DNA of 64,000 nucleotides from Nigrospora sphaerica (lineage: Eukaryota; Ascomycota; Sordariomycetes; Amphisphaeriales; Apiosporaceae): positions 4,154,001 through 4,218,000 of the forward strand of contig JAGVVL010000013.1 of NCBI GenBank assembly GCA_018287875.1. Direction: 5' to 3'. Below are positions 1-64,000 of this stretch, in pieces. The notes beneath the pieces are model-generated. The model did not search any database, was not told where the DNA came from, and saw only the letters and a program-made list of their open reading frames with translations. A program made the translations under genes and the position numbers. How positions within the stretch are numbered: the first letter of the stretch is position 1; every line of letters begins with the position of its first letter.

Positions 1-56
1 TTATTACTCGATACTAAATAATAAACTCAAAGCTTTTATTAGCTAAATCGCGCTCG
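1..56. other. AT-rich stretch, nothing recognised
   Basis: This is AT-rich sequence left of the 290-bp repeat. No reading frame or repeat match elsewhere in the window was seen. Confidence 0.3.
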
Positions 57-350
57 GTATTAGAACAGACAAACACTAGGTGTAGTGCCTGGTGGAAAGA
101 CGCGGTCGTGAGGTCGATCCCTAATAATGTGATAGACATGCCCTCGATTTAGGACGTGCAAGTCCTTGATCAAGTGTACATCTATCACCCAAGTAAAAGT
201 GAGGTCCAACTAGGACAATAACTGGGACAAAAACGGTTATTGAGTGATGGTCTCAAAAGATAAAAGAAGTGAACATGTTTTGTTGTGTCTTGTCTCTACG
301 GTGGAAGCTGGACGGCTACTTATAGGTCTGCAAGTCCTTGATCGATTCTG
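57..350. repeat. Dispersed ~290-bp repeat, copy 1 (LTR-like)
   Basis: This stretch is nearly identical to 54069-54354, where the same sequence lies at the 3' end of Gypsy-4. The copy starts TATTAGAACAG, which could be a RIPed TGTTAGAACAG LTR start. Homology fades after the shared CAAGTCCTTGATC near 345. A solo LTR of the Gypsy-4 family is the simplest reading. Just inside the start there are also tRNA-like A-box and B-box-like strings (near 83-95 and 112-122), so a SINE-like origin is a weaker alternative. No clear target-site duplication was found. Confidence 0.6.
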
Positions 351-723
351 GCATTGACGGGTACTGCACCTAATTACTGCCAAAATCTCGAGATATAAAG
401 CCTTACGCCACTTCTCCTAATATAGACGGTGGATTAATTAAACAAACAGGTAACAGAGATTCTAGCCCTATTATATAGAGCGTTAAAATATTTGAGAAGC
501 AGTTAATTTACAACGGTTATAATGCGCTATAGTAAATCAACGCTTATTAAGAAGCGAGAGACGCGCTCTAACGAGTAAAACAACACTATTAAAGAGATTA
601 GAGTGACTTGAAAGAACGAAGACACTTCTTTACAGTTATATAGAAAGAATAGCGAGAATATTAGGAAAGGTGAATCAACTCTATTTAGTTTATTTAAGAC
701 CTATATAAGGTCGTCTAATAATA
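351..723. other. AT-rich decayed sequence, possibly 5' part of LINE-A
   Basis: This stretch is heavily AT-biased with many stops in all frames. It continues into the LINE-A frame across the LTR at 724-1318, because that LTR has a target duplication and so simply interrupts older sequence. No protein motif could be read here, so assignment to LINE-A is inferred from position only. Confidence 0.3.
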
Positions 724-1318
724 TATTGCAGGTATAAAACTCATTATATACCATTCTCTGTTACTACGGACTAAGCTATGCACTTAACGGAAAGCTAGTC
801 TTTTGACCAAGCCTATCCTAAAGCTTGAGCCAGCCTACTCTGAAGCACGGGCCAGCTTACCCGTAAGCATGGCCTGCCTTACCCGCAAGCGTGGCGTACG
901 CTATCCGAAAGCTTCTACGAGTTTTCACGAGTTTCACGAGTTTCTACAAGTTTCTACATGGCTCTCTAAAGCCTCCACAAGCCCCCATAAGGCTTTATGA
1001 ACCTCTATAAGGTTCTATATGCTTTTAAGCCACATAATCACTTACGCAATCACTTACGCGTCCTTCTTTTTGTATTACTAAGAGGATAAGGGTTTAACAG
1101 GTATAAGTAAGGGCTGAATCTCCTCTCTCTGTATATTTAGTCTATCTTTAAGCAAGTAAGTAAGTAAGTAAGCAAGCATACGAAATACACTCTCGTTTCT
1201 TTTAAAGAGAAGTTCCTTATTCTTCTGTATATCTTTACTTATAAGAAACAATCTCTGATATTAAAAGAGTCTTCATAAAGAGTTGCTTTCTCCTTTGATC
1301 AAACCACTACTTTTAATA
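724..1318 (+). repeat. Solo LTR, Copia-1 family (copy A)
   Basis: It is homologous over its whole length to the Copia-1 LTRs at 35873-36438 and 41193-41759, in the opposite orientation to those. The ends are TATTGCAGG and TTAATA, which are RIPed forms of TGTTGCAGG and CCAACA. Flanking 5-mers are TAATA (719-723) and TGATA (1319-1323), a target duplication with one TG-to-TA change. It carries an expanded AAGC/AAGT tetranucleotide tract. There is no internal retrotransposon sequence, so this is a solo LTR formed by LTR-LTR recombination. Confidence 0.85.
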
Positions 1319-1648
1319 TGATATAAACTATAGCCCATCTTATAGGCACTTTCTTTAGTTATCGGGGATAAGACGATTGAAGGTACGGAAGAGAAGGCAC
1401 ACGCCTTATATAAGGCCCTTTTAAAGCTATTCACGGACGCTAAAGACTTTGAGGACAACCCTCTTAAGATCTCGACGGTACTACGGCGCATCCTAGCTTA
1501 GAGCACTCACATATTTAAGGAGGAGCTAATAGCTACTATAATCGTAGTGAAGAGCACTTTGCTTAAGACCGATAGAATGTTAGTACGGCTGCTAAAAGCG
1601 TGCTAAGAGGCTATTTAAGAACCCGTATAGTCCCTCTTTTAAGCCTAC
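1319..1648 (+). pseudogene. LINE-A ORF2 fragment, linker before reverse transcriptase
   Basis: One frame reads a run ending in a motif of the type STLLKTDRMLVRLLKAC, which matches the conserved segment of fungal LINE ORF2 just before the RT fingers (family consensus S-T-x-P-G-x-D-x-x-x-x-x-L-L-K-A-C). Several TAG/TAA codons interrupt it at Gln/Trp positions. It breaks at the LTR at 1649 and resumes at 2437 in the same protein context (C-L-R-I-G-Y-H). Confidence 0.7.
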
Positions 1649-2436
1649 TATTACGGACCAACGGCAGGACCAACGCCCAACACAGGCCGCCTTACCCCTT
1701 ATAGCCAGCGCTTGCACAACCCTGCATAAAGTAAGGGAGGAATGTACCGCCACCCTGTCAGAGTGTAAGGATCCGAAGGAATCACAATGGCACCGTCAGG
1801 TATAGGGTAGCGAAGGGCAGGCTCCATTCCACTGCAAGACTGATTCTTGCAGAATCCAAGTTCAGGTCGGGCGCCAGCAGTGCGCCCGCTCCTCGCTAGT
1901 AGGCTGCCGGTGGGTCTGTACCGCAGGTCAGGTGACCAGCCTGCGGATGCACCTCTCCAGCGCCTCCTCCCTTACACAGAGCCTCAGTCCGGCCACAGGT
2001 CACGCGACCGATCACAAGTGGGGCAGGGTGATCGCATAGCTTGGCAACCGTGATCCGCATGGGGATCACGCAAGCCACAAAGGTGATCACCCCAGAAGCC
2101 CAAGGTGATCCAGGTTATTAATAAGGGAATGACTTAATATATAAGTTAAAAGAATTTCCTATATAGACAGTTATTACCTTAGTAATCAATTTAAGTATCT
2201 ATCTTACCTATAGATAGAACTATTTATTTATTTATTATATTATTCTTATGCCTAGCGATCTTTCTAGGCCGAGTAACCTCTTAATAGCCTATTGTGAAGT
2301 TCAGATCAATTACCTAGTTAAGCACCCTCAGTTATTCAGTTACCTAGCAACCGGTGTTTAAGTTAAATAAACGCTCTCTATCTCTGATTGTACAAACCCT
2401 ATATCACGCAGTACTTAGGTATAACGCTTTGTTACA
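1649..2436 (-). repeat. Solo LTR of family H, with nested 213-bp insertion
   Basis: It is homologous, in inverted orientation, to 53234-53753. In the minus direction it begins TGTAACAAAGCG and ends CCGTAATA (RIPed GTAACA). Flanks are CCTAC (1644-1648) and CCTAT (2437-2441), a 5-bp target duplication with one C-to-T change, inside LINE-A. It is 788 bp long rather than about 520 bp because of the insertion at 1764-1976. Orientation is defined only relative to the second copy, since no internal coding region is attached. Confidence 0.8.
1764..1976. mobile_element. 213-bp nested insertion with TG...CA ends and CAGAG target duplication
   Basis: The insertion interrupts the family-H LTR and is absent from the second copy at 53234-53753, which has a single CAGAG at the matching point. 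The ends are TGTAAGG and CCTTACA (perfect 7-bp inverted repeats). The flanks are CAGAG at 1759-1763 and 1977-1981. Internal sequence is GC-rich and lacks the TA bias around it. The 5-bp duplication and TG/CA ends fit a very short solo LTR; a MITE is the alternative. There is no coding capacity. Confidence 0.75.
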
Positions 2437-4087
2437 CCTATCTACGGATCGGTTACCACCTACGCCTATTTTGTATAGCTAAAGTCGTGATGCTTCGGAA
2501 GCCGAATAAGAAAGACCTCTTAAACCCCCGCTTTTAATAACTGATCGCGCTTTTCTCTTACCTCGGAAAAGGCGTTAAAAGACTTGTAGTTAAATAAATA
2601 GCGAACACAATGCTCTTATATAAGTGGTTAGCCTATAATAAGCCGGCGCCTTACCAATATAAGAAGCCTTAAACCTCCTTACCTTCTTAATACACAAGAT
2701 CGAGCATTCCTTAAAAAATAAAGGTATAACCTTAATTCTCACTATAGATATAAAAGGCGTATTTAACGCTACCTTTAAAAGGCGGCTTATACTTTATATA
2801 AGGTAATAGGGTTAAATAACCTAATTTATTATATTTATTAGCTTCTTTATAAAAGAGGGATAAGTATAGATCTAACTCGACGACGTTATAATAAAGCCAT
2901 AGATAATCTAATGCAGCCTATTATAAGGGTCTTTTACCTCTCTTATTCTTTTCTTTTTATATATTACAGATATCCTACTCGAGGATATAAGACATCGTTC
3001 TAAGTATGCAGACGATATATACTTTTACCGAGCTAATAATTCCTTACATAACAATATACAATAGCTAACAAAGGACTTAAACGATGTCCTTTCCTAAGGT
3101 AAGAGAAATAAAGTTACTGTTAACTTAAATAAAAGCAAGCTGCTTTGTTTTATTTATATAAAGAACTTAAGGAAACTTCTTAACGTGATAGCACGGGACT
3201 ATAAGCTAACTATAAACGCCTTAGCCTAGCGTATATAATGGGTTAGCGTTCAATTCGACTCGAAGCTTTAATTCACGAAGTATATGAAGAGGAAATCAGT
3301 ATAAGTGCGAAAAGTCCTATGACACCTTCAGACTTTAGCTAACACTTAGTAAGGCCCTTTGCCAAGAGCCCTTTAAAAGGCCATCTTTACTTGCGTTCTC
3401 CTTATCCTTATATACAGGGCCAAGGTATAGTACGAGATGCACGAAGATAAAAAGTTTATTAGCTAATAACATAATACGCAGGCGCAGTCCTAATAAGAGG
3501 CACATATAAACGAAATATACAGGGTTCTAAAGTAGGCTATACGGGCTGTTATGCCTATATAGAAGATAACACCGATAGTCACGCTATATAGGGATGTAGA
3601 TGTCTTAACGGCGCGAATCGTATTAAAAGCGCCGTTTTATTACTTTGGATAACGGCTTTAGTTAATAGACAATAGCTATATGCTAACAGCGTGGACGGCG
3701 CGGCGGCCTTATCTATTAGACCGCGGCTACAGCTCTTTCTAGCTCACGCGAACTGGGCTTTAAAGAGCAGCCAGACTCTTACCTATTATCTCAAGGCCAC
3801 AGTACCTCTTAAAAGGTTACACGTTTAAACCGGACCCTTAGAAAGATAAGAAAACAGCAGCGAAGGAGTTTATAGCATGGCAATTAAAGCTTCCCAACAC
3901 CCATCCCATCGTCTTCTTAAACGAGTCGAAAGGATTAAATAAGGCAGTTAACTAAGGTTTTGTGATCTATAAAAACGGTTAAAAATAAAATAAGGAAAAG
4001 GCCGACTAAACTTAGCGGAAGTCTTTAAGGAAGAGGCTATAGGAGTATAGTAAGGTCTACGTTAAGCTTACTAAACTAACTTGGGTG
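2437..4087 (+). pseudogene. LINE-A ORF2 fragment, reverse transcriptase and start of RNase H
   Basis: RT blocks can be read in order. These are the W-R-P-I-A-L-L-type block (degraded, near 2530-2560), TIDIKGVFNA near 2745-2765 (family L-D-I-Q-G-A-F-D), a degraded LPQGS block with LILFFLYITDI near 2935-2990, and the catalytic YADDIYF near 3005-3030. A later run FLNESKGLNKAVN near 3910-3950 and GFVIYKNG resembles the LINE RNase H domain. Stops are frequent, and Lys/Asn/Ile enrichment reflects AT-directed mutation. The catalytic Y-A-D-D is still visible although the ORF is destroyed. The segment is cut at 4087 by Gypsy-1a. Confidence 0.8.
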
Positions 4088-4298
4088 TGTCGCAGTTCAA
4101 GGAACGAAGAATCTGTTGATGGCCGAGGGTTATTGAGATGCGAAAACTACAGGTGAAGAGGAAAAGAAGAGGAGGAACAGGCTCCTCTCAGTCACTGTTT
4201 GGTAGGAATATATCTAGCCAGCGGCGGTACGTACCGCCAGGCAGCGGTAAGTCGTCCATACGTTGTTATGCGCTTTACCTATGCATCATACCGTAATA
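4088..4298 (-). repeat. Gypsy-1a 3' LTR
   Basis: The 211-bp LTR starts TGTCGCAGTTC and ends CCGTAATA. It matches the right LTR with mainly transition differences. It contains a perfect 16-bp palindrome GGCGGTACGTACCGCC at 4223-4238. The minus-strand polypurine tract lies at 4299-4312. Confidence 0.85.
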
Positions 4299-4419
4299 TT
4301 ACCCCCCCTTAAGAAATGAAACTTGTCCGCAAGTTTCGGTCACTTCTTCTGGGCAATTCTCTTTCTTGTTCGGTTCGTCGAAGCCGGAGAGTTGTCGTCG
4401 GCGTGAGGTGGGTCGATCT

Positions 4420-4690
4420 TGTCGTTAGCTGCGGCGTCAAGCCACGAAGCCAGTCGCTTCGGCGGTCCTGCGTTATCTGGATACTCCTCGTGGTATTCCT
4501 GGAGAAGTGTGGCGCTGTTCTTAAATGACTCTGCGTTATACTATGTTACGTCCGGGTCCCAACCCTTCCAGCGCACCTAGTATTGAAGTTTCCTATAGTG
4601 TAGTCGAGAGGACAGCACTCGGTCTACCTCCTATTCTTCGTCCAACGAAGGATCCACAATTTCGCCCTCCGGATTCTCGGCCTGTTGTCC
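4420..4690 (-). pseudogene. Gypsy-1a integrase C-terminal chromodomain
   Basis: Read on the minus strand, this stretch gives a chromodomain with the aromatic and acidic residues expected. Visible pieces are VDRVLSSRLH, VRWKGWDPD, NSATLLQEYHEEYP and the trailing GPPKRL found in fungal chromoviruses. In this family the domain guides integration to heterochromatin by binding methylated H3K9. Stops occur at an expected Trp and at Gln/Tyr-neighbouring positions, which fits RIP. It is the last domain of pol before the 3' LTR. Confidence 0.75.
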
Positions 4691-6399
4691 CGGGAGAGGG
4701 TCGTCTTGGAATCGCCGAAGGCGATCAGCATGAAATACATTCGTGCCCTTCTAGTCTAGCGGCGTGTCAAGTTCGTAGGAGTGTCCTCTTATCCCCTTAA
4801 TAGTGTAACATTGCTGCGTTAAAGGGAACGTTAGGGCGTCGTTAGGTTAGTCCGTTGTCTATATTTATTTAAGGATAACCACCTTATCCCCGACCTTAAA
4901 GTCTAGCTCACGTCGCGACTTATTAGCCTGGTTATATATATAGCGTTAAGATAAGGTAGCCTATTATTATACTGCTTCTATATATTAGTAGAGTGTCTTT
5001 ATAATCTTCTACGTGTCTTATTATCCGAGACGCTCTATTATTGGGAGCTTGCTAATATCTTAGGTCCAGTTAGCTTTGGAATATAGTAGCGGTATAAGGA
5101 AACCATACTCCACTTTATAAGGAGATAGTCCCGTCGAGTCCTAGGGTAAGCTAGCCTAGATAGCGTCTAAAGCTGGAATCACTAACGACCAGTTATCTTA
5201 GAAGTGTGATAAGTAAGGCAGAATCCGTTACTAGATAGCCTAGTTTATATGCTCCACTTGCCCTTGTAACCGGGAGTAGCTAGAGGATCCCAGTTTCTAG
5301 GTAATGCCCAGCAGCTTGGAGACTTTATCGGTGAAGTGAGAGACGAATTGGGGTCCACGGTCGCTCCTAATCTGCTATAGTAGTCTAAAGACACGATATA
5401 GACTATAGTAGTATATCTTAATAACGTCTTTAGCTGTCACTAATCGGGTATAAGGAATACACTAACTCCTCTTACTTAATAAGTAAACTATAATAAGGAG
5501 GTTATTAAACCTCTTTTGATCTTTAAGTATAATCTTAAAGTCCATCTAAATCGACTGCTATAAGCGAAGCGGTATCGGAAACGGATAAAGAAATCCTAGT
5601 GTCTTATCCTAGGGGACTTTAAACGATCAGCACACTTAATAGTTGGCCACGAAACCGTCGACGTCTTTGGATAATCCTAGCCACCAGTACTAGCTCTACA
5701 CTAGCTTATAAAGCTTATTGCGTCCCGGGTACGCAGATGTTAAGCGCGAATAGAAGTCTTTTAAGATATACGTCCTCAGATTGTCTTATTTGGGGACCAC
5801 CAGTTTACCGTTCCTTAGGAGGGTTCCATTAGAGAGGGTCTAGGTAATGCTGTCGGTCGGCTCTAACGTAGTCTTTTCCCGAAACGGCTAAAGAAGGGGG
5901 TCGGTACGGTTAAGTTCGATAACACGATATACCAGTATTAACCTAGAGAGTGGTGGCAGTAGCAGGTCGTCCTCTAAGAGGGCCACCTCACTTAAGGGTT
6001 CCACTATAGAAAGCGCTGGTATATATCCGTATTCGCCCTCCTAGAAGATGGCCAGGTGTTGCATTGCCTTAGTTTTCTCTTTCTATGTTTTTAGATCTTC
6101 CGTTTTCTATAACAAAGCGTCGGCCGCGGTATTCTACGTTCCTGGGCGGTACTTTAACAGGCAGTGGTATTCGGCGAGGAGCTCAGCTTAGTTTGCTTAT
6201 CGTAAGTTAAGATAACGTTTCTAGCTAAAGTATTTTAGCATGTTATAGTCCGTTATAATTGTGAACTATAGACGCTGAAGTCCTATAAGCTTAGCGCGCT
6301 AATACTTAAGAGCTTAAACTATAGCTAACAGTTCTTTATTGTGGATGCTGTAATTAAGCTCCAAACCTTAGAGGGTCTTTAAGTAAAAGGCGACAGGGT

Positions 6400-7400
6400 G
6401 CCAGTTATTAGAAGCGTTATTTTTCTTTTACAATAGGACTCCCGTAATCACTCCGTCGGAAGCATCTGTCTCCACTTATATATCGTTCTTATAGCCGAAA
6501 TATGTAAGGACCGGGACCTCTAGTAGTCGTCGTTTCAAGGTATCGAAAGCTTCCTAGCACTCCTCTATCCATTAAAACGTTAGTAAACCTTGCTTTGTTA
6601 AGTTAATAAGCAGTCGAGCGATCCGCTTATACTCGCGAACGAACTTACAATAGAAATTATAGAAGCCGAGAAATAATTACACTCCTTTAATAGATATCGG
6701 GTCTTCAATCGCAGACAACAGACGTCTTAGCAGGATCCACGGCCACTCCTTTTATAAAGATAATGAAGCTTAAGAACTTCGTTTCCCGAATATAAAATTC
6801 GCACTTGTTAGTGTCGGCTTACAGTCCCGCCATTTAGAGGCGCTGCAGGACCCTCCTTATATAGTCCTTATATTCTTTAACTAAATTCGAAAAATAACAA
6901 TATTGTCTAAGTATACCGAGTAGAAATCATCTAGATAGTCTATTAAGGTGTTATTTATAAAGCGCTAAAAGGTCGCGGGTCCGTTCGTTAATCTAAATAG
7001 GAGTACATTGTATTAAAAGGTGCTATAACAGGTACAGAATACTGTCAACTCTTCTAATCCTGGCGTTATTCGGATCTAGTAGAATACTTATTGGATATCC
7101 AGCTTTATAAAGACCTTTGCTTTAGAAATCCAGGCTATAGTCTCCTCGATTAAGGGAAGTGGGTGTCGGTCTTTATAAGTGATAGAGTTGAGCTTTTTAA
7201 AGTCCACGTAAAGGCGTAGTCCTCTATTCCCTTTAAGCGCGAAAAGGATTAATACCGCCTAAGGCGCTTCACTTAGCTTTATAAATCCCTTTGCTAGGTT
7301 CTTGGTTATGTATTTCCAGTATATCTCCATTTCCTTAAGCGATATCTTCTATAAGCCCGAGTATCCTAGGAGCTCGTCTAGCTTGGCGTTATTATTTAAG
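6400..7400 (-). pseudogene. Gypsy-1a reverse transcriptase / RNase H region
   Basis: On the minus strand the RT palm reads DYLDDFYSVYLDNIVIF near 6940-6880, with the catalytic motif present as YLDN instead of YLDD. Upstream blocks of the fingers (KDG-type and D-F-K-K-L positions) are recognisable near 7300-7150. The RNase H start, with a run ASDGVITGVLL, lies near 6460-6420. The same stretch is present in Gypsy-1c at 20500-21170, which confirms that these are copies of one element. Stops and missense changes make it inactive. Confidence 0.75.
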
Positions 7401-9854
7401 ATGATCTTATAATCGCAGGTATAATACAGTGGCAACTTATTAAACTCGAACTTGCTAAATATATCTAAGTACTCGTGGTATTACTCTAGTACCACTTATA
7501 ATGCTTTTTCGTAAAGAGTGTCCGAGTTTAAGGGTAACATGTCCCCTTATAACGTTTGCTTCTCGAGGATAATCTTGTCTATCACGTGGAGGCTAGTGAC
7601 GTGCCAATCTTAAGGGTTTCGGCGGTAGGACATTTCCATCGCCGGTGCGGAGATAAAAGCAACGTTGATACGTTCTTTAAAACTTCCTGCCGAGCTCCAG
7701 TGTCGGATGAAGGGTCCTTAAGAGTCGCGTTCTATCGGGGACGACGGTAGCCTCGGTGGCGGTGTTGGTAATAGGGGCGGCGCGTCGGTTAGTTTAGCTA
7801 ACGCGCGTTTTATCTTCGCGATGCCTTCGTCGTTTCGTTGTCCTTGCGCACAAGTGGCTATTAGTCGCGTCCAGATTTTCTTATATCGAATTATCGGTGG
7901 CGACTTCTTGCAATCGGTGTTGGTCGTATATAGACCGCGGATAACGGGAGAATCCAGACGTCGTGATCTTCGGCCTGCTAGGCGTCGCTAATCTTCGATG
8001 GCCATCTTTCACTTACGACGTTGGGCGTCTACATCGAAGGTAGGGTTCTATAGAAGCTGTCTAGCCTGGTCTATAGCAATATAATGTTCTATACACTAGG
8101 GGGTCTATTCCTCGGGGAAAAGAAGACGACGGCGACGAATATCTAGCGTCACATCGTGTGCTTCTAACCATTTGCGACCGACTATCACGTCGTGGCGTAT
8201 ATCAAGGACTAGAAAATGGGTTCGGGCGGTAAGACAGCTCTGGATCCAGAAGTGTCCTAGCAAGGTAACGTCCACTAGTTACGATAAGGTACCGTTAAAT
8301 CCGCCGATAGGTTAAGGGTGAAAGTTATAAACAGTGGGGAGGTGTAGGTATTAGAGGAGCCTTTAAGTAAAGGCCACGCTTATAAACAGGTATCCGCTTA
8401 CTCCAGTGTTAACGAGGGCATAGGCGGAGAGAGACGATCTATTATAAGCTATAGTATAAGGGAAGGTAAACGGTCTTACCTTTAAGTACTTACTTAAAAA
8501 ATTAAAGGATCGCTTATCCCACGAGTTCTTAATATCGACGACTTCCCTTAAATCGGAGTCCACTTGTCTAAGGGTATCTAGTTTTCCGAATCCGTGATAT
8601 CTTCGACTTAGTTAAAGTTAGGAATCTCGATCGCAAGACTATCGGCGTTCGAATAAAGATAAGGAGTTCCTATTTACTAGCTAACTAAAGCGTTAATACA
8701 GTTTAAACAGTTAACATTAACTTGCTTCTCTAAGCAGTTGTTAACGTAGTAACCAGGCTTTTCATAATTAAGATAAAGTCGGTTCTTTAAAAGGCGACGG
8801 AGCTTATTAAGACCGTGTTAATAGGCTAGGGCTAAGGTAGTGTAACGCTTCTTTAAAGGTTTGGCAGGATCCGATTAGTCGACAACAGGGATGGGGGTTC
8901 GGTGATTACCGTTATAGTTTCCGTGGTTCGTGCGACATCTAAGGTCGTCACTCTTAGCAGACTAGAGGACCAGTGTAATCTAGGCGGCCTTAGTTGTAAA
9001 CGCGTCGAATCCAATACTGCTCTTAATATAGGAGGAGGCCAGTGCCGTTTGTAACTCCGTCGTAAGCTTTCGGTTAAAGAGGCGCTTTTAATTTATCTTA
9101 ACTTAGCTAGTTTCGCTAGTAAGTTAAAGGAACTTGTTCTTAAAGACTTGGAAATCCATTCTTATAGCTATATAAAGGTTCTCAAATTCCAAAAAGGCAG
9201 CCTTCATTTAATTAGGGTCATAGTACTGTTACTAGAGATACGCTATTAAGGCCTCGTATAACTAGATCGGAGTAGGGTGCGTCTATTAAAGGTAAAGCTA
9301 GAGATTATCGCTGGCCCCTCTATTAAGGCGGCCTTTGATATAGGCCTGCTTAAAGAGGTCTGTGGGGAAACGGGAAGCGTTTACTAGGATCTTGTTCTTA
9401 ACTTGACGGAACTAAGTCTCGAACTTGACGATGTCCTCAGACTTCTGATTGTAGAAAACCGGGGGGTCAGGGAGGCGCTCAGCCTCTAGTCGGGAACCTT
9501 CAGCGGGGGGAACGGGCGGTGGTATGCCTTAGGTACTTCCTGCCGTCTGCTAGATCAAGGCAGCTATCTGCTGTTAGAGATCCTTCATCTGTCTCTCTAG
9601 CTTAAGGCGTCTATAGCGCTCTTAGACGAATCTGGACTCGGTGTCGTCAACGTCGTTGGTGTTATTCGTATCGGCGGAACCCTCACGGGTATTGTCGGGG
9701 TCATCCTTGTGAGTTTCTGTGATCCGGTGGAGGGATCCACCCTGTTTAGCCGGCATCTCAGCGGTATATGTGGGTCGCGCTTATAGCTGCGTACCCGTCG
9801 GAATGTCTGTAGGGTTTGGGATATTGATAGAAGCCTTCCCAGGCGGATAAGGAG

Positions 9855-9864
9855 ACCTGTAATT
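9855..9864 (-). other. Gypsy-1a candidate self-priming primer-binding site
   Basis: The 10 bases directly inside the 5' LTR (one base spacer) read ACCTGTAATT on the plus strand. Inside the LTR at 9926-9935 is AACTACAGGT, its reverse complement apart from one C/T difference. No tRNA 3'-CCA complement is seen here. Self-priming, in which the 5' end of the transcript folds onto the PBS, is established for Tf1/sushi chromoviruses; applying it here is inference. Confidence 0.45.
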
Positions 9865-9865
9865 A

Positions 9866-10081
9866 TGTCACGGTTTAAGGAACGAAGAATCTGTTAATGA
9901 CCTAAGGGTTCTATTGAGATACGAAAACTACAGGTGAAGAGGAAAAGAAGAGGAGGAACAGGCTCCTCTCAGTCACTGTTTAGCAGGAATATATCCAGCC
10001 AGCGGCGGTACGTACCGCCAGGCAGCGGTAAGTCGTCCATGCGTTGCCATGCCTTTGTACCTATGTACCCATACCGTAACA
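9866..10081 (-). repeat. Gypsy-1a 5' LTR
   Basis: The 216-bp LTR starts TGTCACGG and ends CCGTAACA on the plus strand. It carries the palindrome GGCGGTACGTACCGCC at 10004-10019, identical to the other LTR. The flanking target duplication GGGTG is at 10082-10086. Confidence 0.85.
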
Positions 10082-10800
10082 GGGTGCAATAATCTACGTT
10101 TACTTAAACAACACCTTACTTATTTAAGGCCTTATAAAAACGGCACTAAAAAGCTCGTAAGAGGTTTTCCTAGCCTTTGCAGAGCTAACGACTATAACCG
10201 ACATCCGTATTTAATAGGTGCTAAGTTATAAAGAGATCTTAAGGAATAAAGAGGCCAATAAGCTAGCAAAGGAAGAAGTCATACTTTTAACACGCTAGCT
10301 AACTTAAACTACGTGTATAAGGGTAAAGCGACTCCAAAAATAAGTATACAAGAATAATTTATAAAGTGGTAGGAGGAGGCCTTTTAAAGCTATAAGCGCT
10401 ACCGAGAGCTTAAACTTACTAACGCTACCCTTAAGGTGCTTAAAAAGCTAGACCTTATTAAACGGATATTCTATAACTTTTTTACACTCTAATTAGAACA
10501 CAGGGACTTCGACTAGTATTATAAGAAATTTTAATATCTTTAAAACGACTAATATATATAATGAATATTATGAACATTAAAGTATTAAGTTTACTATTAT
10601 AAAATAGAAAGGTAATAAGCTTATTAGTTAAAGTTAAACCCCAAATTGAAAATCTTAAGGGAATATTAATAATAGCTAATACACGACCCGGAGAGGTTCT
10701 AGCTTTTTATAACGCTAACGAAGTATTATAAGGATATATACCTAGTTTTAGTAAGCTATAGAAGTTACTTTATATAAAGTCGCAGCTATTTAGACGGAGA
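10082..10800 (+). pseudogene. LINE-A C-terminal fragment (RNase H end and Cys/His region)
   Basis: The first bases repeat GGGTG and then continue the LINE-A frame broken at 4087. A readable run EEANKLAKEE near 10250-10280 matches the conserved end of the LINE RNase H domain (E-A-D-x-L-A-K). Later pieces, near 10500-10530 and TRPGEVLAFYNANEVL near 10680-10720, match the C-terminal part of fungal LINE ORF2. The stretch is very AT-rich and full of stops. Confidence 0.65.
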
Positions 10801-11216
10801 TGAAGCCGGGAACGAGCTCGCACGGAGGAGCCACGGAGACGGTTTGACTAAAGGATTGCCATTGGCCTTAACATGCGAGATATCTCGTGTTCATGTAGAT
10901 AGACTCTCCCACGCTAGATGCCCCTCGGGAGGCGGGACACTATCCTAGTATGGCGATAATACACACGCACACACACACACACACACCGCCCTTTATGGTA
11001 ATTAAGCTGTGAGTGTTGTGGCCTGCAGTGCGTGTGATAGTTTGTCTCTCTCCGGTGCTGTGCGCTCTCTACGTGAGGAGACGAAATCGCTCAAAGCTGC
11101 TCTCGTGTACTTGTTGTCAACAAAACGAAAGCGCAAAGTGCCAGTCGTAATAATGGGAGCAGGTGCGAGACTACAAACTGTGGCTTAAACTCCTTTCTTC
11201 GTTTCGGGACAAGAGC
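10801..11216. other. Intergenic, includes (AC)n microsatellite
   Basis: Base composition shifts from AT-rich repeat to balanced sequence here. A CA/AC dinucleotide tract with one interruption occupies 10961-10986. No gene or repeat match was recognised. Confidence 0.6.
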
Positions 11217-11432
11217 TTACCACGTGAGCAATGTTGCACCTGCCGCCCTGGCGTCGTGCTATATGATGGCCCGTCGCCCCTCCACAATAGCCTGCTGCCT
11301 CTTGACCAAGTCCTCACGCGTCGCCGCGTTGCCAGTGCTGTCCACGTGGACGAACCGGAGTCGTATTGCGAAGGTCAGCACGCAGTTGCCTGCCAGTTTC
11401 CAGGCTTCTCTGATCTACTGTACATGAGCCAT
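11217..11432 (-). pseudogene. Possible exon of a decayed host gene, unrecognised
   Basis: A minus-strand frame of 72 codons opens with ATG and has two in-frame TAG codons and otherwise ordinary codon use (motif-like runs LTFAIRLRFVHVDSTGN and EDLVKRQQAIVEGRRAII). It ends at TGG followed by GTAAGC, which would serve as a splice donor, so it may be one exon of a larger gene. I do not recognise the family. Its base composition matches the neighbouring intact gene, not the transposons. It could also be chance coding potential. Confidence 0.25.
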
Positions 11433-11755
11433 GGTAAAGCCCACCGCACCCTGCAGTCTCGTATTAAGTTAGCAAGCCGGATACCCAGCATTGACAGTGT
11501 ACATAATAAGCTATACCTAATAACTTATATAATTACTAAAATATGAGTGTTTTCATGTTAGTGACTTATTTTTAAAGTTGCCTTGAACCCTGGCTCACTA
11601 AGGGGGTAGTGCGCTGATGGATGTTCCAATTTAGCACTACCCACGGGGATCAGCACCTGCAGCCAAAGAAGACGAACGCACTCGTCATTTGAACCCTCCG
11701 TAGTGGTGCGGTGCAGTCGCATCGCGTCGCGCTTGAGGGACCAGCACGCAAGCCG
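11433..11755. other. Downstream flank of the membrane-protein gene
   Basis: Balanced composition with an AT-rich patch near 11490-11570. No gene is supported on either strand. It lies 3' of the minus-strand gene that ends at 11756. Confidence 0.4.
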
Positions 11756-12964
11756 CTACAACCGAGACTCGGGCGCATGCGTGGTCACGACACTCTCCGA
11801 CTCGGTACGGCACTGGTGGACGGGCTCGTGGTTTTCCACAATCATCGCCGCGTCGGCGTACCGGTCTAGATCCTCCCGTTCCTCGGCCGACGACGTGCAG
11901 CGGCACAGCGGCGCCGAAGACCGCGCGATGTATGCCACCATCTCGGCCAGGTTGAGCTCGATGTACAGCTTGACCGTGAAGACCAGCGGGTTGAAAATGA
12001 TGTACTGGAGGTACCTGCCCGTCCGCATCAGCCCCCCTTTCCGCCAGCGCCCATGTTGTCGCCGGAGTGGCGCACTCACACAGCCTCGTCCTTCGCCGAC
12101 TCGAGCCCGATGAGAATGATCTGGTCCAGCCTGCTCAACAACTTCGCCCTTGCGGCTGAACAGCGCCGGGAGAACTCACATCCAGCGAAATGGACAGGAT
12201 GACCATGCATGCGTTGAACCGGAACAACAGCTTGTACTTGGTCAGGCCCCCCGATACCAGCTTGCACCACACCATGTGCAGAAAAGTTGCATTGAGGCCG
12301 AGGTCGACGGCCGAGAACACGGCCTTTGTGCATCGATCCCAGACGCTTGCAAAGTAGGCAATTGACGGTGAGATTTGCATCGACCCTGGCACCCACGTAG
12401 ACGTTCCCGTGACGGTGATGAACGTCATGATGTAGAATATGCCCAGTCGTAACCGTCGGCTTCTCTTGTACATCAAAAACGACAGCCGGTTCGCCACAAC
12501 CTGCAATATACACTGCAGTTGTAACATCCAAAGAAGGCCTAGCAAGTGCCATCAGTTCAGCCCATGCCGTGGAACCAGACGAGTAGAGGAGGGGCAGCAT
12601 GACTTACTCGCCGCCAGGAATGTCCAGAGACTGCGTGTCCAAGTTAGCCAACCGCTCGTCCCGGGCAGGACTACCAGGCGACCGACCCTGCAGGAAGAAA
12701 ATTCTGCAGATAGAGCCATACGACGACCGACATGAGGTTCGTTGCCATCCAAGTCGACCAGATCAGCACCACATAGATGTTGACGAGCCTGCGCCGCCGG
12801 TACGCCAGCGCCGTCTGCCGTATCATCTTCCCGAGCGAGTACAGGGCGCAGCCAAGCGAGAAGCCCCAGATGACGGACGATACGTTACGCGAGGGCTCGC
12901 CCGCCGCGTCGCGAATGTCATGAAACCCCGGCGGGATCAGGAACCCGATCGAAGCTGGAGCCAT
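11756..12964 (-). CDS. Intact fungal multi-pass integral membrane protein, 5 exons
   Basis: Exons on the minus strand are 12964-12687, 12630-12608, 12538-12180, 12120-12080 and 12014-11756. Their sum is 960 nt, exactly 320 codons, ending in TAG with no internal stop. The introns (56, 69, 59 and 65 nt) all begin GT and end AG; the first two have branch-like GCTAAC and GCTGAAC. The 319-aa product has about six or seven hydrophobic segments (roughly residues 28-46, 60-86, 93-112, 128-148, 165-190, 205-228, 240-262) and a polar Ser/Thr/Glu-rich tail. Runs such as GLTKYKLLFRFN, SISLD, IFNPLVFTVKLYIELN and AYIARSS match a widespread family of uncharacterised ascomycete integral membrane proteins. 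The biochemical function of this family is not known to me. It is the only undamaged gene here and shows no RIP signature. A 7-TM receptor-like role is only a guess from topology. Confidence 0.85.
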
Positions 12965-13439
12965 CGGAGTGCTAGCGACGAGCGTTCGGATCGGATGCCA
13001 GCGAACGGTTCCTCAGGATGTCTCGACGTTGATATATGCCCTGCGGCGGGGTGGGCTAGCAGGTTCCAAGCTTAATGGAGGCCTCATCCGAAACGGCAGG
13101 GGAGGACATAACTTATTGAAAGCATATATAGATAGCCCAACCCGGTCTCGCCCGTACGCTAATGGCTTGAAGCCCGAGGACTGAGGATTCAACTCTTCGC
13201 GTGAAAAGGGTTGACGTCAGGGCGCCGTCAATGTCTAGATCCCTAGTCGCAGCCGGTGTAAGCCGAAACATTGGCCGGGCTTTTTAGCGTTTCAACGCCG
13301 ACAGGCTGACATCATACTACGGTCACCCTAACGAAGTCCAGGCTGCCCAGGTTCGGCCGTTCGGGTCGTTCCCGGTCCCATTGCGGAAAACTCAAGATGG
13401 AATCCCGTTCTTAGGCCGTGATCGGTCGCTTTTTGAAGA
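12965..13439. promoter_or_regulatory. 5' flank of the membrane-protein gene
   Basis: This is balanced, GC-moderate sequence upstream of the minus-strand ATG at 12964. A TATA-like run (TATATATG on the minus strand) sits at 13123-13131, about 160 bp upstream, and is the only core-promoter-like string seen. The right end runs into a LINE-B fragment, so the available promoter space is under 500 bp. Confidence 0.3.
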
Positions 13440-14010
13440 CACGCTTTAAACCACGCCCAGCATGCATGCCATACCGCTCTAGAATGCATAGCCGCCGCGA
13501 GCTACGGCGCGTCCCTCCGGCGAGGCCGCCAAGTCTACACGGCTGTCTTACGGTATGATATAAGCTATGGAGCCTCCGAGCAGCACCCCCATGTCTCGAA
13601 GAACAGGGCCGAGATCTTCGACAATATCCAGACCCAATGCCTCCAAAAGGTCACAGGTGCCTTTATAGGAGCAGCAACTGCCCTACTAGAGACAGAAGCC
13701 TGGGTACCCCCCCCTAGACGTATAACTGAATAAAAGAGTGATAGCATAGGAAGAGAAGCTATAATAGCCGCACCCTTAAGCTCCATAAGGGGCTTCGCAA
13801 GGCTGAGAGCTCAACACTTGTCTAAGCAAGAGCTAGTAAGATCGGACTACGAAACTTCCTCTTTAAACCTAAGTTCTCAGGATTAGACAGCTTATAGTAC
13901 GATGATAGCTAGGGCAGAGAAACCCTCCGCCATAGTCTCAGCTTCAATATAATAAAAAAGACGAACCCTGTATGTAGGGAGTCTAGTAGAAAGACACTGA
14001 CATGAGGTTA
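13440..14010 (+). pseudogene. LINE-B family fragment (C-terminal ORF2)
   Basis: It aligns with LINE-B ORF2 from about 19400 to 20130. Shared protein pieces include R-A-R/R-P-P-S-L-H-G-C, CLQKVTGAF (LINE-B CLRKVTGAF), ETEAWVPP (LINE-B ETEAYVSP) and a C-terminal G-L-R-N-F-L-F-K. It is truncated at both ends and carries stops and indels. It lies immediately upstream of the intact membrane-protein gene and marks the edge of the GC-richer island. Confidence 0.7.
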
Positions 14011-14269
14011 AACCTTTAGTGTTAACAAGAAAAAGATGCTAGTAGTTAAATCTAGCTACATCTTCTTAAGAACACGGGAGGTCTAAATAATAAAGGAAGT
14101 AGGTATAAACTGCTTTAAGTAATATAGCTAGTATAAATCAAAAGAAGAGGAAAAATGCATAAATATTTAGTTCTAAAGTTAGCTGCTATTAACCTTTATA
14201 TAGAGACGATACGTTGATCAGGACGGCCTGCCATCCTCGTCCTATCTCAATATACATGTGCTAGATTTC
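14011..14269. other. AT-rich spacer, nothing recognised
   Basis: This short AT-rich stretch separates the LINE-B fragment from the ABC-transporter remnant. No reading frame or repeat match was seen. Confidence 0.3.
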
Positions 14270-14653
14270 CTTTTACTAGTAGGCGCGCTAGTTCTGTATC
14301 AGCTGCGAACGGGAGCCCTATTCGATCACGTCCCCGTCCTGGAGAACGACAATGTTGTTGGGCTTCTACATGATGGACAGGCAGCACACGATGAGGATGA
14401 TGGTCCTGGCTGTGCGCGAGGCATCAGGCGCTTACTGGACGGTCCAGAGCCGACGTCTCTTCGTCTAGGATGAGGATCTCGGGACGAGTGATGAGCGCCC
14501 GTCCGACAGCTGGGCGCCGCGGGCCTTCGCCGGCGGGTCGTACCCCTGGGGCAGGCCCGTGATGAACTCGTGGGCGTGGGCCAGGATGGCGGCCTGCTAC
14601 AGTTGTTCCCACTTTTCCCCGGTCGGGATGTCCTCCAAGTCGGTGCCGACCAT
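14270..14653 (-). pseudogene. ABC transporter nucleotide-binding domain fragment (ABCB/MDR type)
   Basis: On the minus strand, pieces of one NBD appear in the right order but in shifted frames. They are AHAHEFITGLPQGYD with RGAQLSDG (the region entering the signature motif), RPEILILDEETSALD (Walker B and D-loop), then TIILIVCCLSIM and NNIVVLQDGDVIE (the H-loop strand and following strand). The stretch between LSDG and RALI is deleted, removing most of the signature helix. The H-loop His is Cys. Stops interrupt the end. Walker A and the membrane domain are absent. Full ABCB proteins exceed 1200 aa, so this is a small dead remnant of a multidrug-type exporter gene. Confidence 0.7.
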
Positions 14654-15039
14654 GGCTGTATAAAATGTTCTTAAGGGCATAAAAAAAGGCTTAGAATAAA
14701 GCTATAATAAGAAGAAAGATTTTAAAGGATTAAGGGTTTACTAAAATCTTTTTAAGGGACCGTTTTAAAGCTCTTAATAGATAGTTTATATAGATAGTCG
14801 ACGTGTAAACTTTTAATAAGCTAGAGCGCTTTAAAATACTATATTAAAGCGCGCCGCTAAATAGAAACGATCTCGAGACTTTAAGGAATAGTATGTAAAT
14901 AAAAGAGATTTAATCTTGTATAATAATAATAAGTAATACGTTAAAGACCGTAATTTATCGGCGAGGTCTTTAAAAGCTTTAAAAAGCTTTAATAAGTGAA
15001 CTACTAAAATAGCTAACTATAAGCACAAAATTAAGTAAT
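14654..15039. other. AT-rich decayed sequence, nothing recognised
   Basis: This is strongly AT-biased with stops in all frames, typical of RIPed repeat. No protein motif could be read. The last five bases, GTAAT (15035-15039), abut LTR copy B. Confidence 0.3.
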
Positions 15040-15581
15040 TGTTACAGGTATAGGACTTATTCTGTACCGTTCTCTGTCACTATGGACTAAGCTATGCACT
15101 TAACGGAAAGCTAGTCCTTTAACCGAGCCTACAACAGAGCACGGGCCAGCTTACCCGCAAGCGTGGCGTACGCCACCCGGAAGCTTCCACCAGTTTCCAC
15201 AAGTTTCCACAAGTTTTTATGTGGCTCGCTAAAGCCCCCACAAGCCCCTATGAGGCTCCATGAACCTTTATAAGGTTTTATATGCTTTTAAGCCACGTGA
15301 TCACTTACGCAATCACTTACGCGTTCTTTTTTTTGTATTACTAAGAGGATAAGAGTGTAACGGGTATAAGAAAGGGCTGAATCTCCCCTCTCTATGTATT
15401 TAGTCTGTTATTAAGCAAACAAGCAAACAAGCAAGCAAGCATATAAAATACACTCTTGCTCCTTTTGAAGAGAAGTTTCTTATTCTTCCGTGTTCTTTTA
15501 CTTTTAAGAAACGACCTCCGTGATTAAAAGAGCACTTATAAAGGGTTGCTTTCTCTTATAATTAAACTTGCATTTTTCACA
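15040..15581 (+). repeat. LTR, Copia-1 family (copy B)
   Basis: The full-length homologue starts TGTTACAGG and ends near TTTTTCACA. Its right flank is Gypsy-1c, while its left flank is unrelated AT-rich sequence. The flanking 5-mers (GTAAT and AAAAG) do not match, so this LTR is probably a recombination junction instead of a simple solo LTR. Confidence 0.75.
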
Positions 15582-15750
15582 AAAAGTAAATATCCGGTAA
15601 TAACTTTTATTAAATCTGAAAGGCGTTAAAGTTAAAGGAGTTAATAACAAACAGACGCGAGGACTCCACACAGCGATAACTTCACAACCACGACTCTATA
15701 AGCTACCGGATAGCCCGGAAACTGTTCCTAGGGCTTCATTTAGCCTAGAA

Positions 15751-17109
15751 ATGGTCGATTCACCACCCTCGAGGCAAAGCGCGGGTGGTGGGAGCCGCCA
15801 TAGGCCCGCCCCACCCCCCGAGCCGTCACCTCCGGACTCAAGAACACCATCGCCAGGCAGCATCACAACACCTGGACGCAGTCCAGAGGATATACGCAGC
15901 ACTATAGACGACTTCAAACGCTTCCTAGCTGGTGAAGTCAACATTGCAGCCTTAGCCGCAGCGGTTCAAGCCGCTATTCCGGTCCTAGAGACGGCGGCTA
16001 AGGAATCGGATAACCAGCCCAGCGTCGAAAGACGTGTCAATGCTATCGAGAACACGCTGCAAGCTATCTATAAGGAAATTAAAGCTCCTAAGACGTACGC
16101 TGCAGCCGCTACGGCCCTTACCGCAGCCCCAGCGCCCAGGGCCCCCCAGGTAGCCAAGACTTTGCCTCCTCGACACGAACGGGAGGTAACGGTCAAGGCC
16201 GCAGGAACTGAAGGCCGCACCTACGAAGAGATCGTGCGGAAAGTTAACGCAGCAATAGGTAGAGAAACAGCAATACCCGCACGGAAGCTTCCTAGCGGAG
16301 ACTATGCTATTACCTGCAAGACAGCAGAAGAGAAGCGACAGCTGGAAACCGACTAGGCCTGGGCCACCGAGGCCTTCGGAGAGAACGCCTCTATCCAGAA
16401 GAGAAAGATCCTGGTGGTGGCCCATAGCATCAACAAGGAGGCCATAGAGACGAACCAAGGGCAGCTAGGAGTCCAATTCCGGAACCAGCCCGGCGGCCCT
16501 ATCGACGTCCTAGAGGCCAAGCTCCCTCGCAACGCTAAGACCTCGTCTAGGAAGGTCACGGCCCTATATATTGCAGTACCCACGGTTTAACAAGCGGAAT
16601 AGCTATGCCGAGACGGCCTTATTTGGCAGTATGGCCACTATCCATGCGAGCCCTTCGCCGAAGGAGCCCAGCTTAAGCAGTGCTACCACTGCTACCGTTA
16701 TGGACATATCGCCCGTGTCTGCCGCCACGCACGTAGGTGCGGGCTCTGCTCTTCAACAAAGCATAACGATAAAGAGTGCCTAGAAGCCGAGAATAAGAGC
16801 CAGTACTGCTGTCCAGCATGCCGAGGACCACACACTGCGTAGTTTAAGGAGTGTCCAGTCTGCTAAGAGCAGGTCCAGATTGCTAAGGCAGCTTACGTCA
16901 CAAGACCGAAGGGATTCGCACTGCCCTCATAAGAACCCCCTAAGCCAACAGCCGAGGACTGGCAGACAGTACAGCCGCGGAAGCGTCGAGCAACCAGCTG
17001 CCGTACTAGAAGCACTGGCAGAGCCCGCAGTAGAACCCACGAAGAGATAGACGACATGGACATCGAAACACCGGAGTCAACGCTAAACAGCATCCACGTT
17101 CGACCATGA
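15751..17109 (+). pseudogene. LINE-B ORF1, gag-like zinc-knuckle protein
   Basis: The frame starts ATG with a Pro/Ser-rich N-terminus and an Ala-rich helical region (about residues 50-130). Near the C-terminus (about residues 306-375) it has three zinc knuckles: CYHCYRYGHIARVC, CGLCSSTKHNDKEC and CPACRGPHTA...KEC. LINE ORF1 proteins bind the element RNA and form the RNP. About six premature stops (TAG and TAA, no TGA) are spread through the frame, the first at 16354-16356. Length is about 452 codons. The final TGA at 17107-17109 overlaps the ORF2 ATG, an arrangement that allows coupled re-initiation. Confidence 0.85.
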
Positions 17110-20100
17110 CAGCGCTAAGGATCCTACACTGGAACACGCAGAAAAGTAAGAAAGCATAGATCCCGGCAGTCGATGCCATCTCCGAAGAGTACGATGTCCT
17201 GGCTATCCAAGAGCCCTAGCGAAACCCATATATACCGACCACCTACTGCCCGAGATCCTCTTTGTACTACCTTCTTTATACTGCCGAGGGAGGTAGAGCT
17301 TGCATTTACATTAACAAGAAGCACCCCCTAGCGCAGTGGACTTATAAGGCGCAATCAGATAGGTGCAATATTACGATCTAGTTGCCAGATAGTCCTATAA
17401 CAGTCATCTGCGTATACTCGCCTCCTCCTAGATCGATTAGTAGATCAGACCTGCCAGCTATCGAAGCCCTCCTTACTGGTCCCCAGCTAGGACGAACAGT
17501 CCTCGTAGGAGACTTTAACGTCCACCACCTTGTCTAGGGAGGATACAACGTCCGACCTCATAAGGCAGCCGATAAGCTACTCCAGCTAGCAGAATCCTGG
17601 AGACTCCAGCTTATCACGCCCCCTGGAACACCGACATGGACTCGAAGAGGGTGCATGGACTCCACAATCGACCTAGCGTGGGCCACGGACGATCTCCGAA
17701 CTGCCTACGACGGGTACGCCCCATATGCTGGATCCGATCACCTCCCGCAGGTGATACGCGTAGCTGGACCTTAAAACGACCCCCAGAACAAGCCACGGCG
17801 CAGCTGGAAAACAGCTGACTATAACCAAGCGAAGGCCGAGGCGACACACCTTCCGTAGCTAGGGCTACTCGAGACACCAGAGGAAATCGACAGATACACC
17901 GAAACGTTAACTAAGGAGCTAACTCGGATAGCCGACCTAGTTACCCCCCTCCGCCACGCTAAGGGGAGAGGCAAGGTATAGTGGAACCATGAAACAAAAG
18001 AAGCTATAAAGGAGGAGAGACGAACCCAGCGAACATAGCTATCCGACAGGACAGACGCAGCCTGGCAAGCTCTTCGGCAAGCATCCCTTACGAAAAAGAA
18101 AACGATCCGCACTGTAAAGACAGCGACCTGGAGAAACATGCTTCACGAGGCCTCTAGCCAGCCAGCTGGCGTCTAGAACATCGCAAGATAGGCCAGAACC
18201 GAAGGAGCCGCACCGCCGCTACCTCTAGCCGTCCCCACGCTTCACACACCGCGAGGCGAAGCGACGACCTATAAGGAGAAAACGGAGGCCTTCCGAGAGA
18301 GGTTTTACCCTCTCCCTAAGGCCATGCATACCGGCTTCCGTATAACAAACCGGCTCGCAGCGCCTCTCGACATCGACGGCGAGGTGACAGCAAAGCAGGT
18401 CCAAGACGTCTTAAGTAAGGCAGGCCAGTGGAAAGCACCTGGACCAGACCAGCTTCCTAACGGTTTCCTTAAGCGCTTAGGAAAACCCCTCTTCCAGGCC
18501 TTAGCCTCCTTAGCGGAAGCGTGCTGGCGTATAGGATACTATCCAACAGCGTTCCGCAAAGCAGTCACCGTTATCCTCCGGAAACCAGGAAAGCAGCCTA
18601 ACGAGTACCGCCAAGCCGGCGGATGGAGACCTATCGCGCTACTCAACACCATAGGGAAGGTGATCGAGAGCCTGCTAGCGCAACGGCTAGCCAGCTTTGC
18701 GGAAGAAAACAGGCTGCTCCCGGACGAACAGATGGGGAACCGAAAGGGCCGCTCCACAGAAATGGCCTTACGGCTGCTAACGGACCTAGTCCGCACAGCC
18801 TGGAAACATGGAGGTGCAGTAACTCTTCTATCGCTGGATATCTCAGGCGCTTTCGACTCCGTTGACCATAGAAGGCTCCTTGCTAACTTACGCGCGTTAC
18901 GGGTCCCCATATGGACCATCAACTGGATCCGAAGCTTCTTATTTAATTGGTCCACCACGCTATTCTTCGACAGCCAGGAATTAGACGAGATCCCAGTCCC
19001 GGCAGGCGTCCCGTAGGGCTCACCTTTATCGCCTATCCTCTTCTGCCTCTATACAGCCGGTCTCTATAAGGCTCTCCGCGCCGTACTAGGGATAGCTACT
19101 ATAGCCTTCGTAGACGACACGAACCTCGTGGGCTTCGGCCTAGACCCCGAGCAGACCTGCGAGCGGCTGGAAGCCGCTCACAGGATCTGTAAGGAATAGG
19201 CAGTCAGCCACGGCATGACCTTCGCAGTCCAGAAATATCACCTAGTCCACTTCTCCCGAAGACAGAAAAGTCCGGCCACGAAGATAGCCTTAGAAGGTCA
19301 CGAAATTGAACCAGAAGACGCCTGCCGCGTCCTTGGCATCCAGGTGGATAGACGTCTCCGCTGGGATGTCCATATCCAGTCGATATCGAAGAAGATAGCG
19401 ACGCAAGTCTACGCTCTAAACCGGATAGCCAGCTCGACATGGGGCGCGTCTCTCCAGCGAGCCCGCCAAGTCTATACAGCCGTTGTACAGTCTGCGATAG
19501 GCTATGGAGCTTCAGAGTGGCACCGCCAGATCTCGAAAAATAAAGCCAAGGCACTTAACGACGTCCAGACAGAGTGCCTCCGAAAGGTCACAGGAGCCTT
19601 CAAAGCCACGGCCACCGTAGTACTAGAAACGGAAGCTTACGTATCCCCCTTAGACACGTGGCTCAACAGAGGGGTGGCGGCATCGGAAGAGAGGCTCCAA
19701 CAGCCGCGTATCGCATCACTCATCCAAGCGAGATGCGATAGCGTAGCTAGATGGATCCTAACAAGACCGACTCGCCGGAGCAGACCGAAAGGCCCCGACG
19801 CTCCCGATCGTAAGAGGTGGCTAGACGAATGGCTAGCTGGAGACTCAGCACATAAGGCTGAGGAGAGAGACTGGCTTCAAAGATGGCAACAAGCGCAGCA
19901 AAATCGAACAGCACGAACCCCGGCAGCAACTAAGATGCCGCCAGACAAGCACGTCCTCAAGCTCTATAAGGGACTCCATAAGGCCGAGAGCTCCATCCTC
20001 GTCCAAGCGAGGACTGGCAAGATTGGGCTGCGAGACTTCCTTTTTAAACGTAGGGTCCCAGGCTTCGACAGCCCCTGGTGCGTCTGCGGTCAGGGCAGGG

Positions 20101-20372
20101 AGACCGTCTGGCATATCCTCGTTTTCTGCCCACGAGAAAGAGAAAGACGAGAGCATCTCGTCTAAGCTCTAGGAGAACCGATAGACACGGACAGGATGCT
20201 CGACACCCTAGGAAAAGCAGGAATTATCGCAAGATGGCTACTCCGCTCCAGAAGGCTGGACATATTCCAGCTAGCGAATCAACTTATCAGCTAGGAAGCG
20301 GGCGCGCTAAGCCCGATCTCGGTATGGCAGGTCAAAGAGTAGATAGAAGCGGTACGACGCAGCGGAACCTAG
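17106..20372 (+). pseudogene. LINE-B ORF2, endonuclease / reverse transcriptase
   Basis: It is 1089 codons in one frame. Residues about 1-230 are an APE-type endonuclease: LRILHWNTQKSK at the start, IQEP, LVGDFNVHH and the terminal GSDHLP. RT blocks follow: KAPGPDQLPNGFLK, GGWRPIALLNTIGK, LLSLDISGAFDSVDHRRLL, VP(stop)GSPLSPILFCLY where the stop replaces Gln, and the catalytic FVDDTNL. The C-terminus has a Cys/His cluster C-V-C-G...H-I-L-V-F-C. No RNase H domain was seen. About fifteen premature stops, mostly TAG, occur at Trp/Gln positions such as EP(stop)RNP and KE(stop)AVSHGM. The element copies itself by target-primed reverse transcription; this copy cannot. Confidence 0.9.
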
Positions 20373-20466
20373 GTTTTTCACCCGGCCGGACGTTAGCCCG
20401 GAACGGTTTTCCTAGGCTAAGATGCGCTGGGGGTCCTCATGGCCTAAATAGGTCGCTAGGTGTAAG

Positions 20467-20484
20467 AATAATAATAATAATAAT
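20467..20484 (+). repeat. LINE-B 3' tail, AAT trinucleotide repeat
   Basis: Six AAT/TAA units form the 3' end of LINE-B and join directly to the 15-bp target duplication. Simple-repeat tails replace poly(A) in several fungal LINE lineages. Confidence 0.8.
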
Positions 20485-21170
20485 AAAGGAGTTAATAACG
20501 TTGCGTACCTATTATAGCTGTTTTTAATATAACGTACTTTTATTTGGATTAATAAACAGACTTGCAATCTTTTAACGCTTTATAAATAACATATTAATAG
20601 ACTATCTAGATAATTTCTACTAAGCATACTTAAACGATATTGTTATTTTTTAAACTCGGTTTAAAAACAGAAAGACTATATATAAAAGGTCTTATAACGC
20701 CTCCAAGAGGCAAGACTCTAAGCCGATACTAATAAGTGAAAATTTTATATTTCGGAGACAAGGCTCTTAAGCTTTATTGTCTTTATAAAAGGAGTGGCAG
20801 TAGACCCTACTAAGACGTTAGTCGTCTATAAATAGGCGCTCTTAACGTCCGTTAAAGAAGTGTAATCATTTCTCGGCTTTTATAATTTCTATTATAAGTT
20901 TGTCCGCAAGCATAAAAGGATTGCTTAACTACTCACTAACCTTATAAAGTAAAGTTTCTTTACGTTTAATAAACGAAGAAGTGCTAGAAAACATTTAACA
21001 TCTTAAAACAACAACTATTAAAGGCCTTAGTCCTTGCACACTTTGATTACGAGAACGACATATAAGTGGAAATAGATGCTTCCGATAGAGTGATCATGAA
21101 AGTCATATTGTAAAAAAAAAATAACACTTTTAACGACTAACACTCCGTTGCTTTTTGCTTAAAGATCTTT

Positions 21171-21740
21171 TGTTGAAAGTGGTGGTTCGATCGAAAGAGG
21201 AAGCAACCCTTTATAAGGGCTCTTTCGATCTCAGAGGTCGTTTCTTATAGATAAAGAAACACGGAAGAATAAGGAACTTCTCTTCAAAAGGAACAAGAGT
21301 GTATTTTATATGCTTGCTTGCTTGCTTAAGCATAGACTAGATACACGGAAAGGAGAGATTGAGCCCTTATACTCGTTAAACCCTTATCCTCTTAGTAATA
21401 CAAAGAGAGAGACGCGTAAGTGATTGCATAAGTGATTATGTGGCTTAAAAGCATATGGAACCTTATAAAGGTTCGAGAAGCCTCATAGGGGCTTGTGGGA
21501 GCTTCAGGGAGCCATGCAGAAACTCGTGGAAACTCGTGGAAACTTGCAGAAGCTTCCGCGTGGCGTACGCCACGCTTGCAGATAAAGCGGGCCATGCTTG
21601 CGGGTAAGCTGGCCCGTGCTCCAGGGTAGGCTAGCCCGAGCTCTAAGATAGGCTTGGTTAAAGGACTAGCTTTCCGTTGAGTGCATAGCTTAGTCCGTAG
21701 TGACAGAGAACGGTATAGGATAAGTCCTATACCTGCAACA
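21171..21740 (-). repeat. LTR, Copia-1 family (copy C), inversion junction candidate
   Basis: The full-length 570-bp LTR runs from TGTTGAAAGTGG to CCTGCAACA. Left flank TCTTT belongs to Gypsy-1c, and right flank GTAAT belongs to Gypsy-5, so there is no own target duplication. The left flank is the same Gypsy-1 site that abuts LTR copy F. It carries the perfect 18-bp palindrome GCGTGGCGTACGCCACGC at 21558-21575. Confidence 0.85.
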
Positions 21741-22619
21741 GTAATTAGTCCATTTTAAGGAGTCCGGCTATAAGTTCTCTACTTCCGATGTCGTGGCGGA
21801 TGTTGACTTTAACTACGGCTATATAGTAACTATAATAGATGTCTTAAAAGCTTATCATCGTTATTAATGTTTCTTTAAAAACCGCTTTATCTTAAAAGCT
21901 CACTTACGTACTTATAGACCTCCTAATCTAAACCACACGATCCAAATATTTAAGCCAAATAATGATCCCGTCCGACGACGATGTGGGTATTATGAAAAAA
22001 CCTCTAGTATAAGGAATCGTCTATTTACACATCTTAAAGTAGGCTGCCCCAAATAGAGAGAGGAGGAAGAATATTATAAAACGGAAGTAACTTGCCTCGT
22101 AGATAACAAACCTATTATTGAAGTTAATATTAGCCCTAACGCTCTCATTCAACACGCCTAAATGAATAAGACGGACGATAAAGACAAGTCTAAGTTATTT
22201 AGCTACAGTTGTCTTTGCATTAAAGCTCGCGCCGCCTTAATGGAGATCTTAATACACTTATAACCAACGCTGTTTTTAATGTCATCACTAGTGACTATAA
22301 GATAAATACTGCACTTATCTTAAATATCGGCCACAGCCTTAGTTTTAACCTTAACGCTGACCTTAAACTTAGAATCGACATTGATATCGATATATTTAAC
22401 GTTAAAGCTAGAGAAGAAAATTTCTTCCTTGGTATTAAGAAGTCAGCTAACTTACTAGAAGTTATCACGAGCTCCGGCATGCACATTTATAGGGCAGACC
22501 CAGCTATAATCGCTAAATTCCAGTCCGTATACGAGTAGTTTCTAATCTTATAGGAAGATAAGGGTCTAGTTAAGGTCTTAGTAGAGGGCTAAATGAAGAT
22601 TCCCTTTATAGAAGGCTAG

Positions 22620-22935
22620 TGTTACAGTTTGGGACCTGGGAGATAGGCTCAGGCGCACCTAGCCTAAGCGTCTTACGAACCCCTCATATGAGGCTTCGAG
22701 TAGGTCTCTCCATTTGGACGCCAGGCTAGTGGTCAAGACCTAAAAGGGGGGAGCTGAGCAGCGATCCGAACGATCCGCTCCAAACGTTCCAATCCAAACG
22801 TTCCGGTCCGGTCTCGCAAGATTTAACAAGGCGCTGCGCCCGGCCTCCTGAGGAGGATTCTCTTCTCTCTTTCCCATCTAGAAAATAAACAGCATTTGAC
22901 CCCTTTGATAGTGCTTCAAGGCTCAGCCTCTCACA
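22620..22935. repeat. 316-bp solo LTR-like insertion, unique family
   Basis: It starts TGTTACAGTTTGGG and ends GCCTCTCACA, with TG/CA termini. GCTAG flanks it at 22615-22619 and 22936-22940. It interrupts Gypsy-5 between gag and RT. Base composition is GC-richer than the host element and lacks the TA bias, so it arrived late or has no other copies to trigger RIP. It contains a tandem-like AAACGTTCC pair near 22785-22805. No other copy was seen in the window. Confidence 0.75.
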
Positions 22936-23572
22936 GCTAGCAGAATTATAAATTAAGCACCCGTCTATATCTTTCAAGTATTAAGGATAAAGCATAACTA
23001 GACGAAGTCTACGACTTACTCCACGCTTCAGGCTGTATAGAATTCGTTATTTAGCTTACAGCTTTCGCGCACCCGGTTTTCGTGGTCCAACGTATCTTTA
23101 CTAAGGGTAAGGACTTAACTATATAATGAAAGGGCCCTGTGGTTATTAACTTACAATAGCTAAATAAAGTGGCAGTCCTTAATAGCTATCTATTGCCATA
23201 ATAAAGCAAAGTGATTGCAAGCCTTAAAAGAAAAACCCACGTCACACTTATCCATGTCATCAGCTTCTTTTATTAACTCCTCGTTCACCTAGTATATAAA
23301 AACCATTTTATTATAGTTAGCTATTGTGGCTTAAAATAGTTAAACGTTATTATAATGGGCTTTAAGAACACTTTGGCCTATGATTAATGCTTTATAGACC
23401 GGCTTTTAAAGAAGTACCCATTTTATTGTGCTTTTATTAATAATATTGTTATCTTTTCCGACAGCCCTAAGGAACACCTTAAGTATTTACATGTCATCTT
23501 TGGGCTTTTCGTTAAGATAAACATTGCTCTATTCCTTAAAAAGACTTACGTTGGATACTCTTTAATAAATCT

Positions 23573-24150
23573 TGTTGGAAGTGGTGGTTCGATCGGAAGA
23601 GGAAGCAACTCTTTATAAGGGCTCTTTCGATCTCGGAGGTCGTTTCTTATAGGTAAAGAAACACGGAAGAATAAGGAACTTCTCTTCAAGAGGAACGAGA
23701 GTGTATTTCGTGTGCTTGCTTGCTTGCTTGCTTCAAGACAGACTAGATACACAGAGAGAGGAGATTCAGCCTTTACTTATACCCGTTAAACCTTTATCCT
23801 CTTAGTAATACAAAGAGGAGAACGCGTAAGTGATTGCGTAAGTGATTACGTGGCTTAGAAGCATATAGAACCTTATAGAGGTTCATGGAGCCTTATAGGG
23901 GCTCGTGGGAGCTTCAGGGAGCCACGTAGAAACTTGTTGAAACTCGTGGAAACTTGCAGAAGCTTCCGCGTGGCGTACGCCACGCTTGTAGGTAAAGCGG
24001 GCCATGCTTACGGGTAAGCTGGCCTGTGCTCCAGGGTAGGCTGGCCCGAGCTTTAGGATAGGCTCGGTTAAAGGACTAGCTTCTCGTTAAGTGCATAGCT
24101 TAGTCCGTAGTGACAGAGAACGATATAGGATAAGTCCTATACCTGCAACA
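23573..24150 (-). repeat. Solo LTR, Copia-1 family (copy D)
   Basis: The 578-bp LTR runs TGTTGGAAGTGG to CCTGCAACA and is flanked by AATCT at 23568-23572 and 24151-24155. The Gypsy-5 RT thumb reads straight across when it is removed. A clean solo LTR. Confidence 0.9.
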
Positions 24151-26648
24151 AATCTTCTTAACTTTTATATCAATGGCCTTGGCCTGTTTATAATATATAA
24201 ACGCCTTAAAGCGTTTAGTAAACTCGCCTTTCTCTAATAGCTAAAGACCCTTAAGTAATATCTTAAAGCGACTAGTTTCTTTCGACATCTTATTTTATAT
24301 TACACTTAACTTGTTAAGCTCTTATAGAAGTGTAAAATAGCCTTACTTATAAAGGGACGTAAGGCTAAATAAACGGATAATATTAATAAACGCTAGGCCT
24401 TTATCTGCAATGTCTACTACAAACTAACCGAATAAGAGACGGCTAGCTAGAAGGCGATTTAAAAGGCCTTAATAAGCCACGGAATGGTCTATTACTATGA
24501 CCCTAATAAGCAACTGTTCCTTTAAGTCGATGGATCCTTAAAGTGAGGCTTCGGCGTTATGCTCTTCCACTTAGCTGACGGATAGGACTGGTCTCCTAGT
24601 AAGCCCGTCCCCTCGGCTGCCGTCCGACCTGTGATGTTCTTAAGCAGATGCCTGTCATTTGCAGAGACCAGATATGGACTATTAGAGCTGGAGATAGCGG
24701 CCTTAGTGTGGGCCACGAAGCGCGCTCGCACCACTATTTAGTTTAGCAATCTCTTAGTGGTTGTTTTAACGGATTATTTAACTATTAAGGGCATCATGAA
24801 CTAAACTTCCCTTAACACGTCGAGCACGACTCGGTCGAATAAGCGTTTAGTTAACGCTTCTATTTACTTATCTTAATACGGATACTAAGTTTTCCACTTC
24901 ACCAGTAAACTAAACTTTATCTTAAACGCCCTATTTAGGCTGACCACCACTTTAAAAGCTAAGCCCGAGGATGTTGTCTTAAACGAGATCTAGTGGACTA
25001 TATTTACGGCGGTCATATTTAAAGAACAGCTTGACTAATTCTAATAAGCTTATTAAGACGACGCGCGCCTTTATCTTATCTTAGAGCAGTTGTAGCAGCC
25101 TGGAAATATGGTCGACAAGGACGCCGAGCGACTTTTCTTTTAGCCCGGCTATCTCTTCGAGGTCCGAAACAACCTGTTATATCACGTGAGCACTTAGGGC
25201 ACGCATAGACTGTGTATTCCGCATGCCCTTATTAAGGACATACTCTTTATAGCCCACAATGAAAAACACTATTTCGGCTAAAACCGCATGCTAAAGGACC
25301 TTAAAGGCCTATATATCTACAACAAGACTAGAATAGTTAAACAGTATATTCAGCATTGTCCAACGTGCTAACTTAATTAGACTAAGCGCAACTAGCTTAC
25401 TAGTGATTATTAGCTTATTCGACACGATCCTGTCCCTATAAAGACGGTCGCCATCGACTTCATCGTTAGATTACCCACGGTTCTATTAACCGGTTCGCTC
25501 TAGCAACTAAAGGATGTTAAGTCCGACACGTTTAACTAGCTAATTACTATATTATGTCTAGTCTTCAAGCACATAGCCTTAATTCTTAGCAATACCTAAT
25601 ACACTGTATAGAACTAAGAGTAAGCTATAGCTAAGACTTTAACCTTAGCTAATTAAGTCATCCCTTTTAAAATTATCTTGGATTAAGACTATAAGTTTAC
25701 CTTTAACTTCTAGAAAGGACTATAGTCTGCGCTTAGCATTAACTTATTAATAATAACGGCATACTATCATTAAGCAGACGGCTTATCTTAAAGAAAGGAC
25801 TAAACTATAGAGATCGCTATTTAATATCACCTATTTAACTATCTAAATTAAACTTAAACCTATCTACTTCTTAGCTTACAGTGGCACCTTAATAACGCTT
25901 ATATAGAGTCCGTTAAAGCATCTGCCTATAAGCTGCTCTTTAGCTTTAAGTTGCCTAGACCTTTAAAGGTAGTCACAAGCGCGGACGCACTATAATTTGA
26001 GAAGATTTAAAACTTAAGGTATCACCTATATAAGTACGACTAACTAGCTATAGACTTCGCAGCTGCTAAGGGAAAGATAGTGTATAACCGTAAGCACCGG
26101 TTAATTAAGTCCAGCCCTAGAGATAAGGTCTACCTGCACCTCTATCACGGATACCAATTACTTAGCAGACCGTTTACAACCTATTCAAAGCAGTGCTCTA
26201 GACGTTAGACTGTTTTAGAGCGCGTTAGTCGCCTTGCTTACCGACTTGACCTACTAGGAAATAAGATCCATCCGGTGATCTCCGTGGCATAGTTGTCGCC
26301 GACACCAAAAGATAACAATTCTTTTTATTGCGACGCGCTACCTCTTAGCCCAATGTAGGACGACTAGAACTAAGGCGCTAACGATGAGTATAAGATTAAA
26401 GCCTTAGTATAGTATTGAAAGAGCGGCAGAGGTCCTGGACTTAAATACTTAGTTAAGTGTCTTAATTATAATAACAAATATAATATATGGTATTATAAGA
26501 CCTATTTATGCAACGCCAGGCGTTTAATTAACAAGTATTAAAATAAACGCGGATATAGGCTTATAGTCACTATAGATTCTAGACCTGTAAAGCGCGGTCG
26601 CGTTCAACCTTGTAAAATAAACTAAAGATGAGGAATCGAAGCATGACA

Positions 26649-27055
26649 GTATGAAGTAACTGAGAAGGAAGACTCCATCCTATTTTATTTGTAGTATATC
26701 CACTGAGGATAGTGGACTTATCCTTTAAGCGCGGTATTTAATACATGGATAGCATTCTGGGTCCAGAACTAAAAGGACAGGATACTTGTTTAGAGGGGTC
26801 CTGTCTAGCTAACTAGGCCTAATTTAGCAGATAGAACAATATACCGGCTGCCTCTCGCTGCCAGTCCTGGCAGAGAGGTACGCCTTCTTCTACACATCAC
26901 TTTAACTCTATGCTTCACCTCATCACAGTTACTTCTTGTAAGGGATGGCAGGAGATAACCACTTGCCTACAATGCCCAAAAGGCTAGCAATGTCTCCACT
27001 TATGGAGACGCACCTCTCTAATGCAGACCTATATGGACATAGCGGGCCAGACGCA
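26649..27055 (+). repeat. Candidate 3' LTR of Gypsy-5
   Basis: After the Gypsy-5 chromodomain a purine run (AAAGATGAGGAATCGAAG) leads into TGACAGTATGAAG. Composition then becomes much less AT-biased until the Gypsy-1b homology begins near 27056. Position and composition fit a 3' LTR. No second copy is present to confirm the ends. Confidence 0.4.
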
Positions 27056-28023
27056 GCTGCAACCTTTACACTTCTTTTAAGTAATTTTCTTTCTCGTTTG
27101 GTTTGCAGAAGCTAAAGCGTTATTATTGTTGTAAAGTGAGTTGATCTTATTATTAGCAGCTGCTTTAAGCTATAAAGCTAGTTGTTTAAACAGTTTTACG
27201 TTATTCAAATACTTCTTGTAATATTTTTAAAGAAGTTTAGCGCTATTCTTAAAAGACTCCACATGATTCTACTTTATATCCAGGTTCTAACCCTTTTAAC
27301 GCACTTAATATTAAAGTTTTCTAGAGTGTAATTAAAAGAATAGCACTTGGTCGACCTCCCATTCTTTGTTTAACAAAGGATCCACAACTTTGCCCTCCGG
27401 ATTCTTAGCTTATTATCTTAAGACAGGTTCGTCTTAAAATCACCGAAGGCGATCGGCATGAAACACGTTCGTGCCCTTTTAATTTAGCGGCGTGTTGAGT
27501 TTATAAGAGTGTTCTCTTATCCCCTTAATTATGTAGTACTATTATGTTAAGGAAAACGTTAAAGCGTCGCTAACTTAATCTATTGTCTATCTCCGCTTAA
27601 AGATAATCACCTTATTATCCCCAACTTTAAAGTCTAGCTTATATTACAACTTATTAACTTAGTTATATATATAGCATTAGGATAAGATAGCTTATTATTG
27701 TGTCCCTTATATATATTAATAAAGTGTCTTTATAATCTTTTATGCGTCTTATTATTCTAGACGCTCTACTATTAAAAGCTGACTAATATCCTAGGTTTAG
27801 TCGGCTTTAGAATATGGCAGCGATATAAGAAAACCACGCATAACTTTATAAGGACACAGTCTCGTCAAGTCTTAAGGCAGGCTAGCTTAGATAGCAGTTA
27901 AGGCTGAAATCACTAATAACTAGTTATCTTAAAAGTGTGATAAGAAAGGTAGAATCTGTTATTAGATAGCCTAGTTTATACACTTCACTTACTTTTATAA
28001 CTAGGAGTGGCTAAAAGATCTTA

Positions 28024-28312
28024 TGTCAAGGTGCGGTCAGGCAGGCAGGCAATGGAGTCGATTCAGGTTCTATGCTACAGGTCCAGGTTCCTATTCTGTT
28101 CGGTACAGGTCAGGCTAGCAGACAGGACGTAGCTTGGAGAGCTACAACTGAAGTCTTCTCGGTCGCAGACTTCTTATCTAAATCCCCAACGGAGGTCCGT
28201 ACTGAGCGGTCTTAATAGAACTCCATCACGGGACGACTAATCCGTAGCCAGTTTAGGATGTCTCAGAGGCTGCCCTATGCCGGTACGGTCTGTCACGGTC
28301 CACCCTGTGACA
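28024..28312 (-). repeat. Gypsy-2 3' LTR
   Basis: Starts TGTCAAGGTGCGG and ends CCCTGTGACA on the plus strand. It differs from the 5' LTR at three sites, all transitions. The polypurine tract lies at 28313-28326. Confidence 0.9.
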
Positions 28313-28366
28313 GTACTCCCCTCCTCAAGGCGGAGTTCCATCGACGCGGTTCTGAAGGGCGAACGG

Positions 28367-31300
28367 CTAAGCCTTCCGTAGGCTAATAGGTCTCGGTTTC
28401 TCTGGGTATCTTCGGTGGAAGTTTGCCACTACCTCGCTGGCGTTAGCGACGTATTCCGTAGGCTCCTCGGTTGGTTGGTCGTATCCAGCCCACTTCACAG
28501 TGTATTTTAAGCGGGAGCCTCGGCCTCCGCCTCGGTTGTCTAGACGGGAATCCAGGATGTCTTCGACTTCGAACTCTTCGACGCTATCGACCTCTATAGG
28601 CGGGGGCGGTGGTTGTACTTGACCGGGGGCAGGATCGTCAAGATCAGGACGGAGTAGGCTAACATGGAACACCGGGTGGTTTCTTATAGACGGGGGTAGG
28701 TTTAACTAATAAGCGTACGGGCTCACAACCTTCGTAATAGTGAAGGGTCCGAGTTGCTTCCAGTCGAGTTTCTTTTGAGGGCGTTTCGTCTGTATATTTT
28801 GGGCATTAAGCCAGACTTTCTGGCCTACTTGGTATCGGCAAGCGGGGCGCCTCTTGCGGTTGGCGTATTCCTCGTGGCGGGCTTGCGCTAAACAGATCTC
28901 AGACTTCAACATCTCGTGGACTTCCTGAATCTTCTGGGCGACGCACTCGGCGTCCAGGGCTGCGGGGGTACAGTCGGGGTCTAGTGGTTCAAACCCGATC
29001 CTCGGATGGAACCCGTAGTTCGCGAAGAACAGTGTGGTCTTAATACTCTCATTCAGGGCATTATTTAGCGCGAATTCAGCTAAGGGGAGCCAGCGGCTCT
29101 AATCGTCTTGTAAGTACGACACTTGGGCGCGGAGGTACTGTTTTAAGAACAAGTTCGCTTATTCAGTCTGGCTATCGGTTTCGGGGTGGAAGGCAGTCGA
29201 TAGCAGGCTCTGAATACCTAGTCGGTGGGTTAGGTGTTCCTAGAAGCGTCCCACGAATTGGGGGCCTCGGTCGGAGATTACGGTTCTCGGTAGACCGTGT
29301 AGTTTCCAGATGTTATTTAGGTATAGGCGCGCGACCTTATCGGTGCCACAGGTATCTCGGTAGGCGATAAAGTGTTTCATCTTCGTTAAGCGGCAGACCA
29401 CGACTAAGATAACGTCGTAACTGTCACTCTTCGGTAGGTGTACAACGAAGTCCATCGAAATGTCTTGCCATGCTTGTTCGGGTACGGGCAGCGGGCGGAG
29501 CACCCCTTACTTAGCTTCGCGGGAAGAAGTGGTCCGGCAGCAGGTGTGACAGTTGTTAGTCTATTGCTCCACGAAAGCGTACATCCGCGGCCAGTAGTAG
29601 TCTCGGGATAGGGTCTCGTACGTGCGGGCTCTCTTTAAGTGTCCAGCCACGGTAGTGTCGTGGTACGAACGAGTCAGTTCAGCGCGGAGTTCGGGCAGGT
29701 CAGGGATATAAAGGCGGTCGCGGTAATACAGCATACCAGCTCGTTCCTCGCACTCGGCAAGGGAGATCAAGGGGTGGCGGGGTTTTCCGATGCGCAGTGC
29801 CTTTAAGATGGAGTGAACGGTCTCGTCCGACTTATATCCTCGGGTCATGAGGTTCTGAATAGCTGGCGGCAATAATGGGGCGTGGCGTTCTTATCGTAGA
29901 GATGGTGTAATAGCAGGCTGGGGGTCTAAATCGACGGCGTTTAGTTCTGGGGGACGGCTAGGAGCGGATTGCGATCTAGTTATAGCGTTGGCTTGGGTCG
30001 GGCTTTCCTCGAAGTGGACTGATTTCCTTTGCGGTTCGAAGTTCTCTTTTTTTAAGACGACTCTACTTTGGTGTAGCAGTCGTTCATCCCCTTCTTTAAG
30101 TAGGTCCTCTGACCTCCTAGTCAGGGCGTCGGGTTTTATCCCTTGCTTCCCGGGTCGGTATATGATCTTAAAATTGAATCGAGATAAGAATTCAGACCAT
30201 CTCGCTTATTGGCGGTTTAGTAACTTTGTCGTTGTGAAGTATTCTAGGTTCCGGTGGTCAGTAATGACCTTAATTGGCGATAACGCGCCTTCTAGTTCGG
30301 GACGCCATTCTTCGAAGCAGCGAATAATGGCTAGAAGTTCTTTATCGTAGATCTCGTAGTTACACTCTATCGAAGAGTGCTTTTTTAAGAAGAAGGCAAC
30401 CGGGCGTAAAATTCCGTCGTCTCCATACTGTGACAGCACACTAGCAGAGACGTAGTCTAAGGTATCGGTCTTTAAAATCACTTCTTTCTCCCAGTCGAAG
30501 GGAGCTAGGATCGGGGCCGATATAAACGCGTTCTTTAACGTAACGAATGCATTCTCGCATTCTTCTGTCCAAGCGAATTCAACCCCTTTCCTTATGAGGT
30601 TAACTAGCGGGGCGATAATCTTCGAAAAGTCCTGGATAAACCGGCGGTAGAAGTTCCCAAAGCCGATAAACGCTTGTACGTCGGTTAAGCAGGATAGGGT
30701 GGCCCAGTTTTTAACTGTCTTAATCTTAGCGGGGTTTATATGTAGGCTATCGCGGCCAATAATCATCCTTAGGAATGTGGTCTCAGTTTTAAAGAATTCG
30801 CACTTTGACATTTTTACGAATAAGCCGGCTTCTCTTAATGCTTGAAGCACCTTCCGTAGGTGTTCGACGTGTTCCTCGCGGGTCCGGCTATAAATTAGGA
30901 TATTGTCTAGGTACGCAGTGCAGCAGATGTCCAGGTGGTGTCGTAAGGTATCGTTAATAAACCTTTGAAATATGGCAGGGGCTCCAGTTAGTCCGAAAGG
31001 TATAACTAACGACTCGAATAAGCTAAAACGGGTGCGGAATGCGGTCAGGTATTCTTGTCCTTCTTTAACCCTGATCTCGTTAAATGCCGCAATAATGTCG
31101 ACCTTAGAGAAATACTTCATTCCCTTTAGGTTATTCAGGGTCTCCTTAACTAAGGGCAGCGGGTAACGGTCCTTAATAGTGATGTTGTTTAAGGCGCGGT
31201 AGTCGACATAGAAACGGAGTCCTCCTCCAGGCTTCTTAACGAATAGGACGGGCGACGCGGCCGGGGAAGAGCTAGGTCGGATAAACCCCTTTCGAAGATT

Positions 31301-32260
31301 CTCTTGTAGCCACTCTTTTAATGCGGCCAGTTCTTCGCGGGATATAGCGTATAGGGGTCCGAAGGGGGGCATTTTCCCTTCTATCAGTCGAATCTCGTGA
31401 TCGTGATCTCTATACGGTGGCAGTTTCTCTGCTTCTTTCGGTGAGAAGACGTCCTCAAAATCTCTCAGTTTAGGCGGCAGTTGTTTAGATAGGGTAAGTT
31501 CGGGGGCCTCTGATAGGCGTTCTTCGATCTCTTCGACGGTGACGGGGAACGCAGCGTATCCTCTTCTTAGGTACGCTGAACAGGCGCGGGGGGAAACCTA
31601 GGCAATGTCCCAACAGGATAAGGCCTCGGGGCGGTTCGGCAGGTTCTCAGGACAGGCTCGGGCTGGGACGTCATGCAGGGCGGTCACCTTTATAGGTCTC
31701 TCCGGTGTGTTGCAGTTCTGGCGACAGAACTCGCTGTCGAACGTGAACGTGTGGCTCGCGAACCCTATATAAGGATCGTGCATCTTAAGCCAAGGGATTC
31801 CGAGGACAACAGGAAAGTAAGCTAGCTAGGTTACGAAGAAGCGTAGTCGTTTCTCGTAATGGTCGTTTATCCGCATTGAGCACTCAACGAAATGAGTGAC
31901 CTTCCCGCTTTCGCTAGGGCGGCCATCGATCACTTCGATCTTAAATGACCTTCTTAGGGGTCTCATAGGCAGCTCATGGGCTTCGGCCCAACTACGGTCG
32001 ATAAACGCTTTCGCAGCGGCTCCAGAATCAGTCAGGGCGTAAGTCGGCAGGGTGTAGTCATCGGTTGCCAGGGTGACAGGTAAAACCATAAGTTTTCCAC
32101 GTATATCTTCCTCTTCGCGGATAGATAGGCCGTGGACGGAACGGGCAGATATTGGTAAGGGTAGCGGAGTCGGGGCGCTGGGCTCGGGAGCCTGTAAGCG
32201 ACTTAATACAGGCTCACTCCGTTTAACAAGTGAGGACTGTCGTTCCGTAGGGCTTGGAAC
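28367..32260 (-). pseudogene. Gypsy-2 pol: protease, RT, RNase H, integrase, chromodomain
   Basis: A single frame runs right to left. Protease has YALTDSGAAAKAFID (about 32035-31990). RT has the start [10 protein letters not shown] (from 31372), [18 protein letters not shown], the palm [13 protein letters not shown] (about 30920-30890; YLDN, not YLDD) and the thumb. RNase H includes [14 protein letters not shown] (expected T-D-A-S-D-Y) and [10 protein letters not shown] (about 30270-30240). Integrase has the zinc-binding region GHLKRARTYE (about 29640), the catalytic core [10 protein letters not shown] and [11 protein letters not shown] (about 29460-29245). The C-terminus is a chromodomain ([18 protein letters not shown], about 28620-28420). 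Stops separate the blocks, but the frame is kept throughout. The family integrates into heterochromatin through the chromodomain. Confidence 0.9.
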
Positions 32261-33564
32261 CGGTTAGTAGGCGTAGGGGAGTACGAGACAGGCTGCGGAG
32301 ACTGGATCGGCGGGGGCGATGGCAGAGCGGGCGTGGCGGTAACAGGAGCCAGGGGCGGGCTGTTCCGGGGGCTGGTTGCTCGGGCGTAACGGAACGGAAC
32401 GGAGCGTAAGTCGGGTTTAGGGCATTGGGCTACCTTATAGTCTTGCCGGCCACAACGGAAGCACTCTCCTCTCTCTTTACGGCCTGACGGAGAGCGGGGG
32501 CGGCTACGCTGGTGACTCAAATCCATAGGGTCACCGGCGTCGGTCTTAGCAGCGGGCTGGCGGGATTCGTTCCAGGGAGGTACGTAAGGACTGGCGGTAC
32601 TGTTAATCTTAGTCGTTCCTTTATAACCGTTAACCTGACGCTAGTGCTGGCGGAATCGGTTGTCGAGAGTCTGAAAATGACAGGCAAACGCACGATACTC
32701 TCTCGTGGGGGCCGGGTTATGTAGGAGCATGTCCTGGATCTCGCGGGACACGCCTTAGGACAGTAGGGGGGGCAGGGCAGTTTCAGGAACTTCGCTCTCT
32801 AACGCGAGTCTCTCGAACTCTGCAAAGAAGACGCTGAAGTCTAGATAGCGTTGCTTCAGGTTGTATAGCTTATTCTCGGCGTTCTGTTTCCAGTCGGGGT
32901 CTCCAAAGGCTTCTTCTAAGTATGACAATATATTGGTGTAGTCTAAGAACTGCGGGATTCCGTACTGGATACGGGGTAGGATCAGGTCGTAGGCTTTTCC
33001 GGACAGGCGGCTGGCGACATAGTTCAGGCGGGAAACAGCGGACGGGAACCGGTCGGCGTTAGAGACCATTTTCGAGTGGACTTATTGGACGAATCTTCGA
33101 AGGTCGCTTCGAGTTCCATCAAACTCCTTTGGGTCAGGGATCTTCTCATTAAGGGAGGCGGGCTCCGAATGTGAGGCAGGAGCAGGTGTAGGCGTTCGCG
33201 GAGCATGATCTTCCTGCGCTTCAGCAGCAGGTTCAGGACGGGGAGACAGTTCGGTTAGGGGGGTCTGTACGGCAGGGCGGGCGGAGTGGAGGAGTCGTTC
33301 ATTCTCAACACTCAGTTAGATAAGCGCCTTCTGTTCCTTCTCCAGTCGATCTTCTTAATATCGGACTACCCCTTCTTTCTCTATGAGAGCAGTCCGGGCC
33401 GAGGCGAGGGCAGTATCCTTCTCGGACAGGGAGACTTCCAGGGACGAGATATAGCCGTGCAGCGTGCGTAGGTACATCAGCCATCCGGCGGCGTCGCTTT
33501 GAACACTGGCAAGCAGTTCGTCGGGGTCTTCGGTGTCAGCAGGGGCAATCGGGCGGTTCGACAT
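32203..33564 (-). pseudogene. Gypsy-2 gag
   Basis: The frame opens at 33564 with MSNRPIAPADTEDPDELL and a coiled-coil-like segment with heptad Leu. After stops, a retrotransposon gag capsid segment follows (33069-32755: RLNYVASRLSGKAYDLI, YLEEAFGDPD, LKQRYLDFSVFFAEFERLA). The nucleocapsid knuckle CFRCGRQDYKVAQC lies near 32475-32430; the canonical C-C-H-C His is Tyr, a C-to-T change. The frame ends at 32203 (TAA). Pol starts in another frame nearby, as usual for gag/pol with frameshifting. Confidence 0.85.
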
Positions 33565-33591
33565 TTCGAAAGCAGTGTCGAGCTTAGGAGG

Positions 33592-33600
33592 AAGCTACGT
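33592..33600 (-). other. Gypsy-2 candidate self-priming primer-binding site
   Basis: Two bases inside the 5' LTR the plus strand reads AAGCTACGT. Its perfect reverse complement ACGTAGCTT lies inside the LTR at 33706-33714. The transcript could therefore fold so that its own R region primes reverse transcription, as known for Tf1/sushi elements. No tRNA 3'-end complement is visible at this position. Inference from complementarity and element class. Confidence 0.5.
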
Positions 33601-33602
33601 AA

Positions 33603-33891
33603 TGTCAAGGTGCGGTCAGGCAGGCAGGCAATGGAGTCGATTCAGGTTCTATACTACAGGTCCAGGTTCCTATTCTGTTCGGTACAGGTCAGGCTAGCAG
33701 ACAGGACGTAGCTTGGAGAGCTACAACTGAAGTCTTCTCGGTCGCAGACTTCTTATCTAAATCCCCAACGGAGGTCCGTACTAAGCGGTCTTAATAGAAC
33801 TCCATCACGGGACGACTAATCCGTAGCCAGTTTAGGATGTCTCAGAGGCTGCCCTATGCCGGTACGGTCTGTCACGGTCCACCCCGTGACA
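33603..33891 (-). repeat. Gypsy-2 5' LTR
   Basis: 289 bp, TGTCAAGG to CCGTGACA, nearly identical to 28024-28312. It includes the ACGTAGCTT self-complement at 33706-33714. Confidence 0.9.
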
Positions 33892-34026
33892 TCTTAGTTT
33901 CTAAGTAGTGCTTAGTAACTTAAAGACTTTATTGGTGAAGTAAAAAACGACTTAAAGTCCGCAATCGCTCTTAATTTATTATAGTAGCTTAAACTATAAT
34001 AATATATCTTAATAACATCTTTAGCT

Positions 34027-34315
34027 TGTTAAGGAGCAGGCAGGCAGGCGGATAATGAAGTCGATTTAGGTTCTATGCTACAGATTTAGATTTCTATTCT
34101 GTCGGTATAGGTCAGGCTTAATGGACAGGACGTAGCTTGAAAAGCTACAACTGAAGTCTTCTCCATCGCAGACTTCTTATCTAAAGCCCCAACGGAGGTC
34201 TGTACTAAGCGATCCTAACAGAACTCCATCACGGGACGACTAATCCGTAGCCGGTTTAGGATGTCTCAAAGGCTACCCTGTGCCGATACGGCCTGTTACG
34301 GTCCACTCCGTGACA
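34027..34315 (-). repeat. Solo LTR of the Gypsy-2 family
   Basis: 289 bp, from TGTTAAGGAGCAGG to CTCCGTGACA, homologous to the Gypsy-2 LTRs but with many more C-to-T and G-to-A changes. Flanked by TAGCT at 34022-34026 and 34316-34320, inside Gypsy-1b. It is an older insertion than the complete Gypsy-2 a few hundred bases away. Confidence 0.9.
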
Positions 34316-34413
34316 TAGCTGTTATTCACCGGGTATAGAGAACGCACTAGCTTTTCTTACTTAATACGAAAACTATAATAAAGAGATTATTAAAACCCTT
34401 TTAATTTTTAAGC

Positions 34414-34608
34414 TGTTGCAATATAAGGCTATTCACGTGGCTTAGCCTCTCCTACCAGGTCACGTGGCTCCTCTTCATATGCCAGAATTCACATGGTGAC
34501 AGGGGTCCTGAGCTACTATATATATTACTGCACCTATAAATAGATTTCCTTTGTTTCCTTCTAATGGATAACTTGAACCTCGCTTTCCACGATCTCTGCA
34601 GTGCGACA
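34414..34608 (+). repeat. Copia-2 5' LTR
   Basis: 195 bp, TGTTGCAATA to CAGTGCGACA. Compared with the 3' LTR it carries the T or A state at about ten of eleven differing sites, so it took most of the RIP-type change. Confidence 0.9.
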
Positions 34609-34622
34609 GTTATAAGCCCGGC
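34609..34622 (+). other. Copia-2 primer-binding site (half tRNA, initiator Met)
   Basis: Immediately after the 5' LTR is GTTATAAGCCCGG, which matches the Copia-1 site GGTTATGAGCCC apart from the offset and one G-to-A change. It is complementary to an initiator-Met anticodon loop (CUCAUAA). Copia-type elements are known to use an internally cleaved half tRNA from this position. Confidence 0.6.
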
Positions 34623-35867
34623 CTTCACTTGCAATTCTTAAAGCAAGTAACACGCTACGTAAGATACTCAGAGTCGTAGCATAACCTCAATTCCCCATTT
34701 CTATCCATCCTTCTCTTCCCCTCGCTCCTGATACCAGCTTTAAAGCGACTATCTAGCACGATATCCGATAATAAGATCACTAAGTTCGCCCTTAACACCA
34801 AGTACGACTGGCCTGAATAATTTGAGACGCTTTAAAGCGCAGTTAAAGAGCGACGTATCTAAGAACACAACGACTTAGACGCTGCTAACAACTTCGTCCT
34901 TATCGATCCTCCAAAGGAGCCATCCTACCAGGCCCCTTAAGGTGTTAAGGAGAACAACTCTACTGCACTGCTTAAAGCAGATAGGCAGTATAACTGTAAT
35001 ATAAAGTCCTATTCGACTAAGGTACACTACTTGTAAGCGAAAAATAGCTATTACCTCGCCCTTCTCAATTAGGTGGAGACGACGGTCAGAAAGGAGTACC
35101 TTATAGCAGCTAGGAGCCGAATCAACTTAGCAGACACAGACGTTTCACATACGAAGACAGTCGCTATAGTGTTCACGACAATAACCGCGACATCCGAAGG
35201 AGCAACGCCGGTTAGACCAGCTAAGGGGGTGGACAAACCCCCTAAGCAAACCAACACGCTCTAGGCCTTACTTTAGAGCTACGGGACCAGTATTAGCCAT
35301 CAGCTACCTCGGTCATCTCCTAAGTCTAGGATCGCTACCAGCGTATACTAACGAGCGCCTCTAACAGTGGAGTTTCTCTTAAAGAATAGCACTTTAAGTT
35401 CACTACTACTTATTTACTCGCGGTGGCATATAAGATTCCCAAAGTGCAGGGGACTCTTACTACTAAAGCGTACCTTAAGGCAGCCCGAGAGCAAATAGCG
35501 CCATAGTGGGCTCAGAATTACCTAGACGATATCTTAACCGCCGAAGTGATAAGGGGTGTTCTCCTTACGCTAATATAGCTTAGCTTAATCTTTTTAGAGC
35601 AGCTGACTATATCCGGTATGCAACATAACAAGAAGTTAAACTCTTTCGCAGCCATCGGCCAGCAAGGAGACGCCTAAGCTTAAGCCCACCAGGCCACTTA
35701 AAACGCGAAAGGCAAAAAGAAGAGTGTTAAAAAGCAATGCCCATACTTTATACTTACGCGATCACATATTTAGGAGCCTATAGGCTGTCGTTAGCTACAG
35801 TTCGCTCTTAAAGGATTAGCAGACCCCCCTACTAAATAGCAAACCGTTTAATAGTATATCCGCCACA
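34623..35867 (+). pseudogene. Copia-2 gag, degraded
   Basis: Readable pieces such as DNKITKFALNTKYDWPE(stop)FETL(stop)SAVKERRI near 34765-34860 resemble copia gag (UBN2-like) helical sequence. Stops are frequent, and no zinc knuckle could be identified. The segment ends at the AAAGT duplication of Copia-1. Confidence 0.55.
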
Positions 35868-35872
35868 AAAGT

Positions 35873-36438
35873 TGTTGGCAGTGGTGGTTCGATCGAAAAG
35901 AGGAAGCAACCCCTTTATAAGGGCTCTTTCGATCTCGGAGGTCGTTTCTATAAAGAAACACGGAAGAATAAGGAACTTCTCTTCAAGAGGAACGAGAGTG
36001 TATTTCGTGTGCTTGCTTACTTCAGGACAGACTAGTTACACGAAGAGGGGAGATTCAGCCTTTACTTATACCCGTTAAACCTTTATCCTCTTAGTAATAC
36101 AAGGAAGAGGACGCGTAAGTGATTGCGTAAGTGATTACGTGGCTTAGAAGCATATGGAACCTTATAGAGGTTTGTGGAGCCTCGTGGGGGCTCGTGGGAG
36201 CTTCAGGGAGTCACGTAGAAACTCGTGGAAACTCGTGGAACCTTGCAGAAGCTTCCGCGTGGCGAACGCCACGCTTGTGGGTAAAGCGGGCCATGCTTGC
36301 GGGTAAGCTGGCCCGTGCTCCAGGTAGGCTGGCCCGAGCTTTAGGATAGGCTCGGTTAAAGGACTAGCTTCTCGTTAAGTGCATAGCTTAGTCCGTAGTG
36401 ACAGAGAACGGTATAGGATAAGTCCTATACCTGCAACA
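35873..36438 (-). repeat. Copia-1 3' LTR
   Basis: 566 bp, TGTTGGCAGTGG to CCTGCAACA on the plus strand, with 5-bp terminal inverted repeats TGTTG/CAACA. It differs from the 5' LTR by G versus A in CTC[G/A]TGGGGG and by one missing G. Confidence 0.95.
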
Positions 36439-36485
36439 CCCCCTCTCTTAACCTATACCGTTAAAATACACGATAATAGGCGTGC

Positions 36486-39400
36486 TTAAGGGCGTAAGTT
36501 TAGTAGGCTTAAGAACCTACTGAATTTCTCTTTGGGAAGTGGCTTAGTTAAGCCATCGGCGGGCATGTCGTTAGTCGAGATGTATTCGACCGATATATTC
36601 TCGTTTTCGACTTCTTGCCGGACGAAATAGTAGCGTATAGCGGTGTGCTTGGTACGCTGGTGATATTCGGGGTTATAAGCTAAGTTTATAGCCGAAGTAT
36701 TGTCCCCTTTTATCGGAATCGAAGCCGTTTTAACCCCTAACTCGAATAAGAGGTTTTTAAGCCATATAGACTCACGGGTGGCCTGTTCTAACCCGTTAAA
36801 CTCGGCTTTGGTGGTCGATAAGGCTATAGTAGACTGCCTTTTCGATTTCCAGCTTATAGGACCGTTATTCAAGGTAAAGAGGTAGCCGGAAGTAGACTTT
36901 CGAGTCTCGTAGTCGCCGCCGTAATCCAAATCGGAATAGCCCACTAATGTAGGCTTAGTGTCGCCCTTATAGACTATAGAGTAGTCTGCAGTCCGTTTTA
37001 GGTACTTAAAGACACCTTTAACGGCTTTCAAGAGCTGTTTATTGGGGTTCTGCATAAATCGAGCTAGAAATCCCACAGCGTAGCAGATATCGGGCCTAGT
37101 CTGCGTCATGGCATACATTAGACGGCCGATTAGCTGCTGATATTCCTTTATAGTGTCCGAATTCGATTTTTCGTCTTTGAGAGCGGTGTAATCGATATTC
37201 TTCGGAAGGCTCGGAGAGAGAGGAACATCGGACGGCGTTATCTCGTATAAGTTCGAGGTTTCAAGGATTTGCCGTATATATGTCGACTGGTTTATCTTTA
37301 TAAGTCGCTTCTCTCGGTCTCGGGTAACCTGAACGCCGAGAAAGTAGGAAATAGGACCTAAGTCCTTAACCTCAAAGTGTTTTCCTATCTCTTTCTTTAT
37401 TCGGTTAATATCCGTTAATAACGGACCGAAGATAAGGAAATCGTCAACATAAGAAACGATAAACATCTGGAGTTCATCGTTATAATACGTGGACTCGTCC
37501 GAGATTAGAGGTTTAAAGCCTAAGGTAGATAAGGCCTTTTTAACCTTTAGTTGCCACTGCCTAGGACTCTGTTTTAGTCCGTATAAAGCTTTAAAAAGCT
37601 TAAATAACTGGGTACCGTCGAATTTCCACCCAAAGGTGTTTAACTCCGGGTTTTCGAGTAGAAGATCGTCTAGGCCTTCGATAGGCTCAATATAAACGTC
37701 TTCTAGTAGTTCTCCGTTTAAGAACGCGGAGACTATATCGATCTGTTCGATTTCCCAGTTGTAGTAGGCGGCTAAGGCGAGTAAAACTCGCCATGTGGCT
37801 GGTTTTGTTCGGAAGCGAATGTTTCGAAATAGTCAAGGCCGTACTGCTGTTCGAAGCCTCTAACGACTAGCCGAGCTTTGTATTTAACCGGTTTTCCGGT
37901 CACGTCGGTCTTTAACTTGAAGACCCATTTTAGAGATAAAGGAGAGCGTCCTTCTCTCTTAACTTTAGCTCGATCAACCGCTTTAAGAGTCCCTTTCTTT
38001 ATGATTTCCTTTAGTTCGGTGTGAACTGCAGATAGCCACTCTTCTTTATCCTTAGACTGAAGAGCTTCCTTTAAGGAGCGGGGCTCTTTATAAAGGGTAG
38101 CGGTTGGAAAAGCGTTATCAAAACGCTTATAAGTCGACTTTTCGCTTTCGGAGAGGTTATTGGGTAAAACAACCTCGATAGACGTCTTCGGACGGTTTAT
38201 GATACCCTTCGAGTTTGGAATAGGGCCGGAATTTGCACTAGAGACGGAGATAATATCGGAAATCTCGTCCTGAGTGCTGTTTCCAGATAGCGTGGCCGAA
38301 GGAGTGTAGTCTACCCCCTCTATTTCCGTATTTTCTTCGTCTTCGGATAGAACTCGAAGGTGGGAGGTCGGAAAAACACGCTTTTTAAAGGGCCGGCTAG
38401 GGATATAGACGATATAAATCGAGTTTCCCTTATACCCGAGTAGAATCCCTTTTTCAGCCTTAGCTGCGAATTTATCGGACTGAACTAATAGTTCCTTTGG
38501 TTTATAGGTGTATACCGGAGTTCTGATAATATGTAAGAAGGATAAATCGGGAGTATTATCCTGATTAGGATAGAAATAGTCGTAGAACTCCTGATAAGGA
38601 GTTATATTCTTTTTCGAGGTCGGCGTAAGGTTGATAACCTTTACTATAGACTGTAGGACGAATTCCCATAGGTATTTAGGGATTTTCGCGTCTAGTATTG
38701 CCGTACGACCTTTATCGAGTATAACTCGATTAGATCTTTCCGCTATGCCGTTTTGTTTGGGCGTGTAGCGGTTCGAGGGCTCGTAAATAACTCCTTTAGT
38801 CTTTAGGAATTTTTCGAGCTGAACGGGGTTAAATTCGGTTCCGTTATCAATCCTTATAAGAGAAGGATACGATTTAAACTGCTGTTTTAAGTGTTCTAAA
38901 CGGTTTTTAACCGTCTCAAACACCTCGTCCTTAGACTTAGTAAAGTCTATAAAGCGAAAGGACGTAAAGTCGTCGGTGTAGACGATAATGTAGTTATAAC
39001 CCGAATAACTCGTAGGAGTGATTTTAACCGTATCTAAGCAGATCCGGTTTAAGGGAAAAGTTGCTCGATTTCTGTTGACTTTCCCTTGTTGTCGGGTAAA
39101 CTTTCCTAATAAGCAGGCCTCGCAGTTCAGGTCCTGTTTATTAAGTTTCGAGGGGTCTATGCCCTTTGTAGACTTTGAAGCCTTAACTAAGGCGTCGAAA
39201 CTTGGATGACCGAGGCGTTTATGCCATAATTCGGTGTCCGTATAGTAGGAGAGACTTGGAATCTCCGATATAAAGCTCCATGGATTCTTAATGGGGCTCT
39301 CGACTGAACTATAGAAAAGTCCAGGTAAAGTAGACCTTAAAGCCGTTGACTCCGTCGAAATCGGAGTTAAATCCGTTGAGATATCGGACTTAAAAGACTT

Positions 39401-39901
39401 TAAAGAGCCGTTTTCGGGTACCGTGGCTGAAGTCCGGGTCCCAGGTAGTTTTGGCGGTAAGTCTTTGGATTTTAGGCTTTTAAGACCGTTCTTTTGGCCT
39501 ATTAGGTCTTTTTTAAGCGCGGTTTTCGCTGTGATATAGGCGAAATTCGGTTCCGGCTTATAGGCGACGTCGAGAAAGAAACCACGCTTTAAGGGGTTTA
39601 ACGTGGCTATAACGACGCCTTTTGAAGAGAGAAGTTCCGTTCCGCTTATCTTTCCGCCGGACTTATAGTGGTTTAATCCGGAGATAAGATTAATCGGGAA
39701 ATCCGGGATATAGAGCGTGTTCTCGAGAGTAAGGTAGAAAATGTCGCTCTTTTTCTTTATAGGAAGGGTAACGGTTCCCTTTCCTACTGGCTTTATAAAG
39801 CCGGCTCCGGTAATAACGGGGTCTAAGTCGGAACAGTAAGTTAAGTCCTTAAAGTAGGACTTATCGTTCGATATATGCTGTGTAGAGCCCGTATCGTAGA
39901 G
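36486..39901 (-). CDS. Copia-1 pol: protease, integrase, RT, RNase H (one frameshift)
   Basis: It follows gag in the same frame after one TGA. Protease has LYDTGSTQHISND right after the TGA. GAG-pre-integrase LWHKRLGHPSFDAL lies near 39225-39185, followed by CEACLLGK. The integrase core has VYTDDF, IRIDNGTEFN and GIAERSNR (D, D, E present). RT starts with KWVFKLKTD and RLVVRGFEQQYG; near 37810 a 1-bp deletion shifts the frame. The frame then resumes with LYGL-type KALYGLKQSPRQW and the catalytic SYVDDFLIF (about 37450). RNase H has YSDLDYGG, KSTSGYLF and STTKAEF, with the end near 36486. No RIP-type stops interrupt it. All catalytic residues I could check are present, so it is a nearly functional polyprotein of about 1140 codons. 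Confidence 0.9.
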
Positions 39902-40801
39902 TCACCAGTCCTTTGGTACGCCGTTAAAGTCACTACTTGAATAAGAGTAACTATAAAACGACTCGGACTGTTTTCCGGATTTGGAATCTGAGTTGGAATC
40001 GGAGTCGTTAGGACGACTTTTTTCCTGCGGTTTCTTAGGATTCGGCTTAGAACCCTTAGAATTCCGCTTAGAACCCTTAAAGTTAGGGTTCTTAGGGTTT
40101 GAATTCCCGTTATTCAACCCTTTTCCGTTCTTCCCGTTATTAGATTTTGGGCCCCCTTTCGAGTTAGGGGGTTTAGAACGGTTATTCTTCGTATAAAACG
40201 AAGAGTTCCCCATTGCAGTATCTGGGGAAGCCTTAGATTCGTCGAGAATATCGTTGATTAGCGAATCTAAAGACGGCGGCTCCTTACTTCGTAAAGCGGA
40301 GCGTTGCCGGTCAGCCCATATAGGGTAAGTAGACGACAAGGCGGCTATAAAGACCGTCTTTAAGTCTATATCGTCTATCTTCGCTCCAACATTCGCTAGT
40401 TTCTTCGCATAGGTCTTAAACGAAGAGATAAACTCGGTTAACGAGTTATAATGCTCGTATCGAATAGAATGGAACTCGATATAGAGCTGCTGCCGGAGAA
40501 CAGGACCAGTACCCTCATAACTAGCACTTAACGTTTCTAGTGCTGAAAGGGGGTCCGTAGCGTCGAAGATTAAAGAAAGGGGCTTGTCGGAAAGGTTCTG
40601 CCTTATAACAAGTAAGGCTAGAGTCTTCTGCTCCTCGGAAATCTCCTTATACTTATCCGTATTAAGGAAGAACTGCTCAATTTTTAAGAGTTTAAAATAA
40701 AGCAGTAAGGAGGACTTCCATGTGTTCCAGTTTGAAGAACCGGATAGTCGGTGGGATTTCGGCATTAAACATGCCGATACCGACTTAATAATGTCGGCCA
40801 T
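39902..40801 (-). CDS. Copia-1 gag, intact 299 aa
   Basis: The ATG at 40801 opens an uninterrupted frame ending in TGA (39904-39902). Residues about 1-180 form the UBN2-type gag capsid of Copia elements (LSGSSNWNTWKSSLL, LIFDATDPLSALETL, IRYEHYNSLTEFISSFKTYAKKL). The C-terminal third is Asn/Ser/Lys/Pro/Gly-rich and basic, then acidic Ser/Asp-rich. No C-C-H-C zinc knuckle is present, so RNA binding probably relies on the basic tract. The stop is followed by C in the string TGG TGA CTC and pol continues in the same frame, suggesting readthrough. It assembles the particle that packages the RNA. Confidence 0.92.
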   Translation of the reverse strand: MADIIKSVSACLMPKSHRLSGSSNWNTWKSSLLLYFKLLKIEQFFLNTDKYKEISEEQKTLALLVIRQNLSDKPLSLIFDATDPLSALETLSASYEGTGPVLRQQLYIEFHSIRYEHYNSLTEFISSFKTYAKKLANVGAKIDDIDLKTVFIAALSSTYPIWADRQRSALRSKEPPSLDSLINDILDESKASPDTAMGNSSFYTKNNRSKPPNSKGGPKSNNGKNGKGLNNGNSNPKNPNFKGSKRNSKGSKPNPKKPQEKSRPNDSDSNSDSKSGKQSESFYSYSYSSSDFNGVPKDW

Positions 40802-41179
40802 GTTGTTTTTCCGGCGTGAGAGTAGCCGAAATAAGCCCTTATTCGGTTAAAGAGAACCGAAAAATGCCTCGTATCGAATATAACCTCTTTAATTCCTAAG
40901 GTTAAGGAATAAAGGGGCAGCTATATGCTAATCGGGACGCCGAAAAGCAGCTTATCCGAAATATTCGCTTAAAGCGAGTCCGAGGGCTTAAAGACTTCGA
41001 TAATATCGAAGAAGGCTTTGGAAGACTTAAGGTTGCTTCCGGAAGCTTCGAGGGCTTTCGAGACGAATAAAGCGGTTCGGAAGACTTAGAGTCGCTTCCA
41101 GGTTGCTTCGGCCGAGAGAGGAGGAAGAAATCGACGAGGGAGGTTAAGGGGCGTAATCTTAAGCGAAAAGATATCGGCC

Positions 41180-41192
41180 CGGGCTCATAACC
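41180..41192 (-). other. Copia-1 primer-binding site (half tRNA, initiator Met)
   Basis: Directly next to the 5' LTR the plus strand reads CGGGCTCATAACC, identical in type to the anticodon stem-loop of initiator tRNA-Met (loop CTCATAA). The element RNA therefore has the complement GGTTATGAGCCC. Priming from a tRNA cut within the anticodon loop is established for Drosophila copia and relatives. Confidence 0.75.
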
Positions 41193-41759
41193 TGTTGGCA
41201 GTGGTGGTTCGATCGAAAAGAGGAAGCAACCCCTTTATAAGGGCTCTTTCGATCTCGGAGGTCGTTTCTATAAAGAAACACGGAAGAATAAGGAACTTCT
41301 CTTCAAGAGGAACGAGAGTGTATTTCGTGTGCTTGCTTACTTCAGGACAGACTAGTTACACGAAGAGGGGAGATTCAGCCTTTACTTATACCCGTTAAAC
41401 CTTTATCCTCTTAGTAATACAAGGAAGAGGACGCGTAAGTGATTGCGTAAGTGATTACGTGGCTTAGAAGCATATGGAACCTTATAGAGGTTTGTGGAGC
41501 CTCATGGGGGCTCGTGGGAGCTTCAGGGAGTCACGTAGAAACTCGTGGAAACTCGTGGAACCTTGCAGAAGCTTCCGCGTGGCGAACGCCACGCTTGTGG
41601 GTAAAGCGGGCCATGCTTGCGGGTAAGCTGGCCCGTGCTCCAGGGTAGGCTGGCCCGAGCTTTAGGATAGGCTCGGTTAAAGGACTAGCTTCTCGTTAAG
41701 TGCATAGCTTAGTCCGTAGTGACAGAGAACGGTATAGGATAAGTCCTATACCTGCAACA
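41193..41759 (-). repeat. Copia-1 5' LTR
   Basis: 567 bp, TGTTGGCAGTGG to CCTGCAACA, next to AAAGT at 41760-41764. It is the promoter-bearing LTR for the minus-strand element. Short tandem repeats GTGGAAACTC and a GCTTGCTTACTT tract lie inside. Confidence 0.95.
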
Positions 41760-41764
41760 AAAGT

Positions 41765-44700
41765 TAAAGACAGTAAGAAGCGACTCGATGATAGTCAGTG
41801 AGCCTTATCATGTAAGCTCCTTAAGGAAAAGGGATAGTACAGCGACGCCTTTTATAGAGCGTTCAACGCCGTTGTAATCAGCTCTATGCTATTCCTAACC
41901 CCAGCTAACATTAACTTAGCAGTCGCGTCTTAAGCCGGTCCACATAACCTCTCTCAGTTAACTGTTGTCGACAGCTACAGCTTGTTGTATATCGTTAACT
42001 TTGTTAAGCTGCTTAAGGCAGGATCATTTACACCGGCAGATATTGGAAGTGTTATCGAGGTAAGTACTGCAGCCTTTCCTATCAAGGGATATAGGAGAAG
42101 GGTCCTAAAGGGCGCTTTAAATATTAAAGGGCGTGGCAAGGTCGATCTTATACTCCACAATGTTATTGTAGTTAAAAGATTCTATATTAACATTATCTTT
42201 AAAGCTCTTCTTTTAAAGGCTGACATTTAGTATTATAGCAGAGACTGTGCTTTACGACACAGGCCTAGAGAAGGCTCTATAGTGCGACAGTTATAGAGAG
42301 TGGGCAACCTTAAGTTCCTTAAATATAAGCCTCTTTACACCTACTCTTCTTTCGCCTCTTAGATTACCTGGACACTAGCTAGAACGGTTTGTGCGTTTCC
42401 AGCTATCCGCTAAGCACCTACTAAGGAGATATAAAAGACCAGACCTAAGGTCAGGATGGATTCCAAGGCCCTCTAGTACGCTAAGGCTGGACACCTAGGT
42501 AAAGAGGCATTTAGGAAACTTACCGAGAGCGGCTAGAACGTCGGCTTCGCTAGCAAGCCGTTTAAGGAGTGCGAAACTTGCAGACTTTCGGATACTAGAT
42601 ACGTTGTTAGCCGAGTTCTAATAGAAAGGGCCCTAAAGCTGTTCTTTAAGGAGCTTTGGGATCTCTTTAAGTACTTTAGAGGCTATAATAGATCTCGTTA
42701 GCTACTGGTACTGAAGGACGACTACAGTAGCAAGCTGTGGTCGTTTACAACGCCTACTAAGTCACACACGTAGCTATTTCGGATACTACGTAGCTTTAAA
42801 AGGCATGTCCTTAAGCGCTATAACCTCCACGTGGCTATTTTTAAGCACAATAGCAAGAAAGGTATGATAGCAATCCAAGGCATAACTAAGTACAAGTAAT
42901 AGGCTAGAGATAAAGGGATTGACCTGGAGATCTCCCCTCTGTATATACATAAGCCGAATAAGGGCTTAAAGAGAGCAGGCTAGGAGGTCGTTAACCGCGC
43001 ACTTAAGCTAAGGGAGCATACCAAGCTTCCCTAGACTCTCTAACTGGAAGCAACAGCTGTAGCAACGAAGCTTATCAACATAAGCCCGTCCTTAACGTAG
43101 CGTTTCCGCAGTCTAGATAAAGTGCTAGACCACTGGTTTATTCAGAATAAGGAGCGATACAGCCTAGCTCAGGTGCGAGATATCCATACTAACCTACGAC
43201 CAGACTAGTCGGGGATCTACGTCTTCGGATATAAAGCATACGCACTACACTATAGGAGAGCAGCTGGCCTAGATCGCCGAGCGTTCAAAGTTCAACTAAG
43301 GGCTCAGATCGGATATCTAATAGGCTATGCCGCTAGAAACATCTACCGAATCTGGCTACCAAAGCATAGCAGAGTAATTTAAACGCGAGACGTCACATTC
43401 GATAAAACGCAGTTCTATTCCAATAAGGAGACGCAACATCTTAAACCGGAGGCGATAGAATATCTAGATATCAATCCCTTAAGTATCCCATTAGCCGAGA
43501 TAGGCTTCATATCGGAGTCGATAAAGCTATAGGAAAAGCTTAAGGAGCTAGACGAATCTGTTAGTCTTACAGTCCGTCTTAAAGGCACGTAAGAAGCTTA
43601 ACTCGAAGCCTTGGGGGTAGCAGACATACTTAAGGGGCCCGTCGATAAGAACTCAAGGGTGGAGTGCACATCTGAAGACAGCTTAGGAGTTTATAGGACT
43701 AAGTTATCTAATATATATACAGGACTCTTCTCGCCGAGTCACTTATTAGAGGACCGAGATAGAGAGGATACATACCAATATCCGGCATAAGATACTGAAG
43801 AGCTATCGCTTATAACCGAAGATGCTGAGGGAAGGAGTCAAGCTCTATAGATAGCTTAGGAGCAGACTCCATCCGTAGATCGAGAAGAGATTCGCGAGGA
43901 GATTATAGTCCGACCTCTTAACGAAAAAGCGGTAACCACCTCTAAGAACCGACCCAGTATTAGAGGAGGAAGAACTAGTGCTCCTAAATCAGCCTAACCA
44001 GCTAAGAGGAGTACTAGAGTTAGGGAGAAAAAGGAGAACCAGCAGTTATTCCTTTCGTTACTATTTAGGCTTAAGAAGACGTAGTTATAAGAGACTGATT
44101 ATCTCGAAGCATTCTTAAGCACCTTTCTCGCTATTAAAGAGATATCCGACCACGACGACAATTTCTTCAGAACCGTTTATACACAAGTTTTTACAACGAC
44201 TAAGTCAGAATATATACTCGAGCTGTCTACTAAACTAAGCGTACTATAATTCGCTCCTCCACCAAAGCACTAGCGTAAATTAGCTACTCACCTTAAAGGA
44301 GAACAGTTTAAGTAAGCTACTAAGCTTAAGATTGATAAGGCAGAGGTAATAAAAGCCTAAGAGGAGATCCCTAATCGGCCTTCACTTTTCAAGCTGCCTT
44401 TTAAATAGGTTTTCACTAATAAATTCGATAAAAATAACCGCCGCTTACACTATAAAGCTAGGATCTACATATAAGGAGACAAGTAAATTATCTCTTCTTT
44501 AGCTAGCATATACGTTACTACGCTAGCCTTCAGGTCCTTTTGTATTATTATAGCACTGGTATACTATTTCGACTAAGAAGTGAGACAATTCGATATTGTC
44601 AACGCCTTCTTAAACGCCCTTTTCGTAGAAGACTTACTGCCTATCTATATAGAGTATCCTCTAGGTTACCAGAAGCTAGGGTATTACCTTAAGCTTAACA

Positions 44701-45910
44701 AAGCACTCTACAGGCTTAAAAAGTCACCTCAACTGTAGTTCCGAGACTTCTCCAGCTTACTTCGCTGTTTAAGGCTTATCAGCACACCCGAGGAGCCCTG
44801 CTTATTTTATAATAAGAAACGCACTATCTTTATTATCTTCTATATAGACGATTTTCTTATTTGCTATAGCCTATAGGCTACAATAGAGGCAACTGCTCTA
44901 ATAAACGCGTTTAAGAGCATCTATAAGCTGAAAGATTAAGGACCTGTTAACTATTATCTAGGTGTTAAAGTCGTCCGCAAACGAGAAGCGTTACTTCTAT
45001 AGCTGTCGCACAACGCTTACCTCGAGAAGGTGGCTAAACATTTCGGCCTTACTAACGGAAAAGCTCCAGCTACACCACTTCCTTTAGCTGACTTAGCACT
45101 GTACTAAGGCACGTCACTGCCTCACAGGGTTAAGGTCTATTAAGAGCGCATTAGGAGCATCCTATATAGCGCGATAATAGTCAGGCCTGATCTGTCGTTT
45201 GCTTACTCACAGCTATCACGTTTCCTCATTAATCCAAGCTAAGAGCACCTTAAGGCAGCTGATTATTACATCCGCTATACATATAGCACCCGGCATGTCT
45301 CAATCCGCTATAGAACGAGCAAGGCGCCGTATCCAGTTCCCTAAGCGCTTGCAATCTCCACCGACCCTTCTTTTATAGACAATCCAGAGTCCAGAAAGTC
45401 CTCTCAGGGCTATCTTATCTAGTTATTCGGCGGTCCGGTGGTCTGGAAAGCGACTCGCCAGTCCACAGTGACTACCTCAACCACCGAGGCAGAACTCTTA
45501 GCGCTTAGCGAAACAGCCAAGGAGACCATAGCACTTAAGAGGCTATTCCGAGATATTCAACTCTTTCTCGACGGTCCATTTAGTATCTCCTATAATAATC
45601 AGCAGACCATACGCTTAGTTATCGGCAACAACGACAGGGTATCTACTAAGCTACGCTATATAGATATTCATAACTTATAGCTCCGCTAGGAGTACGCAAA
45701 GGGCGCTTTTTAACTCACATACCTTGCTATAAAGGATATGCTAGCCGACGGACTAACGAAGAACCTCTCACGAGCGAGATTCGAACACTTTAAGAGTCTC
45801 CCGAATCTCCAGGATATCCGACAGGCGATTGACCTAATATGAGAAATAGGATCACGGAGGAGCTAGCACTCGAAGCCAGCAACGCCATTACTGTCGCTGC
45901 TGAGGGGGTG
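41765..45910 (+). pseudogene. Copia-2 pol: protease, integrase, RT, RNase H, degraded
   Basis: Protease region near 41965-42040 ends in KAGSFTPADIGSV, typical of fungal Copia. Integrase zinc-binding CETCR lies near 42570 and core fragments through 43.5 kb. RT has LGYQKLGYYLKLNKALYRLKKSPQL near 44660-44735 and the catalytic YIDDFLICY near 44845-44870. RNase H has SRKSSQGYLI near 45390 and the open frame 45438-45680 with TTSTTEAELLALSETAKE. TAG/TAA stops are very frequent between blocks. The RT catalytic Asp pair is still intact. Confidence 0.85.
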
Positions 45911-46105
45911 TGTCGCAATATGAGGCTATTCACGTGGCTTAGCCTCTCCTACCAGGTCACGTGGCTCCTCTTCGCATGCCAGGATTCACATAGTGACAGG
46001 GGTCCTGAGCTACTATATGTACTACTGCACCTACAGACAGATTTCCTTTGTTTCCTTCTAATGGATAACTTGAACCTCGCTTTCCACGATCTCTGCAGTG
46101 CGACA
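45911..46105 (+). repeat. Copia-2 3' LTR
   Basis: 195 bp, TGTCGCAATA to CAGTGCGACA. It has inverted termini TGTCGCA/TGCGACA, better preserved than in the 5' LTR. Confidence 0.9.
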
Positions 46106-46956
46106 TAAGCATAGTATTAAAGTTTATTCAAATAGACTATTATAATCGAAGCGGTATTAAAAGGGGTTGAAGAAATCTTAGCGTTTTATTTAAAAGGACT
46201 TTAAATAATCGGCACACTTAATAGTTAGCTATAAATTGGTCGACGTCTTTAAATATTTTGAATTATTAGTACTAGCTTTATATTAGCTTACGGAGCTTAT
46301 TATATCCAGGATATGTAGATATGAAGCATGAATAAAAGTCTTTCAAGATATATGTCGTTAAATTATCTTATTTGGGGACAACTAGTTTGCAGTCCTTAAA
46401 AAGGTTCCGTTGAAAAAGGTCTAGGTAATGCCGTTGCTCGGCTTTAACGTGGTTTTTTATTAGAACGGCTAAAGACAGGGGTTGGCGTATTTAAGTTTGA
46501 TAGCCCAATATACTAGTATTAACTTAAGAAGTGGTGGTAATAATAGGTCGTCCTTTAAGAGAGCCACTTCACTTTAGGGTTCTACTATAGAAAGCGTTAG
46601 TGTGTATATATGTTCGCCTTCTTAAAAGATAGCTAGGTATTATATGGCCTTAACTTTTTCTTTCTATCTTTTTAAATCTTTTATCTTCTGTAATAAGGCG
46701 TCGGCTGTAGTATTCTACGTTTTTAAGCGGTACTTTAATAAACAGTGGTATTTAATAAAGAGCTCCATTTAGTTCGCTTATTATAAGTTTAGATAGTGTT
46801 TTTAACTAAAGTATCTTACCGCGCTATAGTCTATTATACCCACGAACTATAAGCGTTAAAGTTCTACAAGCTCGGCGCGCTAATACTTGACGGCTTAAAC
46901 CACGGCTAACAGTTCTTTATCGTGGATGCTATAATTAAGCTCCAAGCCTTAAAAGG

Positions 46957-47526
46957 TGTTGCAGGTATAGGACTTATCCTATACCGTTCTCTATCACTAC
47001 GGACTAAGCTATGCACTTAACAAGAAGCTAGTCCTTTAACCGAGCCTATCCTAGAGCTCGAGCCAGCCTACCCCGGAGCACGGGCCAGCTTACCCGCAAG
47101 CATGGCCCGCTTTACCCGCAAGCGTGGCGTACGCCACATGGAAGCTTCTGCAAGTTTCCACGAGTTTCCACGAGTTTCTTCGTGGCTCTCTGAAGCTCTC
47201 ACAAGCCCCCATGAGGCTCCACGAACCTCTATAAGGTTCTATATGCTTCTAAGCCACGTAATCACTTACGCAATCACTTACGCGTCTTCCTCTTTGTATT
47301 ACTAAGAGAATAAGGGTTTAACGGGTATAAGTAAAGGCTGAATCTCCCCTCTTTGTGTATCTAGTCTGTCCTGAAGCAAGCAAGAAAGCACACGAAATAC
47401 ACTCTCGTTCTTTTTGAAGAGAAGTTCCTTAATCTTCTATGTTTCTTTATAAAAAACGATTTCCGAGATCGAAAGAGCCCTTATAAAGGGTTGCTTCCTC
47501 TTCCGATCGAACCATCACTTCCAACA
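46957..47526 (+). repeat. LTR, Copia-1 family (copy F), inversion junction candidate
   Basis: 570 bp, TGTTGCAGG to TTCCAACA. Left flank AAAGG is Gypsy-1b, and right flank ATTAG is gag-like debris, so it has no own target duplication. Its Gypsy-1 flank begins exactly where the flank of LTR copy C ends. Confidence 0.85.
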
Positions 47527-48471
47527 ATTAGTTATCGTCGTCTATAAGATACGCTTAGTAGCAACGCTAGTCGCGATTAGCGCGGGATTCATCCCAACCT
47601 TACCGGTCTTAACAATCGTCACTTTAATAGTAGTCTTTAAAGCGAGGGCAACGCTTATCGTTCTCTTTATATCAATTACCTAACTGTTTAGTATTGCGTT
47701 TATTAAAGCGGCCTTACTATCGATCTTAACGTTTATTAGAGAATTGATTGTTTTAAGAAGGACGACTATCTTAAGCTAGACAATCACTTTGTTTTATTCT
47801 TTTAACTCGATCTAGTCCACTTCTTCTAGCCTAGTACCTAGGTCTTAGCGTAAGGTGGGAGTAGGCCATTTATACTGTGGTTAGGAGAATCGACTTTGTC
47901 TCCTTAACCTGCATTATATAGCTATTAAGGGTATCTGTCTTACTAGGCTTTTTAAGGCACTTACGAATCTTAACAAACATGCTAGCTTAAATTAGCCTAT
48001 GACTCCTCTTTAATTTTTAGCGTTTAGGTGATAAGCGTTTATATCTTTAGCATATTGTAGTATAGTGGCAATATATTAAGTGATAGCGTTCTTGTTTTTA
48101 GCGATATAATAAAGTTTAAGTTTTCTTAATAAGACCGGGCCAGGGCTCTTACGTAAGCCTTGATCAAGGGTTTACACAAGTATAAGTTAGGCTTTGGTAA
48201 TCCAGTTCATAGCTGGAGAGACAGCGCGCTTTTTCCCTCCTTTTAATACACTGCTACTCTTACTACGGCACTTCACGCTCATTTTTCGTGACTATTTTGA
48301 GCTTCTTTTACTTCCCTACGTTAAGGATCATCTTAATTAACGATATCCTTACCTGATTGTCCCTTAAGATCGACCTCCCAACCGTGTCTTTCCACTAGAC
48401 TCCCTATAGTTTAGGGTTTCTTAATTCTATAGCTCCTCCTTATAAGCTCGAACTGTAAACCTCTTAATTAA
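47527..48471 (-). pseudogene. Degraded gag-like sequence, probably upstream part of Gypsy-5
   Basis: On the minus strand, a broken frame from about 48280 reads a basic start (VKCRSKSSSVLKGGKKR), then MNWITKA, and helical lysine-rich runs with stops. It resembles a retroelement gag but no diagnostic motif is left. If the inversion between LTR copies C and F is undone, this segment joins the gag-end zinc region of Gypsy-5 at 21741. The assignment rests on that and is inference. Confidence 0.35.
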
Positions 48472-49038
48472 TGTTGCAGGTATAGGACTTATCTTATACC
48501 GTTCTCTGTCACTACGGACTAAGCTATGCACTTAACGAGAAGCTAGTCCTTTAACCGAGCCTATCCTAAAGCTCGGGCCAGCCTACCCTGGAGCACGGGC
48601 CAGCTTACCCGCAAGCATGGCCCGCTTTACCCACAAGCGTGGCGTTCGCCACGCGGAAGCTTCTGCAAGGTTCCACGAGTTTCCACGAGTTTCTACGTGA
48701 CTCCCTGAAGCTCCCACGAGCCCCCATGAGGCTCCACAAACCTCTATAAGGTTCCATATGCTTCTAAGCCACGTAATCACTTACGCAATCACTTACGCGT
48801 CCTCTTCCTTGTATTACTAAGAGGATAAAGGTTTAACGGGTATAAGTAAAGGCTGAATCTCCCCTCTTCGTGTAACTAGTCTGTCCTGAAGCAAGCAAGC
48901 ACACGAAATACACTCTCGTTCCTCTTGAAGAGAAGTTCCTTATTCTTCCGTGTTTCTTTATAGAAACGACCTCCGAGATCGAAAGAGCCCTTATAAAGGG
49001 GTTGCTTCCTCTTTTCGATCGAACCACCACTTCCAACA
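48472..49038 (+). repeat. Solo LTR, Copia-1 family (copy G)
   Basis: 567 bp, TGTTGCAGG to TTCCAACA, flanked by ATTAA at 48467-48471 and 49039-49043. It is almost identical to the Copia-1 LTRs in reverse orientation. A clean and recent solo LTR. Confidence 0.92.
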
Positions 49039-49043
49039 ATTAA

Positions 49044-49849
49044 CAGTCAAAACTAACTAAGATAGATAGCAATAACTAACCGAATAAAATAAACGTGGAG
49101 AATTAAGGAAAATATAAGGTAAGAGCTGGAAGTCGGGAATAATAAGTACCCTTAATATAGATAAAAATATTGTTACCCCTCCCTATAAAAAGAAACACCG
49201 TAAGGCACTGGAAATTATTAATTAAATAACGCAGAACACGATAAATAAGAAAACCAAAAGATACCGGGCTAATATCGGTGACCGAAGAAATACCTCGGTA
49301 TAGAAATAATAAGAACTTACACCGACTATAGTTAACCTAGCTAACGAACTAACCTATCTAATATAGCAACTTATAAAGAGGCTAATAAAAGTTACTGTAT
49401 TACTTTTAACACTCTTAGTTAAAACTAGCTCTTATACCCTTAAGATGCTATAATAAGTAATACGAATAAGATTAACGATTTTAATAGAGATATATAAAGT
49501 TGTCGGCAAGTAAACGGATTAAGGGATATTGGTATATAAATACCGATATATAGGGCTAGCTAAGAAGCAAGTCACATATTAGTGCTCGAGAAACCGATTA
49601 GCTGTCCCAAGACGACTATATAAGAATCTTCTTAGATAACGGAAAAACAATATAAGCACTAGATTTAACAGATAAGCTGCGGATTAATAGACTTTATATA
49701 TAACAGAGTTCGTGGAGCCTTTCTTTATAATAACCACGTATAAGCAATTAACTGCCCCTCTAGTCTAAACGCCCAGCCCCTTCTCGAACCTAACGATATC
49801 TGCCACTTCTACTTTTAAAAGTGAGAGTCTTTAAGGTATCCCTAATTAA
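49044..49849. other. AT-rich decayed sequence, nothing firm
   Basis: RIPed sequence with stops in all frames between solo LTR G and readable Gypsy-3 gag. It may hold the 5' leader of Gypsy-3, but no LTR partner was found. Confidence 0.3.
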
Positions 49850-52800
49850 GGGAATCCACCTTTATAACTCTCGGACTTAAGACTTTTACTTAACCTAGGG
49901 CACTACCTGTACCTAAGGTTTGACAGCAACAATTTTACAGCCTTCTTAGAAGACTGGGAGAGATATACTTAGCGGTTCTGTTTCTCCGAAATCGATAAGA
50001 TTATAGAGCTGATAACTTATTATATCGGTTAAGGAACACTCTTCTAGATCTATTTAGCAATTAATGAGTATACTACCTGGCTAGATTTTAAGTAGCGCCT
50101 CTTTTTTAACTTTAAAATAGGGGACCTCTTATATTAGCTTTCCTTAAACGCGAAGTTATCGGAACTCAAATCTAGACTTAAGCTATCAGACCATTAAGAG
50201 ATATACAACTACCTTATCGAGTATAAGCAAGTCGCCAATACTTTGAAGGCTATATCCGCAGTATAAGGAGGTGTTACTAAACTAACACGAGAAAGTTTAA
50301 TTAAGCGTTTACACCTGGATATCCAGCATATGCTATTTAAGAAGAACTGACTTGCAGGATATAAAAACACCTTTAAGGACATCTCGGACTGGTTAATTAA
50401 GGAGCGCATATTTAGCAACACCCTTAATACTAATGCGGTTAAAATGCATGCTGCAAAGATAATACCAGATAAGAAGAACCTCGTGTAAAAAGAGAGGACC
50501 GAATGAATAACTGAGAACAACACGCGCGTGGACGCTAAGATAATCGACAATGCAATCGACAAGATAACTAAGAATTTCGAAAGTCTCGGGGTTAACCGGA
50601 TTTAAGCTTTAATCGACGAAAGACTAAAGCAGTTATAGCCGCCTCACTTGTAAGACAACTCACAGACCTATCCCTATGTTAGCAATATTCAGGCAAAAGA
50701 GATAACACTAGGCGTCGTCGATTAAGACTCCTTTTGACGTGGGGCACCTGGATTAGGGTTTTCCTCCTATAAGAGAGGTGGCCGAGGCGGTAGAGGCTCT
50801 TACAACCGTATCCTCCCGGATAACAGCGTCTAGTTGCATAACACGTACGGCCTTAAAGACTGCTATGCTTGCAGTGAGCCCAGCTATAGGAGCAATCGAT
50901 GCCCTATGTTAGTATACTGCACCGAGCAAGGCTTCCTACACTGGGATGCTGATACCTAGAGATACCGAGCAGACAGACAAGGAGAAAGCCACTGGCTAGA
51001 CAAGTCGATCTTAGAAGACTGCCTTCGCCGAAAGAAACCGGCTATTTGGTTATACCTAATGGATATCTTCTTTAACAGACTAGGAAAATATTAGCAGTAA
51101 GCGCACGTTAAGAACAAACTATTTAAGCAAGACCTAATCACTTAAGAGGATATAAACAAATTCGCAGCCTATTATAGAAAGAGATAAATCGTTAATTAAG
51201 GATAAGCACAACCAGCTATAACAACCGTTAACTTAGTTAAGACCTGCGAAACAACATATTAACTAGATATTGACTTCGAATTCATATACGTTAAGTACAA
51301 CTCGGATAGTCGAGAGATCCTGCGTGTTATAGAAAGGCAAGCCACGCTACTATAAATCGCCTCGATCGAGGAAGTTCTAAATAAAGAAATAGTAGTTATT
51401 ATAGTGAACGCGAGAGAAAAGAGAGTAAGATTAGAAGATAGTAGGTACGCCTTAAAGCATGCCGCTCAGCTAATAAACAGCCAGGTAAAAGGAGATAACG
51501 ACGCGACTACCTTACAACTCAAGAAAAAGCTTAATCAAAATAATGTCGACAAATAGACTAAGCGAATCCTCTAGGAATTTAGCGATAAGAAGTTTACAGT
51601 CACCTAGTTAGACTTGATTACTGAAGTCCCTAATTTTAGCTAAGGACTGCTAAAAGTGGCGACACACATAGGGCTTCTTAAGACCCCGACTGCATTACTA
51701 TAAAGACTAGTAGAGACCTTAAGAACAGCATTACAATTAAAGGATCAGTAAGGTTTACTAATAGAGCACACTTAGCTAATAAACTACAATAAGAGTGGAG
51801 AACACAGAATATTACAAAGCGCACTAATTAAGACTCCCTATATACTATTAACGTAACCGACCTCTTTATAAGACCAGATAAGATTAGAGCAGCGAGATCC
51901 TTAGGACGCCTTCTAGTGAGAGTCGGACCCAACGGCGATAAGACTTTAATACGAGGTCTACTAAACACCGGAGCCGCGACCAATATCATCGTGGACACCT
52001 ACTGTAAGAAGAACAACCTGCCTTTTATAGCATCTAGCACAGTCCTAAGAGAATAGATAGTAAATTCCGTACCCACTGAGTTAATAGGGACCCTAACTGA
52101 CTATCTTTGGATTAGGAGACGCAAGATCCGGACTTCCTTTTAAGTTATTAAGGCTGAGAATAGCAGTCATAATATAATTCTCAGCTTACCTTTTATCTGC
52201 AATAATCGTGCGGTTATATTTTATAACGTACCCGAGGGCACTCCACCGATAGCCCAGCTTATTATAGGCAATGTAAAGCTCCATGTTCTAGTGATCCCCA
52301 ATTGGAAGAGCGCTGATTAAGGGAATGCAACCAAAGGTGGCTCCTTAAAAGGCGCGTTACTAAAGAAGACAGGCGGCTTAGTAGCGATTACAGGCTGGCA
52401 AAACTGTCTCTCTCGGCCATATGCTATACACTGGCAGAATTAGTTGTCAACACGATCACAGCTGTAGAATCACCTGATTAAGATCTTCCACGACTAGGAA
52501 AGAATAAGACGATCGTTAACAAGATCTCCGATAACGGGCTCCTACTCCTGCTTCAGGGGCTAAGAGATAAGTGCATAGGGGACGAGGAGGCCATAGCCAG
52601 GAACGAGGAGATGCCCTCACCCCCTTAGCCTAGACACAATTCATAACAGCAAGAGTGTCACTTAAGCCGCGCCTATAAGAATAGAACAACCGAATAGATT
52701 AACACTATATATAAAACAGTCGCCTAAAAAGTGCAGCCAGTGGACAACTACCCTTCGGATAGATTAATCCTAGCTAAATCGACGTTGTAGAAATAAAAGG

Positions 52801-53233
52801 CCCTGGAAGAAATCGCAGGCAAGCTTATACTTAAGCCGCTAGATAGCTTAATAAAGAACATGCAGTTAAGGTTCACTACAATAGGACTTAAAGAGCAACT
52901 AATAAATAAGCAATAAGTGGAAATCCTTAATTAGCTGAAACCTTTAGAAATAACACCGGAAGAAACGGCTATTTTTAAGCAAATCCTTCAGAACTAAGAA
53001 GCATACTTAGCTTGCGACACTATAAATATAGGCTATATTCGGCTAGAGATCTCAACCCTATACAAAATCCGCATAGTACCGTATATTACATAGTAAGCTA
53101 AGAGTGTACCAATCCTAAGGGCGCTGATACTAAAGGTAATTAAGGTCCTTAAGAAACGCCTTACTAAAGGATAGCTCGAGGAAGGCCACAGCCCCTATAG
53201 GAATAGCTGGTTCGTAGTCGTAAAGAAGGACGG
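49850..53233 (+). mobile_element. Gypsy-3, degraded relative of Gypsy-4 (gag to RT start)
   Basis: Gag reads FDSNNFTAFLEDWERYT near 49920-49970, with a Cys-rich knuckle CYACSEPSYRSNRC near 50860-50905. A run similar to Gypsy-4 follows (GKY(stop)QQAHVKNKLF, TEDINKF-like) near 51080-51170. Protease reads LLNTGAATNIIVDTY near 51955-52005, then ILSLPFICNNRAVIFYNV. The RT start reads KKRLTKG, SPYRNSWFVVVKKDG near 53145-53230 and stops at LTR family H. The same order occurs in Gypsy-4 on the opposite strand. It is full of TAG/TAA stops. Confidence 0.75.
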
Positions 53234-53753
53234 TGTAACGAAGCGCTATACCTAAGTACTGCGTGACGTAGGGTTTGTACAATCAGGGACAGAGAGCGTC
53301 TGCCTGCTTGAACACTGGTCGCTGGGTAACTGATAAACTGAGGTGCTTGACTGGGGAGTAGATGCGTGTAACTGATCTCACAATAGGTCGTTAGGCGTTA
53401 GCCCATCTATAGGTAAGATAGATGCTTAGATTGATCACTGAGGTAATGACTGTCTATGTAGGAAATCCTTCTGACTTATATACCAAGTCATTCCCTCACT
53501 GATACCTTGGATCACCTTCCGTTCCTGAGGCGATCACCTTTGTGGCTGTCGTGATCCTCGTGCGGATCACGGTCGCCAAGCCTTGCGATCACCCTGCCCC
53601 ACTTGTGATCGGTCACGTGACCTTGTGGCCGGGTTGAGGCTCTGACAGGGTGGCGGTGCATTCCTCCCTTACTTCATGCGGGGTTGTGCAAGCACGGCCA
53701 TAAGAGGTAAGGCGTTCTGTGTTGGGCGTTGGTCCTGCCGTTGGTCCGTAACA
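53234..53753 (+). repeat. LTR of family H, second copy
   Basis: Starts TGTAACGAAGCGC and ends CCGTAACA, inverted relative to 1649-2436 and without the 213-bp insertion. It abuts the Gypsy-3 RT frame on the left (GACGG) and unrelated sequence on the right (AATTC), so there is no target duplication. It contains many GTGATC/GATCAC strings. Confidence 0.75.
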
Positions 53754-54068
53754 AATTCTGAGGCTTTATCTTCTATCCACCTTTAAGTACGTGGTTCTTA
53801 CTTATCACGCTTCTAGTCTTACTTATAAGTGCTTTATATTAATCAGGTTCTTAAATATCTTACTATTATAACTATGCTTTTAATGAAGTATCGGTATATC
53901 GAATACATTTTCGATTGGTAGTTGTTCGAAGCTAGTTAGGCAGCGCTAATTATCAAGATACTTGCCTATACGAAAGGTAATCCGCAGCTTCCTTCTATTT
54001 ATGTTAACATCCTTAAAGGCAGTCTATATAGTTCTGTTATTTCGAAACTCTTAGGGCGGCTTAAGCTA
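53754..54068. other. AT-rich spacer, nothing recognised
   Basis: Decayed AT-rich sequence between family-H LTR and the Gypsy-4 3' repeat. No motif could be read. Confidence 0.3.
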
Positions 54069-54354
54069 TTAGAACAGACAAACACTAGGTGTAGTGCCTG
54101 GTGGAAAGACGCGGTCGTGAGGTCGATCCCTGATAATGTGATAGACATGCCCTCGATTTAGGACGTGCAAGTCCTTGATCAAGGGTATGTCTATCACCCA
54201 AGTAAAAGTGAGGTCCAACTGGGACAAAAACTGGGACAAAACGGTTACGAGTGATGGTCTCAAAAGATAAAAGGAAGTGAACATGTCTTGTTGTTGTCTT
54301 ATCTCTACGGTGGAAGCTGGACGGCTACTTATAGGTGCAAGTCCTTGATCAGAC
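54069..54354 (-). repeat. ~290-bp repeat, copy 2: probable 3' LTR of Gypsy-4
   Basis: Nearly identical to 57-350. It lies about 160 bp beyond the stop of gene X, the last gene of the minus-strand Gypsy-4, where its 3' LTR is expected. The other LTR would be beyond the right edge. It contains CAAGTCCTTGATCAAGG twice in variant form. The exact end toward 54.4 kb is unclear. Confidence 0.55.
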
Positions 54355-54516
54355 CCCTGGTATTGGGTACCTATGTACCCTAGCCCCGTCTTAACCGTCC
54401 CCCAGTCGGGAAGCGATCGTACCGAATGTCAAAATGAAAAAGCATCACAACTAAAATACAGCGTGTGTGAGAGCGACCAGACTATGATGAAGGGGCTAGT
54501 CTGTGCAAGGCCTTGA

Positions 54517-57300
54517 TCAGTCTGATACCCCGTAGATGTCCTCCTCAATCTCCTCAGGCTCGTTCCCTGCGACCATTCCTGCGCGACGGGCAGCGCGCTC
54601 TTGTCGGCCTCTATAGACCGGCAAGTTCTGTCGCCAAGCGTCCTGTAAGGCGGTCATGCGAAGTCGCATGTCGTTCCATCCGCGCCAGTCCGCAGGCGCC
54701 GTGGGAATGGGACGGGTCAGAGCGTCCTCTCTGGTATCCCCAACCCTTGCGTAGCTTAAGCGACCTCCTTGATCAAGGGCTTGCGCCCGTTATCCTCTTG
54801 TCATTCCCAGGTAGGAACCGTCAATGTCAGAGACAAGGTCTTGCCCTGTGCTGCTTAGGTCGTACATGTATGTCGGCATAGGAGGCTGCTTATGGTGCTT
54901 GCTCTTAGTTAATGTACCGACCTGAGGGTACTCGCTCTTTGTTAAGTCCACGTCCGGATCCGTGGGGTTGTCCTGCGCAGGCTCCTCGGTATGCGCTGCT
55001 TATGCGGGCTCTGGGTTACTGGCGGCATGTCTCTCCGACCTGGTGGATCGACGGGTCTGTCGTCAGCCTCTGTCTGCTGGACCTCCTGGCGTGGGTCGCT
55101 CTTGAACAGCGGCTTCCTCAGGGATTGTGGCCGGGATCTGGCCTCTAGAAGTCGTTCTCGTTAATCCGCTGTTAGATGGGCCTGCTGTTGGCTCGTTGCC
55201 AGTGTCGCCAGGTCTCTGTGAAGAGCTTGACCTAGGGGTAGCAGCCGTACGCGTAAGCGTGGGAGTCGTCAATGTCATATTCGAGATACCTCTGTGCGTT
55301 AATTCTCTAGCTGAGGGCAGCGCTATGCGACCACCAGATGGCTGACCTGACGCCTGGCCTGTGGACGATCCCCTCTGTCTGTTGGGCGGTGTGGATGGTG
55401 CTTATCTCTGATCAGGCCGTGCTCTAGCGGCAGGCGTTGATTCTTGGGAGGCTGGTCTCGATGCTGGTCGTGATGATTGTCTTGTTGACGTCTGTGTGGA
55501 CGGTGTATCCGGATCAGTGTTCACTGCGGCCCAGGTCCGCTGCATGTCCACATTCAACCTAACTAACGCTGCCAGTTCGTTGACCATGACATAGTCTAAT
55601 TAGTTCTCCACCCCGCGCAGCTTGCTGGAGATGTACACGAAGTTGCTGTCCTTATTAATGTTGTACACTATCTAGATAACTGATAGAGCCATGTAGGCGT
55701 GGCGCCAGCGTTGCTGTCGGTTACAATAGCAGGGCGTCTAGCTGATCTTGAGGTTCGGGAACCTGTCGGCAAGGTTGGCTCTGCTTAAAGCCTGTCGAAA
55801 CAACTCTCCTGTGTTTTCGGCAACGACCTGGTTATCTTTGTCGCTAAACGTGTACACCATAGCACGTTATAGTCCTGGTGTAAAGATCACCAGCGGCCAA
55901 GGACCATAGTCCTCATCGTTATGCGCTGCTCTGTAGATGCAGATGTAGCCGTCCGCGTAGGTCGTTCGCAATCGTGCTTGTATATCGTTGTTCAGGTCGT
56001 TTGGGGCGTTGGGCTTGTCGTCAAGCGCCGACGGTGTGTCTTCCGTTAAACACCACCTGAGCGTCGTGTTGATTATCGATGTGAGGGCGTCAAAGTCCGC
56101 TCCTAATATGGTCTTGCTTTCGGCGTACCTGAAGATGGTACGAAGGACAGCGTCCTGAGTTCCTGTCTTCCAGTTCTTCTGGTTCGTGATGGGCAAGGGT
56201 CTTGTTAATGACTCGCGCATGGTCTTAATCGGGGTTGACTGTAGTGAGTCCCAGCTGCGTACTAGTGTGTTGTCCCTTGTGGTGCTTTCCCACTTTGGCA
56301 TGGGTACCGAGGATCTCTCGCGTCTAATTACTCTCCCTAGGTTCTCCAGTTCGTCCCAGTGGAGTAAGCTGATCCTTAATCCGGGCTTGGTTTCTATAGA
56401 CAAGTACTTAGGCGACTCTTCTAAGGGTAGGAGGTTATCTTTATCGGTTCCATAGTTATCGATACCGAAACGGAAGTTGCAGTTCTTCTGTATGACCTGG
56501 TATATTCGTCGTATGGCAGCAGTGAAGTTGCGTTGATTAACGACTTCCCTGACGACCTCCTTAATCAATGTACCTTGAGAGAGGTGCCAGGCTAGCAGGA
56601 TCATGAAGTGGTTGTCTGCCTAGCATGCACTCGCGTGGATGCCCTTGTAAATGTGGACTGCTTTCCCCTAGTTGCCTTCACGTCTCCCGTCTAGGATGCG
56701 CTCCCAGACTACTCGGCCGGCGTGGTACCTATAGTCGAGGTACTAGTCGTCTGTTATTTTGAAAGGGGAGAAAACGTGGAGCCGATTCTTATTGTAGACG
56801 CACAGCAGGTGGTTCTCTCTGTCGCTGTCTGGGTGCTTCGCGTTGATCATAATAGCAAAGTTGTCGCACAGTCCTTTCTCCCAGTTAGACCTGGCTATGG
56901 GTGAGATGTGCTCTTTCCATGTGCTGTGGTTTATGTTAATCGTGCCAAGGAAGACCGTTCTTTTGTTCGCATTCTATAACAGCGCCAGGATCTTCTCAGT
57001 GTCTGGGTAACTGACTGGTCTTTTTAGTACGAACTAATATACTGCTTCCCAGATCGCTGCTAAGTATGCAGTTGGTTCCGCTTGGTCGCGGGTCACTTTC
57101 TCGGCCTTGGTAGCGACTGCCGTGTCCGGAAGCTTTGTGATCAAGGGAATACCGTCCTTACTGCGTTCGAATGGATAGCTGATCGGGAGGTTGTCGTTAG
57201 TCTCGACGCTCCAGAGGTCAGCGTTATAATCCTTCGCAATACTCTCTTGTAGTGCCACTAGCGCTGCCTTCTTCCCTTAGAAGACGTTGAAGTCTTCCAT
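54517..57300 (-). pseudogene. Gene X: large accessory ORF of Gypsy-4, unknown function
   Basis: One frame of 928 codons runs from ATG at 57300 to TGA at 54517 without indels. About fourteen premature stops, nearly all TAG or TAA at likely Trp/Gln positions, interrupt it. Residues about 120-260 contain VFLGTININHSTWKEH, ENHLLCVYNKNRLHVFSPF and GIHASAC followed by a hydrophobic helix (MILLAWHL). The order His, acidic/aromatic strand, Cys-helix is reminiscent of C48 (Ulp1-type) cysteine proteases, but a Gly after the Cys is absent and the match is weak. Residues about 560-750 are Ser/Thr/Pro-rich and disordered. The C-terminus is charged (WNDMRLRMTALQDAWRQNL, EEIEEDIYGVSD). It lies downstream of integrase and shares an upstream region of about 500 bp with antisense gene Y. 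Confidence 0.6.
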
Positions 57301-57798
57301 CTGGCCGAAATAGACGTCTTCTATAGTGGAAAGTCTTAATCAAGACAGGAAGGTGATCAAGGTAGAATAGGGTTCCTTAACAGTGTGCAGTTTGGGGGTA
57401 CGAGTAGTGTGTGATGTTCTCTGGTGACCAGAGGTGCGGAGGATGTTGTTGGAGGGAAGAGGAGTGCTTGCGGGAGCAGAGGAGCGATGTCAGATACTTA
57501 TCCTTGGAGGCTTTTAGCTAGGAGACTCCAGGTCGCTTTGTGACTTGTAAAGAGGGCGCGTGACTGCTTTCGGTGAGTTATTGATTGCGGTATTGAATGG
57601 CTATCCGATATTGTTAGTCACTTGTTATCATTTAGCGTTAGGAATGATTGCGGAGTCTCGACTTAACTAGGCTGTATCCGTCTTTGTTCTTCTTTTGTTC
57701 TTTATATCATTACGCCTCTGGTCTCTCTTCGTCCCCTAGAATAACACACACACTTATGTCTTTATTGTCTTGATTAACATCTTCCTTAAGTTGTCGCC
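57301..57798. promoter_or_regulatory. Shared upstream region of genes X and Y
   Basis: About 500 bp between the divergent starts of gene X (minus) and gene Y (plus). It contains TTGATCAAG-like strings (TCTTAATCAAGA near 57335, GTGATCAAGG near 57350) and a T-rich run with TATATCA near 57700. It may drive both genes; this is positional inference. Confidence 0.35.
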
Positions 57799-58696
57799 AT
57801 GTCTTCCCAGCATCTGGAGCGGTACCGGCTGCCTCTCTTATCGCAGTCGCAGCGGTAGGGGTTTCGCGACGGGGCTGTGTACACTGTGCGCGCCAACGAA
57901 GCAATCCATTTGATGCCGGCTGTTAAGGAAGGCGACGAAATAGTTGAACTGCATCTCGACAACTTGTCGCAGGTGCGCAAGTTCTTCTTGGAGCACTCGG
58001 AGTTTGGCAAGGGTAGGCGCGATAAGAATTCGAAGTCGATTTCGTATACTCATTTGGCGGTAAGTCGCTTCCCTCTAACCAGTGTGCTTGGCCCCGTTCT
58101 GACCGGTGGAATATCTTAATCAGATCCTGGGCTATCTGACTATCACTACTATGCCCTCTAATGAGTACACCTATTTGCAGTGGGTGTTCGACAGAGCGTT
58201 GTTCGAGGGGAAGGATAATTAGGCTGTCCAGAACATCTTGGGGTGGTACCGCCCTAATCAACAGCTTCCACCCATCTTTGTGGAGGCAAACCGTGGTGGT
58301 CCCTTCGGCTGGGTTATCGGCAAGTTGCTATCCCGAGGAGAGACAGCAGCTGCTGTCCTGGTCTAGGCGTATGGGAAAGCAAACCCCATGCCTTGCGAAC
58401 ATTGCGAGTCCCTGCTGCGGGATGCTGATACAGAGGACACGCGCGGCATGGCGCCATTCTTCGGTTGTGTTTCTCTCCCTCAGTATCATGCGAGTTATAG
58501 TAACTGCTTGATAGTTGGACGCAATACCTCGTGCAGCTGGTGTATCCATGGGAAGATGCTTGGAGATCTTCAGAAGAGGGGAAAGACGAAGCTCGGTCTG
58601 TTGTCTGCTGATACTAAGGGCGGCTTGGTTATCAAGGGAAAGGAACTGGAAAAGATAGGGAGGGATTCCTTTGCTGTCCAGGCTTTATGGAACTGA
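57799..58696 (+). pseudogene. Gene Y: antisense Cys-rich gene with one intron
   Basis: Exon 1 is 57799-58059 (87 codons), the intron 58060-58123 (64 nt, GTAAGT...TAATCAG, with CTAACC and CTGACC branch-like strings) and exon 2 58124-58696. The frame is right only with the intron removed, giving 277 codons before TGA with three in-frame TAG codons. The C-terminal half has MPCEHCESLL, then GMAPFFGCVSLP, YSNCLIVG and SCSWCIH, a Cys pattern like the fungal DUF3716-type domain of unknown function. Mid-protein IFVEANRGGPFGWVIGKLLS is unfamiliar. It runs opposite to pol and gene X, between them. A zinc-binding role is likely from Cys spacing; anything more is a guess. Confidence 0.6.
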
Positions 58697-58841
58697 GATA
58701 GGGGGAAAGGTGTACGCTGCGCCTGTGTGTACCCTTAATTAAGGCATGCGCGTTCGGAGTCTGGTCTTTCTTTAGTCTTTATAGGCCAGCTTCATGCTGA
58801 GGCCATAATTCATATCCAATCGTCTTCTTCATCGTCGCTTT

Positions 58842-61800
58842 TCAAGTTAAGATATGCTGCTGTGCTGGACAGCAGTCATCAGGTAACGAGTGGAATGTTC
58901 TGATCGGCGCTTTAAAGCGCAGGATCTGAACTGAATGTCGTCGTAAGGGTACAACACGTCCCCCAGAACAGTAGAAAGGAAAACGGGAAATCGGTGAAAC
59001 TGAGGAACTATACAGCGAAAGTACCACGACTATCCCTTTTAAACAAGGTCGTTGGGAGGCCTAAAAGTACTCGGGATACTTAACGTAGCCTTCCCGTGTG
59101 CCTAAAGGGATCTCAACTTGGATTCTTAACTGGGTCGGCGGTAGTCCTGAACTCGTGGCTTCATCGATGCTGATTTCTTGCGGAGGTTTCTTCAGTGGTC
59201 TGCCCCTTCTTTTCGGGGGTGGTTTGTCTTAATCAGGACCAGGTATAGGTGCTTGAAGGTCCTCCTGACTCCATCTATCCTTGTCGGTATCAAGCGGTTC
59301 CCAGGTTCCGTCGGGGTCCTTCCTAAAGGCCTTCAGCCTGTCGCCGTGAAAGACTCCTCGGATAGGGACTCCTGTGACGTCTTGGAGCTTGAAACGGTTG
59401 TGAGGCAACGCTTCGACGATCCTGTATGGTCCCATCCATCGGTACTGGAGCTTCCGGTCGTTGGACATGTCGATGTGGCGGACGTAGTCGTAAGCAAGGA
59501 CCAGATGCTCAGTCGTCAGCGGTGAACTTCGTAACTTGGCCTTGTTGCGTTGATCAACGTCTTACGCACGTCGTTTTCTCTAAGACGCGATCGCTTGGCA
59601 AGTCGCTTCGATATCCGCAGGTCGGTTCTCTAGCATTCGCACCCTTCTGGTAATCAGCTCTTCTTAGCTTATATCTTCGTTCCAGTTCATAATCCGCCAC
59701 GTCGGAATGCTTAATTCGAAGGGCATCAAGGGTTCCCTTCCGTATAGGAGTCGGTATAAGGACATGCCAAAGTACCGGACCACGGTCCTGTCGGCCCACA
59801 CAACTAGGGGTAGTAACGCCACCCAGTTCTTGCCAGACCCGTCGGTTATCTTTATTAGCGACTTAGCAATGCTCTTATGCCCGTTCTCGATTAAGCCTTG
59901 AGTCTTCGAACTGTAGGCGGGTCCTGGTGTGACTGTGAAGCCTAACTTCTTGCCAGCCTTGATGACCTCTCCTTTGTTTTCTAGGCCGTTGTCTACTTTA
60001 AGGCGCTAGAAGCAGCCATGCTGGTAAATAATGCGTGACTTGATGAACCGCACGATGGTTGCCGAGTTGATCTTCTTTAATACCATGGCCTTAAGGTAGC
60101 CTGATGCTTCGCAGCGCGCTTCGACAGTTGCGGTGAATCCTTAGTAAGCTGGTATGTACTGTACGTCGAGTACCCAGGTCTGAAGGATATCTGTGGGTTC
60201 CGTCCAGAGTTGCGCATCCATTGGTCGCTAATTAGAGGCTTTCGCACACTGGAGGCACTCTAACTGCCACTGCTTAACATCGGTGTATATATTGGCCCAC
60301 CAGTATAAGTTGGTAATCCTCTTATAGGTCGCGTCTCGACCTTTGTGTCCGAGATCCTCGTGTGCCTGGGCGAAGATATTCTTCTTCTAATTAAGGCTTT
60401 CCATAGCTCTGCGTGGTGGTGACTTAGCTGTGGCCTTACGAAACATCACTCCTTCGTGGATAAAGAAGCGGGTGGCTTCTGTCTTGAATGTAGTGACTAC
60501 TCTCCTTAGGTGGGGAGTGGTAGGGTCTTGTAATTGGTCTGGCAGCTGTAATATCTCTAGGTAGTGGCGATACTCGGCTAGCTTCGTCTGTGGGTTCTGT
60601 TAATCAGGCTCGGTTGTGTTGATCTTAGCGTCAATGAAGTCGTCAATGTCCCCTTCGTTCGCGTCGTCGATATCGTCGGATAGTCCTCTGCCCTTGCGTG
60701 ATAATGCGTCCGCGATGACGTTCTTCTTGCCTGGTAAGTGGTGTACTTCGAAAGCGAACAGCTTAATATATGCCAGCCACCTTGTCAGTGGTGCTGATGG
60801 CAGTAGGTTCATTGAACAGTCATTAAGCTGGTCTCGCAGCGTCCTAGCGTCCGTTTCCAGTCTGAACTCGGCGCCAAAGAGGTACAGTTGTAGGCGCCGT
60901 AAGGCTCTGACGATGGCGAGATACTCCTGCTTACCAGAGTCGTACTTCTTCTCGGCGTCGTTCCAATATCCGGACTCGAAGCGAATTAGCCGGTGCTCAT
61001 CGTTAATCAGTTGGCTAAGTTCAGCTCCCTAGCCTGTACCAGATACGTCGGTCCTGAGGTAGAACTGATAGGTACCGTACTCTGGTTTTCGAAGCGCAAC
61101 TGCGTTTGCGATCTCGTTCTTCAAGGTATTGAGTGCTTGATCTTAATCAGGACCCTAGGTGAAGGGCGCTCCTTTCCGTAGTAGCTCTATTAAAGGTTGC
61201 GATTTCATGGCATAGTGGTTGATCCATGCTCTAAAGCATCCTGCCATACCGAGGAAGCTCCTTACTTCACTGACGTCTCTGCAGGCGTTCCACTCGCAGA
61301 TCTTCATAACCTTCCTCTCGGGTGGCTTGCGGCTATCGGAACCGCACATATAGCCAACGATTTCGATCTAGCGCTGGCACCATTGGGACTTGGCGCCGTT
61401 AATGGAAACTCCGGCGAGCTCCATGTTGAATAGCACGGCATCCAGGTTCTCTAGATGTTCCAGCATAAAGCGTCGGATGCCAGGGAAGCGCTCTTGATCA
61501 GTATAACGCTCCGTGGGTCCTTTAACTGGGACGTCGTCGAAGAAGAAATCGGCCTTTTCCTTGGGAATGTCAAATAAGATCCTAGACATCACTCGAATGA
61601 AGTGACCTGGTGAATTGGTGAATCCTTGCGGCAATGTCGTCTATCGTAGGACTCTAAGCGGTGTGGAGAACGCTGTTATGTCTCTCGAGGTCTCTGCGAG
61701 TGCGCAGTGGTCGTATCCTGAGAATAAGTCGAGTCCGGTGAGTATCTAACAGTTTGCGAAGGGCTTAGCGAACTCGTCGCTACCTCTAGGCAGGAGCGCG

Positions 61801-64000
61801 TCTTTAATCGTGACACTATTAAGGCGTGTAGCTGAATTGATAAGGCGTACGCTCCCGTCCTTTTTCGCAACGACGAACCAGCTGTTGCGGTATAGTCCGT
61901 GGCATTCCTTAAGCCAACCTCTCTCGAGTCGTTTCTTCAGGGCCTCAATTGCTTTTGGTAGTAGCGCTCCAAGGATTGGGACGTTCTTTGCTTACTATGC
62001 CATATGCGGTACCGTCCGAATATCGTATAGGGGTGAGATCTCGTATCGGATTTAGCCTATCTCCATTGGGTCCCATGCTAGACAGGCTTCCCGATTCTGT
62101 AAGATCTGCTTTAGGACGGCCGTTTCTTAAGGTGTGAGCTCTGAGGTCTTAAGCTGATCAAGGACTTCCGCTTATCTGTCGTCGGTTAACCTTTGTCCTA
62201 ATGGCATAGTTGTGAAGCGTGGTTACATATTCTTTATTAGCCCGTCCTTTGTTCTCGTAGGCATCTCGATTCCTGCCAGCACTGCACCTTTCCAAGACGT
62301 GGAGCCTCCTGGAATACTACCATCTGAAGGGTAGTCGTCGACGGGTTGGACCTTTTGCGCCACTGTTTTGTACATGGTGTTGACTTAACTCGAGATAGCG
62401 TGTTATCGGACCTCCTGTCCTCGCTGGAGAGATGAGGGCAGTCCTGATCTGCGGCTCGCAGCCCTATCGTCCCCCATGACCTTATCTCGAAGCGACCGTA
62501 AAAAGTCCAGTAGGGTATCGTCCGAGAATCCCAGGAGGACATTGTCCTTATGCTCATTGTATAGTGGAGACTCTTAATCAGTGCTATCCGCCGCTCTAAT
62601 GACGTTCAGGGAGAATGCTGTTAGTGCGATCTTCTTAGAATCCTTATTAGGGTGGTGCAGCCTTTGGATGCTACTGCGTCGGCTAACAAGCGCAGTAGCC
62701 TGGCTTTTTCCGTTGCTGTGGCCATTAATCGAGACTTTCTATTAGTCTGCTTCTCGTCTGGTGTGATGGGGACTCTGATCTTTGTGTTGCCAATTAAGAA
62801 TTCCGCTGAGGGCTTCGTATCCACAAGAACGTTGTAGATAAGCGTAGCACGTGTCTTTGATAGGAAGGGCAAGCTAAGGATCATATCGTGGCCTGTTGTC
62901 TCTACGCGCACCATTGCAAAGTTGTCCTTCACCTTACAGTCGGCGAGCCACACGTAATCCTCTAATATGCCAACGGTGTTAGTGGGCTTGTCGGTCTCCG
63001 ACCATCCTTTGATTGGTATTGTTCCGTCGACCACGTACAGCGAGTTCTGTTCGTAATAGCGCGACGAGATAATGTTGAGCGCCGCCCTTGTGTCGACCAG
63101 GGCCTAAAGGATGCTCTCATCTCCGGTTGGTCCGACTCTCACTGGGATCCTTCCTAAGGGCTTTGTCCCGACTGACATGCTCGCAATCCTCTCGATAAGC
63201 CGCGCGTCCTTCTAATCAGGGGTTCGGTCGAGTACCGCAGGTAAGCCCTCCATACTGGCTTCTGGTTGTTTAGTGCTTGTCCGTACTAAGTTGACCGTCC
63301 CGGGGTAAATACTTTCGTCGTCCTTAGGTCTCGTCCTTATGCTCCTGATAACGCGCTTAGTTGCTATCTCGAGATTAACGACCTCCTCAATTCCTTGTTG
63401 TCTTTCGACGCTCTCCTTTGCTAACTCGAGCAATCCGAGACCAGCGGCTGGGACTTCACTTATCAGGTCCAGCAGGCTGATCGCGACGTTCTTGTCGCCG
63501 ACAGTTCGCTGCAGTCGTTCCTTCCAGCGCTTGACATCTTAATCAGTGGTCTGCGCAGATAGTCTCATCTCTGGCCCCATCGACTGGCTGGGCTCAGCGT
63601 CCTTCATAACGTATGAACCATCGTTCTTATGTATACGCTTCTCGGCAGCGTTCACAGCCGTCTCTATATCCGAGTCCTGGATCTCTTCGACTGTCGCGAC
63701 TCGGGCGATCGGTTCCTGCTTGGCTTGTACGACCCGGAACCCATCGTTGTCATAGCCAGTGACTTCGTACTGGAAATCTTGCCCAGGTGCGGTAGCGACC
63801 GTGAGGTTGTCGCAGAGTTCGATAGTGGTGATGGAGGGGGTCTTTACGCCTTGATCAACGATGCGCCCATGCTGCTGGCTCTCTTCGGCTTTGTGTATGG
63901 CGACGTCCTCTTGGGTGATCTGGCTGGGCGTCGTGAGGAACAGCATATTCCTAGCAATCGCCTGTTGTCTATACGTCCCCCTCCGATTGACGAAAATGTC
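58842..64000 (-). pseudogene. Gypsy-4 pol (partial gag end, protease, RT, RNase H, integrase)
   Basis: The frame enters from the right edge. A gag/linker region (63946-63212) leads to protease ALVDTRAALNIIS (Gly changed to Arg) near 63100 and ILSLPFLSKTRATLIYNV near 62880. A frameshift near 62660 separates it from RT: LYRNSWFVVAKKDGSVRLIN near 61880, TTLPQGFTNSPGHFIRVM near 61620 and the catalytic FFFDDVPV near 61540. RNase H ends with FEVHHLPGKKNVIADALSRKG near 60750. Integrase has the zinc-binding region near 60350, CEASGYLKAMVLKKI near 60100 and AYSSKTQGLIENGHK near 59910. The C-terminal SH3-like YRWMGPYRIVEALPHNRFKL has no chromodomain. Stops are TAA/TAG. This lineage differs from the two chromoviruses here. 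Confidence 0.8.

What the first reader, a model, noticed from the sequence alone, without database searches (positions are those of the whole stretch)
54069..64000. Gypsy-like element carrying two non-retroviral genes downstream of integrase
After the integrase C-terminus there is no LTR. Instead there is a divergent pair: gene Y (plus strand, Cys-rich, intron) and gene X (minus strand, 928 codons in one frame), then about 160 bp and a repeat found elsewhere in the window that fits the 3' LTR. Both genes show the same TAG/TAA decay as pol, so all decayed together. Extra ORFs in Gypsy elements are usually env-like; these do not look like env (no signal or transmembrane segments seen). This would be a cargo-bearing or coat-lacking retroelement lineage not familiar to me.
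Basis: partly seen in the sequence, partly recalled or inferred. Interest (0 to 1): 0.78.

Follow-up and report, generated by a model that had tools for sequence, protein, structure and literature searches.

The report
Fungal retrotransposon with two extra genes
This is a decayed 12-kb jumping element in what looks like a fungal genome; besides its copying machinery it carries two old genes of unknown function that are not virus-coat genes, and its family appears to use an unusually long stretch of a host tRNA to start copying itself.

Summary
Observation confirmed and extended. The left LTR (54070-54393) has its partner outside the window (window-frame 66055-66379) with the same 4 bp (CTAT) outside both: one inserted 12.3-kb Ty3/Gypsy element, minus orientation. 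X (937 codons, sense) and Y (spliced, antisense, DUF3716) lie inside it, head to head, between integrase and 3' LTR. All 16 near-identical pol copies found in the genome carry both (X partly deleted in one). Divergent sister families keep the same pair (X 27-32%, Y about 43-47% identical). Un-RIPed X relics give dN/dS 0.03-0.11, so X was under purifying selection. No membrane or signal segment was seen, so env-like is unlikely. The stop codons are RIP. But one sister family lacks the pair, and a variant with most of X and Y's first exon deleted has spread, so the pair looks accessory, not essential. [quoted passage not shown] Unlooked for: families A, B, C and E show a 50-nt primer-binding site matching spliced, CCA-ended tRNA-Asn up to residue 27, against the usual 18 nt.

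The parts
54066..54069 (.). 4-bp target duplication CTAT; the second copy is at L001 5380-5383, outside the window
54070..54393 (-). 3' LTR (324 bp; TG..TA ends in element sense in other copies; TG is TA here)
54517..57324 (-). gene X, in sense with pol; start codon and 14 codons lost to RIP-type changes in this copy
   Evidence: open 937-codon frame in copy L002
57325..57798 (.). 474-bp stretch between the divergent genes X and Y; presumed two-way promoter (inferred)
57799..58059 (+). gene Y exon 1 (antisense to pol)
58060..58123 (+). gene Y intron, 64 nt, GT..AG, not a multiple of 3
58124..58696 (+). gene Y exon 2 with DUF3716 (PF12511)
   Evidence: 22.7 bits, E 9.6e-5, cut-off 22, on the open piece 58367-58693
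59061..60962 (-). RNase H end and integrase part of pol
   Evidence: 95% to L002; Pfam on the L002 counterpart
60963..64000 (-). further pol (reverse transcriptase, protease) running out of the window; gag and 5' LTR lie beyond 64000
   Evidence: for 60400-61600; on copy L035; 5' LTR

Best explanation
A Ty3/Gypsy LTR retrotransposon family whose lineage has long carried two accessory genes between integrase and 3' LTR. X is read in sense, without intron, as a protein of about 105 kDa: a conserved N-terminal part of about 590 residues, a basic low-complexity linker and a conserved C-terminal part. Y is read from the other strand as a spliced mRNA; because its intron is antisense to the genomic RNA it survives retrotransposition. 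Shown: position, linkage to pol, conservation between families, selection on X, RIP decay, survival of related elements without the pair. Inferred: transcription of both genes from the 474-bp stretch between them; Y as a zinc-binding protein (invariant Cys/His residues); both acting in trans as regulators of the element in its host (expression, nuclear steps or escape from silencing), useful but not needed for transposition.
For: Partner LTRs and target duplication enclose X and Y. 16 of 16 near-identical pol copies found carry both (in one, C10:851145, X is partly deleted). Of 14 further X places counted, 7 have Y head to head within 750 bp and 2 are the deletion variant. X families align over their length. 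dN/dS of un-RIPed X relics against L002: 0.096, 0.026, 0.112. Y exon 2 L041 v L040 0.176, v L042 0.219, v L043 0.285. The intron sits at the same place in families A and B, and in C with its GT changed. Family E has an open RNase H-integrase stretch (0 stops in 624 codons), no X/Y hit and identical LTRs. L040 and L042 share one deletion junction and have LTR pairs 100% and 97% identical.
Against: No transcript was seen; no known domain in X. RIPed pairs give weaker ratios (X 0.42 and 0.35). Where X/Y was gained or lost is unsure: the pol tree puts E beside B (97/99), but its root rests on one very long row. Of the 14 X places, 3 have no Y near and 2 have Y 13-14 kb off. L041 has Y but no X hit.
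Confidence: 0.6

Rival explanations
1. Recent cargo: host genes picked up by transduction, of no use to the element.
For: DUF3716 also occurs at three loci not listed with this pol; some related elements lack the pair.
Against: The pair is shared by divergent families in one arrangement and X was under selection; X has no match in this genome away from element sequence. Ancient capture of a DUF3716 domain by Y stays possible.
Confidence: 0.1
2. X-Y is a separate mobile element nested in the Gypsy element.
For: It is a compact divergent pair.
Against: The repeat scan of 52500-64000 lists no repeat pair bracketing 54.5-58.7 kb; same place relative to pol in all 16 copies and in sister families.
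Confidence: 0.04
3. X is an env-like coat gene that has lost its hydrophobic parts.
For: It sits after integrase, in sense, where env sits.
Against: Highest 19-residue hydropathy is 1.17 in X (0.54 near its start) and 0.79 in Y.
Confidence: 0.03
4. The matter is antisense RNA: Y transcription regulates the element through double-stranded RNA, its protein being incidental (an idea discussed for plant antisense ORFs in PMC7264820, passages).
For: Y is antisense and its 3' end faces pol.
Against: Y protein is conserved between families and in database proteins at 52-60% identity over 61-62%, keeps its intron position and gives dN/dS 0.18-0.29.
Confidence: 0.15

Closest known systems
Boty-like Ty3/Gypsy elements of Botrytis with antisense gene brtn (Zhao et al. 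2011, not seen; cited in PMC7264820, PMC8365987, PMC4227169, passages)
   Same: Fungal Gypsy element with an extra antisense gene between pol and 3' LTR
   Different: Boty gag-pol is described with a chromodomain and a 5-bp duplication (PMC4227169 passage); none found here at E up to 1 and 4-bp duplication; no second, sense gene is mentioned in what I saw; homology of Y with BRTN not testable here
Plant Retand, Grande and RIRE2 elements with antisense ORFs (PMC11963269 abstract; PMC7264820 passages)
   Same: Gypsy elements with a long pol-3'LTR stretch carrying antisense ORFs in most copies
   Different: Retand ORFs mostly bear TRP28; Y bears DUF3716; here a sense partner X is paired with it
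Bdelloid rotifer LTR elements with diverse ORF3 (PMC5408684, abstract)
   Same: Non-env third genes downstream of pol
   Different: Those are esterase or exonuclease genes; X has no known relative
Lentiviral primer over-extension sequence (PMC13191261, passages)
   Same: Match to the primer tRNA running on past the 18-nt PBS
   Different: There it allows for stops a few residues beyond m1A58; here the match runs to residue 27, 50 nt

Membership tests
Ty3/Gypsy LTR retrotransposon | two LTRs and a target duplication | tested here: met
   window pair with CTAT; matching 4 bp in 7 of 9 pairs examined, 2 of them on shared flanks; L003/L015 and L007/L023 do not match
Ty3/Gypsy LTR retrotransposon | gag, protease, RT, RNase H, integrase in that order | tested here: met
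   copy L002/L035: RVT_1 57.8 bits, RNase H, H2C2 58 bits; protease 8.3e-5, just under its cut-off; CCHC knuckle in gag only E 0.041
Chromovirus branch of Gypsy | chromodomain after integrase | tested here: not met
   no chromodomain at E up to 1 in L002 and L036 pol ends or up to 0.1 in L041; a diverged one could be missed. The window copy itself was not scanned (one search failed on stops)
Env-bearing Gypsy | third gene with signal and membrane segments | tested here: not met
   hydropathy
Boty-like element with brtn | antisense gene between pol and 3' LTR | tested here: met
   Y at 57799-58696
Boty-like element with brtn | antisense gene homologous to BRTN | not testable with these tools
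   BRTN sequence not to hand
Retand | TRP28 domain in the antisense ORF | tested here: not met
   DUF3716 is the only Pfam family in P0002 (Y of L041) at E up to 0.1
DUF3716 (PF12511) | score above the family's cut-off of 22 bits | tested here: met
   22.7 bits for the window piece, 29.9 for Y of L041

The most novel reading that the evidence does not exclude
This Gypsy lineage has a 50-nt primer-binding site: plus-strand synthesis copies the spliced, CCA-ended tRNA-Asn primer through T-arm and anticodon arm and stops at G26 (a dimethylated residue in fungal tRNAs, recalled), not at m1A58; or the primer is a 3' tRNA fragment that begins at residue 27. With its old sense/antisense accessory pair it would be a Gypsy lineage with its own replication step and its own host-control genes.
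Probability: 0.5. Interest if true: 0.72.

Novelty: new variant of a known kind. Interest (0 to 1): 0.55.

Why it matters
It adds a fungal Gypsy lineage with a selected sense-antisense pair of extra genes, one with a domain of unknown function, and offers natural with/without comparisons (families A, B, C against E and a deletion variant) for asking what extra retrotransposon genes do. If the 50-nt tRNA match is renewed by copying, the accepted rule that the plus-strand stop is set by m1A58 becomes testable in a new system.

Tried and rejected
X relatives: protein database (4645 and 7313 candidates, none at the threshold), Pfam (three chance-level families), NCBIfam, PDB profile (two hits at E 0.34 and 2.4 in the low-complexity linker), viral contigs. 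Y in viral contigs: none; in PDB: none. The protein database gave only 3 hits for Y and may hold little fungal sequence, so X's lack of hits is weak evidence. A Ulp1-like protease fold for X, considered by eye, was dropped: the residues I lined up are not conserved in A1. Structure models were poor (mean pLDDT 37.1 and 42.4); no fold search was run. The right flank of the element does not continue the Y piece of its left flank: unexplained. Left out of the 9 duplication pairs: L009/L020 and L010/L021 (tandem arrays with altered LTR ends), L011/L022 (truncated LTR), L012 (no partner in L024).

Full report
The window is G000:C5:4154001-4218000 of an unnamed 51.6-Mb genome in 33 contigs. RIP and a short intron point to a filamentous ascomycete (inference; no call names the organism).

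Ends of the element. The stretch right of the window holds the partner LTR at L001 5055-5379, window-frame 66055-66379. The LTR is 324-325 bp and runs to 54393; in element sense it starts TGAGACGGGG and ends TGTTCTA. CTAT stands directly outside both LTRs. Of 9 LTR pairs examined 7 have a matching 4-bp duplication (ATAG, ATAT, GTAT or GTAA in element sense); L005 and L006 share flanks and are probably one insertion; L003/L015 and L007/L023 do not match. So pol, Y, X and the LTR belong to one inserted unit of 12,310 bp in minus orientation.

Association. Of 40 pol matches scored (44 candidates) 16 are 90% or more identical. Y lies at 16 places and X at 16, 15 over the whole probe and one over 180 of 701 bases. 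They pair place by place; at C5:636242 an insert splits pol and X lies 12.7 kb off. Copies at C7 and C8 stand in tandem.

State of copies. In L002 X is open over 937 codons. L002 against six copies gives 70-514 transitions and 0-31 transversions, the excess being C to T at CpA in the other copy.

Sister families. 24 further pol places are 69-74% identical. Twelve loci were searched with X, Y and pol pieces: L043 (family C) has X over 962 aligned columns (28%) and Y (43%); L040 and L042 (B) have Y exon 2 and the C-terminal part of X only; L041 (B) has an open 876-codon pol stretch and open Y but no X hit, and no 3' LTR was found in it; L044 has a weak X piece; L036-L039 (E), L045 and L046 have neither; L051 is the split family-A copy and shows pol only. 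Genome-wide protein searches add places. One search took 14 X places outside family A: 7 with Y head to head within 750 bp, 2 the deletion variant, 2 with Y 13-14 kb off, 3 with none near (one at a contig end). Dropped before that count: the relics L065 and L066, the fragments C7:103100 and C7:73184, and L044's piece. Y without an X hit: C13:659910 (L041) and C33:4542253. In family E two copies were checked for LTRs: 303 and 302 bases identical to the 5' LTR of one, 260 bp after the integrase match. The pol tree puts E, B and L044 together (97/99), A apart, others unresolved; the outgroup row is very long, so loss of X/Y in E is favoured, not shown.

Selection. Two un-RIPed relics keep X pieces at dS 0.65-1.16 from L002 with dN/dS 0.096 (163 codons), 0.026 (86) and 0.112 (82). 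L065 is an LTR and the start of the PBS fused to X 775-937; L066 holds X 852-937 and then X 1-82. RIPed pairs give 0.42 and 0.35, and L065 v L066 0.38 on few changes; L002 v L043 is saturated.

Proteins. Y carries DUF3716. Ten places in the genome match the family, seven of them in these elements. Three database proteins match Y: P0003 (97%; the intron is read through as in L041), P0004 (60%), P0005 (52%), each over 61-62% of the query. C132, H134, C135, C156, H163, C169 and C178 (P0003 numbers) are invariant in the five rows of A2. X has no relative in the libraries searched. X's linker 591-800 has pI 11.1 and 53% P, S, T, Q, G.

Primer-binding site. Directly after the 5' LTR stands a stretch whose reverse complement is the 3' end of tRNA-Asn(GUU) with CCA added and intron removed. 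In L032 (family E) 50 of 50 bases match; the other LTR copies score 42-48 of 50 without gaps, lowest where the C run is two shorter. Four tRNA gene places with a 13-18-nt intron were found, and 26 intronless places at up to one mismatch, control 0; those of the 26 that lie in fetched loci sit after an LTR. The sequence after base 50 differs between families A, B, C and E, so the match ends at one tRNA position, residue 27. The window itself holds no such site, its 5' LTR being outside. One further match of 41 of 50, L050, has no LTR known to me beside it. ARAGORN named the gene loci tRNA-Asn, -Thr, -Ser and unknown and Rfam passed only L047; the Asn identity rests on the spliced cloverleaf with anticodon GTT, which I read by eye. 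That m1A58 normally sets the plus-strand stop and is present in tRNA-Asn primers is from PMC13191261 (passages); m2,2G26 in fungal tRNA-Asn and its effect on RT are recalled. Whether the 50 nt are renewed by copying or only inherited is not shown.

Papers. Passages: PMC7264820, PMC8365987, PMC4227169, PMC13191261. Abstract and outline: PMC5408684, PMC11963269. DUF3716 occurs in 0 papers of the library. For a long PBS, searches listed nothing on such a site in LTR elements except the lentiviral over-extension sequence; most subscription papers are not held.

Mechanism. Shown: anatomy, linkage, conservation, selection on X, and that related elements without the pair have spread. Inferred: a two-way promoter, splicing of Y, zinc binding and a regulatory or nuclear role. 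The intron fits: an antisense intron survives retrotransposition, and the sense gene X has none.

Noticed in passing
L032 156-205; likewise L001, L014-L019, L022, L023, L025-L031, L033, L039, L052, L054-L056: Primer-binding site of 50 nt matching spliced, CCA-ended tRNA-Asn up to residue 27, with different sequence following it in families A, B, C and E.
   Followed up: partly
window 53754-54069 and L001 5380-5700: The element's left flank is a decayed Y gene of sister family B (64% to Y of L041); the right flank does not continue it although the 4-bp duplication matches.
   Followed up: partly
window 61-343: A second, partial LTR of the same family (94.7%).
   Followed up: no
G000:C7:3742005-3782921 and C8:31470-45282: Family-A copies in tandem about 13.5 kb apart, with identical stretches between units (L009 v L020 805 of 805) and altered LTR ends.
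   Followed up: no
L065 302-1224 and L066 513-2025: Un-RIPed rearranged relics of the element: LTR fused to X's C-terminal part, and X pieces out of order with LTR pieces.
   Followed up: partly
L040 4919-5572 and L042 3351-4004: Two copies share one deletion junction joining Y to X's C-terminal part: a deletion variant that has spread.
   Followed up: yes
L062, L063, L064: DUF3716 reading frames at loci not listed with this pol; function unknown.
   Followed up: partly
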